A stretch of 64,000 nt of DNA. It comes from Brevundimonas goettingensis. GTDB taxonomy: Bacteria > Pseudomonadota > Alphaproteobacteria > Caulobacterales > Caulobacteraceae. A program made the position numbers and the translations under genes. The notes under the pieces are model-generated. The model saw only the letters and a list, made by a program, of their open reading frames with translations. It was not told the origin of the DNA and did not search any database. Shown piece after piece: positions 1 through 64,000 of the stretch; position 1 is the stretch's first letter, and every line of letters starts with the position of its first letter. The stretch covers positions 3,581,001 through 3,645,000 of the forward strand of contig NZ_CP062222.1 of the NCBI RefSeq assembly GCF_017487405.1, in the 5' to 3' direction.

Positions 1-1292
1 TCACCGACATCGTGGTGCTGGTCGTCGCGGCCGACGACGGCGTCATGCCGCAGACGATCGAAAGCATCCAGCACGCCAAGGCGGCCGGGGCTCCGATCAT
101 CGTGGCGGTCAACAAGATCGACAAGCCCGACGCCAACTCGCAAAAGGTCGTCAACGAGCTGCTGCAATACGAGGTCATCTCGGAAGCCCTGGGCGGCGAC
201 ACCCAGATCGTCGAGGTCTCGGCCAAGGCCAGGACCAACCTCGACGGCCTGATCGACGCCATCCTGCTGCAGGCCGAGGTCATGGACCTCAAGGCCGATC
301 CGGAACGTTCGGCCGAAGGCGTGGTCATCGAGGCCAAGCTGGACAAGGGCCGCGGCCCGGTCGCCACCGTCCTGGTCAAGCGCGGCACCCTGAAGCGCGG
401 CGACATCGTCGTCGCCGGCTCCGCCTGGGGCAAGGTCCGCGCCCTGCTCGACGAGCGCAACGCCCAGCTGACCGAGGCTGGTCCATCCGTCCCGGTCGAA
501 ATTCTGGGTCTGGACGAGGCTCCCTCGCCCGGCGAACCGCTCGCCGTCGTGGACTCCGAAGCCCGCGCCCGCGAGCTGACCGAGTACCGCGCCCGCGTTA
601 AGCGCGAGAAGGCGACCGGCGGCATCAACCAGGTCTCGCTGGCCGACATGATGTCCAAGCTGGGCTCCAAGAAAATCTCGGAACTGCCGGTCCTCATCAA
701 GTCTGACGTCCAGGGTTCGGGCGAGGCCATTCAGGGCTCGCTTGAGAAGATGGGCAACGACGAGGTCCGCGCCCGGGTCGTCTATTCCGGCGCCGGCGGT
801 ATCACCGAAAGCGACGTCACCCTGGCCAAGTCGGCCGGCGCCCCGATCCTCGGCTTCAACGTCCGCGCCTCGAAACAGGCGCGCGATCTGGCCGATCGTG
901 AGGGCGTCGAGATCCGCTACTATTCGATCATCTACGACCTGCTCGACGACATGAAGGGCGTGCTCTCGGGCATGCTGGCGCCGCTGCAACGGGAAACCTT
1001 CCTGGGCAACGCCGCCGTGCTTCAGGTCTTCGACATCTCCAAGACCGGCAAGATCGCCGGTTGCCGGGTGTCCGAAGGCGTGGTCCGCAAGGGCGCCAAG
1101 GTCCGGATCATCCGCGACGACGTCGTGGTTCTGGAACTGGGCACCCTGCAGACGCTCAAGCGCTTCAAGGACGAGGTCAACGAGGTCCCGTCGGGCCAGG
1201 AGTGCGGCATGCATTTCCAGGGCTTCCAGGACATCAAGGTCGGCGACTACATCGAGTGCTTCACCGTCGAAGAGATCAAGCGCACGCTCTAG
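1..1292 (+). CDS. infB: Translation initiation factor IF-2, C-terminal part (5' truncated by the window)
   Basis: GTPase that delivers initiator fMet-tRNA to the 30S subunit and promotes subunit joining in the cytoplasm. Reading frame 3 is open from the first base, so the gene begins outside the window; about 430 codons remain. The visible part starts inside the G domain just before [10 protein letters not shown], followed by the G4 motif NKID, then the beta-barrel domain II, linker domain III and the C-terminal fMet-tRNA-binding domain IV ending in EEIKRTL. The N-terminal region and P-loop are missing only because of the window edge. It is the usual neighbour of rbfA-truB-rpsO-pnp, but here three unrelated genes separate it from rbfA. 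Confidence 0.97.
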
Positions 1293-1295
1293 CAA

Positions 1296-1338
1296 GGGCG
1301 CTACCGCTCATCACGCGGTCGCTCGCTGCTTGAGCGCC
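1296..1338 (+). repeat. Hairpin-forming 3' intergenic repeat, copy 1
   Basis: Begins four bases after the infB stop. Terminal inverted arms GGGCGCT and AGCGCC flank a CG-rich centre and the shared block GCTGCTTGAGCGCC. The same element, in either orientation, occurs at 5021, 12675, 13446 and 28573. The inner stem is less regular in this copy. Confidence 0.75.
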
Positions 1339-1359
1339 GTGGCCGATCGGATCAACAAT

Positions 1360-1393
1360 GACCCGTCGTTCCATCAGGGGCGACGGGTCTTTG
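1360..1393 (+). terminator. Intrinsic terminator after infB
   Basis: A nine-base stem GACCCGTCG / CGACGGGTC with a 12-base loop is followed by TTTGCCTTGTTT. It would end transcription from infB before the three inserted genes, so rbfA probably needs its own promoter. Confidence 0.75.
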
Positions 1394-1443
1394 CCTTGTT
1401 TCACTGCCCCGCTTCCGCCGCATAGTCCGGGAATGAAGCCGTC

Positions 1444-1974
1444 ATGTACCGTACAGTGACCGCCCTTATTGCCTCCGCACTGGCGTTGTCCGCCCTCGCG
1501 ACGCCCGCGGCGGCGGGAACCAGCTATCTGGCCTATAATCCGTCGGACCGGATCACCACGGCCCTGACGCGGGGCGTGACGCTGGAGGTGCATCGTGGCC
1601 TGTTCGGCGCGGTGGCCATTCGCCGCATCATCTCGACCACCTCGCGCGGCTCGGCCGACATCCGCCGCGGCGGCCCCGATCAGGCCCGGCGCGCCCTGCC
1701 CGACTATGCCGGCGAGACCACGGTCTACACCATCCCATCCGACGGCGATGGCCGCCCCCTGGCCCGCGCCCTGTGCCCCGGGGCGGATGAGACCTATCTG
1801 GTCGTCGGTCTGGTGCGCGCCGTGCGGCCGCTGAAGATGCACGCCGTTGGGCGCTGGGCCGACGGTCAGTATCGCCATTGCGTCGAGCTGACCTACGACT
1901 ATCGCGGCGAATGGGCCCTGCCGCCGCGCAGCGGTTTCGGCGGCAGCGACAATCCCCTGCCCGAGCGGCCGTAA
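1444..1974 (+). CDS. Hypothetical exported protein, 176 aa
   Basis: I do not recognise a family. The first ~24 residues form a clear Sec signal peptide (basic start, hydrophobic stretch rich in Ala and Leu, then TPAAAG), so the mature protein is probably periplasmic. The mature part has two Cys residues (LCPGADE and YRHCVEL) that could form a disulfide, and a Pro/Gly-rich tail. It lies four bases upstream of the DUF2459-like gene, suggesting co-transcription. The ATG start is preceded by only a weak ribosome site. No catalytic motif is visible. Confidence 0.7.
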   Translation: MYRTVTALIASALALSALATPAAAGTSYLAYNPSDRITTALTRGVTLEVHRGLFGAVAIRRIISTTSRGSADIRRGGPDQARRALPDYAGETTVYTIPSDGDGRPLARALCPGADETYLVVGLVRAVRPLKMHAVGRWADGQYRHCVELTYDYRGEWALPPRSGFGGSDNPLPERP

Positions 1975-1978
1975 CGCC

Positions 1979-2692
1979 ATGGGGATCCGGGGGGCTCTTC
2001 TTGCAGGCATCGTCGGGGCGCTCGCCGCCCTGTGGACCTGGACCGCGCCGGGCGATCCGGCCCTGTGGCCGAAGGCCGCCGGTGACGAGGGCGTCCCACT
2101 CTATCTGCTCGATAACGGCTTCCACACCGACATGGTCGTCCCGCGCGCGGCGCTCGCGGCCCGGCCGGGGCCGCTGGCGGAGGCCGTCGCGACCCTCGGT
2201 CCGGGCGACTGGATCCTGATCGGCTGGGGGGATGCGAAATTCTATGTCGACCAGAGCCCGATCCAGTCGCGCCTGCCCGACGGCGCCCGCGCCTTCTTCC
2301 GCCCGGGCAATCCGTCCGTCCTGATGCTGCGACCAGAGACCCAGGCGCCCGAACAGGCCTTCCTGCCCGAAGGCCGTCGCCGGCTGGTCCTGTCACAGGC
2401 CGGGTTCGAGGCCATGGACCGTCGCATCGAGGCCAGCCTCGACCTGTCGACCGGAAAGGCGCGCGTCGCCGCGACCCGTCCGGGCGACCCGGTCCGCTTC
2501 TTCGCCAGCCGCGAGACCTTCTCGATCCTGCACCTGTGCAACCACTGGGCGGGCGAGGTCCTGAACGCCGCCGGTCTGCCGATCCGCCCGGTCCAGACCA
2601 TTCTCTCCGCCGAGATCGGGAATACCGCGGACCGGGCTGCGGATCGGGCTTCCGGCTCCGCTTTACAGACGGCGTCAACCGTCGCCAGATAG
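1979..2692 (+). CDS. TIGR02117 / DUF2459 family protein
   Basis: 237-aa protein with an N-terminal hydrophobic anchor or signal (residues ~3-22). It carries the family signatures LLDNGFHTDMVVP, GWGDAKFY and, near residue 180, LHLCNHWAGEVLNAAGLP. Their Asn, His, Asp and Cys residues resemble a Cys/His hydrolase site, but the function of the family is unknown; in other bacteria it is an envelope protein sometimes linked to urease or polymer-metabolism loci. It starts four bases after the preceding gene and ends four bases before the next, so the three inserted genes look like one short operon. Family call from remembered motifs. Confidence 0.75.
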   Translation: MGIRGALLAGIVGALAALWTWTAPGDPALWPKAAGDEGVPLYLLDNGFHTDMVVPRAALAARPGPLAEAVATLGPGDWILIGWGDAKFYVDQSPIQSRLPDGARAFFRPGNPSVLMLRPETQAPEQAFLPEGRRRLVLSQAGFEAMDRRIEASLDLSTGKARVAATRPGDPVRFFASRETFSILHLCNHWAGEVLNAAGLPIRPVQTILSAEIGNTADRAADRASGSALQTASTVAR

Positions 2693-2696
2693 GCGG

Positions 2697-3461
2697 ATGA
2701 ACCGCCTCCTCGCCATCGCCGCCCTGTCGCTTCTGGCCGCGACGGCCAGCTGCAAACGGCTGGAAAAGGCCGACAAGGCGCCGCCTGCCGCTGCCCCCGC
2801 CGCCGCGCCGGAAGTCACCGAAGCTCTGGATGCAAGGACGTTGGAGGGGTTGGGCTTCAAGGCGGCCTGGGGCGCTCCGGCGCCCGTGCGACGTCTCATG
2901 CCGGGCGCCTCGCGCAACGGCGCGGAGGTGATCTATGCCGATGGCAAACTGGTGTCTCTCGGCGGCGACCAGTTCGCCTTTGTGTCGCAGGGCAAGCTCA
3001 GTGACGCCGCCCATATCGACGCCGGCGCTCTCAGCATTCACTATCTCAAACGGACGGGCACGGGTTTCGAACGCCTCGGCGCCTGGCCGGAGTTCAGGGT
3101 GGACGGGACCTTCGGCGCACCGCCGGAGTGGACTCTGCGAACCGATTTGACGCCCGCGCCGGCCCTGCTCACCGAAGCCGGAGGCGTCTGGCAAGGCTAT
3201 GCCTGTTCGTGGTCGGGTCTGATCGAACTGACCCCCGAAAAACCCGTCGTGCGGGTCGAGAGCTTTCCGGTCGCCTATGACGATAGCGGCGCCAAGATGG
3301 ACGAAAGGGACGCCAGGGCCATGCAGGCCACAGTCCTTCCCGGAGACAAGGGCCGCAGTTTCGTCGTCCGCTATGCGGGCGATCGCAAGGCGGAAGTAAC
3401 CTACGCCCTGTTCGGCGACCGCTATGCGCCGACGACCAAGCCCGATCTGCTGACCTGCTGA
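2697..3461 (+). CDS. Hypothetical exported protein, possible lipoprotein, 254 aa
   Basis: The N-terminus is a signal peptide ending ATASC; Cys19 sits where a lipobox Cys would be, but the -3 residue is Thr, so lipidation is uncertain. An Ala/Pro-rich linker (about residues 25-40) follows, then a mixed beta-rich domain. Only three other Cys are present, one at the extreme C-terminus (LLTC). No family recognised. Last of three genes between infB and rbfA, starting four bases after the DUF2459-like gene with AGG four bases before the ATG. Confidence 0.68.
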   Translation: MNRLLAIAALSLLAATASCKRLEKADKAPPAAAPAAAPEVTEALDARTLEGLGFKAAWGAPAPVRRLMPGASRNGAEVIYADGKLVSLGGDQFAFVSQGKLSDAAHIDAGALSIHYLKRTGTGFERLGAWPEFRVDGTFGAPPEWTLRTDLTPAPALLTEAGGVWQGYACSWSGLIELTPEKPVVRVESFPVAYDDSGAKMDERDARAMQATVLPGDKGRSFVVRYAGDRKAEVTYALFGDRYAPTTKPDLLTC

Positions 3462-3564
3462 AAACTGGACTTTGGGGGCCGAGGGGCCTAGACCGCCCGA
3501 CTTCCCTTTTCGGAGGGCGCTTTCAGGCCGGGTCCGATCCCCGGCGAGCGACGAGGATCCCGCG

Positions 3565-4011
3565 ATGAGCAACCGCAAGCCCAAATTCTCCAACGCCGGT
3601 CCAACCCAGCGCCAGCTGCGCGCGGGCGAGCTGGTCCGTCACGCCCTGGTCGAGATCCTGCGTGAGGAGGAGATCCACGACGAGGCGCTCAAGGACGTCT
3701 CGATCACCGTCACCGAGGTGCGGCTGTCGCCCGACCTGAAACACGCCACCTGTTTCGTCGAGCCCCTGGGCGCTGGCGTGGACACGGCCCCGACGGCCGG
3801 CCATGAGAGCGAGATCATCAAGGCGCTGAACGCCCACGCCAAATTCCTGCGCGGCCAGCTGGGTCGCCATCTGGACATGAAGTTCACGCCCGACCTGCGC
3901 TTCCGCCACGACGAGAGCTTCGACGCCGCCAGCCGTATCGACCGCCTGTTCGACGACCCCCGCGTCCGCGCCGACCTGCAGGCCGGACGTGACGAGGCAG
4001 ACGAAGACTGA
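3565..4011 (+). CDS. rbfA: 30S ribosome-binding factor A
   Basis: Assembly factor that binds the 30S subunit and aids maturation of the 16S rRNA 5' end, especially in the cold. 148 aa with a single KH-like fold: helix 1 RAGELVRHALVEILREEE, the strand ITVTEVRLSPDLKHATCFVEPL, and the C-terminal FTPDLRFRHDESFDAASRIDRL typical of RbfA. The start is placed at the ATG preceded by GAGGAT; an upstream in-frame start at 3472 would add 31 low-complexity residues and is disfavoured. A 43-base gap separates it from truB. Confidence 0.95.
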   Translation: MSNRKPKFSNAGPTQRQLRAGELVRHALVEILREEEIHDEALKDVSITVTEVRLSPDLKHATCFVEPLGAGVDTAPTAGHESEIIKALNAHAKFLRGQLGRHLDMKFTPDLRFRHDESFDAASRIDRLFDDPRVRADLQAGRDEADED

Positions 4012-4054
4012 TGGGTCGGCCTCAAGCCAAGCAACACGCGACAGGCCCGGCATA

Positions 4055-4987
4055 ATGGGCCGTCGCAAGAAGGGCGAGGTCGTCAACGGCTGGGTCTGCC
4101 TGGATAAGCCGTTCGAAATGGGTTCGACCGACGCGGTGTCGAAGATCCGCCGGCTGTTCAACGCCCAGAAGGCGGGACACGCCGGAACGCTGGACCCCCT
4201 GGCCTCGGGCATCCTGCCCATCGCGCTCGGCGAAGCGACCAAGACCGTGCCCTTCATGATGGAGGCGGAGAAGATCTATCGCTTCACCGTCCACTGGGGC
4301 ATCTCGACCGACAGCATCGACCGCGAGGGCGAGATCATCGGTCGGTCCGACGTCCGTCCGTCGCTGGAGGCGGTCAAGGCGGCCCTGCCGGCCTTCGTCG
4401 GCGAGATTGACCAGACCCCGCCGCGCTTCTCCGCCATCAAGGTCGACGGCCAGCGCGCCTATGACCTGGCCCGCGACGGCGCCGAGTTCGAACTGGCCAG
4501 CCGCAAGGTGGTGATCCACGAGGCCGAGGTCACCGACATGCCGGGCGCCGACCATACGGAGATAACCATACGCACGGGCAAGGGCGTCTATGTCCGCTCT
4601 CTGGCGCGCGATCTGGCCCTGGCCCTGGGCGCCGAGGGGCATGTCTCGGCCCTGCGGCGCGAGCAGGTGGGGCCGTTTTCGGTCGAGAACGCCGTCACAC
4701 TGGATTTCCTGACCGATCTGGTGCATAGGGACGCCGCCTTTGAAGGCCTGCTGCCCGTAGCGACCGCCCTGGACGACATCCCGGAGTTGGCCGTTACGGA
4801 ACAGGACGCCTTCTCGCTTCGTCAGGGACGACCGATCGTTCTGCTCCCCCGACAGGTCGAAACGCTCAAGAGCCGCCTTAGGGACGGCGACCGAACCGTT
4901 TCAGCCTTTCACGGACAGACCCTCGTCGCTCTCGGTCAGTTGCGGGCCGGCCGGCTAGAACCCGACCGCGTATTTAACCTGTCCTGA
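4055..4987 (+). CDS. truB: tRNA pseudouridine(55) synthase
   Basis: Makes pseudouridine 55 in the T-loop of tRNAs. 310 aa. The N-terminal catalytic domain contains [11 protein letters not shown], the family motif [12 protein letters not shown] with the nucleophilic Asp, then YDLARDG and the [13 protein letters not shown] segment; the last ~70 residues form a PUA-like RNA-binding domain. The chosen ATG begins MGRRKKGE; an earlier start at 3989 would overlap rbfA by 23 bases and has no better ribosome site. No terminator follows; an intergenic repeat element separates it from rpsO. Confidence 0.96.
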
Positions 4988-5020
4988 CGCACCCCCCAAA
5001 AGGGACCGAAGGGACACTCC

Positions 5021-5062
5021 GGCGCTCAAGCAGCGAGGCTCCGCGAGCCGAGCGTTAGCGCC
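5021..5062 (-). repeat. Hairpin-forming 3' intergenic repeat, copy 2
   Basis: Reverse-orientation copy between truB and rpsO. Outer arms are GGCGCT and AGCGCC; the inner stem is GGCTC-cgc-GAGCC. In copy 5 the equivalent inner stem is GCGAC-gcg-GTCGC, so both sides of the stem have changed together. Confidence 0.8.
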
Positions 5063-5081
5063 TACAAAAATGGAGAACACG

Positions 5082-5351
5082 ATGTCGATCACTGCTGAAC
5101 GCAAGAACGAAGTCATCGCCGACAACGCCCGCTCCGCCGGCGACACCGGCTCGGCCGAGGTTCAGGTCGCGATCCTGTCGGAACGCATCGCCAACCTCAC
5201 CGAACACTTCAAGACCCACAAGAAGGACAACCACTCGCGCCGCGGCCTGCTCAAGATGGTCTCGCAGCGTCGTCGCCTTCTTGACCACCTGACCAAGGTC
5301 GACAAGGAGCGTTACACCGCTCTGATCACCAAGCTGGGCCTGCGCCGCTAA
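5082..5351 (+). CDS. rpsO: 30S ribosomal protein S15
   Basis: 89-aa primary rRNA-binding protein of the small subunit, binding the central domain of 16S rRNA; in many bacteria it also represses its own mRNA. Helical S15 fold visible: [36 protein letters not shown] and [10 protein letters not shown]. The ATG at 5082 is chosen because GGAG lies six bases upstream; the in-frame ATG at 5070 itself overlaps that ribosome site. Followed by a strong terminator, so pnp is probably also transcribed from its own promoter. Confidence 0.98.
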
Positions 5352-5374
5352 GCGCTCCCGGCGACAACGGTTTC

Positions 5375-5403
5375 GAGGCGCGGGCCATGTCCGCGCCTCT
5401 TTC
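5375..5403 (+). terminator. Intrinsic terminator after rpsO
   Basis: Perfect nine-base stem GAGGCGCGG / CCGCGCCTC with a seven-base loop, followed by TTTCC. It lies in the 238-base rpsO-pnp gap, where many bacteria have an RNase III processing hairpin. Confidence 0.8.
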
Positions 5404-5589
5404 CGTACCTAGAGACCGGCGCGCCGCCGGACGTACGGCGCAGACGCGAGGGCCAGGATCGGTCCTCTTTACTCCCGACCGATCGCCATGGGGCGGCCGG
5501 TCCATGGACCGAAGGACTGAACGCCCGACGCTCCACCCATTGATGGGACCCCGGCCGGAATACGCCGCCCGGGATACGAAAGACGAAAC

Positions 5590-7824
5590 ATGTTCGATAT
5601 CAAACGCAAGACGATCGACTGGGCCGGCCGCCCGCTGACCCTGGAAACGGGCCGCATCGCCCGCCAGGCCGACGGCGCCGTTCTGGCCACCTACGGCGAG
5701 ACCGTCGTCCTCGCCACCGTCGTCTACGGTCGCGCGCCCAAGCCGGGCCTGGACTTCTTCCCGCTGACCGTGAACTACCAGGAAAAGACCTTCGCCGCCG
5801 GCAAGATCCCGGGTGGCTACTTCAAGCGTGAAGGCCGTCCGACCGAGAAGGAGACCCTGGTCTCCCGCCTGATCGACCGTCCGATCCGCCCGCTGTTCGT
5901 CAAGGGCTTCAAGAACGAGACCCAGGTCGTCGTCACCGTCCTGCAGCACGATCTGGAAAACGATCCCGACGTCCTGGCCATGGTCGCCACCTCGGCCGCC
6001 CTGACCATCTCGGGCGTGCCCTTCATGGGTCCCATCGCGGCCGCCCGCGTCGGTTACATCGACGGTGAGCTGGTCCTGAATCCGACCATCGACCAACTGC
6101 CCGACTCGCAGCTCGACCTCGTCGTCGCCGGCACCGCCGACGCCCTGATGATGGTGGAATCGGAAGCCAAGGAACTGTCGGAAGACACCTTCCTGGAAGC
6201 CCTGATGTTCGCCCAGCGCGGCATGCAGCCGGTCATTGAAGCGATCATCGAACTGGCCGAACACGCCGCCAAGGAGCCCTTCGACTTCCAGGCCGAAGAC
6301 CACTCGGACGTCGTGACCTCGATCCAGTCGCTGGTCGGCGAGGATATCAAGGCCGCCTACACCCACCCCGGCAAGCATGCCCGTCATGAAGCCGTCGGCG
6401 CCGCCAAGAAGAAGGCCTCGGCCGCTCTGGTGAAGACCGAAGAGAACCCGGACGGCGTTGAGTCGGCCAAGTTCGCCACCGCCTTCAAGGAATGCGAAGC
6501 CCACGTCCTGCGTCGCGACATCATCGACAACGCCCACCGCGTTGACGGCCGCGCCCTCGACAAGGTCCGTTCGATCGTTTCGGAAGTCGGCATCCTGCCG
6601 CGCACCCACGGTTCGGCCCTGTTCACTCGTGGTGAAACCCAGGCCATCGTCGTCGCCACCCTCGGCACCGGCGAGGACGAGCAGTACATCGACGCCCTGA
6701 CCGGGACGTACAAAGAGAAGTTCCTGCTGCACTACAACTTCCCTCCCTATTCGGTCGGTGAAACCGGTCGTATGGGCGGCGCCGGCCGTCGCGAAATCGG
6801 TCACGGCAAGCTGGCCTGGCGGGCGATCCGTCCGATGCTGCCGTCGGCGGAAGACTTCCCCTACACCATCCGTCTGGTCTCCGAGATCACCGAGTCCAAC
6901 GGCTCGTCCTCGATGGCCACGGTCTGCGGTTCGTCGCTGGCCCTGATGGACGCCGGCGTGCCCCTGAAGAAGCCCGTCTCGGGCATCGCCATGGGTCTGA
7001 TCCTGGAGCCGTCGGGCGAGTTCGCCATCCTGTCGGACATCCTGGGTGATGAAGATCACCTCGGCGACATGGACTTCAAGGTCGCCGGCACCCGTGACGG
7101 CATCACCTCGCTGCAGATGGACATCAAGGTCGCCGGCATCACCGAAGAGATCATGAAGAAGGCCATCGCCCAAGCTTCGGCCGGCCGCCTTCACATCCTC
7201 GACGAGATGGACAAGGCCATCGACGGCGCCCGCACCGAGCTGGGTGAGTTCGCTCCGAAGATCGAGTCCATCAAGGTCCCGGTCGACAAGATCCGCGACA
7301 TCATCGGCACCGGCGGCAAGATCATCCGCGAGATCGTCGAAAAGACCGGCGCCAAGGTCAACATCGAGGACGACGGCACCGTCAAGATCGCCGCTTCGGA
7401 CCAGGAGAAGATCGACGCCGCCAAGAACTGGATCTCGTCGATCGTCTCCGAGCCCGAGCCCGGCATGATCTACTCCGGCAAGGTCGTGAAGGTCGTCGAC
7501 TTCGGCGCCTTCGTGAACTTCTTCGGCGCCAAGGACGGTCTGGTCCACGTGTCGCAGATCGCTCTGGAACGCGTCGCCAACCCGGCCGACGTCCTGTCCG
7601 AGGGTCAAGAGGTCAAGGTCAAGTTCCTGGGCTTCGACGATCGCGGCAAGACCAAGCTGTCGATGAAGGTCGTCGATCAGGAAACCGGTGAGGACATCAC
7701 CGACAAGATCAATGCCGAGCGCGCCGAGCGCGGTGAAGCCCCGCTGACCGAAGACACCGGCGGCGGCGGCAAGAAGCGCGAAGGCGGCGGCGAAGGCCGC
7801 GGTCGTCGCCCCCGTCGTGACTAG
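5590..7824 (+). CDS. pnp: Polyribonucleotide nucleotidyltransferase (PNPase)
   Basis: Phosphorolytic 3'-5' exoribonuclease of the RNA degradosome; also polymerises NDPs. 744 aa, close to normal length. First RNase PH domain about 10-140 ([35 protein letters not shown]), all-helical linker about 240-310, second RNase PH domain about 325-540 ([24 protein letters not shown]). KH domain about 555-615 with GTGG in [10 protein letters not shown], then the S1 domain about 620-690 ([18 protein letters not shown]). A Gly/Arg-rich tail ([11 protein letters not shown]) follows, seen in alphaproteobacterial PNPase where the C-terminus contacts RNase E. No strong Shine-Dalgarno before the ATG. Confidence 0.98.
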
Positions 7825-7867
7825 GACTGGCGCGACCAGTCGACGGCGTTACTGCTGAAATGATCGG

Positions 7868-7895
7868 GGCCCCGCTGGCAACAGCGGGGCCTTTG
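7868..7895 (+). terminator. Intrinsic terminator after pnp
   Basis: Ten-base perfect stem GGCCCCGCTG / CAGCGGGGCC with a GCAA tetraloop, followed by TTTG. A smaller hairpin GACTGG-cgcga-CCAGTC lies just upstream at 7825-7841. Confidence 0.85.
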
Positions 7896-7945
7896 TCGTT
7901 CGGGGATACGATTGCAGGCCGCGACCTTCTGACGCAAACAGGGCC

Positions 7946-9601
7946 ATGACCTCTCCCGAGCCCCAGACCTTCAGTCCGCTGGAAAAGCGGGTGACCCTGA
8001 TCGCCCTGATGATCGTCTTCCTGCTGTCGGCGCTGGACCAGACGATCGTCTCCACGGCCATGCCGAGGATCGTGGCCCAGCTGTCGGGGCTGGACCTCTA
8101 TCCCTGGGTGACCACGGCCTATCTGCTGGCGTCGACGGTGATGGTGCCGATCTACGGCAAGCTGTCGGACATCTATGGGCGCAAGCCGATCCTCGTCATC
8201 GGCATCAGCCTGTTCATGGCCGGTTCGATGCTGTGCGGCCTGTCGGGCGAGTTCGGCGCCCTGCCGCTGCTGGGCGGCGGCATGACCCAGCTGATCGTCT
8301 TCCGCGCCATCCAGGGGCTGGGCGGCGCCGCCCTGATCACCTCCGCCTTCGCCGTCATCGCCGACCTCTATCCGCCGCGCGAACGGGCCAAGCTCGGCGG
8401 GCTGTTCGGCTCGACCTTCGGTCTGGCCAGCGTCATCGGCCCGTTGATCGGCGGCTTCTTCACCGACCTGCCGACGGCGCATCTGTTCGGCTATGACGTC
8501 GCCGGCTGGCGCTGGGTCTTCTACATCAACCTGCCGCTGGCGGGTCTGGCCCTGTTCATGATCCTGGTCGAGATGCCGCGGCTGACACACCGGACGGGCG
8601 GCAAGATCGACTTCGCCGGGGCGGCCCTTCTGCTGACCACCTTCGTGCCCTTCCTGCTGGCGCTCAGCTGGGGCGGGACGGCGGGGTGGAGCGCGCCGCA
8701 TATCCTGGGCCTCTTCGCCCTGGCGGCCGTGTCCCTGATCGCCTTCCTGCTGGTCGAGGCCCGGGTCGCCAATCCGATCATCTCGCTGAGCCTGTTCCGC
8801 AACCGCACCTTCGCCACGGGCAATCTGTCGGCCTTCCTGATGTTCATGGCCTTCATGGGCATGGTGTCCTTCCTGCCCCTCTATATGCAGCTCGGCCTCG
8901 GCCTGCCGGCGACGACCAGCGGTCTGGCCATGATGCCCCTGACGGTCGGTCTGATCATGGCCGCGACGGCCTCGGGCTTCCTCGTCAACAAGCTCGGCCG
9001 CTACAAGCTGGTGATGGTCGGGGGCGCGGCCCTGACGACGCTCGCGGCCTTTCTCCTGTCGCAGACGCCGTCGGACGCGGGCCTGTTCGACCTGATGTGG
9101 CGGGTTACCCTTCTGGGTCTCGGCCTCGGTCCGGCCCAGAGCGTCTTCAACCTGGCCACCCAGAACGCCGTGCCGCGCGAGCAGCTGGGGGTGGCGACCA
9201 GCGCTGGACAGTTCTTCCGTCAGGTGGGCTCCACGGTCGGGGTCGCCGTCTTCGGCGCGGTCCTGACCCACAATCTGGCGGCGCCCATGACCCATCGGGT
9301 CTCCGCCGACCCGACCGCACAGGTCCGCACCCTGTCGCTGGCCGATCTGGAGAAACTGGCCCTCTCCAGCCGGGCTCAGGCCGAGCCGGGAGCCCCGACC
9401 GTAGCCGCCGTCGACCCGGCGGTGCGCGAGACGGTCACTTCGGCCATCCTCGGCGTCATCTTCGCGGGCTTCATCGTCTGTCTGCTGGGCTTTACGGCAA
9501 CCCTGCTGGTGCCCGACCTGCCGCTGACGCCGCGACCGAAGCCGGTCGACGTCCATACCCTGGGCGAGGCGCCTGGAGAGCCGCCGGCCGACCCGGCATA
9601 G
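7946..9601 (+). CDS. MFS multidrug efflux transporter, DHA2 (EmrB/QacA-like) type
   Basis: Inner-membrane drug:proton antiporter, 551 aa, long enough for the 14-helix DHA2 architecture. Motif D1 [13 protein letters not shown] follows helix 1, motif [12 protein letters not shown] lies between helices 2 and 3, and an antiporter-type motif C ([19 protein letters not shown]) is in helix 5. A ~70-residue soluble region (about 455-500) precedes the last helix. It is a single gene with no membrane-fusion partner or TetR/MarR repressor nearby, so the substrate cannot be predicted. Convergent with the small lipoprotein gene at 9642. Confidence 0.9.
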
Positions 9602-9641
9602 AGAGAGCCACCGGCCGATCCCGCCGAGGTGGTTTAAGGAA

Positions 9642-10040
9642 TCAGGCCGCGCATTCGGCCGGCTTCGTTTCGCCCGGGCCATACATGGCGCAGGACCGGT
9701 CGATCTCACCCTGGATGGCGGCGCACTCGTTCTGGGCGTTGCACGGCGGATGGGTCGCCGGGCTGACTGCGATGCAGCGCTGGACCAGCTTCGCAGAGGC
9801 GGCCGCCCCGATGTCCTCGGCGCAGCTCTTGACCGGCGTCGGCACAACCGAATCGGTGATCGTCGCCTCGGCCTCTTCCTGGGGTGGGGCATCCTCGGGC
9901 ATCACGGGCGTCTGGGCCGGCGCGGAGGCGACCTCGGCCGTCTTTTCCGGAGCAGGCTCGCCGCAGGCCGACAGCAGGGGCGTGGCCAGCAGCAGGGCCG
10001 CCGACAGCATCGCCAGAGAAGCCAGTCCACGCATCGGCAC
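9642..10040 (-). CDS. Hypothetical small lipoprotein
   Basis: 132 aa. A signal peptide ends at the lipobox LLSAC, so the protein should be lipidated at Cys25. An acidic Ala/Pro/Glu-rich linker follows (about residues 28-65), then a compact C-terminal part with six Cys (KSCAED, RCIAV, PPCNAQNECAA, RSCAMYG) plus one near the end, suggesting a disulfide-stabilised small domain. No family recognised. It lies downstream of rph on the same strand but a stem-loop and 112 bases separate them. Confidence 0.7.
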   Translation of the reverse strand: MPMRGLASLAMLSAALLLATPLLSACGEPAPEKTAEVASAPAQTPVMPEDAPPQEEAEATITDSVVPTPVKSCAEDIGAAASAKLVQRCIAVSPATHPPCNAQNECAAIQGEIDRSCAMYGPGETKPAECAA

Positions 10041-10070
10041 GCCTCCACAACAGGGTCACGGTCAGGGGAA

Positions 10071-10099
10071 CGGCGCGGACGATGCATCGATCCGCGCCG
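10071..10099 (-). terminator. Stem-loop downstream of rph, weak terminator
   Basis: Nine-base perfect stem CGGCGCGGA / TCCGCGCCG around a self-complementary loop (CGATGCATCG). Read on the minus strand it is followed by TTCCCC, a poor T-tract. It may end the rph message. Confidence 0.5.
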
Positions 10100-10152
10100 C
10101 TCGGCTAGTCCCTTCCAAAGCCCGCGTTTCGCGCGAAGCGATCGTGGCCTGA

Positions 10153-10881
10153 TCAGGCCTTGAGGGCCGCCTCCAGCGCCGCCTTCTGCTTCACGAACAG
10201 CTCGGCGCAGCCGATTTCAGCCAGCTGGAACAGGCGGTCGAACTCGGCGCGGGAGAAGCCGCGCTTCTCACCCGTGGCCTGGATCTCCACGATCGTGCCC
10301 GAACCGGTCAGGACGTAGTTGCTGTCGGCCTCGGCGTTCGAATCTTCTTCGTAGTCGAGGTCCAGCACCGGCTCGTTCTCGAACACGCCGCAGGACACGG
10401 CGGCGACCTGATCGAGGATGGGATTGGTCTTGAGCACGCCTTCCGAAACCAGATGGCCCAGGGCCGTGGCCATGGCCACCCAGGCGCCGGTGATGGAGGC
10501 GGTGCGGGTGCCGCCGTCGGCCTGGATGACGTCGCAGTCGATGACCACCTGACGCTCGCCCAGCGCCTTCAGGTCGACGACGGCGCGCAGGGACCGGCCG
10601 ATCAGGCGCTGGATTTCCTGGGTGCGGCCCGACTGTTTCCCGGCGGCGGCCTCGCGGCGACCGCGGGTGTGGGTGGCGCGCGGCAGCATGCCGTATTCGG
10701 CGGTGACCCAGCCCTGACCGGTGTTGCGCATCCAGCCGGGCACCTTGTCCTCGACCGAGGCCAGGCACAGCACCTTGGTATGGCCGAAGGTGACCAGGCA
10801 CGAGCCCTCGGCATAGCGGTTGACCCCGGTTTCCAGCGTGACGGCGCGGAGTTGTTCGGGCGTACGGTCTGACGGGCGCAT
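10153..10881 (-). CDS. rph: Ribonuclease PH
   Basis: Phosphate-dependent 3'-5' exoribonuclease that trims tRNA 3' ends. 242 aa, full length. Characteristic segments: [14 protein letters not shown] at the start, [30 protein letters not shown] with the phosphate-binding region, [31 protein letters not shown] block, and [16 protein letters not shown]. Divergent from hrcA with only 45 bases between the starts, so their promoters must overlap. The rph-hrcA-grpE arrangement is common in alphaproteobacteria. Confidence 0.97.
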
Positions 10882-10926
10882 ATCTATGTCCTAGCAAGCG
10901 AGAGCGGGGCTGCTTATCCTGAAACC

Positions 10927-12033
10927 GTGAGCCTGTATGCCCCCAACCCGCTTCCGTTCGGCACGGCCCCCCTCGGGACCGGGGCAGGGCTGTCCGCGCT
11001 CGACCAGCGCGCACGCGACATCTTCCGCCGCATCGTCGAGACCTATCTGGAAAACGGTGAGCCGGTCGGGTCGCGGACCCTGTCGCAGCGCGGCGTCTCC
11101 CTGTCTCCGGCCTCGATCCGCAACACCATGCAGGATCTGACCATGGCCGGGCTGCTGGCGGCGCCCCACACCTCGGCCGGGCGCATCCCGACCCATGCGG
11201 GTCTGCGACTGTTCGTCGACGGCTTCCTTGAGATCGGCGACATCGGTCAGGAGGAGCGGCGCGAGATCGACGCGCGGCTGGCCGGGAAGGGCAGGGGCTT
11301 CGAGGAGGCGCTGGATGCGGCCTCCTCCCTGCTATCCGGTCTGGCGGGCGGGGCCGGGATCGTCGCCTCTCCGGTGAGCGATGCGGGCGTCAAGCACGTC
11401 GAATTCGTCGCTCTCGGCCACGATCAGGCCCTGGCGGTGTTGGTCGGGGATGACGGCACGGTCGAGAACCGGCTGATGCCCCTGTCGGCCGGGGTGACGC
11501 CCTCGACGCTGCAGGAGGCGTCCAACTTCCTCAACGCCCGGCTCAAGGGCCGCCGTCTGGCCGAGGCGCGCACCGAGATGCGGGCCGAGCTGGACGCCGC
11601 GCGCCAGCAGCTGGACGCCACCGCCGCCCGTCTGGTCGAGGACGGTCTGGCGGCCTGGTCGGGCGGTCCGGACCGCGAGCGGTCCCTGATCGTGCGTGGC
11701 CGCGCCAATCTGCTGCAGAACCGCGAAACGGCCGCCGATCTGGAGATGGTTCGCGTCCTGTTCGACGATCTGGAGCAGAAGGAACAGCTGATCGGCCTGC
11801 TCGACGGCGTCAATGCGGCGCAAGGGGTACGCATTTTCATCGGCGCCGAAACGCGGTTGTTTTCACTTTCGGGTTCCGCCGTGATCGCGGCGCCCTATAT
11901 GAACGGCCGACAGCGGGTCCTGGGCGCCATTGGCGTGATTGGACCCGCAAGACTGAACTACGCCCGCATCATTCCGTTGGTGGATTACACCGCCCGGGTG
12001 CTGGGGCGCATGCTGGACGGACAGGACACGTGA
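10927..12033 (+). CDS. hrcA: Heat-inducible transcription repressor HrcA
   Basis: Repressor that binds CIRCE operators, classically before groESL and dnaKJ, with GroEL needed for activity. 368 aa with a GTG start. N-terminal winged-helix domain (about 25-105): [23 protein letters not shown] and [19 protein letters not shown], then the GAF-like domain ([17 protein letters not shown] region) and the C-terminal [18 protein letters not shown] characteristic of HrcA. It overlaps grpE by four bases (GTGA). No CIRCE sequence is visible upstream, so this operon need not be self-repressed. Confidence 0.96.
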
Positions 12034-12668
12034 GCGACACCCACCAAAACCCCACCCAGGAAGAACTCGACGCCATCGAGCGTGAAGAGGACGAAGGCGG
12101 TCCGGTCTCCGACGCCAACGAAAGCCTCGCGCCGCTGGACCAGGTCATCGCCGAGCGCGACGAGTGGAAGGATCGCGCCCTGCGCGCCGCCGCCGAAGCC
12201 GACAATGTGCGTCGTCGCACCGAGAACCAGCTGAACGACGCCCGCGCCTTCGCCATCCAGCGCTTCGCCAAGGATCTGCTGGGCGTCGCCGACAATCTGC
12301 AGCGCGCACTGCAGGCCGCGCCCAAGGATGCGGAAGGCGCCGCCGCCGGCCTCGTCACCGGCATGGAGCTGACGGAAAAGGCCCTGATCGGCGCCTTCGC
12401 CGCCAACGGCCTGAAACAGGTCGCTCCGGCGCCGGGCGACGCCTTCGATCCGCATCTGCATCAGGCGATGATGGAGCAGCCCTCGGAAACCGTTCCGGGC
12501 GGCGCGGTCATTCAGACCATGCAGGCCGGCTATGAACTGTTCGGCCGCACCGTGCGCCCCGCCATGGTCGTGGTCGCCGCCAAGGGTTCGGGCCCCAAGG
12601 CCGCCGCCTCCGGCGCCTATGGCGAAGCCCCGGCCGCCAACGGCGGATCGTTCGACGGCAAGGCCTGA
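12030..12668 (+). CDS. grpE: Nucleotide exchange factor GrpE
   Basis: Exchanges ADP for ATP on DnaK and acts as a thermosensor of that cycle. 212 aa with a GTG start inside the end of hrcA, implying translational coupling. Acidic N-terminus, then the long dimerising helix (residues ~35-95; [27 protein letters not shown]), a four-helix bundle and the C-terminal beta-wing with [16 protein letters not shown] and [17 protein letters not shown]. The Gly/Ala-rich tail beyond residue 185 is longer than in E. coli. Confidence 0.96.
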
Positions 12669-12674
12669 TTTTAG

Positions 12675-12716
12675 GGCGCTATGTTCGCGACGCGGTCGCT
12701 CACGACTTGAGCGCCG
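12675..12716 (+). repeat. Hairpin-forming 3' intergenic repeat, copy 3
   Basis: Starts seven bases after the grpE stop. Outer arms GGGCGCT / AGCGCC and inner stem GCGAC-gcg-GTCGC, nearly identical to copy 5 at 28573. Confidence 0.8.
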
Positions 12717-12769
12717 CCGTATCAGGCGAGCACGGTTACGCCTGTCATTGAAAAGGTTAAGGTCGGGGC

Positions 12770-13405
12770 ATGTCCCTGACCGAGACCTCGACCGGCCGTC
12801 CGCGCGCCTTTTCTGATGTGATCGAGACGCTGGGTCGCCGCCCGGGCGAGCGGCTGGCTCTGGGCGAATTGGTCGATGCTTTCGGAGACCGGGCCTTCGG
12901 GGCGGTTATGCTGCTGTTCGGCGTCCTGAACCTGATGCCCTGGCCGCCCGGCGGCACCACGATCACCGGCGCGCCCCTGCTGTTCCTGTCGATGGAGCTG
13001 GCCTGGGGGCGCGAGGCCCTGTGGCTGCCCGGCTGGATGGAGCGGGCCACGGTCAGCCGCGCAACCTTCAGGAAGCTCAGCGACCGCTTCATGAAGGCGA
13101 TCCGCTTCACCGAACATCTTTCGCGGCCGCGCCTGCGCTTCCTGACCTCACGCTTCGGTCAGGGGCTGATCGGCCTGGCCTGCGTCTTCCTGTCGGCGGT
13201 GCTGGTCCTGCCGATCTTCGGCGGCAATCTGATCCCCGCCGTAGCCATCACCTTCTTCTCGCTGGGGGTGATGCAGCGCGACGGTCTGGCGGTGCTGCTG
13301 GGCTGGATCGTGACCGGGATCACGATCGTCGTCCTCTTCCTCGCCTGGAAGATCATCGTCGCCGGCTTCGAGCACGGCTGGGAATGGGTCTCGGGCCTAG
13401 TCTAA
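12770..13405 (+). CDS. exoD: Exopolysaccharide synthesis protein ExoD family
   Basis: 211-aa integral membrane protein of the ExoD family (PF06055), named from Sinorhizobium mutants with altered exopolysaccharide and alkali sensitivity; the biochemical role is unknown. Typical features: N-terminal GERLALGELVDAFGDRAFGAVMLLFGVLNLMPWPPGGTT-type hairpin helices, a central RATVSRATFRKL linker and two C-terminal membrane segments (LIGLACVFLSAVLVLPIFGG; VTGITIVVLFLAWKIIV). ATG preceded by GGTCGGGGC, a weak ribosome site. Likely a single gene, followed by a strong hairpin. Confidence 0.88.
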   Translation: MSLTETSTGRPRAFSDVIETLGRRPGERLALGELVDAFGDRAFGAVMLLFGVLNLMPWPPGGTTITGAPLLFLSMELAWGREALWLPGWMERATVSRATFRKLSDRFMKAIRFTEHLSRPRLRFLTSRFGQGLIGLACVFLSAVLVLPIFGGNLIPAVAITFFSLGVMQRDGLAVLLGWIVTGITIVVLFLAWKIIVAGFEHGWEWVSGLV

Positions 13406-13406
13406 G

Positions 13407-13447
13407 GCGGGATTCCGAGAGCCGACTACCGGCTCGCAGAATCCCGC
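13407..13447. terminator. Long perfect hairpin after exoD
   Basis: Two nested perfect stems: GCGGGATTC / GAATCCCGC (9 bp) enclosing GAGCCG / CGGCTC (6 bp) with a five-base loop. It starts two bases after the exoD stop. No T-tract, so it may protect the 3' end instead of terminating. Confidence 0.5.
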
Positions 13448-13523
13448 GCTCAAGCAGCGAGCGACCGCCTTGGCTTGTCCTCGGGCCGACCGAAGGTCGG
13501 ACCCGGGGCTCGCGTTAGCGCCC
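13446..13523 (-). repeat. Hairpin-forming 3' intergenic repeat, copy 4, with internal insertion
   Basis: Reverse-orientation copy with outer arms GCGCT / AGCGC and stem GCGAGC / GCTCGC, but the loop carries ~40 extra bases including a perfect hairpin CCGACC-gaa-GGTCGG (13486-13500). It ends exactly at the ahpD stop codon and abuts the exoD hairpin, so it fills the convergent exoD-ahpD gap. Confidence 0.75.
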
Positions 13524-14057
13524 TTAAGACTGCAGAGCGGCCTCCGACGCCACGATCCGGCTGGCGGCGTGGACGACGGCGGCGATGCGCAGGGCGGTCT
13601 GGATCTGGGCGGCGGGGACGGCGTGCTTCTTCAGCTCGCCCTCGTGGGCGTCCAGGCAGGCGCCGCAGCCGTTGATGGCCGAGACGGCGGTCGACCACAG
13701 TTCGAAGTCGATCTTGTCCACGCCGGGATTGCCCAGAACGTTCATGCGCAGACGGGCGGGGATGGTCTGGTACTCGGGGTTATGCATCAGGTGCAGGGCC
13801 CGGTAGTAAATGTTGTTCATGCCCATAATGGCGGCGGCCGACTTGGCGGCGTTGATGGCCTCGGGCGACAGATGCTCGGCAGCGGCGGCCTCGATGGCCT
13901 TGACGACCGGAGCGACACCGATGGCGTGGGCCGAGGCCAGGAAGGTCCCCCACTTCTGCTGGTCGTTGAGCACGGTCTCGGAGGCGAGCGAGCCCAGGTT
14001 CAGGGAGATGTCCTTGGCGTAGGCGGGAATGAGGTCGCGGACGGTATCAATCGACAT
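13524..14057 (-). CDS. ahpD: Alkyl hydroperoxide reductase AhpD
   Basis: Thiol reductase that, in mycobacteria, recycles AhpC using lipoylated SucB as electron source. 177 aa, as in Mycobacterium tuberculosis AhpD. The active-site motif is CGACLDAHE with Cys131 and Cys134 and the nearby His; the upstream acidic residue in KIDFELWSTAVSAING matches the proton-relay Glu. It follows ahpC on the same strand by 83 bases, but a terminator lies between them, so it is either read through or separately expressed. Its presence fits the CxC-type AhpC next door. Confidence 0.95.
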   Translation of the reverse strand: MSIDTVRDLIPAYAKDISLNLGSLASETVLNDQQKWGTFLASAHAIGVAPVVKAIEAAAAEHLSPEAINAAKSAAAIMGMNNIYYRALHLMHNPEYQTIPARLRMNVLGNPGVDKIDFELWSTAVSAINGCGACLDAHEGELKKHAVPAAQIQTALRIAAVVHAASRIVASEAALQS

Positions 14058-14084
14058 GGTCAGGTCTTTCAGAATTCGGGGAAG

Positions 14085-14113
14085 AAAAAAGGCGGCGACG
14101 GAGACCCGCCGCC
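14085..14113 (-). terminator. Intrinsic terminator after ahpC
   Basis: On the minus strand, stem GGCGGCG / CGCCGCC with a nine-base loop is followed by TTTTTT. It sits between ahpC and ahpD and should reduce ahpD expression relative to ahpC. Confidence 0.8.
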
Positions 14114-14140
14114 GCCCTTCTGTTTCGTCGCTCGGCGAGC

Positions 14141-14695
14141 TTAGGCCGCGAGCGTTTCACCGCCGGCGGGGCGGTTGCAGGCGCACAGTTCGTCGGTCTG
14201 CAGGGCGTCGACGACACGCAGGGTGTCGTCCGGCGCGCGGCCGACGTTCAGGTTGGTGACATAGACGTGCTGGACGACGTTGTGCGGGTCGACGACGAAG
14301 GTCGCGCGCAGGGCCACGCCTTCTTCCTCGTTCAGGACGCCGAGGTCGCGGGCGAACTTGCCGCCGTTGTCAGCGAACTGCCAGATCGGCAGCTTGTTCA
14401 GGTCGGAGTGGTCGCGGCGCCAGGCCAGCTTGACGAATTCGTTGTCGGTTGAACCGCCGAGAACGATGGTGTCGCGGTCCTCGAAATCCTTGCCCAGCTT
14501 GGCGAAGGCGGCGATTTCGGTCGGGCAGACGAAGGTGAAGTCCTTCGGATAGAAGAATATGACCTTCCACTTGCCTTCGAAGGAGGTCTCCGTCAGCGGC
14601 TCGAACGCCGAGACGCCGTTTTCCTCGTGCGAGTTGAAGCCCGGCTTCACGCCGATGATCTTGAAGTTGGGCAGGGTTTCGCCGACGCCGAGCAT
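14141..14695 (-). CDS. ahpC: Peroxiredoxin AhpC, mycobacterial (CxC) type
   Basis: Peroxiredoxin reducing alkyl hydroperoxides, H2O2 and peroxynitrite. 184 aa. Peroxidatic Cys57 in DFTFVCPTEI; the C-terminus has Cys171 and Cys173 in TDELCACN, the same layout as M. tuberculosis AhpC (three Cys), whose reductant is AhpD. The enterobacterial AhpF partner is not here. The ATG at 14695 has GGAG seven bases upstream; an in-frame start at 14758 would add 21 unconserved residues. It is divergent from katG, and the shared 252-base region holds twin dyads, so peroxide control is likely. Confidence 0.96.
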   Translation of the reverse strand: MLGVGETLPNFKIIGVKPGFNSHEENGVSAFEPLTETSFEGKWKVIFFYPKDFTFVCPTEIAAFAKLGKDFEDRDTIVLGGSTDNEFVKLAWRRDHSDLNKLPIWQFADNGGKFARDLGVLNEEEGVALRATFVVDPHNVVQHVYVTNLNVGRAPDDTLRVVDALQTDELCACNRPAGGETLAA

Positions 14696-14754
14696 GAGCA
14701 GTCTCCAGTGGTTTGAAATGGACCGGCGGAGGGGGAGGCCTCCGTCGCTGGAGC

Positions 14755-14784
14755 TCAAATGGTCTTTCGCAGCTGCGAAGTCAA
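14755..14784 (-). promoter_or_regulatory. Possible ahpC promoter
   Basis: On the minus strand TTGACT (14784-14779) is followed after 18 bases by ATTTGA (14760-14755). The first 14-bp dyad occupies the spacer. The -10 match is only moderate. Confidence 0.4.
14766..14779. promoter_or_regulatory. Candidate operator 1, TTCGC-N4-GCGAA dyad
   Basis: Perfect 14-bp palindrome TTCGCAGCTGCGAA in the ahpC-katG intergenic region. A second dyad with the same arms lies 28 bases further on. The binding protein is unknown; OxyR is the obvious candidate because its gene is the next one after katG. Confidence 0.55.
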
Positions 14785-14793
14785 ATCGATCAT

Positions 14794-14807
14794 TTCGCGT
14801 ATGCGAA
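14794..14807. promoter_or_regulatory. Candidate operator 2, TTCGC-N4-GCGAA dyad
   Basis: TTCGC-GTAT-GCGAA, same arms as operator 1 with a different central tetranucleotide. Conservation of arms only is what a protein-binding dyad would show. Confidence 0.55.
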
Positions 14808-14857
14808 TAAGATAAAACTATAGTCAGGACCTGTTTTCGAAGAAGCTGCTTTTATAG

Positions 14858-17179
<2,322 letters not shown>

Positions 17180-17204
17180 GGCCGACTGAGGGCCGAACGG
17201 GATG

Positions 17205-17238
17205 TCTCCGCCGTGGCGTCGGTCGCGGCGGAGATTTT
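17205..17238 (+). terminator. Intrinsic terminator after katG
   Basis: Stem TCTCCGCCG / CGGCGGAGA with a 12-base loop, followed by TTTTCC. It separates katG transcription from oxyR. Confidence 0.8.
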
Positions 17239-17330
17239 CCGCGCCATTAGAGACGGCGCCATCGGTCGCGACATCATCAGGTGTGGCGATTGATTTTGCG
17301 CCGGCGATAGGGAGCGCCTATGTCGGCTCC

Positions 17331-18281
17331 ATGCTCCCGACCCTGCGCCAGCTCCAGTATCTGAAACTCCTGGCCGAGCACGCCTCGTTCAGCCGGGCGG
17401 CGGAGGCCGCGCATGTCAGCCAGCCGGCCCTCTCGGCCGGGGTGCAGGAGCTCGAGAAGATCCTCGGCGCTCCTGTGGTCGAACGCACCCGGGGCAATGT
17501 CCAGCTGACCGCCGTCGGCGCCGAGGCCGTCAGGCGCGCCGAGGATGTGCTGGCCCGCACAGAGGATCTGGTCGAGGCCGCCCGCAGCGCCGGCCGCCCC
17601 CTCTCGGGCCGTTTCCGTCTGGGCGTCATCCCGACGGTGGCCCCCTTCCTGTTGCCCGCCACCCTGCCGGGTCTGAAGACGGCCTATCCGGCCTTGCGGC
17701 TGTTCATCCGCGAGGACCTGACGCCACGCCTGATCGCGGGGCTGAAGGCGGGTCAACTCGACGCCGCCGTCATCGCCCTGCCCTATGAGGCCCATGGAAT
17801 AGAACACGCCCGCATCGGCGACGACGAGATTCTCGCCGCCGCCCCCGCCGACCACGTCCTGGCCGCGCCGGGGGCCATCCAGCCGGGCTCGCTGAGGGGC
17901 GAGGACCTGATCCTGCTGGAAGACGGCCACTGCCTGCGCGATCAGGCGCTGGCCGCCTTCGATATCGAAGCCCCGAAGGGCGACGACGTCTTCGCCGCCA
18001 CCAGCCTGCACACCCTGGTCCAGATGGTCGGATCGGGCCTCGGGGTGTCCTTCCTGCCCCAGATGGCCGTCAAGGCGGGCCTGGCCGACACCCCCTCGGT
18101 GGTGGTGCGGCATATCCAGCCCCGGGCGGGCGCCCTGGCCCCCAGCCGCGAGATCGTCGTCGCCTGGCGCGCCGGCTCCAGCCGCGCCGCGGAGGCCCGG
18201 CTGCTGGCCGAGGCCATGCAGCAGGATGATCAGCCGGCCGCGTCGACGGCGACCCAGTCGAACACGGCGCCGGGGGCCTGA
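17331..18281 (+). CDS. oxyR: LysR-type peroxide regulator OxyR, single-cysteine variant
   Basis: Transcription factor expected to control katG and ahpC. 316 aa. N-terminal winged helix (about 1-60: LPTLRQLQYLKLLAEHASFSRAAEAAHVSQ) and the regulatory domain with EDGHCLRDQALAAF. Cys201 aligns with E. coli Cys199, but the position of Cys208 is Phe210 (TTC), and there is no other cysteine in the protein. It therefore cannot form the usual intramolecular disulfide. ATG at 17331 begins the conserved domain; the upstream extension to 17202 overlaps the katG terminator. The 3' end overlaps the convergent peptidase gene by 52 bases. Confidence 0.9.
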   Translation: MLPTLRQLQYLKLLAEHASFSRAAEAAHVSQPALSAGVQELEKILGAPVVERTRGNVQLTAVGAEAVRRAEDVLARTEDLVEAARSAGRPLSGRFRLGVIPTVAPFLLPATLPGLKTAYPALRLFIREDLTPRLIAGLKAGQLDAAVIALPYEAHGIEHARIGDDEILAAAPADHVLAAPGAIQPGSLRGEDLILLEDGHCLRDQALAAFDIEAPKGDDVFAATSLHTLVQMVGSGLGVSFLPQMAVKAGLADTPSVVVRHIQPRAGALAPSREIVVAWRAGSSRAAEARLLAEAMQQDDQPAASTATQSNTAPGA

Positions 18282-19057
18282 CGCGAGACCCAGCGGTAGC
18301 CCGTCTGGTCCCAGCGGACGATGCGCGGGTTGATATTGTCCAGAACATAGTCGCCGTCGTGGGTCGCCACGATCAGGACCGAATGGGTTTCGCCGCGCGG
18401 TGTCCGGACGATGGCGACCGACAGGGCGTCTGGCGTAACCCCGGAAGCGATCAGCTCGCGGCGCTTTGTCAGGACATAGTCCTCGCAGTCGCCACGGGCG
18501 GCGTCGGCGGCCGGAGCCTCGCTCCAATAGTCGGGGCGGGCGTACTGGGTCTGGTCGGGGGTATAGGCGATGCGGGTGTTGGCGCGGGCATTGACGGTGT
18601 TGACCTGACGCCAGGCGTCCTCGGTCATCTCCAGACGTTGCGGCGCGCGCGAGATCGTCAGCGGCTCTGCGGTCTGGCCGACGACGTCGTCCAGGCTGTC
18701 GCCCGAGATGGTTTCATTGATCGACTGATATTCGATCTCGGCCTGGCTGGCGGCCTGACGGGCGGCCCTGGCGCGCCAGCTGCGGACGGCGGCTTCGCCG
18801 TCGCCGCCGAAATTGTTCGACCAGTACAGGCTCGAGGCTTCGCGCTGGATCTGGGCGTCGTCGGCGGCGCCCTGGCCGGAGGCACGGCATTCCGACGGCT
18901 GGCGGCGGCAGAAGTCCAGGAAGCCGGCGGGGGCGGCGACCGGCCGGCCGATCGTCTGGGCGCGGGGCGTTTCGGCCGAGACGGCGCCGGCGGTGAACGA
19001 CAGAACGGTCGCCAGAACGGGGGCGACGAAGGTGGCGAAAGCGAAGGTCTTTTGCAT
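18230..19057 (-). CDS. Bacterial transglutaminase-like cysteine peptidase (BTLCP / DUF920)
   Basis: 275-aa exported protein with a signal peptide of about 28 residues (VSAETP boundary). The C-terminal half has the papain-like triad of the family: Cys in ARGDCEDYVLTKRREL, His in GETHSVLIVATHDG and Asp in YVLDNINPRI. Family members such as LapG cleave surface adhesins under cyclic-di-GMP control, while others have unknown substrates; no adhesin or LapD-type gene is near, so a LapG role is not supported. Its stop lies inside the end of convergent oxyR. Confidence 0.88.
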   Translation of the reverse strand: MQKTFAFATFVAPVLATVLSFTAGAVSAETPRAQTIGRPVAAPAGFLDFCRRQPSECRASGQGAADDAQIQREASSLYWSNNFGGDGEAAVRSWRARAARQAASQAEIEYQSINETISGDSLDDVVGQTAEPLTISRAPQRLEMTEDAWRQVNTVNARANTRIAYTPDQTQYARPDYWSEAPAADAARGDCEDYVLTKRRELIASGVTPDALSVAIVRTPRGETHSVLIVATHDGDYVLDNINPRIVRWDQTGYRWVSRQAPGAVFDWVAVDAAG

Positions 19058-19508
19058 GGCGCGATCCGGGGGGAAGAGGCGTCGGTGAGCGGCCGCTGGG
19101 CCGTGTTGACCGCGCTCTTAGAAGGGCCCCCGGAGGCCTGTCCGCCTAACTTAAGTGAGGCGAAATTGACCCGTAAATCCCCGCCACGACTGGGTTTTTT
19201 ACAATCCAGGCCGATCTGTTTCAGATTGCAAAATCGCCTTGGGCCCGGACTCGCCGAAACACCCGGAAAATAGGCTTCATCGATATTTTCTGGTGTTTAA
19301 AAAGGCTGATCTTATGGCCTGCGGTGTTACATTCGGCCGCCCGGGCGAAGGGGCTCAAATTCGCTGAAGCCGAACCATCTGTGTTCGGGAAGCCACGATT
19401 TCTGTCCCGGCCAAGGGACGGGCAGCGACGTCCACGCCTGCCAGGCCGAGGAAACTTTCCTGAACCGCGGCGTTAACGGCGTTCAATCTCGCGCTTTCGG
19501 AGAAGCCG
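19058..19508. other. Non-coding gap, 451 bases
   Basis: Divergent region between the peptidase and the lipoprotein gene. It is less GC-rich than its surroundings around 19190-19320. I see short stem-loops (ATCTG-ttt-CAGAT; GTCCC-ggccaa-GGGAC) but no convincing gene, terminator or strong promoter. It must hold both promoters. Confidence 0.5.
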
Positions 19509-20000
19509 ATGTCTCGCCTCCCTCTCGCGGTCGCCCTTCTGGCCGGCCTGTCCCTGTCCGCCTGTGTCGGCATGTCCCGGTCTGCGCCGGTCACGGCCCT
19601 GGATCCGGCGGCGGCCGCAGGCCTGCGGGTCTCCGAGATTCGCCTGACGACCGATGACAAGGTCACGGTCCGTCCGGAGTTCGCAGGCATTTTCCGCGAC
19701 CGGGTGCAGACCAAGCTCGACGGCTGCGCGACCGGGGCGCGACCTCTGCGGCTCGAGGCCACGATCAGCCGCCTCGACCGCGCCAATCCGGCCCAGGTCC
19801 TGTTGATCGGCGGCGCCAATGTGCTGAGGGGTCATGCCCGGCTGGTCGATCCGGCCAACGGCCGTGTGGTCGGCGAATACGACATCGGCCGCACCATCAT
19901 CGGCGGGCGGCTGGGCGTGTTCCAGATGGCCGAAAGCGAGGAACAGCTGTCCGACGCCTTCGGCGCCGAACTCTGCGATCAGGCCTTCAAGGCCGGCTGA
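19509..20000 (+). CDS. Hypothetical lipoprotein, 163 aa
   Basis: A signal peptide ends in the lipobox LSLSAC, so Cys19 should be lipidated. The mature part has strands such as GLRVSEIRLTTDDKVTV and LRLEATISRLDR and a glycine-rich stretch (IGGANVLRGHARLVD), resembling outer-membrane lipoproteins of the DUF4410-like kind that assemble or sense at the envelope; this is only a loose resemblance. Two further Cys (DGCATG, ELCDQ). Convergent with the GNAT gene three bases away. Confidence 0.75.
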   Translation: MSRLPLAVALLAGLSLSACVGMSRSAPVTALDPAAAAGLRVSEIRLTTDDKVTVRPEFAGIFRDRVQTKLDGCATGARPLRLEATISRLDRANPAQVLLIGGANVLRGHARLVDPANGRVVGEYDIGRTIIGGRLGVFQMAESEEQLSDAFGAELCDQAFKAG

Positions 20001-20002
20001 GG

Positions 20003-20641
20003 TCAGTCCGGAATGACGGCGGTCGTATAGGGCGACACGGTGCGCCAGCCGAGGGTGCGGTACAGGGCCTGACCGTCCTCCGTCGCCACCAGGGCGCCCT
20101 TGCCCAGCGATCCCGTCGCCGTCTCCAGCGCCCGCATGATCCGCCCGCCCAGACCTCGCCTCTGGTGCGCGGGCTCGACCAGGATCCGGTCGTAGACGAC
20201 CCGGTCGTCCACGATCACCGCCCGCCCGCATCCGGCCTCGGCGCCCGAGGCGTCGCGGACGGTGCAGAAGACCACCGGACCACCGGGCCGGACATCGGGA
20301 CCGATCTCGACCCGATAGCCCTCGTCACGGTCCGGCCCGATCGCCATCGCTCCGTCCAGCGTCATCAGGAAGCCCGGCGGCCGCAGGGTCCAGCGCGCGG
20401 GCAGCAGCGGCCGCGCCGTCGCCTCGCCGGCGCAAACCTTCAGGAAGACGTGGGCTTCGGTGATCGTCTCGGCGCGCCGCGCGAGAGCCTCTCCGGCCTC
20501 GGCGAAGACGTATCGTCGCATCTGGTCTTCGGCGCCGACCTCGACCCGCCAGCCGCCGTCGTCCCATGCGGGCGGCTCCACGCCGCGCGTCAGAGCCCAG
20601 CCCCGGGTCCAGAGGGCGAGAAGTTCGGAATCGGCGCTCAT
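20003..20641 (-). CDS. GNAT family N-acetyltransferase
   Basis: 212 aa. The C-terminal half has the acetyl-CoA-binding motif A VEPAHQRRGLGGRIMRALE (Q/RxxGxG/A type) preceded by the beta4 strand VVYDRILVE and followed by LVATEDGQALYRTLGW, typical of GNAT motif B. The N-terminal ~100 residues are less conserved. The substrate cannot be inferred; neighbours are envelope proteins. Divergent from lolA with 202 bases between, in which I see no other gene. Confidence 0.85.
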   Translation of the reverse strand: MSADSELLALWTRGWALTRGVEPPAWDDGGWRVEVGAEDQMRRYVFAEAGEALARRAETITEAHVFLKVCAGEATARPLLPARWTLRPPGFLMTLDGAMAIGPDRDEGYRVEIGPDVRPGGPVVFCTVRDASGAEAGCGRAVIVDDRVVYDRILVEPAHQRRGLGGRIMRALETATGSLGKGALVATEDGQALYRTLGWRTVSPYTTAVIPD

Positions 20642-20843
20642 CCGGCCATCCTCGCGGTTCGCGGGCCGGGCGGCAACGCTTCCGTCCGCGCGGCGTTGTC
20701 TGACCTCACAATCGGGGACTCGTTATGAACGGGGCTTCATCGGGGCGCCGGAATATGGTCAGGCTTGGGTCATATCGACGTCGCCCGGCTTCGCCAGATT
20801 GGCGCCCATCGAAAACCATCCCGAACGGGAGGAAGATTTGACC

Positions 20844-21479
20844 ATGACCGTCTCACGCCGCGCTTTCGCGTTTGGAACCGCCGCCCTCGCGGGCCTCGCC
20901 GCCCTGCCGGCCGCCGCCCAGTCCGGGCTGTCCGCCGAGGATCGCGCTACCCTGCAAACGGCCCAGACCTATCTGCAGAACCTGACCTCGGCCCAGGGGA
21001 CCTTCGTCGAGACCGGTCCCAACGGCCAGCAGCGCCGCGGCCGCTTCTATCTGCAGCGTCCGGGCAAGATGCGTTTCGAATACACCGACCCGGCCGGCCT
21101 GCTGGTCGTCTCGGACGGCTATAACGTCAAACGTTACGACCCGCGTCTGGAGGTCTTCCGCCAGGTGCCGCTGGGCGCCACCCCTCTGTCGACCTTCCTC
21201 GCCCGCAACGTCCGTCTGGATCAGGGTGTGCGCATCGACCGGGTGACCCGCATGCCCTCCGGCGCCTTCGCCATCACCGCGCGAGACGGCTCGCGCCCCA
21301 ACGACGGCTCGGTGATTCTGGCCTTCGCCGGCAGCCCGCTCCGGTTGCAGGAATGGACCATCACCGACGCGCAAGGGAGCCGCACCCGTACGCAGCTGAC
21401 GACGCTGCAGCCGGCGTCCGGCCTCGCCGCCAGCCTGTTCCAGCTGCGCGACCCGACGCGTCGTCCCGGTCGGAACTAG
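20844..21479 (+). CDS. lolA: Outer-membrane lipoprotein carrier protein LolA
   Basis: Periplasmic shuttle that takes lipoproteins from LolCDE to the outer membrane. 211 aa. Signs of the family: helix LQTAQTYLQNLTSAQGTFVE, then GRFYLQRPGKMRFEYTDP, LLVVSDGYNVKRYDP and TPLSTFLA. The signal peptide contains SRRAFAFG, close to a twin-arginine motif, then LAGLAALPAAAQSG with an AAAQ cleavage site; Tat export is possible but not certain. GGAGG lies about a dozen bases before the ATG. A terminator stands 206 bases downstream, beyond a candidate small RNA. Confidence 0.93.
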   Translation: MTVSRRAFAFGTAALAGLAALPAAAQSGLSAEDRATLQTAQTYLQNLTSAQGTFVETGPNGQQRRGRFYLQRPGKMRFEYTDPAGLLVVSDGYNVKRYDPRLEVFRQVPLGATPLSTFLARNVRLDQGVRIDRVTRMPSGAFAITARDGSRPNDGSVILAFAGSPLRLQEWTITDAQGSRTRTQLTTLQPASGLAASLFQLRDPTRRPGRN

Positions 21480-21574
21480 TCTCAACTGACACGCGAGCGT
21501 GACGGTTGGGAGGGTAGGCGGATGATTCGCTGATCGTGGTTCGACCGCAACGGCAAAGCTTCATGGTTTAGTGT

Positions 21575-21603
21575 TTGACCTTTTTTTGCAGGCGTGACAC
21601 TTT
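21575..21603 (+). promoter_or_regulatory. Possible promoter for the small RNA candidate
   Basis: TTGACC (21575-21580), 17-base spacer containing a run of seven T, then CACTTT (21598-21603). The -35 is good and the -10 poor. Transcription would begin near 21609. Confidence 0.4.
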
Positions 21604-21608
21604 GAGCA

Positions 21609-21715
21609 CAGAGCGACGGCGGTCGCTCTTCCGCGTCGGACGTCATCCCCTCCCGATAGCGGCGTGTGAGAGAGAAAAACTTCAGCGCCCGGCACGCTCG
21701 TGCCGGGCGTTTTTT
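21609..21715 (+). ncRNA. Candidate trans-acting small RNA between lolA and xth
   Basis: About 107 bases. A perfect 5' hairpin GAGCGAC-ggcg-GTCGCTC (21611-21628) is followed by ~57 mostly unpaired bases containing CCCCTCCC (21647-21654), complementary to GGAGG ribosome sites, and then a strong intrinsic terminator with six T. This layout matches C-rich-seed sRNAs of alphaproteobacteria. Caulobacter GsrN, a general-stress sRNA that binds the katG leader through a C-rich loop, has similar size and design, but identity is not established and I see no EcfG-type promoter. It could instead be just a long lolA 3' UTR. Confidence 0.5.
21686..21715 (+). terminator. Strong intrinsic terminator between lolA and xth
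   Basis: Perfect ten-base stem CGCCCGGCAC / GTGCCGGGCG with a GCTC loop and TTTTTT. The strongest terminator in the window; it ends lolA or the candidate small RNA. Confidence 0.9.
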
Positions 21716-21732
21716 ATGGCTAGAAGCGCGCC

Positions 21733-22530
21733 ATGACCCTGCGCATCGCCACCTGGAACATCAACTCCGTCCGCCTCCGCATCGATCAGGTCGCCCGGTT
21801 CGTCGCCGAGAGCGGGACCGACGTCCTGTGCCTGCAGGAGATCAAATGCCTGGAGGACCAGTTCCCCCGGAACGCCTTCGCCGAGATGGGCCTGCCGTAC
21901 CTGCGCATCGCCGGTCAGAAGGGCTGGCACGGCGTGGCCATCGCCAGCCGCCGCCCGATTACCGACGCGCCCCGGCTCGATATCTGCCGCAACAAGCACG
22001 CCCGCGTCGTCTCGGCGGTGGTCGAGGGCGTCGAGATCCAGAATTTCTACATCCCCGCCGGCGGCGACCTGCCGGACCGCGAGCTGAACGAGAAATTCGA
22101 TCACAAGATGGACTATTACGAGCGGCTGACGGCCGAGATGGCCACGCGCGACCGCTCGAAGCCTCTGCTGCTCGCCGGTGATTTCAACATCGCCCCCAAT
22201 GAGTTCGACGTCTGGAACCACCGTTATATGTCCAAGGTGGTCAGCCATACGCCGGGCGAGGTCGAGACCCTGTACCGGCTCCAGAACGCGGGCGGCTTCA
22301 ACGACGTGGTCCGCGACGCCTTCCCCGAGCCGCAGAAGCTGGCCAGCTGGTGGAGCTATCGCGCCCAGGATTTCCGCAAGTCCAACCGCGGCCTGCGCCT
22401 CGACCACCTGTGGACCTCGCCCGGCCTGACGCCGAAGGTCGTCCCCGGCAGCGCCAAGATCCACGACACGGTCCGCGAATGGGACCAGCCTTCGGACCAC
22501 TGCCCGATCACGGTCGATCTGGACGTCTAG
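21733..22530 (+). CDS. xth: Exodeoxyribonuclease III
   Basis: AP endonuclease and 3'-5' exonuclease of base-excision repair. 265 aa, normal length. Metal and catalytic residues are in the expected order: RIATWNINSVR (Asn), LCLQEIKC (Glu), FYIPAGGDLPD (Tyr/Asp), LLAGDFNIAP (Asp, Asn), GLRLDHLWTS (Asp) and QPSDHCPI (Asp-His). The start is 18 bases after the preceding terminator T-run. Its stop codon overlaps the convergent MocR gene by four bases. Confidence 0.97.
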   Translation: MTLRIATWNINSVRLRIDQVARFVAESGTDVLCLQEIKCLEDQFPRNAFAEMGLPYLRIAGQKGWHGVAIASRRPITDAPRLDICRNKHARVVSAVVEGVEIQNFYIPAGGDLPDRELNEKFDHKMDYYERLTAEMATRDRSKPLLLAGDFNIAPNEFDVWNHRYMSKVVSHTPGEVETLYRLQNAGGFNDVVRDAFPEPQKLASWWSYRAQDFRKSNRGLRLDHLWTSPGLTPKVVPGSAKIHDTVREWDQPSDHCPITVDLDV

Positions 22531-23981
22531 TAGACCGGGCCGTCGGCGACCTGTCGTCGTCCCGGCGGCCTCGCCCCGGCCAGCTTTCCGGCGGCGCGGG
22601 CCAGTCGTTCGACGGCTTCGTCCAGCCGCTCCTCGGGCAGGGTGTAGGGCAGGCGCAGGCGCCGCTCGAACGCCCCGTCGACCCCGAAGCGAGGCCCGGC
22701 CGCCAGCCGCAGCCCCTCGGCGGCCGCCGCGACCGTCAGGGCCGAGCAGATCGGCGCGGGCAGCTGGGCCCAGACCGACAGGCCGCCGACCGGGCGCGGA
22801 CAGACCCAGTCGGGCAGGGCCTCGCCCAGCCGCTTCAGCAGATGATCGCGGCGGGCCCGCAGCAGGGGCCGCCTGAGCGACAGGGCGGCCCCGCCGTCGG
22901 TCAGCAGCTCGGCCGCCGCCAGCTGCTCCAGCACCGGGACGCCCAGATCCAGGCTGGCCCGGCTCTGGGACAGGCGCTGGATCACGGCCCGATCGGCGCG
23001 GATCCAGCCGATGCGCAACCCGCCCCAGACGCTCTTGGACATGGAGCCCAGCCGCACAATGCGCGGTGAATCCACGGTCGAGGCGCTGACCGCCGGATCG
23101 CCCGAAAGGGTCAGCTCGACCAGGGTCTCGTCCAGCACCAGCAGGGTCTGTGTCCCCTTCAGCGCCGTCAGCAACCGGTTGCGCTCGGCTGCCCGCATCA
23201 GTCGTCCGGTCGGATTGTGATGATCGACCACCAGATAGGCCATGGCCGCGCCGGATCGGCACGCAGACGCCAGCCCCTCGATGTCCCAGCCCTCTTCCCC
23301 ATTGTCCGGCAGGGCGACGGGCAGGGGGCGCCCCCCGGCGGCGAGGATGGCGTCCAGCGCCTGCGGATAGGTCGGATGGTCGATGACTACCGGATCGCCG
23401 GGCCGGACCATCAGTCGCAGCAGATGGACCAGTCCGTTGTGGGCCCCGTGGGTGATCAGGATCTGGCCCGGCGAGGTCGGCAGGCCCCGCCGTCCATAGT
23501 GGGCCGCCACAGCCTCGCGCAGCTCCTCCAGTCCGGCGCTCTCATAGCCGTGGCCCGGCAAGCGGGCGGGCAGCCGCTCCAGCGCCCGGACGTAGGCGGC
23601 ATGGACATTGGCGTCGGCGGGCAGGACGGCCGAGGTCAGGTCGATCAGATCTTCAGGCGCTTCGGGATCGAGCGTCGAACGCACCGGACGCGGCCCCGGC
23701 GTCGACGGCAGGCCGGTGCGGGCCGCCGCCCCCTGACCGCCGGTCAGGAAGCCCTCGTCGCGCAGGCTGCCGTAGGCGGCCGAGACCGTGGTCCGGCTCA
23801 GGCCCAACGCCTGGGCCAGCTCCCGCTCGCCGGGCAGGCGCGCCTCCAGCGGCAGCCGGCCGTCGAGGATCAGCAGCCGCAGCGCCCCGGCCAGCTGTCG
23901 CCAGGCCGGTCCCGCGCCGGGCGCCCGCCAGACGCCGAGGTGGCGGATCAGGGAAACGGGTCGGATCAGGCGCGGTGTCAT
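22527..23981 (-). CDS. MocR-family PLP-dependent transcriptional regulator (YczR-like)
   Basis: 484 aa: N-terminal GntR-type winged helix (about 25-95; RLLILDGRLPLEARLPGERELAQALGLSRTTV type) joined to a fold-type I aminotransferase domain (about 115-465). The PLP Lys is in LGSMSKSVWGGLRIGW, with the family's VVDHHNPTGR and ILITHGAHNGL segments. MocR regulators bind PLP as an effector. The divergent partner is a YczE/YitT-type membrane protein, the pairing known for YczR of Brevibacillus, which suggests it controls that gene through the half-sites between them. Confidence 0.9.
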   Translation of the reverse strand: MTPRLIRPVSLIRHLGVWRAPGAGPAWRQLAGALRLLILDGRLPLEARLPGERELAQALGLSRTTVSAAYGSLRDEGFLTGGQGAAARTGLPSTPGPRPVRSTLDPEAPEDLIDLTSAVLPADANVHAAYVRALERLPARLPGHGYESAGLEELREAVAAHYGRRGLPTSPGQILITHGAHNGLVHLLRLMVRPGDPVVIDHPTYPQALDAILAAGGRPLPVALPDNGEEGWDIEGLASACRSGAAMAYLVVDHHNPTGRLMRAAERNRLLTALKGTQTLLVLDETLVELTLSGDPAVSASTVDSPRIVRLGSMSKSVWGGLRIGWIRADRAVIQRLSQSRASLDLGVPVLEQLAAAELLTDGGAALSLRRPLLRARRDHLLKRLGEALPDWVCPRPVGGLSVWAQLPAPICSALTVAAAAEGLRLAAGPRFGVDGAFERRLRLPYTLPEERLDEAVERLARAAGKLAGARPPGRRQVADGPVY

Positions 23982-23983
23982 CA

Positions 23984-24038
23984 GGCCAGACTAGCGGAAC
24001 TGGCTCTTTTTTCCATGGCCAGTTCGACGCAATTGGCC
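23984..24038. promoter_or_regulatory. Candidate MocR operator array
   Basis: Four related half-sites in the 61-base divergent gap: GGCCAGACT (23984), GAACTGGC (23997), GGCCAGTTC (24017) and AATTGGCC (24031). The second and third form a perfect inverted repeat GAACTGGC-N13-GCCAGTTC. MocR proteins often use such repeated half-sites. Confidence 0.6.
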
Positions 24039-24042
24039 TGTC

Positions 24043-24705
24043 ATGAACACGCCGATCCGCCCTCTGGTCCGCCGCCTGATCCAGCTCTTCCTCGGCCTCG
24101 GCCTCTATGGGCTGTCGATCGCCCTGATCGTCCGGGCCGATCTGGGGCTCGATCCGTGGGACGTGCTCAACCAGGGCGTCTTCGAGCGGTTCGCCGGTCC
24201 GGCCGGGATCAGCTTCGGCCTCGTCGTCAATCTGATCGGGCTGGTGGTCCTGCTGCTGTGGATCCCGCTGCGTCAGATGCCCGGCTTCGGCACCGTGGCC
24301 AATGTCGTTGTCATCGGCACGGTCGCCAATGTCTTCCTCGGCTGGATCCCGACGGACCTGCCTCTGGTCCTGCGCGCCGGTCTGCTGGTCGCGGGCATTG
24401 TCCTCAACGGCGTGGCCAGCGGCGCCTATATCGGCGCAGGCCTCGGCCCCGGTCCGCGCGACGGGCTGATGACCGGCATCGTGCGCCGCACCGGCTGGCC
24501 GGTGAAATGGGTCCGCACCGCCATCGAGGTCGCCGTGGTCGCGGTCGGCTGGCTTCTGGGCGGCTCGGTGGGGGTTGGCACGGTGATCTATGCGCTCAGC
24601 ATCGGACCCCTGGTCCACCGCTTCCTGCCGATGTTCACGATCCCGGGGCCGGCCCCTAAGGCGTCGCGGGACGCCCCAGCAGAATCCGGACTTCCTCGGC
24701 GGTGA
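24043..24705 (+). CDS. YczE/YitT family integral membrane protein
   Basis: 220 aa with five or six predicted membrane segments, beginning LIQLFLGLGLYGLSIALIVRADLG. Motifs LGLDPWDVLNQG and GLGPGPRDGLMTG match COG2364 (YczE). The function is unknown; the family may be a transporter. It is divergent from a MocR regulator, a recurring partnership. The last 50 bases overlap the convergent SseB-like gene. Confidence 0.85.
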   Translation: MNTPIRPLVRRLIQLFLGLGLYGLSIALIVRADLGLDPWDVLNQGVFERFAGPAGISFGLVVNLIGLVVLLLWIPLRQMPGFGTVANVVVIGTVANVFLGWIPTDLPLVLRAGLLVAGIVLNGVASGAYIGAGLGPGPRDGLMTGIVRRTGWPVKWVRTAIEVAVVAVGWLLGGSVGVGTVIYALSIGPLVHRFLPMFTIPGPAPKASRDAPAESGLPRR

Positions 24706-25153
24706 AACTCGCCTGATGTCCCTCGTCGTCCATGACGATGATGGGCGCCGAGGGCGGAAGGGAAGACAGCACCTGACGACCGGGTGGATTGGCCCAGTAT
24801 TGGTCCCCGATCACCGCCTTCAGGTCTTCCGCGCTGGTGAAGATCAGGATCGCCTGAGGGGCTCCGTTGATCCGGAAGGTTGGATAATCGATCCATGTCC
24901 ACCGGGCGGGGTCTCCCGCCTCCCGCGCCGCGAGCAGCGAGCGGTACGACGCTTCCGAGATCGCCACATAGACCTTCTCGGTCAGTAGCAGCCGTTCGAA
25001 CTCGGCATGCGGACCACCCTCTGTCGCCGTGATGAGCGCCGCCTTCAGCGCGTTGACCGGCGGGTCGATATGCAGCTCTTCGGCGCCGGTCTGGGCCGAA
25101 GCGGAGGTCGCCAGCAGCCCGAAGGCGAGGACGAGGCCGAGCAGCGCCCTCAA
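24656..25153 (-). CDS. Exported SseB-like domain protein
   Basis: 165 aa. A 20-residue signal peptide (LATSASAQ) is followed by a domain like SseB: VNALKAALITATEG, EFERLLLTEKVYVAI, PQAILIFTSAEDLKAVIG, and a C-terminal ASFTAEEVRILL. SseB proteins are normally cytoplasmic, so an exported version is unusual. Start is TTG at 25153, overlapping the cenR stop as TTGA, which indicates translational coupling to the response regulator. The function is unknown. Confidence 0.75.
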   Translation of the reverse strand: MRALLGLVLAFGLLATSASAQTGAEELHIDPPVNALKAALITATEGGPHAEFERLLLTEKVYVAISEASYRSLLAAREAGDPARWTWIDYPTFRINGAPQAILIFTSAEDLKAVIGDQYWANPPGRQVLSSLPPSAPIIVMDDEGHQASFTAEEVRILLGRPATP

Positions 25154-25836
25154 GGCTGCAGCCGGTACCCGCCCGCATCGGTCAGCAGCAACCGCGCCGC
25201 GCCGGGCTCGGGCTCGATCTTCTGGCGCAGGCGGTAGATGTGGGTTTCCAGGGTGTGGGTCGTGACCCCGGCGTTATAGCCCCAGACCTCGGTCAGCAGC
25301 TCCTCGCGCGACACGGGCTTGGCGCCCGCGCGATAGAGGTACTTGAGGATATTGGTCTCTTTTTCCGTCAGCCGGATCTTCTTGCCCTTGTCGTCGACCA
25401 GCATCTTGCCGGCGGGGCGGAAGGAATAGGGGCCGATGGCGAAGACGGCGTCTTCCGACTGTTCGTGGCTGCGCAGGTGGGCGCGGATGCGGGCCAGCAG
25501 CACGGCGAAGCGGAAGGGCTTGGTGACATAGTCATTGGCCCCGGCGTCCAGACCCAGCACCGTGTCGGCGTCAGAGTCCTGGGCCGTCAGCATGATGACC
25601 GGGGTGGCGACCCCGTCCTTGCGCAGCAGGCGGCAGGCCTCGCGCCCGTCCATGTCGGGCAGGTCGACGTCCAGCAGGATCAGGTCGGCGCGCAGCTCGC
25701 GGCCCAGCCGGATGCCTTCGGTGGCTGTCGCGGCCTGGACCGTGCGGAACTCTTCATGGAGCGCCAGCTGCTCGGCCAAAGCCTCGCGCAGGTCGTCGTC
25801 GTCGTCGATGATCAGCAGGGTCTTGGGCGTGGGCAT
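25150..25836 (-). CDS. cenR: OmpR-family response regulator, CenR-like
   Basis: 228 aa. Receiver domain 1-120 with the acidic pair DDDDD near residue 11, phospho-acceptor Asp56 in LILLDVDLPDMDG, and Lys of YVTKPF; then a winged-helix domain (about 130-226; LTEKETNILKYLYRAG, HTLETHIYRLRQKIEPE). The wording of the receiver (EQLALHEEF, DSDADTVLGLDAGANDY) and of the DNA-binding domain matches my recollection of CenR, the essential envelope regulator of Caulobacter and other alphaproteobacteria. Its kinase CenK is not in the window. Start at the ATG MPTPKTLL; a longer frame to 25962 overlaps yggS. Confidence 0.85.
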   Translation of the reverse strand: MPTPKTLLIIDDDDDLREALAEQLALHEEFRTVQAATATEGIRLGRELRADLILLDVDLPDMDGREACRLLRKDGVATPVIMLTAQDSDADTVLGLDAGANDYVTKPFRFAVLLARIRAHLRSHEQSEDAVFAIGPYSFRPAGKMLVDDKGKKIRLTEKETNILKYLYRAGAKPVSREELLTEVWGYNAGVTTHTLETHIYRLRQKIEPEPGAARLLLTDAGGYRLQP

Positions 25837-25897
25837 GTCGATAACAATGGCGAGGCTTGGGTGAATCGCCAAGGGCGACGGGGAAAATGAAGTCGAT

Positions 25898-26617
25898 TCA
25901 GGCGATAGAGGGCGCTTCGGAAGAGTTTCGTTCCCCGAAAAGCGCCGTTCCCACCCGCACATCGGTCGCGCCGAAGCGAATCGCGGTCTCGAAGTCGCCG
26001 CTCATCCCCATCGACAGGACGGAAAGGCCGTTGCGTTCGGCGATCTTCGCCAGCAGGGCGAAATGCAGACCGGGCGCCTCCTCGGCGGGTGGGATGGCCA
26101 TCAGCCCCTCGACCGTCAGGCCGTAGATTTCGCGCGCCAGGGCGATGAAGGCGTCGGCCTCCAGGGGGAGTATCCCGGCTTTCTGCGGCTCGGCGCCGGT
26201 ATTGACCTGAACCAGCATCCGGGGCGCGCGGCCCTGACGCTGGATCTGTTCGGCCAGGGCCCGGGCCAGCTTCTCGCGGTCCAGGGTCTCGATCACATCG
26301 AAGAAGGCGACCGCGTCTCCGGCCTTGTTCGACTGCAGCGGGCCGATCAGCCGCAGTTCGAGGTTGGGCAGGGCGCGACTGCGCTCGCTCCAGCGCCCTT
26401 CGGCTTCCTGCACCCGGTTCTCGCCGAAGACGCGCTGGCCGGTGGCGAGAATGGCGTCGATGGCCTCGGGCGGCTGGGTCTTGGAGACGGCGGTCAGGGT
26501 GACACAGGCCGGGTCGCGTCCGACCGAACGGGCCACAGCGTCGATGCGCGTCCGCACCGCCGCGACGCGTTCAGCGACAGTGGACGTCGACTGCAAAGCG
26601 GGGGATGACGACGGCAT
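25898..26617 (-). CDS. yggS: YggS family PLP homeostasis protein
   Basis: 239-aa single-domain TIM barrel that binds PLP and helps maintain vitamin B6 and amino-acid pools. The PLP Lys is in LTAVSKTQPPEAI; also RVFGENRVQEAEGRW, LRLIGPLQSNKAGDA, VNTGAEPQKAG and the phosphate-binding LSMGMSGDFETAIRFGATDVRVGTALFG. The ATG at 26617 shares bases with the start codon of the divergent ThiE-like gene (CATG), so one of the two starts may be misplaced. It is 61 bases upstream of cenR on the same strand. Confidence 0.93.
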   Translation of the reverse strand: MPSSSPALQSTSTVAERVAAVRTRIDAVARSVGRDPACVTLTAVSKTQPPEAIDAILATGQRVFGENRVQEAEGRWSERSRALPNLELRLIGPLQSNKAGDAVAFFDVIETLDREKLARALAEQIQRQGRAPRMLVQVNTGAEPQKAGILPLEADAFIALAREIYGLTVEGLMAIPPAEEAPGLHFALLAKIAERNGLSVLSMGMSGDFETAIRFGATDVRVGTALFGERNSSEAPSIA

Positions 26618-27242
26618 GGACGGCTCCGGAACCCTGTCGAACGAGGCGCGCATCCTTTGGGACGCGGCACGGGGTCTAGCCCGGGAGACGGCGTCTGTCA
26701 GCGCGCCCCTGCTCTTCTTCACCGATCCCGCCCGGACGCCCGAGCCCTGGCGGACCGCCGAACGGCTGCCGACCGGGGCGGGCGTTGTTTATCGCCACTT
26801 CGGCGCCCGCGACGCCGAGGCCGTAGCGCGGCGGTTGAAGGCGATTTCGTTGGATCGGGGGCTGGTTCTGCTGATCGGTCTGGACGCCGGTCTGGCCGAG
26901 GTGGTCGGGGCGGACGGCGTCCATCTGCCGCAGCGGGCGCTGGGTCAGGCAGAGGCCTTGCGGGCGCGCCGCCCGGACTGGCTGCTGACCGGCGCCGTCC
27001 ATGCGGTGGAGACGCCGGCGCCCGAGGCTCTGGATGCGGTGGTGCTGTCGCCGATCTTTCCGGCGGGCGGCGCCTCGGCCGTCAAGCCGGCCCTGGGGGT
27101 GGAGGCGCTTACGGCGATGGCGCGGCGACGGCCTGTCTATGCCCTCGGCGGGGTCAATGTGGCGACCGTGGGGGGCCTCACAGGCTCAGGCGCGTGCGGG
27201 ATCGCGGGAGTGGATGCGATCCGGTCGGCCTTCGCTTCCTAG
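26616..27242 (+). CDS. Thiamine-phosphate synthase (ThiE/TenI)-like protein
   Basis: 208 aa with a ThiE-like TIM barrel: APLLFFTDP, GADGVHLPQRALGQ, a degenerate LLTGAVHAVE where ThiE has its GxSxH segment, DAVVLSPIFPAGGASAVKPALG and VYALGGVNVATVGGLTGSGACGIAGVDAIRSAF. The usual RDK segment of ThiE is replaced by HFGARDAE, so catalytic competence is doubtful; a TenI-like role is possible. There is no TPP riboswitch and no other thiamine gene nearby. The start overlaps that of yggS; the 3' end overlaps convergent ntrZ by four bases. Confidence 0.75.
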   Translation: MDGSGTLSNEARILWDAARGLARETASVSAPLLFFTDPARTPEPWRTAERLPTGAGVVYRHFGARDAEAVARRLKAISLDRGLVLLIGLDAGLAEVVGADGVHLPQRALGQAEALRARRPDWLLTGAVHAVETPAPEALDAVVLSPIFPAGGASAVKPALGVEALTAMARRRPVYALGGVNVATVGGLTGSGACGIAGVDAIRSAFAS

Positions 27243-27649
27243 AACTTGAAGATGGATTCCAGCCGGATGCGCGGTTGCGAGCGGCTTTCGGATTCGGGCG
27301 CGCGGGCCGGGTCCTGATCGGCGCGGGCGACACTGCCCACGGCGCCGACGCTCAGGCGGGGAGTGACGCTGTAATAGGCGCCGGCCTCGACATCGCCCCA
27401 CTGGGTCTCGCGACCGACGGGCTGGTTGAGGTTGAAGTTCAGACCCCAGCGACCGGTGTCATACCAGCGCAGGCCGCGGCGCTGGGCCGGCGGATTGGCG
27501 CGTTGGGAAGCCTGGGCGGCCTGGGCCTCGGCGATAGAAACGGCAGGCGCATGCGAACGCGAACCGGCCGACTGGGCCGACGCCGTTCCGGCCAGTCCCA
27601 TCAGGGCCGCCGCGCTCAGAAGTCCTGCGATGATCGCGCCGAACCGCAT
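27239..27649 (-). CDS. ntrZ: NtrZ-like periplasmic regulatory protein
   Basis: 136 aa with a signal peptide (about 1-26, GTASAQ). The mature C-terminal half reads WGLNFNLNQPVGRETQWGDVEAGAYYSVTPRLSVGAVGS and ends PRIRLESIFKF, like a short piece of an outer-membrane beta-barrel. This is the pattern I recall for NtrZ of Caulobacter, a periplasmic inhibitor of the NtrY sensor kinase in the NtrYX system. NtrY and NtrX are not in the window. The match rests on recollection of the family, not a search. Confidence 0.65.
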   Translation of the reverse strand: MRFGAIIAGLLSAAALMGLAGTASAQSAGSRSHAPAVSIAEAQAAQASQRANPPAQRRGLRWYDTGRWGLNFNLNQPVGRETQWGDVEAGAYYSVTPRLSVGAVGSVARADQDPARAPESESRSQPRIRLESIFKF

Positions 27650-28063
27650 TTCCTACCCTTCAGACCCGGCTGAACCGGACCGTCAAACCCTGAACCGGCG
27701 TTTTCGCCGTGAACCCGACGATTAGACATCGTGGGTCCGCCCGGTCAACGCAACGTGGTCGCCTCATCCGGGTTCCGCGGACTCTATTCCGCCCCTGTGG
27801 CGCAAGCGTCACGGGAATGGGGCGGAAACCCGCACAGATGTTTCGCAAAGAGACTGCCGTCCGGAACAGGCCCTGCGGGAACCCCGGCTTTCGGTGCTGC
27901 AAAGATCAGCGTCGTCTTCGCCTTGTCATCGCCCCTTTTGGGCGTGTTATAGAGCGTCGCAGCGGCCCTCGCCCCTTGTGAAACAGGGGTCAGAGCTGTC
28001 GCGCCCGCGCTTTGTGCGTGTCACCCGCGGGTCCGGCGTCCAATCTGAACGGAGAATTCCTCG
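27650..28063. other. Non-coding gap, 414 bases, with a large hairpin
   Basis: Divergent gap between ntrZ and the DUF3576 gene. It holds a perfect nine-base stem TTCCGCCCC / GGGGCGGAA enclosing 23 bases (27787-27827), a small hairpin CGGCG-tttt-CGCCG (27696-27709), and a good promoter for the rightward gene. I see no protein-coding gene in it. Confidence 0.55.
27923..27952 (+). promoter_or_regulatory. Promoter for the DUF3576 lipoprotein gene
   Basis: TTGTCA (27923-27928), 18-base spacer, TTATAG (27947-27952), about 110 bases upstream of the ATG. The long leader could hold regulation, but I see no known riboswitch. Confidence 0.55.
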
Positions 28064-28534
28064 ATGGCCCCCACTCAAGCGATGGGCAAGACCCTGAAAA
28101 GGGGCGCTGTGTTCGCCGCCATCGCCGCCGGCCTGCTGCTGTCCGCCTGCGGCGGCGTCAAGGTGCCCTTCACGGGCGGTCCCAAGCCCGCCAAGGCCAA
28201 TCCCCAGACGGGGATCGGCGTGAACGCCTATCTGTGGCGCGCGACGCTCGACACCCTCAGCTTCATGCCGCTGCTGACCGCCGATCCGTGGGGCGGCGTG
28301 GTCAATTATGATTGGTATATCAATCCGCAGACCCCGAACGAGCGCTTCAAGGCCACGGTCTTCATCCTCGACACCCGTCTGCGCGCGGACGCCCTGAACG
28401 TGACCGTGACCAAGGAAGTCAAGGACGCCTCGGGCGGCTGGACCGCGGCCCCCGTCGCCGCCCAGACCGAGACCGACCTGGAAAACGCGATCCTGACCAA
28501 GGCGCGCCAGCTCAACCTCGCCAACGCGAACTGA
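28064..28534 (+). CDS. DUF3576 domain-containing lipoprotein
   Basis: 156 aa. A signal peptide ends with the lipobox LLLSAC. The mature part has the block GIGVNAYLWRATLDTLSFMPLLTADPWGGVV, YDWYINPQTPNERFKATVFILDTRLRADALNVTV and ENAILTKARQL that defines DUF3576, an alphaproteobacterial envelope family of unknown function. GGAG precedes the ATG by nine bases. It is found next to leuS-lptE-holA, all envelope or essential functions, a common alphaproteobacterial order. A strong hairpin follows. Confidence 0.9.
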   Translation: MAPTQAMGKTLKRGAVFAAIAAGLLLSACGGVKVPFTGGPKPAKANPQTGIGVNAYLWRATLDTLSFMPLLTADPWGGVVNYDWYINPQTPNERFKATVFILDTRLRADALNVTVTKEVKDASGGWTAAPVAAQTETDLENAILTKARQLNLANAN

Positions 28535-28536
28535 TC

Positions 28537-28569
28537 GGCTGATCGCGAAGCGATCAGCCTGGTCCTTTT
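28537..28569 (+). terminator. Hairpin terminator after the DUF3576 gene
   Basis: Perfect ten-base stem GGCTGATCGC-gaa-GCGATCAGCC, followed by TGGTCCTTTTG. Starts two bases after the stop codon. Confidence 0.7.
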
Positions 28570-28572
28570 GCA

Positions 28573-28615
28573 GGGCGCTACGCTCGCGACGCGGTCGCTC
28601 ACTGCTTGAGCGCCC
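28573..28615 (+). repeat. Hairpin-forming 3' intergenic repeat, copy 5
   Basis: Best-preserved copy: outer arms GGGCGCT / AGCGCCC, inner stem GCGAC-gcg-GTCGC, closing block CTGCTTGAGCGCCCTTAA. It directly follows the hairpin after the DUF3576 gene. Confidence 0.8.
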
Positions 28616-28626
28616 TTAATGTGCGC

Positions 28627-28671
28627 CGACGCCCTTTGACCGTTCAGGTCGGAGGGCGTCGCTCTATTTTC
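28627..28671 (+). terminator. Second hairpin upstream of leuS
   Basis: Stem CGACGCCCT / AGGGCGTCG enclosing an inner GACC-gttca-GGTC, followed by CTCTATTTT. It could be a terminator or a leader structure for leuS. Confidence 0.6.
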
Positions 28672-28738
28672 CTTGGGCGTCGCCGCCCTTCGGGCTAATC
28701 GGGCGCGAGGGGCGTTGGTCGCCCCGTCGACTTCCAGG

Positions 28739-31330
28739 ATGCCCGTGGCCCGTTACGAACCGAAAACCGCCGAACCCCGCCAGCAGCAGCGCTGGTCGGA
28801 TGCGAACGCCTTCGTCACGAAGGATACCGGGCGGCCCAAATACTATGTGCTCGAGATGTTCCCTTATCCGTCGGGGAACATCCACATGGGCCATGCGCGC
28901 AACTACGTCATGGGCGACGTGGTGGCGCGTCACAAGCGCGCGCAAGGCTTCGACGTTCTGCACCCGATGGGCTGGGACGCTTTCGGCATGCCTGCCGAGA
29001 ACGCGGCCATGGAGCGCGGCATCCACCCCAAGGGCTGGACCTATTCCAACATCGCCAACATGCGCGAGCAGCTGAAGCTGCTGGGCCTGTCGCTGGACTG
29101 GTCGCGCGAGTTCGCCACCTGCGACCCGGAATACTACGGCAAGCAGCAGGCCTGGTTCCTGGAGCTGTTCAAGCGCGGCCTGGTCTATCGCAAGGATGCG
29201 GTGGTCAACTGGGACCCGGTCGACAACACCGTCCTGGCCAATGAGCAGGTCATCGACGGCCGCGGCTGGCGCTCGGGCGCCCTGGTCGAGAAACGCAAGC
29301 TGAACCAGTGGTTCCTGCGCATCACCGACTATGCCGACGATCTGATCGAAGGCCTCAAGACCCTGAATCGCTGGCCCGAGAAGGTCCGGCTGATGCAGGA
29401 GAACTGGATCGGCAAGTCCAAGGGCGCGACCCTGTGGTGGCCTATCGCCGAGGCCCCCGCCTTCCTGCCGGCCTCGCCGGAGGGCGAGCCGAACCACGCC
29501 CGTGATCCGATCGAGGTCTATACGACCCGACCCGACACCCTGTTCGGGGCCAGCTTCCTGGCCCTGTCGGCCGACCATCCGCTGACCAGGGCCATCGCCG
29601 AACACCGGCCGGACGTCGCCGACTTCATCAAGGCCTGCGCCCAGACGGGCACTTCGGAAGTCGATATCGAAAAGGCCGAGAAGCTGGGCGTGGATCTGGG
29701 CGTGCGCGTCCGCCACCCGTTCGATCCGGACAAGACCCTGCCGGTCTGGGCCGCCAATTTCGTCCTGTCGACCTATGGCTCGGGCGCCATCTTCGGCTGC
29801 CCGGCCCACGACCAGCGCGACCTCGACTTCGCCCGCAAATACGACCTGCCGGTCACCCCGGTGGTCAAGCCGGACGACGTCGACACCATCGAGATCGGGA
29901 CCGAGGCCTATGTCGGCCCGGGCCGCATCTTCAACTCCGACTTCCTGAACGGTCTGGACGTCGAGGCCGCCAAGGCCGCCGCCATCGCGAAGGTCGAAGA
30001 GCAGAAACAGGGCCGGGCCGAGACCATCTATCGCCTGCGCGACTGGGGCGTCAGCCGCCAGCGCTACTGGGGCTGCCCGATCCCGGTCATCCACTGCCCG
30101 TCCTGCGGCGTCCAGCCGGTCCCGGCCGACCAGCTGCCGGTGGTCCTGCCCGATGACGTCACCTTCGACGTGCCCGGCAATCCGCTGGCCCGCCACCCGA
30201 CCTGGAAGCATGTCAAATGCCCGTCCTGCGATCAGGACGCGACGCGCGAGACCGACACCTTGGACACCTTTGTGGACTCCAGCTGGTATTTCGCCCGCTT
30301 CACCGATCCGACGGCGGACGCCCCGATCGACAAGGCCGCCGCCGACCACTGGCTGGCCGTCGACCAGTATATCGGCGGGGTCGAGCACGCCGTGCTTCAC
30401 CTGCTCTACGCCCGCTTCATCACCCGCGCCCTGACGGATGCGGGCATGATGTCGGTCAAGGAGCCGTTCGCCGGCCTGTTCACGCAAGGGATGGTGGTCC
30501 ACGAGACCTATCGCCGCGCGGACGGCCAATGGGTCGAGCCGACCGACGTCGACCTGACCAACGACGCCGGCGTGCGCTCGGCGCGCCAGCTGTCGACCGG
30601 CGAGGCCCTGGTCATCGGCGACATCGAGAAGATGTCGAAGTCCAAGAAGAACGTCGTCGCCCCGGCCGAGATTCTCGAATCCCACGGCGTCGACGCCGGC
30701 CGTCTGTTCGTCCTGTCCGACAGCCCGCCCGAGCGCGACGTGCAATGGACGCCCGGCGGGGTCGAGGGCGCCAGCCGCTTCGTCCAGCGCGTCTGGGCCG
30801 AGTTCGACGGCTATGACGCCTCGGTCCCCGGCGACGAGGCCGCCAACACCGCCCTGATCCGCGAGACCCACAAGGCCATCAAGGCCGTTTCCGAAGGCGT
30901 CGAGGGCTTCAGGTTCAACTCGGCCATCGCCAAGCTCTACGCCTTCCTGGCGACCGTGCGCGATGCCAAGGACACGGGCGGCGAGGCGCGCCGTCAGGCC
31001 CTGTCGGCCCTGGCCCGACTGGTCGCCCCTTTCACCCCGCACGTGGCCGAGGAAGCCTGGTCGCGTCTGGGTGAAGACGGAATGGTGCTGGACGCGCCCT
31101 GGCCCGTCTACGACCCGGCCCTGGCCGCCGACGACGAGGTGGTGCTGCCGATCCAGATCTCGGGCAAGCGCCGCAGCGAGATCACGGCGCCGCGCGGCGC
31201 AGCCAGCGCCGACGTCGAGGCCGCCGCCCTCGCCAACCCCGCCATTCAGGCCTATCTCTCGGCCAACGGGGTTTCGGTGAAGAAGGTGATCGTGGTCCAG
31301 GATCGCATCGTCAATCTGGTGGTCGGCTGA
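28739..31330 (+). CDS. leuS: Leucyl-tRNA synthetase
   Basis: Class Ia synthetase, 863 aa. HIGH motif in [19 protein letters not shown] in EKMSKSKKN, and the CP1 editing domain with the Thr-rich [11 protein letters not shown] and the GCPAHDQRD segment. The zinc-like [16 protein letters not shown]ys cluster and the C-terminal anticodon-binding and tRNA-contact domains are intact. ATG at 28739 begins the conserved [12 protein letters not shown]; its ribosome site is weak (AGG directly before ATG). The stop shares one base with the lptE start, so leuS, lptE and holA form an operon. Confidence 0.97.
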
Positions 31331-31821
31331 TGCGGGCGCGCGCCGGCCTGCTCACCGCCGTGCTCTTGCTGGCCGGCGCCGCCCTGTCGGGGTGTGGCTT
31401 CACCCCCATGTACGCCTCGGGCGGCTCGGCGGCGATCAGCCGTATCGCGGTCGCGGCCGAGGACAACCGTCTGGGCTACCGGCTGCGCGAACAGCTGGAA
31501 GACGCCCTGGCCTGGGATCGCGGGGCCCAGCCGCCCCTCTATCGCCTGACCACGGTGACCGAACAGGCGCGCCGTCCGCTCGGCCGCCGAATCGACGACA
31601 CCGCCACCCGCTATGAGCTGACGGTCCGGGTCGCCTGGACCCTGACGCCGACGTCGGGCGGCACGCCCCTGATCGGGTCCGAAACCTCGACCTCGACCTA
31701 TGCCGCCGCCGACCAGCCCTATGCCGCCATCGCCGCCCAGCAGGACGGCGAGGACCGGGCCGCCGCCGAACTGGCCAGGCTGATCCGCATCGACATCCTG
31801 CGGGCCCTGTCGGACCAGTAA
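31330..31821 (+). CDS. lptE: LPS assembly lipoprotein LptE
   Basis: 163-aa lipoprotein that plugs the LptD outer-membrane barrel and helps place LPS on the surface. Lipobox ALSGC, then the family start GFTPMYASGG and ISRIAVAAEDNRLGYRLREQLEDAL, TRYELTVRVAWTLTP, and a C-terminal helix AAAELARLIRIDILRAL. Location between leuS and holA is conserved in Gram-negative bacteria. One-base overlap with leuS, four-base gap to holA. Confidence 0.93.
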   Translation: MRARAGLLTAVLLLAGAALSGCGFTPMYASGGSAAISRIAVAAEDNRLGYRLREQLEDALAWDRGAQPPLYRLTTVTEQARRPLGRRIDDTATRYELTVRVAWTLTPTSGGTPLIGSETSTSTYAAADQPYAAIAAQQDGEDRAAAELARLIRIDILRALSDQ

Positions 31822-31825
31822 GCGG

Positions 31826-32878
31826 ATGATTCTGGCCAAACGCCCGGACATCGACCGTTTTCTGGCCAAGCCCGAGCCGGGAATCCGGGCGGTGGTCATT
31901 CACGGCAAGGATCGCTCAGGCGTCGCTGAGCGCGCCCAGATCCTGTGCAAGGCCATCACCCCCGATCTGAACGACCCCTTCAACGTCACCGTCCTGACCG
32001 ACAGCGACATCGACGGCGACGAGGCCCGTCTCGAAGAGGCCCTGACCGCGCTGAGCATGATCGGCGGCCGCCGCCTGATCCGCGTCAAGCTGGGCGGGGA
32101 AAAGGTGTCCGTCGACAAGATGCTGGCGGCGGCGGTCAAAACCCACTCGGACGGCGGTTTCAATCCCGACGCCATGCTGGTTATCGAGGCCGGGGCGCTC
32201 GGTCGCGACTCGGCCCTGCGCAAGGCCGCCGAGACGGCCAGGGGGGCGGCGGGCATCACCTGCTACGAGGACGAGACCGGCGACGTGGCCCGGATGACAC
32301 GCGAGGCCCTCGCCGCCGACAAGGTGGGCCTGACGTCGGACGCCCTGGACCGGTTCGTGAGCCGCCTGCCGCGCGAAAGGGGCCTGATGCGGCAGGAGAT
32401 CGAACGCCTCGCTCTCTATATCGGCCCGGGCTCCGGCCGGACCATCGACGTCGACGAACTGGAAGGCCATCTGGGCGTCGAGCCCGACGCCTCTCTGCAG
32501 GACGCCGCGCTTCAGGCCTTCGGCGGCCGTCCCGCCCCGTCCCAGGCGGGTCTCCGGCGAGCTCTGGCCGAGGGCGAAAGCGCCGTCATGGCCGTGCGCC
32601 AGGCCTCGATCCATCTGGGCAAGCTGCGCCGCATCAATGTGCTGCAGGGGGCGGGAGCCGGGGCCAAGGAGGCCGCCAAGGCCGCCGGCGTCTTCTGGAA
32701 ACAGGAGGCAGAGATGTTGCGTCAGGCCCGCTCGTGGCGGCTGGAAGACCTCGATTTGGTCCAGGACAGCGTCAATGTCGCCGATGTCGCCACCAAGACC
32801 ACCGGCATGCCCGAGGGCCTGATCGCCGAACGGCTGCTGCTCGAGATCGCCGCCCGGGCGAGACGCCTTGGGCTCTGA
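31826..32878 (+). CDS. holA: DNA polymerase III subunit delta
   Basis: Clamp-loader subunit that opens the beta clamp. 350 aa: AAA+ like fold with AVVIHGKDRSGVAERA near the start and ALSMIGGRRLIRVKLGG, central LTSDALDRFVSRLPRERGLMRQEIERLALYIG, and a helical C-terminal collar domain with AVRQASIHLGKLRRI. Start ATG follows lptE by four bases. Convergent with the Trm112-like gene three bases away; no terminator is evident. Confidence 0.94.
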   Translation: MILAKRPDIDRFLAKPEPGIRAVVIHGKDRSGVAERAQILCKAITPDLNDPFNVTVLTDSDIDGDEARLEEALTALSMIGGRRLIRVKLGGEKVSVDKMLAAAVKTHSDGGFNPDAMLVIEAGALGRDSALRKAAETARGAAGITCYEDETGDVARMTREALAADKVGLTSDALDRFVSRLPRERGLMRQEIERLALYIGPGSGRTIDVDELEGHLGVEPDASLQDAALQAFGGRPAPSQAGLRRALAEGESAVMAVRQASIHLGKLRRINVLQGAGAGAKEAAKAAGVFWKQEAEMLRQARSWRLEDLDLVQDSVNVADVATKTTGMPEGLIAERLLLEIAARARRLGL

Positions 32879-32881
32879 AGC

Positions 32882-33076
32882 CTAGTCGAGCTGACGCGCT
32901 TCCTCGGTGAGCATTATCGGCACCCCATCGCGGATCGGAAACGCCAGCTTGGCCCCCTTCGACACCAGCTCATTGGCCTCGCGGTCATAGGTCAGAACCC
33001 CGCGCGTCACCGGACAGACCAGCACCTCCAGCAGGCGCGGATCGACCGAGGTCGGGGTGTTGAAGGCGTCGGACAT
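32882..33076 (-). CDS. Trm112-family protein
   Basis: 64 aa, YcaR/Trm112-like. Motifs [45 protein letters not shown] are characteristic. Eukaryotic Trm112 activates methyltransferases; bacterial versions are often near lpxK or kdsB, but not here, and their role is not settled. Only one Cys remains, so no zinc site. Divergent from chrA across 212 bases without another gene. Confidence 0.92.
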
Positions 33077-33288
33077 GAGATCGGCTCGGTCGGTGGTCGG
33101 GCGGGTAACCTGATCTAGGCGCTCGGCGCGCCGACGTCACCGCCGATCTCGCCGCGCCCCTCTCTTCCTTGTCCGTGCTCCATCGGATATCGTCGTGTTT
33201 CGGGCACATGCGGACGCCCGATCAGACGGCTCCCGTCCAAGCGCCGCTCCTTTCACCGCGCCACTGTTGTGCGGCATGGAGCCATGCA

Positions 33289-34497
33289 GTGACGACGATC
33301 GACGAATCCACCCCTCCCGACCTTAGCCATACGGCGCTGTTCCTGCGTTTTCTCCGGTTCGGCCTGTTGGCCTTCGGTGGCCCCGTCGCCCAGATCGCCA
33401 TGATCCGGCGCGAGCTGGTGGAACAGGAGGGCTGGATCTCGGGCGCCCGCTTCAACCGTCTTCTGGCCGTGCTTCAGGTTCTGCCGGGACCGGAGGCGCA
33501 CGAACTCTGCGTCCATCTGGGGATGCGGGCCAAGGGGCGGATCGGCGGATTGCTGGCCGGGCTCGGTTTCATGACCCCAGGCCTGATCCTGATGCTGGGC
33601 ATCGGCTGGATCTATGTCTCGCTGGCGCCTTTCGTGGCCCTGCTGACCGGGGCCTTCCTCGGGATCCAGGCGGCCGTGGTCGCGATCATCGTGCGCGCGG
33701 TTCACAAGATCGGCGCGCACATCCTTGAGGACCGCTGGCTCTGGGCCGTGGCGACGGTCGGTTTCGCCGCCACCCTGTACGGCGTCGCCTTCTGGATCGT
33801 CCTGCTGGCTGCAGGCTCGGCCTATGCCCTGATCGCTGGCCGCCGGTTCGTCCTCGCAGGCGTCGTGATCGCCGCCGCCGCCACGCTCGCGGTATGGCTG
33901 CATCCGGTCGTCCAAGGCGCCCTCCCGGCGGACACCGTTGTGACGGGCGAGGTCGCGACGGGAACGCTCGCGATGTTCTGGACCGGATTGAAAGCGGGGC
34001 TTCTGACCTTCGGTGGGGCCTATACCGCCATTCCCTACGTCAGGGCCGATACGGTCGGGCGCGGCCTCATCGACGACGGGACCTTCCTCGACGGCGTCGC
34101 TTTCGCGGGGGTCATCCCGGCGCCGCTGGTGATCTTCTGCACCTTCGTGGGCTTCGTCGCGGGTGGGTGGACGGGCGCCCTGGCCATGACCGCCGGGGTC
34201 TTCCTGCCTGCCTTCGCCTTCTCGATGATCTTCTACGAGCGGCTGGAGGCGATCGTCGCCGATCCGCGCCTGCATCAGCTTCTGGCGGGCGTCGCCGCCG
34301 CCGTGGTCGGGATCATCGCCGCGACCAGCCTGCAGCTGGGTTGGGGGACGCTGCAACGCGCACCCTCGATCCCTGCCGCCGTGGCGATCTTCATTGCCGC
34401 CCTGGCCGCCGTCTGGTTCTGGAAAAGTCGCTATGCCGGGCCGGTCGTCCTGGCGTCGGCGGGGCTGGCGGGGTGGCTTGTGTTCCGCGCAGCCTGA
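33289..34497 (+). CDS. chrA: Chromate transporter ChrA, long form
   Basis: CHR-family inner-membrane transporter; characterised members export chromate. 402 aa from the GTG at 33289, with GGAG eight bases upstream; open frame extends upstream to 33169 but adds an unconserved, polar stretch. Two homologous halves: first FLRFGLLAFGGPVAQIAMIRRELV and VLQVLPGPEAHELC, second GLKAGLLTFGGAYTAIPYVRAD and FAGVIPAPLVIFCTFVGF. About ten membrane segments. A 14-base dyad GCATGG-ag-CCATGC (33274-33287) overlaps the ribosome site. No chrB regulator adjacent; substrate in vivo is an inference. Confidence 0.9.
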   Translation: MTTIDESTPPDLSHTALFLRFLRFGLLAFGGPVAQIAMIRRELVEQEGWISGARFNRLLAVLQVLPGPEAHELCVHLGMRAKGRIGGLLAGLGFMTPGLILMLGIGWIYVSLAPFVALLTGAFLGIQAAVVAIIVRAVHKIGAHILEDRWLWAVATVGFAATLYGVAFWIVLLAAGSAYALIAGRRFVLAGVVIAAAATLAVWLHPVVQGALPADTVVTGEVATGTLAMFWTGLKAGLLTFGGAYTAIPYVRADTVGRGLIDDGTFLDGVAFAGVIPAPLVIFCTFVGFVAGGWTGALAMTAGVFLPAFAFSMIFYERLEAIVADPRLHQLLAGVAAAVVGIIAATSLQLGWGTLQRAPSIPAAVAIFIAALAAVWFWKSRYAGPVVLASAGLAGWLVFRAA

Positions 34498-34502
34498 AGC
34501 CG

Positions 34503-35159
34503 CTACTGCATCCCGGTCGTCGAGTCCCCGTCGCCCGGTTCGGCGGCGTCGATCTGCATCAGGGCGGTCAGTGTCAGGCAGCGGTCGTCGAGTGTCGGGG
34601 ATTCCAGCAGGGCCTGTTTCTCGGCGGGCTCGAAGGGCAGGGCCATGGCCAAGCTGTTAATCAAAGCCTCTTGTGGAGCGGCCTCGGCTGTGTCCCAGTC
34701 GATCTCCAGCTGGCGGCGTTCCAGATAGGCCTTGAGGGCGGTCAGGAAGAGATCGCGGTCGAACGGCTCGCCGGACGGCACGGTCAGGTCGCTCTCGAAC
34801 GGGGCGAAGGCGGCGCGGATCTGGCGATAGGGGGTCTGGCTGGGCAGTTCGGTGGTGACGCGGAAGCGGCAGACCCCGGTCAGGGTGATCAGATAGCGGC
34901 CGTCCGAGGTCTCGGCGAAACTGGTGATCCGCCCGGCGCATCCGACGGCGGTCAGGCTGGGCAGGCTGGCCGGTCCGCCCGAGGGCTGGATCAGGCCGAT
35001 GACCCGGTCGCCCGCCATGGCGTCGTCGACCATGTTCAGATAGCGCGGCTCGAAGATGTTGAGCGGCAGCTGTCCGCGCGGCAGCAGGATCGCCCCGGGC
35101 AGGGGAAACACCGGGATGACCTGGGGCAGGTCGGCGGCCTTCACATAGCCCTGGGGCAT
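34503..35159 (-). CDS. Lon N-terminal (LAN/PUA-like) domain protein
   Basis: 218 aa made only of the substrate-recognition domain found at the N-terminus of Lon: VIPVFPLPGAILLPRGQLPLNIFEPRYLNMVDDAM, DRVIGLIQP, VGCAGRITSFAETSDGRYLITLTGVCRFRV. There is no AAA+ or protease domain, so it is not Lon itself; free-standing versions are common in alphaproteobacteria and their role is unknown. It follows the thioredoxin-TPR gene by 13 bases on the same strand, so the two are likely co-transcribed, hinting at protein quality control. Confidence 0.9.
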   Translation of the reverse strand: MPQGYVKAADLPQVIPVFPLPGAILLPRGQLPLNIFEPRYLNMVDDAMAGDRVIGLIQPSGGPASLPSLTAVGCAGRITSFAETSDGRYLITLTGVCRFRVTTELPSQTPYRQIRAAFAPFESDLTVPSGEPFDRDLFLTALKAYLERRQLEIDWDTAEAAPQEALINSLAMALPFEPAEKQALLESPTLDDRCLTLTALMQIDAAEPGDGDSTTGMQ

Positions 35160-35172
35160 GGGACTCTTTCGG

Positions 35173-36084
35173 TTAGGCGAACAGGATCGAGGACAGGCGG
35201 CGGCGACCGTCACGCGCGATTTCGCTGGTCGCGCCGGCGGCCTCGAACACGGTCAGCAGCTGTTTGCGGGCGGCCTGTTCGTTCCATTCGCGGTCGGCGG
35301 CGACGATGGCCAGAAGGCTGTCGACCGCGCCCTTGAGGTCGCCCGCCGCCGCCTGGGCCAGGGCCAGGTCGAAACGGGCCTGATGATCGGCGGGGTCGGC
35401 TGCGACGGCGGCCTGGAGCGCCGCGGTCTCGCCGGCCGGGGCATGGGCGGCGAGGGCCAGCTGGGCGCGCACCGCGACGACGGCGGGCTCGGTCGAGGCC
35501 GGCGGCGCCATGGCGATGGTCTGGGCCGCCTGTTCGGCGTCGCCCTCGCCCAGATAGGCCCGCGCCATGCCGGCGATGGCCTTCTGGTTCTCGGGTTCGA
35601 TGGTCAGGGCGTGGGCGAAGGCCTGGGCCGCGCCGCCGAAGTCCGACAGACCCAGGGATTCCTCGCCCAGCGCCAGAAGTTGTTCGACGTCGGCGTTGAC
35701 GCCCTCGCCGCCGGTCAGCTTGTCGATGAAGGCCTTGATCTGGCTTTCGGGCACCGCGCCCTGGAAGCCGTCGACCGGCTGGCCGTTGACGAAGGCATAG
35801 ACCGTCGGGATTGACTGGACCCGCAGCTGGCCCGCATAGGCCGGGTTCTTGTCGACATCGATCTTGACCAGTTTCACCGCGCCGCCCGCCGCGCGCACGG
35901 CCTTTTCCAGCGCCGGGGTCAGGGTGCGGCACGGCCCGCACCAGGTGGCCCAGAAATCGACGATGACCGGCCGTGCGCGCGAGGCCTCGATGACGTCCGT
36001 CATGAATCCGGCGTCGGAGCCCTCGACGATCACATCGCCGTGATCGTTGGTCTGCGAATTCGCTTTCGGGTCGGCGAAGGTCAT
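35173..36084 (-). CDS. Thioredoxin-TPR protein, CnoX (YbbN)-like
   Basis: 303 aa. An N-terminal thioredoxin fold (about 25-130) with the intact active site WATWCGPCRTL and cis-Pro in VQSIPTVYAF is followed by a helical TPR-like region (about 135-300) and tetratricopeptide-like ALTIEPENQKAIAGMARAYLGEGD. E. coli CnoX is a holdase that hands proteins to GroEL and DnaK under hypochlorous stress; its active site is SXXC, whereas this one is CGPC and can act as a reductase. ATG at 36084 preferred over an upstream TTG. No signal peptide, so cytoplasmic. Confidence 0.92.
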   Translation of the reverse strand: MTFADPKANSQTNDHGDVIVEGSDAGFMTDVIEASRARPVIVDFWATWCGPCRTLTPALEKAVRAAGGAVKLVKIDVDKNPAYAGQLRVQSIPTVYAFVNGQPVDGFQGAVPESQIKAFIDKLTGGEGVNADVEQLLALGEESLGLSDFGGAAQAFAHALTIEPENQKAIAGMARAYLGEGDAEQAAQTIAMAPPASTEPAVVAVRAQLALAAHAPAGETAALQAAVAADPADHQARFDLALAQAAAGDLKGAVDSLLAIVAADREWNEQAARKQLLTVFEAAGATSEIARDGRRRLSSILFA

Positions 36085-36291
36085 CAAAAGCCTGCTTTAT
36101 CTGGAGTCGGGAATAACGCCGGGAGGCGTCAAATGGTCCCCGGAGGCGACAAACTCAAGGATTTCTCCCGCCGCAGGGTGTCACTCTCCTGCAACGCGAA
36201 AAATATCCGTGGTTTTCCTCTTATTGGGTGCAAGCCAAACCGCTCTGCTTCATGCTTCATTAAGGTCTGGGTGACTGGGGAGACATCAATC

Positions 36292-36957
36292 GTGAAATCA
36301 GTTCTGATCCTGGCGCTGAGCGCCACCACTCTCGCGGCGGCCGGTTCGGCCTTCGCGGGTGATAAAGAAGCCGCCGGTTATGCCACGGCGTCGTCCAACA
36401 CGTCCACGATCATCGAGGGCGAACGTTGGGGCGGCGGCGCGATGACCGCCGTTAATCCCAACTGCGAATGCTCGGTCCCGACCGTCAGCGTTCCCTTCTA
36501 CACCGTGCGTCCGCCCGCACCGCCGATCCGCGTCCGCGCGCCCGGCATGCGCATCTCGTCCGCTCCGGTGTTCGCGCCGTCGCCGGCGATCTACATCCAG
36601 GGCCCGCCGATCTACGTCGACGCCCCGCCGGTCCAGGTCGCGCCCGCCCAGGTTTACCTGGAAGCGCCTGACGTCCACGTCCGCCCGTCGGAAGTGTCCG
36701 TCGCTCCGCCGGAAATCCACTTCACGCCCGCTGGCCCGGATCATCCGGACGAGCACTGCTGCGACGTCGCTTCGCCGCCGTCGGCTTCGAACAACCTGCC
36801 GCCGCCCCCGATGGGTCCGGTGGACGGTGGCCCCGCCACCTATCCGGCCGCTCCGGCCCCGACCTCGGGCGGCTATGCCGCTCCGGCCGGTGGTTACCCT
36901 GCTCCTGCCGTCGGCAGCAGCTCGGGCTACTCGCAAGAGCCCGGCGAGCGCGGCTGA
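36292..36957 (+). CDS. Exported proline-rich repeat protein
   Basis: 221 aa with a GTG start, GGAG nine bases before it, and a 22-residue signal peptide ending SAFAGD. The mature core (about 60-145) is a series of short Pro/Val units such as PPIYVDAPPVQVAPAQVYLE and APDVHVRPSEVSVAPPEIHF, giving a regular beta-like period of about eight residues. Two Cys pairs flank it (NCEC, HCC). The tail is Pro/Gly/Ala/Tyr-rich (SGGYAAPAGGYPAPAVG). It looks like a surface or cell-wall-spanning protein; no family recognised. A terminator follows. Confidence 0.8.
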   Translation: MKSVLILALSATTLAAAGSAFAGDKEAAGYATASSNTSTIIEGERWGGGAMTAVNPNCECSVPTVSVPFYTVRPPAPPIRVRAPGMRISSAPVFAPSPAIYIQGPPIYVDAPPVQVAPAQVYLEAPDVHVRPSEVSVAPPEIHFTPAGPDHPDEHCCDVASPPSASNNLPPPPMGPVDGGPATYPAAPAPTSGGYAAPAGGYPAPAVGSSSGYSQEPGERG

Positions 36958-36993
36958 TAAGACCTCGACCCTCGGGTCAGGTTACGAAAACTG

Positions 36994-37027
36994 GAGCGGT
37001 CCGTCGAAAGGCGGGCCGCTCTTTTCG
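36994..37027 (+). terminator. Intrinsic terminator after the proline-rich protein
   Basis: Stem GAGCGG-t-CCG / CGG-g-CCGCTC with an eight-base loop and TTTTCGTTTT. Confidence 0.85.
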
Positions 37028-37065
37028 TTTTGGGGCATGGCGGGGCTCACCCGGGAAGGCTTGTC

Positions 37066-37085
37066 ATCCCCGCGAAGGCGGGGAT
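37066..37085. repeat. Short palindromic repeat at the pyrF 3' end
   Basis: Perfect hairpin ATCCCCGC-gaag-GCGGGGAT ending at the pyrF stop codon. It belongs to the same CATCCC-type palindrome class as the two inner hairpins of the element at 48175-48302. Confidence 0.7.
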
Positions 37086-37846
37086 CAGATCGGCGCGATG
37101 CTTTCCGCGATGGCCAGGGCGGCGGCGCGCGGGTCGGCGGCGGCGCTGATCGGGCGGCCGACCACCAGATGGGTGGCGCCGTCCCTCAGGGCGCGATCAG
37201 GGGTAGCGGCGCGGGCCTGATCGTCCATCGAGGCGCCGACCGGGCGAACCCCGGGGGTCACGATCAGGAAGTCGGGACGGCCGGCCGCGACGGCGATCTC
37301 GCGCACCCGGGCCGCCTCGTGCGGGCTGGCCACGACCCCGGCGATACCGCTGTCCAGGGCCTGCCGCACCCGGTGCTCGACCAGAAGGGCCGGCGACAGG
37401 CTGTGGTCGTCGGCGATCAGGTCCTCGGCGTCCAGGCTGGTCAGGACAGTGACGCCCAGCACCTTGAGATCCGATCCCGCGACGCCCCGGGCGGCGGCGG
37501 CCATGACCTGGGGCCGGGCGTGGACGGTCAGCAGGTCGCATCCGGCGCCGGCCAGAACCGCGGCGGCCTTCTCCACGGTCGCGCCGATGTCGTGCAGCTT
37601 CCAGTCCAGAAAGACCTTGCGCCCCTCGGCCTTGAGTTCGCGCGCCAGCCCCATCCCGTCCGAAGCGAACAGCTGCAGCCCGATCTTGTAGAAGCCGACC
37701 GCGTCCTCGATGCGCTCGACCAGGGCGCGGGCCTCGGCCGTCGTCGGGGTGTCCAGGGCGCAGATCAGTCGCGGATCGGGCGCCCGGTTGGGGTTCATCT
37801 CCGCTTTCGGGGCCGTTTCCGGAGTGTTCGGGTCAAGCAGGGTCAT
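37085..37846 (-). CDS. pyrF: Orotidine 5'-phosphate decarboxylase
   Basis: Last step of UMP synthesis. 253 aa TIM barrel. Catalytic Lys/Asp array in VFLDWKLHDIGATV, substrate Asp in RLICALDTPT, and phosphate-binding LIVTPGVRP and HLVVGRPIS. The annotated ATG gives a 16-residue extension before MNPNRAPDPRL; the shorter start at 37798 is possible but its GGAG abuts the codon. Its 3' end runs into a palindromic repeat. Single gene divergent from marC-like gene by 83 bases. Confidence 0.95.
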   Translation of the reverse strand: MTLLDPNTPETAPKAEMNPNRAPDPRLICALDTPTTAEARALVERIEDAVGFYKIGLQLFASDGMGLARELKAEGRKVFLDWKLHDIGATVEKAAAVLAGAGCDLLTVHARPQVMAAAARGVAGSDLKVLGVTVLTSLDAEDLIADDHSLSPALLVEHRVRQALDSGIAGVVASPHEAARVREIAVAAGRPDFLIVTPGVRPVGASMDDQARAATPDRALRDGATHLVVGRPISAAADPRAAALAIAESIAPI

Positions 37847-37929
37847 CGACGGACTCGCGTTTCGCGGCTAGACCGGACGCAGAGGTGCGTCGGGCGGGGC
37901 CGGCGGCGGATTTGGGCTGAGAAACAGGC

Positions 37930-38625
37930 ATGGACGCGCTTGATCTGGGGGTCAACCTGTTCGTGGCCTTGTTCGCCCTGGTCGATCCGATCGGCAACAT
38001 CCCGATCTTCGCGGCGGCGACCGCCGGGGCCAACACCCGTCAGCGTCTGTCGGTCTCCGCACTGATCTGCGTCTTCATCGCCCTCTTCCTCGCCTTCTTC
38101 TTCTTCACGGGCCTGGGGCTGCTGCAGTTCTTCGGCATCTCCCTGGCGGCCTTCCGCATCGCCGGCGGCATTCTGCTGCTGCTGCTGGGCCTCGACATGA
38201 CCCGCGAGGACTTCCTGACCATGTTCGCCGACAAGGACGCCCTGGCCGACGCCAAGGATGTGCGCGGCTATGCCCGGCGGCGGTTCCAGCGGCTGATCGT
38301 CCCCTTCGCCATGCCTCTGTTGATCGGCCCCGGCGCCATATCGACCATCATCATCCAGGCCGGCGAGGCCCAGAAGCTGGGCGCTGCCGGGACGGCGGCC
38401 GGCCTCGTCGCCATCGGGGCGGCGGCCCTGGCCACCTTCGTCACCTTCGCCTTGACCGGGCCGCTCAGCCGGATTCTCGGCGAGATTGGTATGGCGATCA
38501 TCGTGCGAGTCCTGGGTCTGATCCTCTGCGCCCTGGCCATCCAGTTCATTCTGGCGGGTCTCGGCGAGGCCATTCCAGGCATGTTCGCGGGTTCGGTGAC
38601 CTCGCCCTACCCGAGCGGGCACTGA
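37930..38625 (+). CDS. MarC family integral membrane protein
   Basis: 231 aa with six predicted membrane helices. Family marks: FVALFALVDPIGNIPIFAAAT at the start, LGLLQFFGISLAAFRIAGGILLLLLGLDM, and VPFAMPLLIGPGAISTIIIQA. MarC was once linked to multiple antibiotic resistance but that has been withdrawn; its substrate is unknown. Single gene; 136 bases later there is a small ORF and then the convergent SDR gene. Confidence 0.92.
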   Translation: MDALDLGVNLFVALFALVDPIGNIPIFAAATAGANTRQRLSVSALICVFIALFLAFFFFTGLGLLQFFGISLAAFRIAGGILLLLLGLDMTREDFLTMFADKDALADAKDVRGYARRRFQRLIVPFAMPLLIGPGAISTIIIQAGEAQKLGAAGTAAGLVAIGAAALATFVTFALTGPLSRILGEIGMAIIVRVLGLILCALAIQFILAGLGEAIPGMFAGSVTSPYPSGH

Positions 38626-38761
38626 CGCAGGCTAGAATTCGGAAGTTGAAAAACGCCCTTTTTGTCCGCAATCGGACCTTATAACCAAGGTAGGGCTGGA
38701 TTGTGCGCCGCACACAGACCTAGCGTAATCTCAATACGCAACACGGTTTCTGGTTCCCGAA

Positions 38762-38881
38762 ATGCTCGGCGAGGTCGTCACTTTTCTTCATCGCAATGCG
38801 CGGTTCGTCATTCTGGCGATTCCGGTGGCGATGATCGCTGCGGGCGCCGCGCTCGCAGAAGGTCTGCACCGGGTTCACTGA
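38762..38881 (+). CDS. Possible 39-aa single-pass membrane protein
   Basis: Open frame MLGEVVTFLHRNARF followed by one hydrophobic helix (VILAIPVAMIAAGAALAEGL) and a short tail ending HRVH. Positive charges before the helix suggest N-in topology. No clear ribosome site (TTCCCGAA before ATG), so expression is uncertain. It sits in the gap between marC-like and the convergent SDR gene, ending nine bases before the SDR stop. No homologue recognised. Confidence 0.35.
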   Translation: MLGEVVTFLHRNARFVILAIPVAMIAAGAALAEGLHRVH

Positions 38882-38889
38882 TCCTGAAG

Positions 38890-39687
38890 TCAGATTCGCT
38901 TCAGCCGTTTCGCGTGTCCGCCGATGATCTTCAGGGCGAGATTGTCGGGCAGAAGTTTCGGGATCGCCGCCAGCAGATTGTTGCGCCAGCCGGGCACGAC
39001 CCGCGGCCGATTGGCCTCCACCGCCGCATAGCCGACCCGGGCCACATGGTCCGCCGTCTGCCACATCCAGGCCGGATAGGCGGAGGACACCTCCTCACGG
39101 CTGCCGTTGACGTCGTGGAACTCGGTCAGAGTATAGCCGGGGCACAGGGCGGTGACGTTGACCCCCGTTCCCGCCAGCTCCAGATGCAGCCCCGCCGAGG
39201 CCTTGATCAGGAAACTCTTTATCGGTCCGTACAGGGTATCGCCGCCTGTCGCGGGCATCAGCCCCGCCAGCGAGGCCACATTCAGCACCCGTCCGAAGCC
39301 ACGCTCGACCATGCCGGGGATCAGCAGTCGGCTCAGGGCGATCGGCGCCGTCAGCATGACGTCGATCATGGCGGCGTGTTCGTCCGGGTCGGTGGCGAGA
39401 AAGCCGCTCGTCCGGCTGAACCCTGCATTGTTGATCAGGGCATCGACCGTCAGGCCGCGCTGCTCCAGCGTCATGGCCAGCCGATGCGGCGCGTCCGGAT
39501 CGGCCAGATCCGCGGTCAGGACGACGGCGGTCGCGCCATGGTCGACGGTCAGTTCGCGCGCCAGATCTTCCAGAAGCGTCGCGCGGCGGGCGACCAAAAT
39601 CAGGTCCCAGCCCTTTTCGGCATAGACCCGGGCCAGGGCCGCGCCGATGCCGGCCGAGGCGCCGGTGATCAGGGCGGTGCGTTTCAC
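38890..39687 (-). CDS. Short-chain dehydrogenase/reductase
   Basis: 265 aa, classical SDR Rossmann fold: cofactor motif TGASAGIGAALAR (TGxxxGxG), ARR after beta2 suggesting NADP(H), NNAGF, catalytic Ser in LNVASLAG, and YGPIK giving Tyr-x-x-x-Lys. The C-terminal part (PGWRNNLLAAIPKLLP) resembles DltE/YqjQ-type SDRs. Substrate not predictable. It starts nine bases downstream of the Rrf2 regulator on the same strand, so it may be part of that regulator's operon. Confidence 0.9.
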   Translation of the reverse strand: MKRTALITGASAGIGAALARVYAEKGWDLILVARRATLLEDLARELTVDHGATAVVLTADLADPDAPHRLAMTLEQRGLTVDALINNAGFSRTSGFLATDPDEHAAMIDVMLTAPIALSRLLIPGMVERGFGRVLNVASLAGLMPATGGDTLYGPIKSFLIKASAGLHLELAGTGVNVTALCPGYTLTEFHDVNGSREEVSSAYPAWMWQTADHVARVGYAAVEANRPRVVPGWRNNLLAAIPKLLPDNLALKIIGGHAKRLKRI

Positions 39688-39695
39688 CGGTGAGA

Positions 39696-40166
39696 TCAGG
39701 CCGCGACCGGACAGGAGGCGTGGGGCGCGAAGGCCGCGAGGGACTCGGGACTTTCGGCCAGCAGGTCGGCGATGGTGATCCGGCTCAGGGCCTCATGGGC
39801 CGCGCTGTCGGCGGCGGTCAGGGCGCGGGCGACCTGACGCGGGATATGTTCACTGACCGGGCAGCCCTTGGCGCCCTGCGGCGGCGAGCCGAGGTGGGCG
39901 CAGCCGTTGACCGCGCGCAGCACCTGATCCAACCGAATCTCTTCGGGCCGACGCAGCAGCCAGCTGCCGCCGGACGCGCCAGGACGGGTGGCGATCAGCC
40001 CGGCCTTGGCCAGAAGGGCGGTGACGCGGCGGATCACCACGGGATTGGTCGGGATCGAGCCGGCCAGCACGGCGCTGGGCATGGCGCGCGCAGCATCATA
40101 CGCGTCCTTGTGGGCCAGATAGGCCAGGGCGTGGGCGGCGACGGGAAAGCGTTGGCTGTCTGACAT
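39696..40166 (-). CDS. Rrf2 family transcriptional regulator
   Basis: 156 aa winged-helix protein: FPVAAHALAYLAH, a recognition region IPTNPVVIRRVTALLAKAGLIATRPGASGGSWLLR, and the C-terminal cysteines NGCAHLG, KGCPVSEH and HASC that could bind an Fe-S cluster or act as redox switch. Sequence is closer to YwnA-like Rrf2 members than to IscR. The adjoining SDR is its likely partner or target. The ATG at 40166 is used; a longer frame to 40214 overlaps the promoter region shared with kup. Confidence 0.9.
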   Translation of the reverse strand: MSDSQRFPVAAHALAYLAHKDAYDAARAMPSAVLAGSIPTNPVVIRRVTALLAKAGLIATRPGASGGSWLLRRPEEIRLDQVLRAVNGCAHLGSPPQGAKGCPVSEHIPRQVARALTAADSAAHEALSRITIADLLAESPESLAAFAPHASCPVAA

Positions 40167-40345
40167 TTTTGCTCGGTTCCAGCCCCCAAGGTAAGCGTTC
40201 CGTGGCGGATTCACAAATCGGTGTGGCGGATCGGGAGAACACGGTGCAACTGAAACCGGTGTCGCACGATTGAACCGGGCGCGGAATGAGCCTACAGGCG
40301 CTCCGCTTTGATGGGCGCGCCGATCGCGCAGCCCGGAGGATATTC

Positions 40346-42334
40346 ATGGCTGGGGATGCTCCCCGAGGCGACGGCGCTCCCCCCGCTCCGCCCACCTCGA
40401 TTACCGACACGACCGGCGTCGCCGCCGGAGCGCACGCCGCCGCCCATGGCGGCCACGGCGGCCACGCCGCGGTCAAGACCGGCTTCTGGGGCCTGACCAT
40501 CGGCGCCATCGGCGTCGTTTTCGGGGACATCGGCACCAGCCCGCTCTACGCCCTGCGCGAGGCCATCGCTCATGCCCAGTCGGGCGTCGGCGGCGATCTG
40601 GCCATCGTCGGCGTCGTTTCGCTGGCCTTCTGGGCCCTGATGATCGTTGTGACGTTCAAATACGTCATCTTCCTGATGCGCGCCGACAACAAGGGCGAGG
40701 GCGGGACCTTGGCCCTGATGGCTCTGGCCACGCATGCGATCGGCCGACGCAGCGCCTGGATCTTCATCCTCGGCGTCTGCGGCGCGGCCCTCTTCTACGG
40801 CGACGGCATCATCACCCCGGCCATTTCGGTGCTTTCGGCCATCGAGGGCGTGAAGGACGCGCCGGGCGTGGGGACCTCGCTTGACCCCTTCATCGTGCCC
40901 ATCGCGGCCGCCATCCTCGTCGGCCTGTTCCTGGTCCAGTCGCGCGGCACCGCGGGTCTGGCCAAATTCTACGGCCCGATCACCGCCGTCTGGTTCCTCA
41001 GCCTCGGCGTCATCGGCCTGATCCACATCTTCGACGACCCCAGCATTCTGCGCGCCCTGTCGCCCCACTATGGCGTCATGCTGCTGCTGGATGACGGCTT
41101 CCTGGGCTTCATCATCCTGGGGTCGGTCTTCCTGGCTGTGACCGGGGCCGAGGCCCTCTATGCCGACATGGGTCACTTCGGTAAGGCGCCGATCCGCGCC
41201 GGCTGGCTCTGCTTCGTGCTGCCCTGCCTGACCCTGAACTATCTGGGTCAGGGCGCGATGATCCTGTCGCACCCCGGCGCCGCCGATAACCCCTTCTGGG
41301 CCATGGTGCCCGAGCTGGCCTATTGGCCGATGCTGGGTCTGGCCACCGTCGCCACCGTCATCGCCTCCCAGGCCGTGATCACCGGCGCCTTCTCGGTGAC
41401 CCAGCAGGCCGTCCAGCTGGGCCTCCTGCCGCGCATCGATATCCGCTTCACCTCCGAGACCCAGGCCGGCCAGATCTTCGTGCCCGCGGTGAACACCTTC
41501 CTGATGGTCGGGGTCCTGACCCTGCTGGTGGTGTTCCAGAGCTCGCATAATCTGACCGCCGCCTATGGCGTCGCCGTCACCGGGGTCATGCTGATCAACA
41601 CCCTGATGAGCTTCCCGGTCATCACCAAGAAGTGGGGCTGGTCGATCTGGACCACCCTGGCCTGCCTGATCCCGTTCGGCTTCATCGACACCGTCTTCCT
41701 GACCTCGAACCTGCTCAAGATCCCCGACGGCGCCTGGCTGCCGCTGGTGCTCGGCGCGATCCTGATCCTGATCATGTGGACCTGGACGCGCGGTTCCCAG
41801 ATCCTGACCGCCAAGGCCAAGAAGGACAGCCTGCCGCTGACCGATCTGATCGAGATGCTGCGCGCCCGTCCGCCGCATCGCGCCCCGGGAACGGCCATCT
41901 TCCTGACCTCGGACCCCGACGTCGCCCCGGTCGCCCTGATGCACAATCTCAAGCACAACAAGGTGCTGCACGAGAAGAACGTCATCCTGACGGTGCGCAC
42001 GACCGACCGGCCGCGCGTGCCGGATTCGGAACGGGTCCTGATGGAGCCCATCAACGAGGACTTCAAGAAGATCACCCTGAGCTACGGCTTTATGGAGAGC
42101 CCGGTCGTCCCGCGCGCCCTGGGTCTGTGCCGCAAACAGGGGCTGAAGTTCGACATCATGTCGACCAGCTTCTTCCTCGGCCGCCGCTCGGTCATTCCTT
42201 CGGCCAGCCAGGGCATGCCCCTGTGGCAGGACAAGCTGTATATCTTCCTGATGCGTAACGCCGCGAACCCGACCGACTTCTTCCACATTCCGCCCGGACG
42301 GGTGGTCGAGCTCGGCACGCAGGTCTCGGTTTGA
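40346..42334 (+). CDS. kup: Low-affinity potassium uptake protein Kup
   Basis: K+:H+ symporter, 662 aa. GGAGGA five bases before the ATG fixes the start. A ~40-residue His/Ala/Gly-rich cytoplasmic N-terminus is followed by the family opener GAIGVVFGDIGTSPLYALREA, then YVIFLMRADNKGEGGTLALMAL, ALFYGDGIITPAISVLSA and about 12 membrane helices to residue ~480, then a soluble domain of ~170 residues. First of a tightly packed rightward run: the stop overlaps the next start (TTGA). Confidence 0.95.
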   Translation: MAGDAPRGDGAPPAPPTSITDTTGVAAGAHAAAHGGHGGHAAVKTGFWGLTIGAIGVVFGDIGTSPLYALREAIAHAQSGVGGDLAIVGVVSLAFWALMIVVTFKYVIFLMRADNKGEGGTLALMALATHAIGRRSAWIFILGVCGAALFYGDGIITPAISVLSAIEGVKDAPGVGTSLDPFIVPIAAAILVGLFLVQSRGTAGLAKFYGPITAVWFLSLGVIGLIHIFDDPSILRALSPHYGVMLLLDDGFLGFIILGSVFLAVTGAEALYADMGHFGKAPIRAGWLCFVLPCLTLNYLGQGAMILSHPGAADNPFWAMVPELAYWPMLGLATVATVIASQAVITGAFSVTQQAVQLGLLPRIDIRFTSETQAGQIFVPAVNTFLMVGVLTLLVVFQSSHNLTAAYGVAVTGVMLINTLMSFPVITKKWGWSIWTTLACLIPFGFIDTVFLTSNLLKIPDGAWLPLVLGAILILIMWTWTRGSQILTAKAKKDSLPLTDLIEMLRARPPHRAPGTAIFLTSDPDVAPVALMHNLKHNKVLHEKNVILTVRTTDRPRVPDSERVLMEPINEDFKKITLSYGFMESPVVPRALGLCRKQGLKFDIMSTSFFLGRRSVIPSASQGMPLWQDKLYIFLMRNAANPTDFFHIPPGRVVELGTQVSV

Positions 42335-43731
42335 CCGGCGGAACCCCCAAGGGGAAAGACTCCGGCGCGCGCGGTCGCCGCCTCGCCGACAAGGCGCGCG
42401 GTCCCCGCCGTGAGCCGAAGCCGCAGGTCCAGAACCCCAACGATGACTCGGTCGATGTCGGCGTCGAGGCCCGCGTCGCCGCCGGCGTCCTGCTCAACGC
42501 GGCCCTGATCCGTCGCGGCGGCCTCGACGAGGCCCTGGCCCTGCCCGCCGTCACCGCCCTGCCGGGACCGGACCGCGCCTTCGCCCGCGCCGTGGCCATG
42601 GCGGCGCTGCGCCGTCTGGGCGAGATCGACCAGATCCTCGACCGCAAGCTCCAGAAGCGGCCGCCCGAGGCCGTCCGCACCCTGATGCGCATCTCCCTGG
42701 CCCAGACGCTGGTGCTCGAGACCCCGGCCTTCGCGGCGGTGTCTACGGCTGTGAAGCTGGCCGAGCGCGATCCCAAGACCCGGCCCTACAAGAACCTCGT
42801 GAACGCCGTCCTGCGTGGCATCGACCGCGAAGGCCCCGGCCTGACCACGGCGGAATCGAACCTGCCCGAGTGGATCGCGGCGCGCTGGAAACAGACCTAT
42901 GGCGACCAGGCCCTGATCGGCCTGGCCCTCGCCGCCCGCGAGGAGCCGCCGACCGACCTCAGCCTCAAACCCGGTCAGGATGCGGCCGCCCTTGCTGAAG
43001 CCGTCGAGGGCGAGGTGCTCCCCGGCGGTTCGGTCCGCACGGGCCGTCGCGGCGACGTCGCGGCCTGGCCCGGCTTCAAGGACGGAAACTGGTGGGTCCA
43101 GGACGCCGCCGCCGCCGTGCCCGTCCGCCTGCTGGCTCCCATGGCCGGCGAGACCGCCCTCGACATGTGCGCCGCCCCGGGCGGCAAGACGCTGCAGATC
43201 GCGGCCGCCGGCGCGACCGTTCAGGCGCTGGACCGTTCCGAGGCCCGCCTCAAACGCCTGCGTCAGAATCTCGACCGCACCGGGCTTGAGGCCGCCATCG
43301 CCGTCATGCCGGCCGAGGACTGGCTGGACAGCCGCACCTTCGACGCCGTCCTGCTCGACGCCCCCTGCACCGCCACCGGCACCTTCCGCCGCAATCCGGA
43401 AGTCCTGCGCGCCACCAAGCCGGCGGATGTGGGCAAGCTGGCCGATGTCCAGCACAGGCTGCTCGACGCCGCCGCGGAACGCGTCGCCCCGGGCGGTCGC
43501 ATGGTCTATTGCGTCTGCTCTCTGGAGCGGGAGGAGGGCGAGACCCAGATCATCGCCTTCCTGCGCCGCAACCCGGCCTTCCGCACGGTGACGGCCGAGC
43601 CGGCCGCCGTCGGCGCCCCCGCCGAGGCCCTGACCCCCGAGGGCTGGCTGCGCATCCTGCCCTCCATGTGGGCCGAAAACGGCGGCCTCGACGGCTTCTT
43701 CGCCGCGAAGCTGGAGCGGGTTCAGGGCTAG
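42331..43731 (+). CDS. RsmB/NOP-family rRNA methyltransferase with NusB domain
   Basis: 466 aa with a TTG start overlapping kup. Basic tail, then a NusB-like RNA-binding domain (about 45-175: ALPGPDRAFARAVAMAALRRL, LRISLAQTLVLETPAFAAVSTAVKLAER-type) and a SAM-dependent C5 methyltransferase domain (about 245-460): motif I LDMCAAPGGKT, motif IV DAPCTATGTF and motif VI VYCVCSLE with the two catalytic Cys. E. coli RsmB makes m5C967 in 16S rRNA; the same target is likely but this is a fused-family inference. Fifty-three bases separate it from rpe. Confidence 0.9.
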   Translation: MTGGTPKGKDSGARGRRLADKARGPRREPKPQVQNPNDDSVDVGVEARVAAGVLLNAALIRRGGLDEALALPAVTALPGPDRAFARAVAMAALRRLGEIDQILDRKLQKRPPEAVRTLMRISLAQTLVLETPAFAAVSTAVKLAERDPKTRPYKNLVNAVLRGIDREGPGLTTAESNLPEWIAARWKQTYGDQALIGLALAAREEPPTDLSLKPGQDAAALAEAVEGEVLPGGSVRTGRRGDVAAWPGFKDGNWWVQDAAAAVPVRLLAPMAGETALDMCAAPGGKTLQIAAAGATVQALDRSEARLKRLRQNLDRTGLEAAIAVMPAEDWLDSRTFDAVLLDAPCTATGTFRRNPEVLRATKPADVGKLADVQHRLLDAAAERVAPGGRMVYCVCSLEREEGETQIIAFLRRNPAFRTVTAEPAAVGAPAEALTPEGWLRILPSMWAENGGLDGFFAAKLERVQG

Positions 43732-43784
43732 ATCAAAGTCGGGGGAGCCTTGCCCCCCGGCGCGACCCGTCTTATCCCGTGCGC

Positions 43785-44444
43785 ATGACCGCGCCCCTGA
43801 TCTGTCCCTCGATCCTCGCCAGCGATTTCGCGAAGCTTGGCTCAGAAGTCGCCGCCATCGAGGCGGCGGGCGCCGACTGGGTCCATGTCGACGTCATGGA
43901 CGGCCATTTCGTGCCCAACATCACCATTGGCCCGGACGTTGTGAAGGCCCTGCGGCCGCACGCCAAACTGCCCTTCGACGTCCATCTGATGGTCGCCCCG
44001 GTCGATCCCTGGCTCGAGGCCTATCGCAACGCCGGCGCCGACATCCTGACCGTCCACCCCGAGAGCGGGCCGCACCTGCACCGGACGCTGGGCCGCATCC
44101 GCCAGCTGGGCGCCAGGGCCGGCGTCGTGCTCAATCCCGGCACCTCGCTGAGCGTGCTCGAGGACGTGGTCGAGCTGGTCGATCTGGTGCTCATCATGTC
44201 GGTCAATCCGGGCTTCGGCGGCCAGTCCTTCATCGACAGCTCTCTGCGCAAGATCGAGCGCACCCGTGCCCTGCTCGACGCCGCCGGGTCCAAGGCCCAT
44301 CTGCAGGTCGACGGCGGGGTCACCGCCGCCAACGCGGGCGCCTGCGTCTCCGCCGGGGCCGACGCCCTCGTGGCCGGCACGGCCGTGTTCAAGGGCGGGC
44401 CTGAGGCCTACGCCGCCAACATCGCCGCACTGAAGGCCGCGTGA
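43785..44444 (+). CDS. rpe: Ribulose-phosphate 3-epimerase
   Basis: Interconverts ribulose-5-P and xylulose-5-P in the pentose phosphate pathway. 219 aa TIM barrel: CPSILASDF, metal-binding HVDVMDGHFVPNITIG, FDVHLMV, MSVNPGFGGQSFI, and VDGGVTAANA with AGADALVAGTAVF for phosphate. The ATG follows the methyltransferase by 53 bases. The stop overlaps the next gene's GTG (GTGA). Confidence 0.97.
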   Translation: MTAPLICPSILASDFAKLGSEVAAIEAAGADWVHVDVMDGHFVPNITIGPDVVKALRPHAKLPFDVHLMVAPVDPWLEAYRNAGADILTVHPESGPHLHRTLGRIRQLGARAGVVLNPGTSLSVLEDVVELVDLVLIMSVNPGFGGQSFIDSSLRKIERTRALLDAAGSKAHLQVDGGVTAANAGACVSAGADALVAGTAVFKGGPEAYAANIAALKAA

Positions 44445-46282
44445 ATCCCCTCGGTCCCTTCGCCCCCCGGCCCGCCGAGGCCGAGGGGCCCGCGCCCGGC
44501 GCCATCCCGGGGCTCAGGGGCGCGCCCGTGCGCACCCCGATCCGCTCCGGCGGCCCCCATACTGGCCCGACCATGTGGCCCGCCATCCTCGGCCGCCTGC
44601 TCACACGCCAGATGTGGATCGAGCTCTACGGCCTGCCCGGCTATGGCCTGACCCTCGCCGGCGCCCTGACCGGGGGCAAAGCCACCGCGCTCGCCGCCAC
44701 TCCGCGCGACTTCCGTCCCGCCGATGCGACCCTGGGCAAGGCCCTGCTCGACGGCCGCTTCACCTTGGCCGGCGTCAGCCTTGAGGTCGCGGCGCCCGAG
44801 GATCCGTGGGACCGGCCCAGCCCCTCGCGCAGCTTCGCCGTCGACCTGCACGCCTTCGCCTGGCTGCCGGCCCTGATGCTCCAGGGCGACCGCGGCGCGC
44901 GCGAGGCCCTGCGTCTGACCTTGGCCTGGGCCGATCATTTCACCCGCTGGTCGCCCTTCGCCTGGGAGCCCGGCATTCTGGCGCGGCGGGTGTTCAACCT
45001 GTCCTGCGCCGCCCGCCGGATGGGAGGCGTGGCCACCGAGGTCGAGCGTCTGCGGCTGTGCGACATCCTCGCCCGTCAGGGGCGTCAGCTGCTGCGTCCG
45101 CCCGGCGGCCTCGCGGGCAAGGCCGAGCGCATGATCGCCGCGGCCCTCGCCGGCTGCGTTCTCGCCGGACCGCCCGGTGTCTCGATCCGCAAGGCGGCGC
45201 TCAGCCGCCTGAACGGCGCCCTGCGCGTCACGGTCCAGGGCGACGGCGGCCACGCCTCGCGCAATCCCGAGGCCGGCCTCAGCCTGCTGCTCGACCTCCT
45301 GACCCTCGACGACGCCCTGTCACAGCTGTCGGAGCCCCTGTCCGAGGCCGCCGCCGGCGCCATCCAGCGCCTGACCTCGGCCCTCAGGGTACAGACCCTG
45401 CCCGACGGCCGTCTGACCAGCTTCCAGGGCGGGGGCCCGTCCAAGGCCGATCTGGTCGCCGCCGCCCGGGCCCATGACGACTGGACCCAGAGCCCGGGCG
45501 CCCAAGCGCCGCTGGCCGGTCTCGTCGGCGGCCTGCGCCGCATCCACGGCTCCCTGCTGACCGTCATCGCCGACACCGGCGCCCTGTCGCACGGGGCCTG
45601 GGGCGAGGCCGCCTGCGCCCAGCCTCTGGCGCTCGAGGTCTGCTGCGGCAAGGACCGGCTGATCACCGGCTGCGGCTGGACGCCTCGCGCGGGCGACCGT
45701 CAGGGCCTGCGCCTGACCCCGGCCCACACCACCCTGACGCTGGGCGAAATCTCGCTCGGCGACCCGCTCGGCGGCTGGAAGGGCGACCTTCTGGGCCCGC
45801 GCATGATCGGCCGCCCGATCCACGTCACCAACGAGCACCGCGAGGGCGAAGGCGCCGTCTGGCTGGAGCTGGAGCATGACGGCTGGGCCGTGCCCTTCGG
45901 CCTGCTGCACCAGCGCCGCCTCTATCTGGACCAGCGTCTGGACGAACTGCGCGCCGAGGAGCGGCTACACCCGGCCCCCGGCCACGAGGAAGACGTTCGC
46001 GCCATCGCCGCCCCCTATGCCGTCCGCTTCCATCTGGAGCCCGGGGTTCAGGCCTCACTGGCCCGCGATCGCCGCTCCATCCTGCTGCGCGGCCATTCGG
46101 GACGCGGCTGGTGGTTCCGCACCGATGGCCCCGACGTCGCCATCGAGCCCAGCGTCCACATCGACGACGGCCTGACCCGGCGATCCTTGCAGATCGTCGT
46201 GCGCGGCTCGGCCCGCACCGACGCGGAGACCAGGATCCGCTGGAAGCTCAGCCCCGCCGGCGCCGCGGGCGACCCGGTCTAG
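44441..46282 (+). CDS. Heparinase II/III family protein
   Basis: 613 aa. Alpha/alpha barrel in the first ~330 residues (WIELYGLPGYGLTL, FAWLPALMLQGDRGAREALRLTLAWAD, GDGGHASRNPEAGLSLLLDLLTL) and a beta-sandwich C-terminal part (GSLLTVIADTGA, GWTPRAGDRQGLRLTPAHTTLTLGE), the architecture of heparinase II/III polysaccharide lyases. A real glycosaminoglycan substrate is unlikely here; it may act on the cell's own exopolysaccharide. GTG start overlaps rpe; MWPAIL at 44573 is an alternative start. No signal peptide is obvious, which is odd for a lyase. Confidence 0.85.
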   Translation: MNPLGPFAPRPAEAEGPAPGAIPGLRGAPVRTPIRSGGPHTGPTMWPAILGRLLTRQMWIELYGLPGYGLTLAGALTGGKATALAATPRDFRPADATLGKALLDGRFTLAGVSLEVAAPEDPWDRPSPSRSFAVDLHAFAWLPALMLQGDRGAREALRLTLAWADHFTRWSPFAWEPGILARRVFNLSCAARRMGGVATEVERLRLCDILARQGRQLLRPPGGLAGKAERMIAAALAGCVLAGPPGVSIRKAALSRLNGALRVTVQGDGGHASRNPEAGLSLLLDLLTLDDALSQLSEPLSEAAAGAIQRLTSALRVQTLPDGRLTSFQGGGPSKADLVAAARAHDDWTQSPGAQAPLAGLVGGLRRIHGSLLTVIADTGALSHGAWGEAACAQPLALEVCCGKDRLITGCGWTPRAGDRQGLRLTPAHTTLTLGEISLGDPLGGWKGDLLGPRMIGRPIHVTNEHREGEGAVWLELEHDGWAVPFGLLHQRRLYLDQRLDELRAEERLHPAPGHEEDVRAIAAPYAVRFHLEPGVQASLARDRRSILLRGHSGRGWWFRTDGPDVAIEPSVHIDDGLTRRSLQIVVRGSARTDAETRIRWKLSPAGAAGDPV

Positions 46283-46291
46283 GACCATGAG

Positions 46292-46471
46292 ATGATCCGG
46301 CTTCGGCTCGCCATCGCCGCCCTCTTTGTCGCCGCCGGAGCGGTGACTGTCGCTTCAGCAGTGGGATGGGTTTCGGCCGACGCCGCCCAGACCCTCTTCA
46401 TCGGCCTGTGGCTGTTCGGGGGGCTTCCCCTCGGCGCGTGGCTTTTGTGGTCGCGCGCGCGGAGAAAGTAG
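46292..46471 (+). CDS. Small 59-aa membrane protein
   Basis: Two hydrophobic segments (about 4-23 and 34-53: LRLAIAALFVAAGAVTVASA and TLFIGLWLFGGLPLGAWLLW) followed by a basic RARRK tail, so both ends are probably cytoplasmic. AGGA stands about nine bases before the ATG. It fits the packed run, ten bases after the heparinase gene and 93 before purH. No family recognised. Too short for most gene finders, but the codon pattern agrees with its neighbours. Confidence 0.6.
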   Translation: MIRLRLAIAALFVAAGAVTVASAVGWVSADAAQTLFIGLWLFGGLPLGAWLLWSRARRK

Positions 46472-46564
46472 GGCTCAGGCGTCCCTCCTTGGGTGACGCC
46501 CCGGTTCATGAGTGTTAAGGGCGCGCGCAATCGCTCCCCGATTCTACCGACCCGGACGAAACCC

Positions 46565-48169
46565 ATGCCCGCAGCTCCCGATTTCCCGCCCGCTCCTGAC
46601 CGGGTGAAGCCCGTCCGCGCCCTGATCTCCCTGTCCGACAAGGCGGGTCTGGAAGAGGCGGCGCGCGCGATGCACGACGCGGGCGTCGAGCTGGTCTCCA
46701 CCGGCGGCACCCGGGCGGCGATCGCGGGCTTCGGCCTGCCGGTCAAGGACGTCGCCGATCTGACGGGCTTCCCCGAGATGATGGACGGCCGGGTCAAGAC
46801 CCTGCACCCCGTGGTTCACGGCGGCCTGCTGGGCGTGCGCGACGCCACCGAGCACAAGGCGGCCATGGACGAACACGGCATCGGCCCGATCGATATCGTC
46901 TGGATCGACCTCTATCCGTTTGAATCCACCGTCGCCTCGGGCGCGGGCTTCGACGCGGTGATCGAGAACATCGACATCGGCGGTCCGGCCATGATCCGCT
47001 CGGGCTCCAAGAACCACGGCTATGTCGCCGTCGCCGTCGACGCCGGGTCCATCGCCCTGATCGTCGAGGCCCTCAAGGCCGAGGGTTCGACCGACCTCGC
47101 CCTGCGCAAACGCCTCGCCGCCCGCGCCTTCGCCCGCACCGCCGCCTATGACGCCGCCGTCTCGGGCTGGTTCGCCGGCCAGCTGGACGACGCCGCCCCG
47201 GCCCGCAAGTCGATCGCCGGATCCCTGGCCCAGACCCTGCGCTACGGCGAGAACCCGCACCAGACGGGCGCCTTCTACCGCACCGGAGAGGCTCGCCCCG
47301 GCGTCGCCCACGCCACCCAGATCCAGGGCAAGGAGCTGGGCTACAACAACATCGCCGACGCCGACGCCGCCTATGAGCTGGTCGCCGAGTTCGAGCAGCC
47401 GGCCGTGGTCATCGTCAAACACGCCAACCCCTGTGGCGTCGCGGTCGGCAAGGACCTGTCCGAAGCCTATGCCCGCGCGCTGGAATGCGACGCCGTCTCG
47501 GCCTTCGGCGGCGTCATTGCCGTCAACCGCCCGCTGAACGGCGCCGACGCCCGCGCCATCACCGACATCTTCACCGAAGTGGTCATCGCCCCCGGCGCGG
47601 ACGAGGAGGCGAAGGAAATCTTCGCGGCCAAGAAGAACCTGCGCCTGTTGATCACCGACGGCCTGCCCGACCCGCACGGTGCGGGCGAGGTCTTCCGCTC
47701 GGTCGCCGGCGGCTTCCTGGTCCAGTCGCGCGACCGCTCGCTGATCAAGCCGGCTGATCTCAAGATCGTGACCAAGCGCCAGCCGACCCCGACCGAGATC
47801 CAGGACATGCTGTTCGCCTTCACCGTGGCCAAACACGTCAAGTCCAACGCCATCGTCTATGCCAGGGACGGCCAGACGGCGGGCATCGGCGCCGGTCAGA
47901 TGAACCGCCGCGACTCGGCCCGCATCGCCGCCATCCGCGCCCGTGAGGCCGGTGAAGCCAAGGGTCTGGCCCATTCCCTGGCCGAGGGTTCGGCCTGCGC
48001 GTCCGAAGCCTTCTTCCCCTTCGCCGACGGCCTTCTGGAAGCGGTTGCGGCGGGCGCCACGGCGGTCATCCAGCCCGGCGGCTCGATGCGCGACGCCGAG
48101 GTCATCGCCGCCGCCGACGAAAAGGGCATCGCCATGGCCTTCACCGGCGTGCGGGTGTTCAGGCACTGA
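46565..48169 (+). CDS. purH: Bifunctional AICAR formyltransferase / IMP cyclohydrolase
   Basis: Last two steps of IMP synthesis. 534 aa. N-terminal MGS-like IMP cyclohydrolase domain (about 15-200; [48 protein letters not shown]), then the AICAR transformylase (about 210-534) with RYGENPHQ, catalytic [11 protein letters not shown], and [15 protein letters not shown] [15 protein letters not shown]. The ATG starting MPAAPDF is used; in-frame ATGs further upstream lie in low-complexity sequence. Followed by an inverted-repeat element and a bidirectional terminator. Confidence 0.97.
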
Positions 48170-48174
48170 TCACA

Positions 48175-48302
48175 CACCGCTCACCCCGGCGAAGGCCGGG
48201 GTCCAGATTCACATCTGCTGCTTGAAGTTCTGCGCTCTGCACGGCTCTGCCGCAGGCCCGGTGTCTGGATCTGAATCCCGACTTTCGTCGGGATGAGCGG
48301 TG
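48175..48302. repeat. 128-bp cruciform-type inverted-repeat element
   Basis: Outer arms CACCGCTCA (48175) and TGAGCGGTG (48294) are perfect complements. Inside each end is a hairpin: CCCCGGC-gaag-GCCGGGG (48184-48201) and ATCCCGAC-tttc-GTCGGGAT (48275-48294), followed or preceded by near-matching TCCAGATTCA-type blocks. It looks like two inverted copies of one palindromic repeat around a ~50-base core. Not coding. Confidence 0.75.
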
Positions 48303-48323
48303 AAGATTGACCACCCCACACAG

Positions 48324-48358
48324 CAAAACGGCGGCCCGATGATCGGGCCGCCGTTTTT
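48324..48358. terminator. Bidirectional intrinsic terminator, purH / M23 peptidase
   Basis: Perfect 12-base stem ACGGCGGCCCGA-tga-TCGGGCCGCCGT with AAAA before and TTTTT after, so it can end both convergent transcripts. Confidence 0.9.
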
Positions 48359-48380
48359 CGTTTCCGTCTGGAGTGGCGTC

Positions 48381-49736
48381 TCAGCCCCGGGCCGGACGCA
48401 GCCCCTGGACATCGGCCTGCATCGTCGCCGGCTTGCGCTCGCCGCCCTGGGCGATGATGCGGTCGATGCGGGCCTTTTCGGCGCGGAAGGCGGCCAGATC
48501 GGCGCCGGCGAGGACTGTGCCCTCGGAGGTGCGGACCGAGGCCGGGTTGATCCGCTGGCCGTTGCGCCAGATTTCATAGTGCAGGTGCGGGCCGGTCGAG
48601 GCGCCGGTCGTGCCGACATAGGCGACGATCTGGCCCTGCGACACGCGCTGGCCGGCGCGGATGCCCGAGCCGTAGCGCGACAGGTGGCCATAACCGGTTT
48701 CGAGGCCGTTCGAGTGACGGATGCGCAGCCAGTTGCCGTAGCCGCCCCAGCGGCGGGCCTCGACCACCACGCCGTCGGCGGGGGCCACGACCGGGGTGCC
48801 GGTCACGGCGGCATAGTCCATGCCCTGGTGCATCTTGCGGAAGCCCGACAGCGGGTGGACCCGCACGCCGAAGCCCGAGGAGATGCGGCGGAAGGTGGCG
48901 AGCGGCGCGCGCATCGCCGTGGTCTTCAGGTTCTTGCCGCTGGCGTCGAAATAGGCGGTCTCGCGGGCGCCGGCGGGCTTGAAGCGATAGAAGGCCTGGC
49001 CCTTGATCTCGGCGTACATCAGGTCGCCGGTCGAGACCGTGCGGCCCTGTTCGGTGACCGAGCGGTCGAACACCAGGGTGAACTCGTCGGCCCCGCGCAC
49101 GTCGCGGCGCATGTCGACCTTGCCCGAGAAGACCTGGGTGGCGCGGCGGATGATGGCCGAGGTGGCCCCGAAGGCGCCGGCCGAGGAGGCCAGCGAGGAG
49201 TTCACCGTGCCGTGGGCGACGACGATCTCGTGCGTCACCTTCTCGTCGAGGGCGCGCAGGCGCAGGGCGCCGTCGAAGCTGCGCGAAACGGTTAGCTGGC
49301 TGGCCGGGCCGGTGCGCATCGTCAGGCCGATCAGCCGGGCCTCGCCCATGCCGCCGCGCGGCTTGGAAATGGCGGTCTCGAACTTCAGACCGGCGCGCAG
49401 ATCGGCCAGGTCGAAGGCGTTGGAAATGGTTTCGGCGACGGCGTGGGCGTCGGCCTCGCCGATGCCGGTGCGGCGCACGGCCTGTTCGAAGGTCTCGCCC
49501 TTGCGGATCTGGACGTTGACGGCTTCGGGGGCGGTCAGGCCTTCGGGCGCATTGGCCGAGGCGAAGGCGCGCGCCTCAAGGTTGGCCACCTGTTGAGAGG
49601 TCAGTTCGGGAACTTCCGCCGCCTGGGCGGGTTGGTACACTCGACCGGCCAGCATCGCGACCGTCAGCGCAGCGGCGGCGGTCAGCAGGTGCGGCGCAAA
49701 ACGCGTCGGTTGGCGGCGTGGATCGAACTGAGCCAT
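48381..49736 (-). CDS. M23 family (LytM-type) murein peptidase
   Basis: 451 aa. A TM anchor or signal (about 15-35: HLLTAAAALTVAMLAGRVY), a long region with LysM/OapA-like parts (about 60-300), and a C-terminal LytM domain with zinc ligands His/Asp in MHQGMDYA and His-x-His in TGPHLHYEIW. The architecture (transmembrane N-terminus, then SH3-like and M23 domains) matches MepM/YebA endopeptidases that cut peptidoglycan cross-links; both metal motifs are intact, so an active enzyme is likely. Start ATG has GGGGA about four bases upstream. CCGGTGTC repeats lie 60-107 bases upstream. Confidence 0.92.
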   Translation of the reverse strand: MAQFDPRRQPTRFAPHLLTAAAALTVAMLAGRVYQPAQAAEVPELTSQQVANLEARAFASANAPEGLTAPEAVNVQIRKGETFEQAVRRTGIGEADAHAVAETISNAFDLADLRAGLKFETAISKPRGGMGEARLIGLTMRTGPASQLTVSRSFDGALRLRALDEKVTHEIVVAHGTVNSSLASSAGAFGATSAIIRRATQVFSGKVDMRRDVRGADEFTLVFDRSVTEQGRTVSTGDLMYAEIKGQAFYRFKPAGARETAYFDASGKNLKTTAMRAPLATFRRISSGFGVRVHPLSGFRKMHQGMDYAAVTGTPVVAPADGVVVEARRWGGYGNWLRIRHSNGLETGYGHLSRYGSGIRAGQRVSQGQIVAYVGTTGASTGPHLHYEIWRNGQRINPASVRTSEGTVLAGADLAAFRAEKARIDRIIAQGGERKPATMQADVQGLRPARG

Positions 49737-49795
49737 CGGTCCCCAGGAAATGACGACGCCCGACGGCGCCACTCAACAGTATGCAAGGATCGCGC

Positions 49796-49843
49796 CCGGT
49801 GTCCCCCGGTGTCGCGAGACAAGCCGTATAGCCTGCCGGTGTC
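49796..49843. promoter_or_regulatory. Three phased CCGGTGTC direct repeats upstream of the M23 gene
   Basis: CCGGTGTC at 49796, 49806 and 49836, so starts are 10 and 30 bases apart, i.e. on one face of the helix. This suits cooperative binding of a regulator, such as an OmpR-type protein, but no factor is identified. Confidence 0.45.
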
Positions 49844-49955
49844 ACAATGGGAAGCAGTCCGTTACATTCGGTTAACGCTCCTGTATTCCAGCGCTGGCGG
49901 GCGTTTTCGCCGAACAGGCGATGAGATTATAACCAAAGACATTCAGCTGAGCCGT

Positions 49956-49986
49956 TTGACGCAACTGACAGTAGTTCAGTTAGACT
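49956..49986 (+). promoter_or_regulatory. Promoter, probably for the 99-aa membrane protein
   Basis: TTGACG (49956-49961), 18-base spacer, TTAGAC(T) (49980-49986). TTGACG is the -35 of the Caulobacter housekeeping sigma and the -10 partly fits its GCTANAWC. It lies 118 bases before the ATG at 50104. The rest of the 367-base gap 49737-50103 shows no gene. Confidence 0.55.
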
Positions 49987-50103
49987 AAAGGTGTTTCAAG
50001 GTCACAGCGCGTGGCCTCAAAGCAACTCTGAACCGTGCGAAGCGCTCGCAGAAATCACTCAAACAATTTTACGTTCCGGCCCGGCCCTGTGCGAGATTGG
50101 GTC

Positions 50104-50403
50104 ATGCCCCGCCCCGTCTCCCGTCTCCGGCGCCTGCTCTGGTCCATCAGCCTGGCCTGCGTCATCGCGGCAGTCTCGACCTTGGGTCTGGCCTGGGTCT
50201 GGCGACTGATCGGCGGCGGGGCGCTCAGTCTGCACGGCTGGATCGCCATGGGGCTGGGCATTCTGGGGACGGTGGCGCTCAGCTGGGTCTTGATGAGCCT
50301 CGCCTTCCGCTCGGACCGCGAGGGTTGGGACGACCGCGTCGACAACAGTCTGGATCCCGGCCGCGAGGAGAACCGGTCCGGGGACGACGACCTGATCTAC
50401 TAG
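50104..50403 (+). CDS. Small integral membrane protein, 99 aa
   Basis: Two membrane segments (about 11-35, LLWSISLACVIAAVSTLGLAWVW, and 48-68, IAMGLGILGTVALSWVLMSL) are followed by an acidic tail (DREGWDDRVDNSLDPGREENRSGDDDLIY) with nine Asp. No family recognised; resembles small alphaproteobacterial two-helix proteins. The ATG at 50104 follows a GC-rich stretch with no strong ribosome site; an in-frame GTG at 50035 is an alternative. It ends four bases inside the convergent methyltransferase gene. Confidence 0.72.
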   Translation: MPRPVSRLRRLLWSISLACVIAAVSTLGLAWVWRLIGGGALSLHGWIAMGLGILGTVALSWVLMSLAFRSDREGWDDRVDNSLDPGREENRSGDDDLIY

Positions 50404-51566
50404 GCCGCGATCCCTTCGCCCTTCAGGACGCGCAGACCTAGGGCCGGGGCCAGAAGCCCTTCGGCCAGGGCCCGCACCACGGGGACGGCCACGGCGTCGC
50501 CCATCAGCTTCAGCGCCGCGCTCTCGCTGCCCGGCAGCCGATAGGCCTCGGCCAGTCCCATCAGCCGCGCGGTCTCGCGCCCCGTCAGCCGCCGCGCGCG
50601 GACCTGTCCGGCCTCGCACACCAGCACATACTGGCGCGACGATCCGCCCGAGGGGGTGCGCAGACAGCCGGCGAGGCCGTCCAGCCTCAGCTCCAGCCGC
50701 TGGACCTTGACCCCGGTCTCGGTCCGCACCCGCCGGAAGGCCGCCGCCACCCGGCGCTCGCCCGAGGCCAGGGCCGCCTCCAGCCGGGCCCGGTGCAGGG
50801 GCGCCGAAAGGGCCAGCAGGTCTTGCGTCTGGTTCGCATCGAACCAGTCGACCGCCGCATCCGGCTCCAGCAGGGCGGCGAGGTCCAGGTTGCGCCGCGG
50901 CGGGGCGGGCAGGGACCACCAGGCCCAGTTCGCCTTCACCGCCTCGGGCAGCCGGTCATGGGCCGCGATCAGGCGCGGCGAATGGAAGATGCCAGGTGCA
51001 GCCTCGGCTCCTGCCGCGTCCTTCAACCCGACGATGAACAGCCGGGGCCGCGACTGCGGCAGCCACAGTCCCGCGTCCATCTCCAGCGCCCCGACGCGGT
51101 AGCCCCCCTCGGTCAGGGCCTGACAGACGGCGGCGAAGTCCCGCCCGCCCGCCGAGGTCAGCAGCCCGACCACATTCTCGATCGCGATCGCTCGCGGCGC
51201 CCGACCCTCGTCGGCCAGTCCCTTCATCAGCCGCCAGAACCCCCAGAAGGCCCCCGATCGCCGCGCCTCCAGCCCGCCGCGCGCCCCGGCCAGACTGACG
51301 TCCTGACAGGGGGACGAGGCCCAGCACAGGTCGGGCGTCCCCGGCAGATCGGCGGTCGTCAGGTCCCAGACGTCGCCTTCGTGCAGGGGCGTATCGTGAT
51401 GGTTGGCGCGAAAGGCACGGGCCTTGGCCGCATCGATGTCATTGGCCATCAGGGTATGGAAGCCGGCGCTCGCCAGCCCGATCCCCGCCAGCCCGCCGCC
51501 GGCGAAGAACTCGAGCACGCCTCCCGGCGCCACCTTGGCTGCTGAATTGTCCCCGCGAATCGCCAT
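50400..51566 (-). CDS. Orphan C5-cytosine DNA methyltransferase
   Basis: 388 aa, complete. Motif I LEFFAGGGLAGIGLASAGF, catalytic Cys in motif IV SSPCQDVSLAGARGG, motif VI IENVVGL, motif VIII QSRPRLFIVGL, and motif X KLMGDAVAVPVVRALAEGL. The target-recognition region lies about 250-310 (GERRVAAAFRRVRTETGVKVQRLELR). No restriction endonuclease, vsr or toxin gene is beside it. It can therefore regulate or mark DNA; the target site cannot be read from sequence. Codon use and GC are like neighbours, so no strong sign of recent transfer. Confidence 0.92.
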   Translation of the reverse strand: MAIRGDNSAAKVAPGGVLEFFAGGGLAGIGLASAGFHTLMANDIDAAKARAFRANHHDTPLHEGDVWDLTTADLPGTPDLCWASSPCQDVSLAGARGGLEARRSGAFWGFWRLMKGLADEGRAPRAIAIENVVGLLTSAGGRDFAAVCQALTEGGYRVGALEMDAGLWLPQSRPRLFIVGLKDAAGAEAAPGIFHSPRLIAAHDRLPEAVKANWAWWSLPAPPRRNLDLAALLEPDAAVDWFDANQTQDLLALSAPLHRARLEAALASGERRVAAAFRRVRTETGVKVQRLELRLDGLAGCLRTPSGGSSRQYVLVCEAGQVRARRLTGRETARLMGLAEAYRLPGSESAALKLMGDAVAVPVVRALAEGLLAPALGLRVLKGEGIAA

Positions 51567-51681
51567 GTGCGGATTCTAGGCGCCCCCGAATCTGTTGGCG
51601 ACATCCATTGGCGACGGACTTGACCCGGCAGGCGCTGTGGGGACCATAGCGGCGTCCTGGTCCCCCTCCGGAAAGCCCCCA

Positions 51682-52122
51682 ATGCGCCCCATCCTGCTCC
51701 TCGCCCCGCTCGCCCTTCTGGCCGCCTGTTCCCAGGGTACGACCGAGAAGACCGAGGCTCCGGCCGACGCTCCGACCCCGGCCAGCCTGGGCGGGGTCGA
51801 TCTGAACCAGCCGTTGCGCGCGCTCGGGACCGAGCCCTTCTGGAGCGTGGAGATCACGAAGGACGCCATGGTCTATACCGGCGTCGATCGCGACACCCGG
51901 CGTGCGGCCAACCCCCAGCCCGTCGTCCTGGGCGCCAAGGCCGTCTACACCGCCGCCACCGAGGACGGCGCCGAGATGGTCGTGACCCTGATCGCCACCG
52001 AATGCTCGGACGGGATGAGCGACCGCCTCTATCCCCTGACGGCCCGGGTCCAGATGGGCGAGGCCACCCTGACGGGTTGCGCCGCTTCCCAGACCTTCCT
52101 CAACAGCCAGCCGCCCGCCTGA
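51682..52122 (+). CDS. Hypothetical lipoprotein, COG3650-like
   Basis: 146 aa. Lipobox LLAAC; then an acidic linker, RALGTEPFWSVEITKDAMVYTG, and ATECSDGMSDRLYPLTARVQMGEATLTGC. The GTEPFW...CSDGMSDR pattern matches an uncharacterised envelope family (COG3650) that also occurs near copper or zinc loci; the two C-terminal Cys may form a disulfide. The ATG MRPILLL is used; the longer frame to 51595 has no signal peptide. Convergent with the DUF2780-like gene by 11 bases. Confidence 0.8.
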   Translation: MRPILLLAPLALLAACSQGTTEKTEAPADAPTPASLGGVDLNQPLRALGTEPFWSVEITKDAMVYTGVDRDTRRAANPQPVVLGAKAVYTAATEDGAEMVVTLIATECSDGMSDRLYPLTARVQMGEATLTGCAASQTFLNSQPPA

Positions 52123-52133
52123 ACGGACAGGGC

Positions 52134-52568
52134 CTAGCCGTCGCCCAGCAGGGCGCCGACGCCGGGAACCGTCTTCACCGCCTCGCCCATCCAGTCGCGG
52201 CCGGTCGCTCCGGTGACCGCATCGCGGGCGGCGGGCAGCAGACGTTTCAGCTCGTCCTTGCCGATCCCCACGCGTTTCAAGCGGTCCAGCAGGCCCATGG
52301 CGTCGCCGATGGCCGCGCCCGAGACCCCGCCCGCGCTCTTCATCAGCCCGCCCATCAGTCCGCCGCCGCGCGGCTTCGCCTCGGGCGACAGCGCCAGATC
52401 CGCCGCGCCCGGTACGGCGGCATAGAAGGCGTCGCGCGCCTCAGGCGCCGCATGCTTCTCCAGCAGGCCCAGCGCCCCGATCAGCGCAGCCCGCGCCTGA
52501 TCCGGCTCCTGCCCGGCCTTCGCCGAGGCCTGCGACATCACGTCTTCGATCGAAATGGTGTTGTTCAT
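52134..52568 (-). CDS. Hypothetical protein, DUF2267/DUF2780-like
   Basis: 144 aa, start MNNTISIEDV (an upstream ATG at 52589 is less likely). Helical: QARAALIGALGLLEKHAAPEARDAFYAAVP, a Gly/Met-rich central stretch (RGGGLMGGLMKSAGGVSG), then AMGLLDRLKRVGIGKDELKRLLPAARDAV. The pattern of a short helical bundle and glycine link resembles DUF2780/DUF2267 proteins. No function is known. It is divergent from the acyltransferase by 46 bases. Confidence 0.65.
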   Translation of the reverse strand: MNNTISIEDVMSQASAKAGQEPDQARAALIGALGLLEKHAAPEARDAFYAAVPGAADLALSPEAKPRGGGLMGGLMKSAGGVSGAAIGDAMGLLDRLKRVGIGKDELKRLLPAARDAVTGATGRDWMGEAVKTVPGVGALLGDG

Positions 52569-52614
52569 CGCGCCCTTAACGGTTCTCAAAGCCCAATGAT
52601 CCTAAGGATCGGGC

Positions 52615-53775
52615 ATGACCCAGACGCAGAACGCCGAGCCGGATCACCTCCACGCCGCCCATCTGGTGCAGGCGAACGGCGCCCCGACGGACCTGCGCTC
52701 GCTCACGGCCCTGCGCTTCATGGCCGCCATGTGGGTCGCCGTCTACGCCCTGTGGGACAATCTGGCGGTGACCTTCAAGCCGGCGGTGATCGCCAAGGGC
52801 TATCTGGGCGTCGAGCTCTTCTTCGTCCTGTCGGGCTTCATCCTCTGTCACGTCTATCTGGCGTCGGCCGGAGAGAAGCGCTTCAACTATCGCGAATTCC
52901 TCTGGGCCCGCATCGCCCGGGTCTATCCCCTGCACATCGCTACCCTTCTGGCCGTCATGGCGCTGGGCTTCGCCGCCCTCTTCGCGGGCATGAGCATCGA
53001 CGGCAGCGTCATGAGCTGGGCCTCCCTGCCCGCCAACCTCTTCATGGTCCATGCCTGGGGTCTGGCGCCCGAGGCGGGCTGGAACCACCGGTCCTGGTCC
53101 ATCTCGGCCGAATGGTTCGCCTATCTTTCCTTCCCCCTCTTCGCCTTCGCGGCCTGGAAGCTGCGGCATCGCCCGGTCACGGCCATCGCCGGGGCCCTGA
53201 TCCTGCTGGGCGGCCTCTATTTCGTCTTCCCGCGCCTGGCGGGCTTCCCCCTGACCGAGGCGACCATCGCCTGGGGCGCGCTCCGCATCGTCCCCTGCTT
53301 CGCCTATGGCTGCGCCCTCTATCTGGCCTTCCGCCGCGCGCCCCTGGCCATGCCCGGCCTGATCGCCGCCACCGCCGCCGCCCTGATGATCGCCGCCGCC
53401 GCGCTTCAGCTGTGGGACGGGATCATCGTCGCCCTCGCCGGCGCCCTGATCCTCGGCCTGGCCAGCCTGCCCAACGCCCGCGCCGGCTGGCTGTCCTCGA
53501 AGCCGGCCGTCTATCTCGGGGAGATCAGCTATTCGGTCTATATGGTCGTGGTGCCCTGGCAGCTGCTGGCCGTGAATCTTGCGGCCAAGCTGACCAACGC
53601 CCCGGACAAGCATCTTCACGTTTTCGTGTGGCTGGCGATCGTTCTGGCCCTGCCGCTGGTCGCGGCGGCGTCCTACCACCTCGTGGAATTCCCCGCCCGG
53701 CGGGCATTGAAGGGGTTGGCCGCCCGTCGCCGCACTGCGGCAAAGCTCTCTCGCAGCGCACAATCACTCGCCTGA
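52615..53775 (+). CDS. Acyltransferase 3 family membrane protein
   Basis: 386 aa with ten or eleven membrane segments. AT3 signatures: DLRSLTALRFMAAMWVAVY with the catalytic-type Arg, GYLGVELFFVLSGFILCHVYL, WARIARVYPLHI with RxxRxxP, and YLGEISYSVYMVVVPW and a final HLVEFPARRAL. These enzymes O-acetylate surface polysaccharide or lipid; the acceptor is not identifiable. The following CHAP protein is 72 bases away, and both could act on the cell surface. Confidence 0.9.
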   Translation: MTQTQNAEPDHLHAAHLVQANGAPTDLRSLTALRFMAAMWVAVYALWDNLAVTFKPAVIAKGYLGVELFFVLSGFILCHVYLASAGEKRFNYREFLWARIARVYPLHIATLLAVMALGFAALFAGMSIDGSVMSWASLPANLFMVHAWGLAPEAGWNHRSWSISAEWFAYLSFPLFAFAAWKLRHRPVTAIAGALILLGGLYFVFPRLAGFPLTEATIAWGALRIVPCFAYGCALYLAFRRAPLAMPGLIAATAAALMIAAAALQLWDGIIVALAGALILGLASLPNARAGWLSSKPAVYLGEISYSVYMVVVPWQLLAVNLAAKLTNAPDKHLHVFVWLAIVLALPLVAAASYHLVEFPARRALKGLAARRRTAAKLSRSAQSLA

Positions 53776-53847
53776 AAGTCGGGGTTTCCCCTGAGAGGCT
53801 AATCGTCTACCCAAGGGTCGGGCGTAACAATCGGACACATAGACGGC

Positions 53848-54402
53848 ATGAAGAAACGGCTCGCCGCCGCTGTGGTTGCAGCGTCCCTGGGATTTTTCGC
53901 GGTTGGCGTAACGCCGTCCGCCGCCCTGGCCGCAGATAACGCCCGCGATCCCTACTGGCAGTGCGTGACGTTCGCCCGGATGTTTTCGGGCATCCAGATC
54001 TTCGGCGACGCCTGGACCTGGTGGTCGCAAGCCGTCGACAAGTTCCGCACCGGCCGCGCCCCCGAGACCGGCTCCGTCCTGGTGTTCCGTCCCGAGGGTC
54101 GCATGACCCGGGGCCACGTCGCCGTCGTCTCCGACATCCTGACCGACCGCGTGATCCGCGTCACCCACGCCAACTGGGGCGGCAGCCGCGGCAAGGTCGA
54201 GGAAAACGTCACCGTCGTCGACGTTTCCAGCCAGAACGATTGGAGCGAGGTCAAGGTGTGGTACAGCCCGGTGCATGACCTCGGCACGACCGTCTATCCG
54301 ACCTACGGGTTCATCTATAACGGCGCGCGCGACGCCTTCGACGGCGCCCGCCAGATGGCGTCGGCCGACGCCTCGACCGCTTCGGTCGGCGCTCAGAACT
54401 AA
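53848..54402 (+). CDS. CHAP domain peptidoglycan amidase-like protein
   Basis: 184 aa. Signal peptide about 1-29 (VTPSAALAAD). Immediately after it, the CHAP catalytic triad: Cys39 in WQCVTFARMFSG, His90 in MTRGHVAVVSDI and Asn109 in HANWGGSRG. The domain fills the mature protein with no extra cell-wall-binding module. CHAP enzymes cut peptidoglycan amide or peptide bonds; this one is likely a periplasmic hydrolase. The tail DGARQMASADASTASVG is low-complexity. Corresponds to a small conserved alphaproteobacterial protein of that class. Confidence 0.85.
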   Translation: MKKRLAAAVVAASLGFFAVGVTPSAALAADNARDPYWQCVTFARMFSGIQIFGDAWTWWSQAVDKFRTGRAPETGSVLVFRPEGRMTRGHVAVVSDILTDRVIRVTHANWGGSRGKVEENVTVVDVSSQNDWSEVKVWYSPVHDLGTTVYPTYGFIYNGARDAFDGARQMASADASTASVGAQN

Positions 54403-54423
54403 TCCCTGCAGGGACGGCGCGGC

Positions 54424-55386
54424 GTGATCCGCGTCTGTCACGCCGGCAGCGGCGTCTGTGAGCCGGTCCAGGGCCCGGTCCTCGACTGGACCCTGCCCCC
54501 CGACGCCCTCTGGATCGACATGGTCGCCCCGACCCCCGACGAGGATCGGGCGGTCGAAAAGGCCCTGGGCCTGTCCGTCCCCACCCGCGATGAAATGGCC
54601 GAGCTGGAGGCCTCCAGCCGTCTGTATCGTGAGAACGGCGCCACCTATGTCACCGCCGACATCATTCACAACGGCGACGCCGACACCCCGACCATCGACC
54701 CGGTCACCTTCGTCCTGACCAAGGGACCGCTGGTCACCATCCGCTATTTCGATCCCAAACCCTTCACCATGCTGGTCGACAAGCTGGAGCGGGAGCCGAA
54801 CCTGTGCTCGACCGGCGCGGACCTGTTCCTGAACCTGATGGAGGCGATCATCGACCGGGCCTCCGACATCCTGTCGGTCAACGCCAACAAGGTCGACGCC
54901 GTCGCCACTCACGTCTTCGCCGAGGGCAAGCAGGTCGGCTTCGAGCATCTGCTGACCAAGCTGGGCCGCGCCCATATCGCCAATGCCCGGATCGAACAGT
55001 CCCTGGCCGGCCTGGCGCGCATCTTCGTCTATATCGCCTCCGATGAGCGTATCGACCACGTCCCGGATTCACGCGAGCATCTGCGCTCGCTCAGCGGCGA
55101 CGCCGCCAGTCTGATCTCTCACAACCAGGCGGTCGCGGCGGGGATCAATTTCCAGCTCTCGGCGGCGCTCGGCATGATCAACATCCAGCAGTCGTCGATC
55201 TTCAAGGTCTTCTCGCTGTTCACCGTGGCCTTCCTGCCCCCGACCCTGATCGGCGCCATCTACGGCATGAATTTCGAGCACATGCCCGAACTGCACGAGA
55301 CCTGGGGCTATCCGGCCGCCCTCGTCGCCATGGTCGTCGCCGCGGCGCTTCCCCTGCTGTGGTTCAAGCGGAAAGGCTGGCTCTAG
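54424..55386 (+). CDS. corA: Magnesium transporter CorA family protein
   Basis: Mg2+/Co2+ channel, 320 aa with a GTG start. Cytoplasmic N-terminal domain, long stalk helices (about 170-255) and two C-terminal transmembrane helices; the selectivity motif GMN is present in YGMNFEHMPELHE. The short final helix ends WFKRKGWL with the basic patch of CorA. Starts 21 bases after the CHAP gene and is convergent with the outer-membrane protein gene. No magnesium-sensing leader is visible because the gap is so short. Confidence 0.92.
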   Translation: MIRVCHAGSGVCEPVQGPVLDWTLPPDALWIDMVAPTPDEDRAVEKALGLSVPTRDEMAELEASSRLYRENGATYVTADIIHNGDADTPTIDPVTFVLTKGPLVTIRYFDPKPFTMLVDKLEREPNLCSTGADLFLNLMEAIIDRASDILSVNANKVDAVATHVFAEGKQVGFEHLLTKLGRAHIANARIEQSLAGLARIFVYIASDERIDHVPDSREHLRSLSGDAASLISHNQAVAAGINFQLSAALGMINIQQSSIFKVFSLFTVAFLPPTLIGAIYGMNFEHMPELHETWGYPAALVAMVVAAALPLLWFKRKGWL

Positions 55387-55399
55387 CCGCCCTCGCCGG

Positions 55400-56398
55400 T
55401 CAGTGTTCCGGCCGGATCGAGAACTGGAAGGCCACCAGGCCTTCGGAGACCTCGCGGTCGATGCCGGTGCCGCTGTGGATGCCGTCGGCCTTCAGCTCGC
55501 GATAGACGACGCCGAACGAGGTCTGCATGTCGCCCCGGCGCATGGCCACCCCGATGGAGGCGTCGCCGAGGAAGGAGGAGCCGCGCTCCTGGCTCATGCC
55601 CGAACGGGTGTAGTCGCCGTCGCGGTTGCGCGCGAAATTATAGCCGACCGCCCGGCCGGATCCCGCCGCATAGACATACCAGCGCGACCGTTCGCCGAAG
55701 GCGCTGGAGCCGCGCGGCACCAGACGCTCGATGTCGGAGCCGATCTTGAGCGTGGCGCCGGCCTCGGCCGAGCCGCCCTCGTCGCCGACGCCGATCCCGG
55801 CGTGGGGCGTCAGGCTGACTTCCAGGCCCGAGGCCGTATAGCCCCGCGCCACCGGCCAGCCGCGCGTATAGCTGACGTCATAGCCATCGACGGCGAAGTC
55901 GCTCTCGTCATGCAGGGTCGCCGGCAGGGGCGAGCCGTCGGCGCGGCGCAGCGTCCCGTGGGTCGTCACCCGAAGCCGGTCCGTATAGCCGTCGCCCTCG
56001 CGCCAGACATCCGACCGGCTGGTCGCGGCGAAGGGCGAGGCGCGCTCTGCGGCCGGGGCGAACCGGTCGGTGGGATAGGCGCTCTGGAAATCGATGGCCG
56101 GTCCGAAGTCGGCCGCTGCCGGGGCGTTGGAGACGGCATAGGATTGCTGGTTCAGCCGGGCCATCTGCGACGGGGTTCCCGCGCCGCTGACGGGCGCGCC
56201 GCTGACCGGGCCGCTGACGGGAACCAAGGGTGCGGCGGCGTGGGTGGCGGGGGTCGGAGCGGGAGAAACCTGGACCTTCAGGGCCTGGATTTCCTGGGCC
56301 CGGGCCCACTCAGGGGTCAGAGTCGATTGGGCGAACGCCGAGGTCGCGGAAACCCCGAAGACGGCCAGACCGACGATGACACACCCGAAACGCTTCAA
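55400..56398 (-). CDS. Outer-membrane beta-barrel-like protein, LpxR/DUF2219-like
   Basis: 332 aa. A TTG at 56398 is chosen because GAGGGG stands about four bases upstream and a signal peptide follows at once (LKRFGCVIVGLAVFGVSATSAFAQ); longer frames have no leader peptide there. A Pro/Ala linker precedes alternating strands such as YDVSYTRGWPVA, RWYVYAAGSGRAVGYNFARN, and the C-terminus LVAFQFSIRPEH ends with an aromatic/polar strand like a barrel. The AGSGRAVGYN region recalls LpxR lipid A deacylases, but catalytic residues cannot be assigned. Lies downstream of nrdA on the same strand, 197 bases away. Confidence 0.65.
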   Translation of the reverse strand: MKRFGCVIVGLAVFGVSATSAFAQSTLTPEWARAQEIQALKVQVSPAPTPATHAAAPLVPVSGPVSGAPVSGAGTPSQMARLNQQSYAVSNAPAAADFGPAIDFQSAYPTDRFAPAAERASPFAATSRSDVWREGDGYTDRLRVTTHGTLRRADGSPLPATLHDESDFAVDGYDVSYTRGWPVARGYTASGLEVSLTPHAGIGVGDEGGSAEAGATLKIGSDIERLVPRGSSAFGERSRWYVYAAGSGRAVGYNFARNRDGDYTRSGMSQERGSSFLGDASIGVAMRRGDMQTSFGVVYRELKADGIHSGTGIDREVSEGLVAFQFSIRPEH

Positions 56399-56595
56399 CG
56401 GTCCCCTCACAGCCGTGAACGTCTGATTACCCTGACTCGAATCCGGGCAGACGCCAAACGACTTTTTCACGACACAATCCTGACGCCTGACCAACGCAGG
56501 TGTGGAGAGGTCGGTTCCCGGAGGGAGGGTCCGGTTGATTACCCATGCAACGGGGGATGGATTCCCCACCCCCGGCTCAGGGCGTCATGCTCGCC

Positions 56596-58488
56596 TTATT
56601 GGCAGGCGAGGCACTCGTCATAGTCGGTGCGGGCGGCAGAGAAGAGGTCCGGCTGGTTCGGATCGACCTCGGTCCCTTCGGCCTCGGCCTTGTCGTCGGC
56701 GCCGGCGAAGGCGGCCCGCTGAACCGACTTGGAGCGCAGATAGTAAAGCGACTTCACGCCGGTCTCCCAGGCGCGCCAGTGCAGCATGTGCAGGTCCCAC
56801 TTGTTGACGTCGCCGGGGATGAACAGGTTGATCGACTGGGCCTGGCAGATTTCCGGCGAGCGGTCGGCCGACAGTTCCACGACCCAGCGCTGGTCCAGTT
56901 CGAAGGCGGTCTTGTAGATGCCCTTCTCGTCGTCGCTCAGCATGTCGAGGTGCTGGACCGAGCCCTCATGCTCCAGGATCGAGGACCAGACGCCGGCGGT
57001 GTTGGCGCCCTTGGTCTCCAGCAGCTCTTCCAGATAGGGGTTCTTGACCGCGAACGAGCCCGACAGGGTCTTGTGGGTATAGATATTGGCCGGGATCGGC
57101 TCGATGCCGGCGCTCGTGCCGCCGCAGATGATCGAGATCGAGGCGGTCGGGGCGATGGCCAGCTTGTGCGAGAACCGCTCCATCACGCCACGCTCGGCGG
57201 CGTCCTCGCAGGCGCCCTTCTCTTCGGCCAGCAGGCGGCTGGCCTTGTCGGCCTCACGACGCAGGTGTTTGAACAGGCGCATGTTCCACGACTTGGCCAT
57301 GGCGCTTTCGAAGGCCACGCCCTGTGACTGCAGGAAGGAGTGGAAGCCCATCAGGCCCAGACCCACCGAACGCTCGCGCTTGGCCGAATAGACGGCCGCC
57401 TTCATTTCCGGCGGGGCGCGCTTGATGAAGTCCTCCAGGACATTGTCGAGGAAGCGCATGATGTCCTCGATGAAGCGGGGCTCCTCGCGCCACTCCAGGA
57501 ATTTCTCGGCGTTGACCGACGACAGGCAGCAGACGGCGGTGCGGTCGATGCCCAGGTGGTCGCGGCCCGTGTGCAGCATGATTTCCGAGCACAGGTTGGA
57601 CTGTTTGACCTTCAGGCCCAGGTCCTTCTGGTGCTGCGGCATCTGCCGGTTCACCGTGTCGGAGAAGATCAGATAGGGCTCGCCGGTCTGCAGGCGGATC
57701 TCGAGGATCTTCTGCCACAGGGCGCGGGCGTCCACGACCTTCAGGACTTCGTCGTTCTTGGGCGAGCGCAGGCCGAACGAGCCGCCGGCCTTCACGGCCT
57801 CCATGAACTCGTCGGTGATGTTGATGCCGTGGTGCAGGTTCAGGGACTTGCGGTTGAAGTCGCCCGAGGGTTTGCGGATCTCGAGGAACTCCTCGATCTC
57901 GGGGTGGTGCACGTCCAGATAGACGGCGGCCGAGCCGCGACGCAGCGAGCCCTGCGAGATCGCCAGGGTCAGCGAATCCATCACGCGGATGAAGGGGATG
58001 ATGCCCGAGGTCTGGCCCGCGCCCTTGACCTTCTCGCCGATGGAGCGGACGCCGCCCCAGTAGGTGCCGATGCCGCCGCCGTTCGAAGCCAGCGACACAT
58101 TCTCGTTCCAGACGTTCTGGATGCCGTCCAGCGAATCACTGACCGCGTTCAGGAAGCAGGAGATGGGCAGGCCGCGGTCCGCGCCGCCGTTCGACAGCAC
58201 CGGGGTCGAGGGCATGAACCACAGCTTCGACATATAGTCATAGACGCGCTGGGCGTGGTCGGCGTCATCCGAGAAGGCGGTCGAGACCCGGGCGAACATG
58301 TCCTGGTAGCTCTCGCCCTTGAGCAGGTAGCGATCCTCCAGGGTCTTCTTGCCGAAATCGGTCAGCAGGTCGTCGCGCGACCGGTCCAGTTCCAGCGACC
58401 GGACCACGGACAGCTGCGGACGCGTCGCGTCCGTTTCGCCGGAAACCGTAGCGAATTCCGTGGTCTTGTAAGCCTCTAGGCCAGCCAT
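56596..58488 (-). CDS. nrdA: Ribonucleoside-diphosphate reductase alpha subunit, no ATP cone
   Basis: Class I reductase making dNDPs. 630 aa. Substrate-site cysteines in LPISCFLNAVSD, radical-relay NLCSEIML and CCLSSVN, the MRFLDNVLEDFI region, and the C-terminal redox pair CLACQ. The N-terminus goes directly into the helical domain (LELDRSRDDLLTDFGKKTLEDRYLL) with no ATP-cone, so the usual dATP shut-off is absent or supplied by the beta subunit. No nrdB is next to it. ATG at 58488 is preferred over a TTG at 58509. Two NrdR-like boxes lie 50-96 bases upstream. Confidence 0.95.
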   Translation of the reverse strand: MAGLEAYKTTEFATVSGETDATRPQLSVVRSLELDRSRDDLLTDFGKKTLEDRYLLKGESYQDMFARVSTAFSDDADHAQRVYDYMSKLWFMPSTPVLSNGGADRGLPISCFLNAVSDSLDGIQNVWNENVSLASNGGGIGTYWGGVRSIGEKVKGAGQTSGIIPFIRVMDSLTLAISQGSLRRGSAAVYLDVHHPEIEEFLEIRKPSGDFNRKSLNLHHGINITDEFMEAVKAGGSFGLRSPKNDEVLKVVDARALWQKILEIRLQTGEPYLIFSDTVNRQMPQHQKDLGLKVKQSNLCSEIMLHTGRDHLGIDRTAVCCLSSVNAEKFLEWREEPRFIEDIMRFLDNVLEDFIKRAPPEMKAAVYSAKRERSVGLGLMGFHSFLQSQGVAFESAMAKSWNMRLFKHLRREADKASRLLAEEKGACEDAAERGVMERFSHKLAIAPTASISIICGGTSAGIEPIPANIYTHKTLSGSFAVKNPYLEELLETKGANTAGVWSSILEHEGSVQHLDMLSDDEKGIYKTAFELDQRWVVELSADRSPEICQAQSINLFIPGDVNKWDLHMLHWRAWETGVKSLYYLRSKSVQRAAFAGADDKAEAEGTEVDPNQPDLFSAARTDYDECLACQ

Positions 58489-58537
58489 GATCGTCAACGT
58501 CCTGAACAAATGCGCAAGTGAAGCCGCTCAGCGCCGG

Positions 58538-58553
58538 ACACATCATCTAGTGG
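58538..58553. promoter_or_regulatory. NrdR box 1 upstream of nrdA
   Basis: ACACATCATCTAGTGG matches 12 of 16 positions of the NrdR consensus as I recall it (ACACWATATATWGTGT). It lies about 50 bases upstream of the nrdA start. Confidence 0.6.
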
Positions 58554-58568
58554 CCAAAGCGCTCCCCG

Positions 58569-58584
58569 AGCCCACATATAGGGC
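58569..58584. promoter_or_regulatory. NrdR box 2 upstream of nrdA
   Basis: AGCCCACATATAGGGC matches 10 of 16. It starts exactly 31 bases from box 1, the three-turn spacing usual for NrdR pairs. On the minus strand TTGACG lies just upstream, near 58610, so the boxes would cover the promoter. Confidence 0.55.
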
Positions 58585-58777
58585 GCAGATGCCTAACGAG
58601 CCGTCAACGGCTTGACGCGCACTTCTCAGGCGAATCAGACGAAAGACAGGGGGCGACTCTGTGGAAAGCGTGCGCGAAGGCCGTGACGCAGGCGTGACGC
58701 CGAAATCGACGCCGGAATCACGAAGGCGTGAATCGTCGCACATCGGAACGGGGACGCAGCCTTGCCGTTCACGGACG

Positions 58778-59554
58778 ATGCCGACACAGAATTTGATCCT
58801 CTTCGCGCGCCGCGCCTTCACTCTGGCGCGGACCGAGATCGCGGCCCTCGCCGCCTTCGCCGTCATCGCCCTGTGCGCCGCGACCTTCGCCGACCTGGCC
58901 GAGGACTCGCGCGAGGCCGATGACCAGGGTTTTGATCTGGCGGTCCTGCATGCCCTGCACCCCTATGCCGACGATCCGGCGCGCCCGCTGGGACCGCCCT
59001 GGGCCGGGATTGTGGCGGCCGACATTACCTCTCTCGGCAGTACGGCGCTTCTCGTCCTGTTCGCCCTGATGGCGGTCGGCCTTCTGCTGATGTTGCAGAA
59101 ACGGCTGTCGGCCCTGTTGCTGGTTGTCGGACTGGCCGGCGGGCTGGCGTTGTCCGAAGGCCTGAAGGCGGTGTTCGAGCGGGCGCGACCGCCCGTGGAG
59201 TTTCAGAGCGTCCACACCCTGAACGCCAGTTTCCCGTCGGGCCACGCCCTGCTGTCGGCGGTCTTCTATCTCTCTCTCGGCGTCATGCTGACGCGCGCCT
59301 TCCCGCGCCGACGGCTCAAGGCCTACGTCATGGGGATGGCGATCGTGATGACCCTGCTGGTCGGGCTCAGCCGCATCTATCTGGGCGCCCACTGGGCCAC
59401 CGACGTCTTCGCCGGCTGGAGCGTCGGCGCGGCCTGGGCCATGGCCCTGTGGCTGGTCTCCTACGCCGTTGCCCGCCGCCAGCGGCGTCACCATGCCGTC
59501 CTGCAGGATCAGGCGGCGCCGGAGGCTCGCGACGAAGTCAGCGCGCCGGCGTGA
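58778..59554 (+). CDS. PAP2 family phosphatase
   Basis: 258 aa with six predicted membrane helices. The three-part acid-phosphatase signature is intact: KAVFERARPP, FPSGHALLSAVFY and SRIYLGAHWATDVFAGW. Likely substrate is undecaprenyl pyrophosphate or a phospholipid phosphate at the periplasmic face. The ATG at 58778 begins the conserved protein; the upstream frame to 58661 is unconserved and overlaps the nrdA regulatory region. The 3' end overlaps the convergent small exported protein by 17 bases. Confidence 0.9.
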   Translation: MPTQNLILFARRAFTLARTEIAALAAFAVIALCAATFADLAEDSREADDQGFDLAVLHALHPYADDPARPLGPPWAGIVAADITSLGSTALLVLFALMAVGLLLMLQKRLSALLLVVGLAGGLALSEGLKAVFERARPPVEFQSVHTLNASFPSGHALLSAVFYLSLGVMLTRAFPRRRLKAYVMGMAIVMTLLVGLSRIYLGAHWATDVFAGWSVGAAWAMALWLVSYAVARRQRRHHAVLQDQAAPEARDEVSAPA

Positions 59555-59849
59555 CCGGGCACTGGGCCTCGACCAGACGCGTCGAGCGCGCGTCCTGTCT
59601 GCGGTTCGCCAGGGCGCGGGCGTCGTCGCAACGGTTATCCGAAACCAGCTGGCGCACCTGACGACGCAGCACCCAGGTCGACTGGATGCGGTCCTGCCGG
59701 TTCATACAGGCCTCGCCGCAGTTGGCGGCCGCCGAGACGAAGGCGTTCGGACCATAGGTCGTCTGGCCCGCCAGGGTCTGGCCGTTCGCCCCGCTCACCT
59801 GCTGCGGCATGGCCATGGCTAGGGCCATCGAAATCGCCATCGAGATCAT
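59538..59849 (-). CDS. Small exported protein, 103 aa
   Basis: A short signal peptide (MISMAISMALAMAMPQQVSG) is followed by a helical mature part with four cysteines: ANCGEACMN, NRCDD and EAQCPV, suggesting two disulfides. UrcA-like proteins of alphaproteobacteria are similar in size and Cys layout, but I cannot confirm membership. Convergent with PAP2 by 17 bases. No partner identified. Confidence 0.65.
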   Translation of the reverse strand: MISMAISMALAMAMPQQVSGANGQTLAGQTTYGPNAFVSAAANCGEACMNRQDRIQSTWVLRRQVRQLVSDNRCDDARALANRRQDARSTRLVEAQCPVTPAR

Positions 59850-59950
59850 CGGGGTCGCTCCGGTTGAATGACGACCTCAACCCTACGGTGAGATTTCCGG
59901 GTTCGGCAAGTCTGTGACGCCGACGCCATCGGCCGTCAGGTTGGAAAGAG

Positions 59951-59986
59951 GGGCTCCGCACGGCCTGACATCATCGTGCGGAGCCC
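59951..59986. repeat. Strong hairpin in the 280-base gap 59850-60129
   Basis: Perfect 12-base inverted repeat GGGCTCCGCACG / CGTGCGGAGCCC with a 12-base loop and no T-tract. The gap separates the small exported protein from the response regulator and otherwise shows nothing I recognise. Confidence 0.5.
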
Positions 59987-60129
59987 ATTCCGTTCAGGGT
60001 GGGGCCTCCGAGCGGTGCCCCGAAGCTCCGCCATTCCGCGCCCCCCGCCAATGGGGTCAGACGTACCACTCCGAATGGAGGGGGTGCTTCTCGCGGATTG
60101 GAGGTTCGGCGATCTGCGTCTGCTGGCGC

Positions 60130-60519
60130 TTACGCAAGCTTGTCCCGCGCCGGATAGCCGCTGACGATGCCGGCGACGATTTCCATGTCGTAGGGTTTCG
60201 GAAGGAACTGTCCGTCAGGGGGGATTTCTGCGGGCCCCGGACGCTCGTTGCCCGAGGTGATGATCAGGTGCACGTCCGGCCGCTTGCGGTGAACCTCTTC
60301 GGCCAACGCCATCCCGTCCCGGGGGCCAGGCATGTTGATGTCGGTGAAGAGCACCGAGATGTCCGGGTGCAGGACCAGCATCTGCAGAGCCTCATCGGTG
60401 TCGCCCGCCTCATGGGTCGTGCATCCCGCCGATTGAAGCGCTTCGGTAGCGTCGAGGCGGAGCAGGGGCTCGTCATCGACGACGAGAACGACAGGGTTCG
60501 GAACGTCGAGGATAGCCAT
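60130..60519 (-). CDS. Single-domain response regulator
   Basis: 129 aa, receiver domain only. Asp15/Asp16 acidic pair in VVDDEPLL, phospho-acceptor Asp60 in LFTDINMPG, conserved Thr/Ser in IITSG and Lys in FLPKPYD. No output domain, so it acts as a phosphate sink or protein partner. Its cognate is probably the HWE kinase 101 bases upstream on the same strand; the pair recalls the LovK-LovR type of Caulobacter. A possible EcfG-type promoter lies directly before its ATG. Confidence 0.93.
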   Translation of the reverse strand: MAILDVPNPVVLVVDDEPLLRLDATEALQSAGCTTHEAGDTDEALQMLVLHPDISVLFTDINMPGPRDGMALAEEVHRKRPDVHLIITSGNERPGPAEIPPDGQFLPKPYDMEIVAGIVSGYPARDKLA

Positions 60520-60527
60520 GTGACCGC

Positions 60528-60552
60528 AACCGGACCTGGGGGTGATCGTTCC
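60528..60552 (-). promoter_or_regulatory. Possible EcfG (sigma-T) promoter before the response regulator
   Basis: On the minus strand GGAAC (60552-60548), 16-base spacer, GGTT (60531-60528), close to GGAAC-N16-CGTT used by the general stress sigma factor. The start site would lie within a few bases of the ATG at 60519. Confidence 0.4.
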
Positions 60553-60620
60553 GTGATCGGGTGGATCTATTTGATAACCGGCAAGGATGTCACGCTCGGA
60601 GAGCGACGTTACGTGCGGTG

Positions 60621-61589
60621 TCAGGCCAGGCGCTTCAGGGGCAGTGAGATTGTGACGATCAGACCGTCGGGCGCCCAGTCGCGTGTGATCACGCCTGACA
60701 GTTGGGATTTCACGGTCCGGTCCAACAGGCTCGTGCCGAAGCCCTCTGTCACGGCGTCCGCGGGGCGTCCGACACCTGTCTCCTTCCAGACAAGGATCAG
60801 CCGCTCTCCGTCGCGCTTCAGGTCGATCGCCAGATGGCCGACGAGGTCGCGCATGGCGCCGTACTTGACAGCGTTCGTGGCCAGTTCGTTCAGGACCATG
60901 GCGACTGAGGTGACGGCGTCCTGGCCGACGTCCGCATCGTCTCCCGTGACTGCGACGTGGGCTCCGGCCTGTTCATAAGGCGCGAGAAGGGTCGCGATCA
61001 GGCCCTTGATCGATCGCGGAGCCTCGTTGACGTCGCGGGCGTCCATCGGGTGGATGAAGGAGATGGCTCGCCCGAGGCCGCCGAGCCGCTCCCGCAGGGA
61101 GGCGACGAAGGGATGGGACGTGGGCTGGGATCGGCCGGAGAGGTAGACCAGGCTGTCGACGACGGCGAACAGGTTCTTGATCCGGTGCGCCAGTTCACGA
61201 GAGACCAGCGCCGACTCGCGGCGGTCCTGTTCGCGCCGGGTGACGTCATGCGACAGGGACTGCAAGGCGATGATCTCACCCCTGTCGTTGCGGATCGGGG
61301 TGACGGCCACGTCCCAGGATTTCATCGTGCCCTTCGCCGTCGGGCAATCGGCGCTGAAGCGCGAGACTTTTCCGCTGGCTGCTGCGGCGACCGAAGCGAG
61401 GACCAGTTGACGGCTTTCCTCCGGCCAGAGCGAGGCCCAGGGCCGACCCGCGACGAGGCCGAAGTCGTCGATCTCCATCACGCACAGGCCGTCGTTATCC
61501 ATGGCTTGGAGTGTCCCGTCGAGGCCGATGGTCTTCAGGCAGTCGCCGGTGTCGCCGACGGCCGTCGGGTTGGTGTTCATGACGCTCAT
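60621..61589 (-). CDS. HWE-family sensor histidine kinase with PAS domain
   Basis: 322 aa. A cytoplasmic PAS-like sensory domain (about 15-115) joins an HWE/HisKA_2 kinase: phospho-acceptor His135 in SRELAHRIKNLFAVV, N-box MVLNELATNAVKYGA, and the G-box GFGTSLLDRTVKSQL. HWE kinases feed the PhyR-NepR-EcfG general stress response in alphaproteobacteria. No transmembrane segment. ATG at 61589 (GGA about six bases before), or MNTN at 61580. It is followed downstream by the single-domain regulator. Confidence 0.92.
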   Translation of the reverse strand: MSVMNTNPTAVGDTGDCLKTIGLDGTLQAMDNDGLCVMEIDDFGLVAGRPWASLWPEESRQLVLASVAAAASGKVSRFSADCPTAKGTMKSWDVAVTPIRNDRGEIIALQSLSHDVTRREQDRRESALVSRELAHRIKNLFAVVDSLVYLSGRSQPTSHPFVASLRERLGGLGRAISFIHPMDARDVNEAPRSIKGLIATLLAPYEQAGAHVAVTGDDADVGQDAVTSVAMVLNELATNAVKYGAMRDLVGHLAIDLKRDGERLILVWKETGVGRPADAVTEGFGTSLLDRTVKSQLSGVITRDWAPDGLIVTISLPLKRLA

Positions 61590-61851
61590 TGAAATCCGCC
61601 GTCCCCCGACTGCGCCCGCAGGGTACACCTGCGCCGCAGTGCGAGCGAGTCCTGCGTCCGGATAACTAAAGTGCTAGAGGCCTGGCCGGACCTGCCCATT
61701 CGTCGCGGCCGGGATCCGTCCGGCCCCGGGCTAACGTCCGCAACGGGTCGGAAGCGGTCCTCGACCCATTTGCCGAACCAGCCCTCCCGGAAGCCGGTGT
61801 TCAGCCGGCAAAACTTGCGAGTCGCTCTCGCTTGCCTTGATGCGGCGCTGC

Positions 61852-62077
61852 GCCGTAAAGGCCGCCCCTGTCATTGGGGAGTAGCCGCCCGCATCTCCAG
61901 CGGGGCTCGCGTCAACAGACTTCGGTTCGTCTCAGGACGCATCGATGGCGCGAGAGTCCAGTGGCCCTATCGCATCGCGCGCGGCGCTATGCTGCTTGAG
62001 GGCAGGACCTTTCGGTCCTCAAGTCGTGAGCCTCCGCGAGGCGAACGTAGGACCACAGGAATGGCAAGACCTTTGGC
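61852..62077 (+). ncRNA. yybP-ykoY-type manganese riboswitch
   Basis: Aptamer leader of the GDT1-family transporter. The conserved blocks are in order: closing helix GCCgtAAAGG (61852-61861) pairs with CCTTTGGC (62070-62077); GGGGAGTAGC (61876-61885); GTCAACA (61911-61917); and GGCAAGACC (62063-62071). These are the Mn2+-binding loops of yybP-ykoY RNAs. The middle insert (about 61930-62060) makes it ~226 nt, longer than most. An additional stem GGGGTCGT / ACGACCCC (62100-62142) just before the start may be the expression platform. Confidence 0.85.
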
Positions 62078-62099
62078 TTTCGCGTCGGCGGACCTTTGC

Positions 62100-62142
62100 G
62101 GGGTCGTCTGGCGTGCGAGCCTTTCGTCTTGTCTACGACCCC
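62100..62142 (+). promoter_or_regulatory. Expression-platform hairpin before the GDT1 gene
   Basis: Eight-base perfect stem GGGGTCGT / ACGACCCC with a 27-base loop, ending 18 bases before the ATG. No U-run, so control is more likely translational. Confidence 0.5.
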
Positions 62143-62160
62143 GCCCGAGTGACGACCCTT

Positions 62161-62730
62161 ATGGAAGCCTTCCTCATTTCGACCGGCCTAGTCGCGATCG
62201 CCGAGATCGGCGACAAGACCATGCTGCTGGCCATCGCCCTGGCCGCGACCTGGCGGCGGCCGGTCCCCCTCATCCTCGGCATTCTGGTGGCGACCCTCGC
62301 CAACCACGCCCTCGCGGCGCTGGCCGGGACACTTGCTGTCCATTATCTGAGTGGTCCATGGATGAAGTGGATCATCGGTTTCGCCTTCCTGGCTTTCGCC
62401 GGCTGGGCCCTGATCCCCGATACCCTCGACGACGATGAAGGCGCTGTGAAGCCGCACCGGACCTCGCTGGCCATCTTCTGGGCCACCACCGTCGCCTTCT
62501 TCCTCGTCGAGATGGGCGACAAGACGCAGATCGCCACGGCGGGCCTGGCGGCCCGGTTCGAGACCCTGCCGCTGGTGGTCGCGGGTTCGACGCTCGGAAT
62601 GATGCTGGTCAACGGCCCGGCGGTCTTCATGGGCGAGGCGGCGGCCAAACGTCTCCCCTTGAAGTATATCCGTATGGCGGCTGCGGCCGGTTTCGCCCTG
62701 ACGGGCCTGTGGATCCTGATCGCGGGGTAG
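62161..62730 (+). CDS. TMEM165/GDT1 family manganese exporter
   Basis: 189 aa with six membrane helices in two repeats. Each repeat carries the cation motif: IAEIGDKTMLLAIALA and LVEMGDKTQIATAGLA (E-x-G-D-K-T). Vibrio MneA of this family exports Mn2+. Start ATG at 62161 begins the first helix; longer frames run through the riboswitch. The upstream Mn2+ riboswitch fits induction by manganese. Two bases separate the stop from the next gene's GTG, so they may be one operon. Confidence 0.92.
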   Translation: MEAFLISTGLVAIAEIGDKTMLLAIALAATWRRPVPLILGILVATLANHALAALAGTLAVHYLSGPWMKWIIGFAFLAFAGWALIPDTLDDDEGAVKPHRTSLAIFWATTVAFFLVEMGDKTQIATAGLAARFETLPLVVAGSTLGMMLVNGPAVFMGEAAAKRLPLKYIRMAAAAGFALTGLWILIAG

Positions 62731-62732
62731 GG

Positions 62733-63521
62733 GTGAGCGACCTTCTTCTCTCCATTGACGACGTCTCGGTCACGCGTGGCGATGCGGTCCTGCTGGACCG
62801 TGTCAGCCTCTCGGTCGCGGCCGGGGCCCACACCGCCATCCTCGGCCGCAACGGCTCGGGCAAGTCGACCCTCGTCCGCCTGATCGCGCGTGACCTCTAT
62901 CCGGCGGGAGGAGGCGAGGGGGTGCGCATCTTCGGCGAAAGCCGCTGGGACGTGTTCGAACTGAGGAAGCGGCTCGGGATCGTCTCGCCCGCGCTCCATG
63001 CCGACCTCGCCGGCGAGGAGTCTCTGGAGGTGATGGACGCCGTCCTCTCCGGCTTCTTCGCCGCTCGGGGCCTGTGGCGACACCACAAGGTCTCGCCGGA
63101 GATGCGGGCCGCCGCCCGTGAGGCCCTCGACCGCATGGGCGCCACAGCCCTGATCGGACGGCGCATGGCCACCCTGTCGACGGGCGAGGCGCGCCGCGTC
63201 CTGATCGCCCGCGCCCTGGTTCATCGTCCAGAAGCCCTGCTGCTCGACGAACCCTGCGCCAGCCTCGACCCCGCCACTCGCCGCCGCTTCCTCGACGCCC
63301 TGCGCGGGATCGCCGCGTCCGGGACCACATTGATCATGGTCACCCACCATGTGGAGGAGATCCTGCCCGAGATCGACCGGCTGGTCCTGCTGCGAGAGGG
63401 TAGGGTGCTGGCGCAGGGATCGAAAGAGGCGTTGCTGAGCGGCCCCGTCCTCACCGACCTGTTCGGCATGGCAATCACGGTCGAACGCCGCGGCGGCTGG
63501 TACCGCGCCGATCTGGACTAG
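62733..63521 (+). CDS. ABC transporter ATP-binding protein
   Basis: 262 aa. Walker A in LGRNGSGKSTLVRLI, signature LSTGEARRVLIARAL, Walker B ALLLDEPCASLD, H-loop VTHHVEEI. It resembles the ATPases of iron-siderophore or molybdate importers (ModF-like), but there is no membrane or binding-protein gene beside it, so substrate is unknown. GTG start with GGGGTAGGG just upstream. It starts two bases after the GDT1 gene, so it may share the manganese-controlled transcript. Confidence 0.9.
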   Translation: MSDLLLSIDDVSVTRGDAVLLDRVSLSVAAGAHTAILGRNGSGKSTLVRLIARDLYPAGGGEGVRIFGESRWDVFELRKRLGIVSPALHADLAGEESLEVMDAVLSGFFAARGLWRHHKVSPEMRAAAREALDRMGATALIGRRMATLSTGEARRVLIARALVHRPEALLLDEPCASLDPATRRRFLDALRGIAASGTTLIMVTHHVEEILPEIDRLVLLREGRVLAQGSKEALLSGPVLTDLFGMAITVERRGGWYRADLD

Positions 63522-63530
63522 GCTCCCCGA

Positions 63531-63716
63531 TCAGGCCGACCCGCTGACCCCGCGCGGCCCGTCTCCAGACCCCCAGGTCCGCCAGCGCAGCATCCAGTTC
63601 TCGCCCTGTCTCAGATGCTGTTCGCGCGCGGTCAGGCTCTCTTCGCGGATGGCCCGCTCGAAGCAGCGACGGGCGCGTTCGCGGCATTGGGCGGCGTTGA
63701 GGGGCGGCTCTTCCAT
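63531..63716 (-). CDS. Small helical protein, 61 aa
   Basis: Residues ~8-45 (AAQCRERARRCFERAIREESLTAREQHLRQGENWMLRW) form an amphipathic helix pair like the small CRERAxEC-type proteins common in alphaproteobacteria. The tail is Gly/Ser-rich. No good ribosome site precedes the ATG. It is convergent with the ABC ATPase. Function unknown. Confidence 0.5.
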   Translation of the reverse strand: MEEPPLNAAQCRERARRCFERAIREESLTAREQHLRQGENWMLRWRTWGSGDGPRGVSGSA

Positions 63717-63755
63717 GGCGTTGAAAGGCGGCGGCCTTTCCCTGTGCGATCCGGG

Positions 63756-63773
63756 AGAGGATTCGAATCCTCT
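63756..63773. repeat. 18-bp perfect palindrome
   Basis: AGAGGATTCGAATCCTCT, 40 bases upstream of the small helical protein. It resembles a tRNA T-arm (TTCGAAT) but no tRNA surrounds it. It may be an operator. Confidence 0.55.
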
Positions 63774-63926
63774 GCGAAACCCGGCTCCTCCGCCCCGGGT
63801 TCCACCTGAGCGGGACCTGGGGTGGTAAACAGCCGTCACAGTCGCGGCCTATGCGGACCGCGACAGTTCCCCTCCCGGCCGTTTCCGGGCTAGGAACGGC
63901 GCGCACGCAGAACCGGACTCTTTTCC

Positions 63927-64000
63927 ATGACGACCTTCGCCCCCTTCTCCGACTGGCTGGCCGGCCAGGAAGCGCCCGAGGCCCTGAAGACGGTGGTCGC
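63927..64000 (+). CDS. Start of a rightward gene, cut by the window
   Basis: ATG at 63927 opens an uninterrupted frame: MTTFAPFSDWLAGQE then APEALKTVV to the window end (24 codons). Too short to identify. Upstream 63841-63864 holds a seven-base hairpin GTCGCGG / CCGCGAC and a second imperfect stem to about 63903, possibly promoter or leader structure. Confidence 0.5.
   Translation, partial: MTTFAPFSDWLAGQEAPEALKTVV

Follow-up and report, generated by a model that had tools for sequence, protein, structure and literature searches.

A probable Brevundimonas ortholog of the Caulobacter small RNA RusT, with paired near-palindromes at its promoter and relatives in other Alphaproteobacteria

In Caulobacter crescentus, the gene of the small RNA RusT (CCNA_R0199) is flanked by lolA (CCNA_03820) and xth (CCNA_03821) and lies on the plus strand (PMC11005374), and CCNA_R0199 is listed at 3987216 on the plus strand (PMC5988900). 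According to PMC11005374, RusT is 118 nt long and folds into four stem-loops, with a seed at nt 45-57 that includes C53. It is bound and stabilised by Hfq, and it is induced by zinc excess or iron chelation. The loop of its stem-loop 2 (SL2) pairs with the mRNAs of TonB-dependent receptors (TBDRs) and of OmpW, repressing them, and its promoter, PrusT, is occupied and repressed by NtrX in C. crescentus. Homologs from the genus Caulobacter are aligned in Figure 2A of that paper, and other Caulobacteraceae are mentioned. GsrN, another C-rich sRNA, is described as having a sigma-EcfG promoter and usually lies near phyR/nepR/ecfG in Caulobacteraceae.

The window, i.e. the whole stretch of 64,000 nucleotides from Brevundimonas goettingensis that was analysed, carries a RusT-type sRNA at 21610-21715, recognised from its fold and with the covariance models R1 and R2; its start was inferred at 21609-21612. 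The sRNA lies between the open reading frames of lolA (20844-21479) and xth (21733-22530), and all three genes, like the elements described below, are read from the plus strand. Several elements proposed in the initial annotation were found in place: the -35 element TTGACC at 21575-21580, part of a promoter that resembles the sigma-70 type (TTGAC precedes most relatives), an 8-bp 5' hairpin (SL1, 21610-21629), the C-rich motif CCCCTCCC at 21647-21654, and the U6 tract at 21710-21715, which ends an intrinsic terminator (21684-21715, stem 21684-21711). The stretch of about 57 unpaired bases that had been described between hairpin and terminator did not hold up, since a second hairpin is predicted at 21631-21662 and its 13-nt loop (21640-21652) contains most of CCCCTCCC. 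Two Caulobacter-like orthologs, L145 and L146, are predicted to form this hairpin as well. By the numbering published for RusT (PMC11005374), the seed GUCAUCCCCUCCC at 21642-21654 is the equivalent of nt 45-57, and C53 corresponds to 21650. A purine-rich linker (21663-21683) stands at the place of the RusT SL3/Hfq site in the predicted fold and may serve in Hfq binding; SL3 itself is absent from this fold, which has three stem-loops.

The fold of the 107-nt RNA is predicted at -50.2 kcal/mol (z -3.3), and 1 of 200 shuffled sequences folded equally well. Covariation was seen at SL1, where 6 of 7 pairs carry two-sided changes among 13 sequences selected because they are equally long (0/500 shuffles), and at the terminator, where 8 of 10 pairs do so in 38 sequences. 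The motif CCC-N-UCCC is invariant across these 38 aligned sequences, an alignment that left out the located loci L011, L024 and L041, whose motifs vary. An automatic consensus fold over all 38 recovers the terminator only. Because SL1 covaries, the terminator changes on both sides and none of the 38 sequences departs from CCC-N-UCCC, the RNA is not a product of chance. The view of the initial annotation that this is a genuine sRNA is supported, and its C-rich recognition site is conserved. That the signal could reflect a fragment of the lolA 3' UTR, or a mere terminator between lolA and xth, is suggested by locus L044, in which a terminator-like hairpin is all that is left between the two genes. 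Such an origin is most improbable, given that the RNA has a conserved promoter of its own, a covarying 5' stem and a seed that is invariant in the 38 sequences, and that RusT is reported to be expressed in C. crescentus (PMC11005374). No Rfam family reached its gathering score in a scan of the lolA-xth RNA. Elsewhere in the window, a manganese riboswitch (yybP-ykoY, 61862-62009) and a chrB-b RNA (33200-33247) scored above their gathering scores.

The distribution of the sRNA in Caulobacteraceae was followed from the Xth protein, taking the best 80 of 468 loci found, from Caulobacteraceae and allied MAGs. The sRNA core was located in 67 of these 80 and, in addition, in L058 at a contig end. No core was found by pattern in 12 loci, 8 of which lack lolA in the fetched stretch. 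In L015, L017 and L021 the RNA is near lolA and xth lies about 1.1 kb downstream. At four loci (L044, L051, L055 and L072) lolA adjoins xth without a RusT core, and these appear to be losses. GC-rich palindromic repeats of the GGGCGCTAACGCTCGC...GAGCGC type were seen between the terminator and xth in L004, L014, L025 and L036, all Brevundimonas. Of 299 Caulobacteraceae genomes, 282 contain a match (E<=0.01) to model R1, which was built from 38 sequences including that of the window; its E-values are rough, and the weakest of the 282 matches may be due to chance. A second, weak R1 match (27.8 bits) is present in the genome of the window itself. The order lolA-sRNA-xth, whose conservation had been proposed as a check on the locus, was found by tblastn in all 37 of the best-scoring R1 loci tested.

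Because locus, seed and numbering match those published for RusT, the RNA in the lolA-xth gap is identified as the Brevundimonas ortholog of RusT, with a probability of roughly 0.93. The gene lies between lolA and xth on their strand, and the conserved seed, with its C53 equivalent, sits in the loop of SL2. Homology to RusT-type RNAs was obtained with both covariance models, R1 having the window in its training set and R2 having been built with the family of the window excluded. For sequence comparisons, the genus group g22, which was taken to be Caulobacter, stands in for C. crescentus. The seven g22 loci, which were outside the R1 training set, score 65.7-80.6 bits with R1. The box CACGCATG is present in four of them and absent from the other three. 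With the A of CACGCATG chosen by us as the start of the RNA, nucleotide 53 is the last C of CCCC in 4/7 g22 loci, and the RNA measures 116-124 nt depending on where the U-tract is cut. Four stem-loops, as published for RusT, are predicted for L145 and L146, the only g22 loci that were folded.

The initial annotation had hypothesised instead that the RNA is GsrN, the sigma-EcfG-dependent sRNA that activates katG. The C-rich loop and the size of about 100 nt agree with this reading, as does the presence of katG, preceded by GGAGG, 6.7 kb from the sRNA. In C. crescentus, moreover, gsrN is itself reported far from the general stress response (GSR) locus. Against it, the GSR (nepR) locus of this genome lies 369 kb from the sRNA, and no sigma-EcfG promoter of the form GGAAC-N16/17-CGTT was found within 6 kb of the sRNA, the nearest in the window being at 27752-27776 on the minus strand. 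A better candidate for GsrN lies beside phyR (L192:100-226, minus strand; G000:C1:3232255-3232381). It has a GGAAC-N16-CGTT promoter followed by a long stem enclosing seven C (CCCCCCC) and a terminator (z -6.4). Model R1 gave no match to this phyR-linked RNA at E<=1, and R2 scored it at 14.2 bits, which is background, the best background match of R2 being 15.8. The pairing with katG that had been proposed fares no better: GGAGG at 14938-14942 is the ordinary Shine-Dalgarno sequence of katG, the computed complementarity is a 5-nt run, and katG takes place 38 when the 50 window genes are ordered by the energy of the duplex. katG was thus rejected as a target. With a separate GsrN-like RNA beside phyR, no sigma-EcfG promoter at the lolA-xth locus, and seed, locus and numbering that fit RusT, there is very little chance that the lolA-xth RNA is GsrN.

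At the promoter of the RusT ortholog, a 16-bp near-palindrome of the form GTG-N10-CAC (GTGACACTTTGAGCAC, 21594-21609) covers the -10 region. Searching for the best site within about 40 positions, at least five of its six consensus letters were found in 64 of 68 sequences (the window plus 67 loci, of which L024 was placed by hand). A distal copy, GTGGTTCGACCGCAAC at 21536-21551, has 5/6 letters and lies 58 bp upstream of the proximal one. Such a second copy, 58-59 bp upstream, is present in 41 of 67 loci and in 28 of 39 after removal of similar upstream sequences, compared with at most 2/39 (mean 0.27) for any other two adjacent distances taken together. The distal copy is missing in 11 of the 39, including the Brevundimonas loci L004-L007, L009, L028 and L048.

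The two near-palindromes are likely to be NtrX operators, as judged from comparison of sequences. In C. crescentus, NtrX ChIP peaks are reported both at PrusT and upstream of ntrYX (PMC11005374), and the exact site at PrusT is not named in the main-text passages of that paper. Of 29 ntrY loci (L162-L190), 22 have a GTKGM-N6-GNMAC-like motif in the 120 bp that precede ntrY, comprising 16 of 18 from the same genus and 6 of 11 from other families; as background, the motif turns up in 5.6% of windows taken at random and in 6% of shuffled sequences. The threshold was set after a first look at the data. The thirtieth fetched ntrY locus, L191, was left out because its start could not be placed. Binding of these sites by a regulator other than NtrX, at the promoter of what would still be a RusT ortholog, has to be weighed here. 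NtrX motifs published elsewhere read CAAN2-5TTG and GCAN9TGC; the sites seen here, GTKGC-N6-GCMAC, have a similar half-site in a different arrangement. In addition, the strict operator pattern gave 8 matches in the whole genome against 14 for a reversed control, i.e. no enrichment. In view of the two ChIP peaks and of the recurrence of the near-palindrome upstream of ntrY, also in other families, such a regulator appears rather unlikely, and NtrX is the preferred candidate.

Relatives of the RNA were also found beyond the family. In an order-wide search, R1 matched at E<=1e-4 in 93 of 150 genomes, 62 of them outside Caulobacteraceae, many of these 62 with scores at which a match is likely to be accidental. 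Twenty stretches were fetched from among the 31 top matches outside the family, and 17 of them contain a clear relative directly 3' of lolA; L272, L275 and L277 were spurious. The 17 relatives have a first stem around GCGUUGCCCCCCCGCU or close variants, a second with the CCCCUCCC seed in its loop, a third stem and then the terminator. They were used to build R2, which contains no sequence from the family of the window. R2 matches all 12 family sequences given to it (25.2-37.1 bits; best other match 15.8), and in the genome of the window it ranks the lolA-xth locus first (25.3 bits, next 17.3). Class-wide, R2 found matches in 14 of 289 genomes, from six further families, at 45.9-96.1 bits; in this search, run at E<=1e-4 with strict filters, the genome of the window and its relatives were missed. 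Of these 14 matches, 11 are preceded by lolA on their own strand at a distance of up to about 0.9 kb, which for 6 of them is no more than about 450 bp, and 8 have xth downstream; lolA was not found in the locus for the remaining 3.

Together, these sequences form a set of 31 two-loop relatives (L258-L271, L273, L274, L276, L278-L291) from other alphaproteobacterial families and orders, mostly near lolA. Outside Caulobacteraceae, the RNA has one C-rich loop in SL1 (GCGUUGCCCCCCCGCUUGC) and another in SL2 (AUCCCCUCCC), both of them nearly invariant, along with covarying stems and a third stem-loop. Two-sided changes occur in 19 of 27 pairs and 96% of cells pair (0/500 shuffles), a count that is biased because 14 of the 31 were picked with a structure model. 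An Rfam 15 scan of 14 of the 31 returned sub-threshold matches only. Descent from the Rfam family ar7 was considered separately and is not supported, its cut-off being reached in 0 of 278 class genomes. A limited literature search brought up no description of this wider lolA-linked family. We lean towards the view that an ancient sRNA family of Alphaproteobacteria is associated with lolA and that RusT is its branch in Caulobacteraceae, reduced in length, where two NtrX sites at a constant spacing of 58-59 bp control the promoter. If so, a connection between an envelope two-component system and the composition of the outer membrane has been conserved for a long time.

The following mechanism can be envisaged for the Brevundimonas RNA. 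NtrX would grip two GTGGC-N6-GCCAC-like sites, the proximal of which covers the -10 region, and iron or envelope stress would lift this repression. Hfq would then load onto the RNA, and AUCCCCUCCC would block the translation of outer-membrane receptor mRNAs by pairing with their G-rich Shine-Dalgarno regions. The genome has 53 TBDR matches, and starts could be assigned for 51. The longest exact complementarity to CAUCCCCUCCCG averages 5.18 nt in TBDR leaders and 4.46 in window genes (p 0.0007), and GGGGA precedes the start in 18 of 51 receptors against 3 of 50 window genes; the rule for assigning starts favours Shine-Dalgarno-like sequence and was applied to both sets alike. The preference in run length is regarded as weak because 102 of 1000 shuffled seeds give an equally large TBDR difference. 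Duplex energies of the seed did not differ between the 51 TBDR leaders and the 50 window genes. The complementarity of the leaders thus fits RusT action without proving it, and the targets in Brevundimonas are weakly indicated from sequence.

RusT itself is already known from Caulobacter, and its Brevundimonas member is new only at the level of the genus. With it, an experimentally studied sRNA is extended to Brevundimonas and a plausible misidentification as GsrN is corrected. The new parts are the pairing of sites at the promoter and the relatives across the class, both of which go beyond the descriptions found in a limited literature search. The paired operator makes the place at which NtrX binds PrusT testable; the relatives in other orders do the same for the idea that a C-rich sRNA linked to lolA has long regulated the envelope in Alphaproteobacteria.

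Among known systems, RusT of C. crescentus shares with the window RNA its place and strand, the position of the seed within the SL2 loop and the terminator. The window RNA differs in being shorter (about 105 nt) and in having no predicted SL3. Compared with the Caulobacter-like orthologs L145 and L146, the seed, the second hairpin and the terminator are common, whereas SL1 is unlike theirs. GsrN (PMC5869019) is similar in C-rich loop and size and differs in promoter class, locus and fold. CcnA, which in the account of PMC8959179 carries CCCC in a loop and pairs with GGGG near start codons, has a comparable C-rich loop; its gene is reported at the origin of replication, unlike that of the lolA-xth RNA, and identity with CcnA was rejected by this reported gene place alone. 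The alphaproteobacterial sRNAs ar7 (RF02342) and ar14 (RF02344) match the relative L273 weakly, at 33.5 and 26.7 bits, and ar14 matches the window RNA weakly at 21.9 bits, all far under the gathering scores of 60 and 58.8 for ar7 and ar14, respectively.
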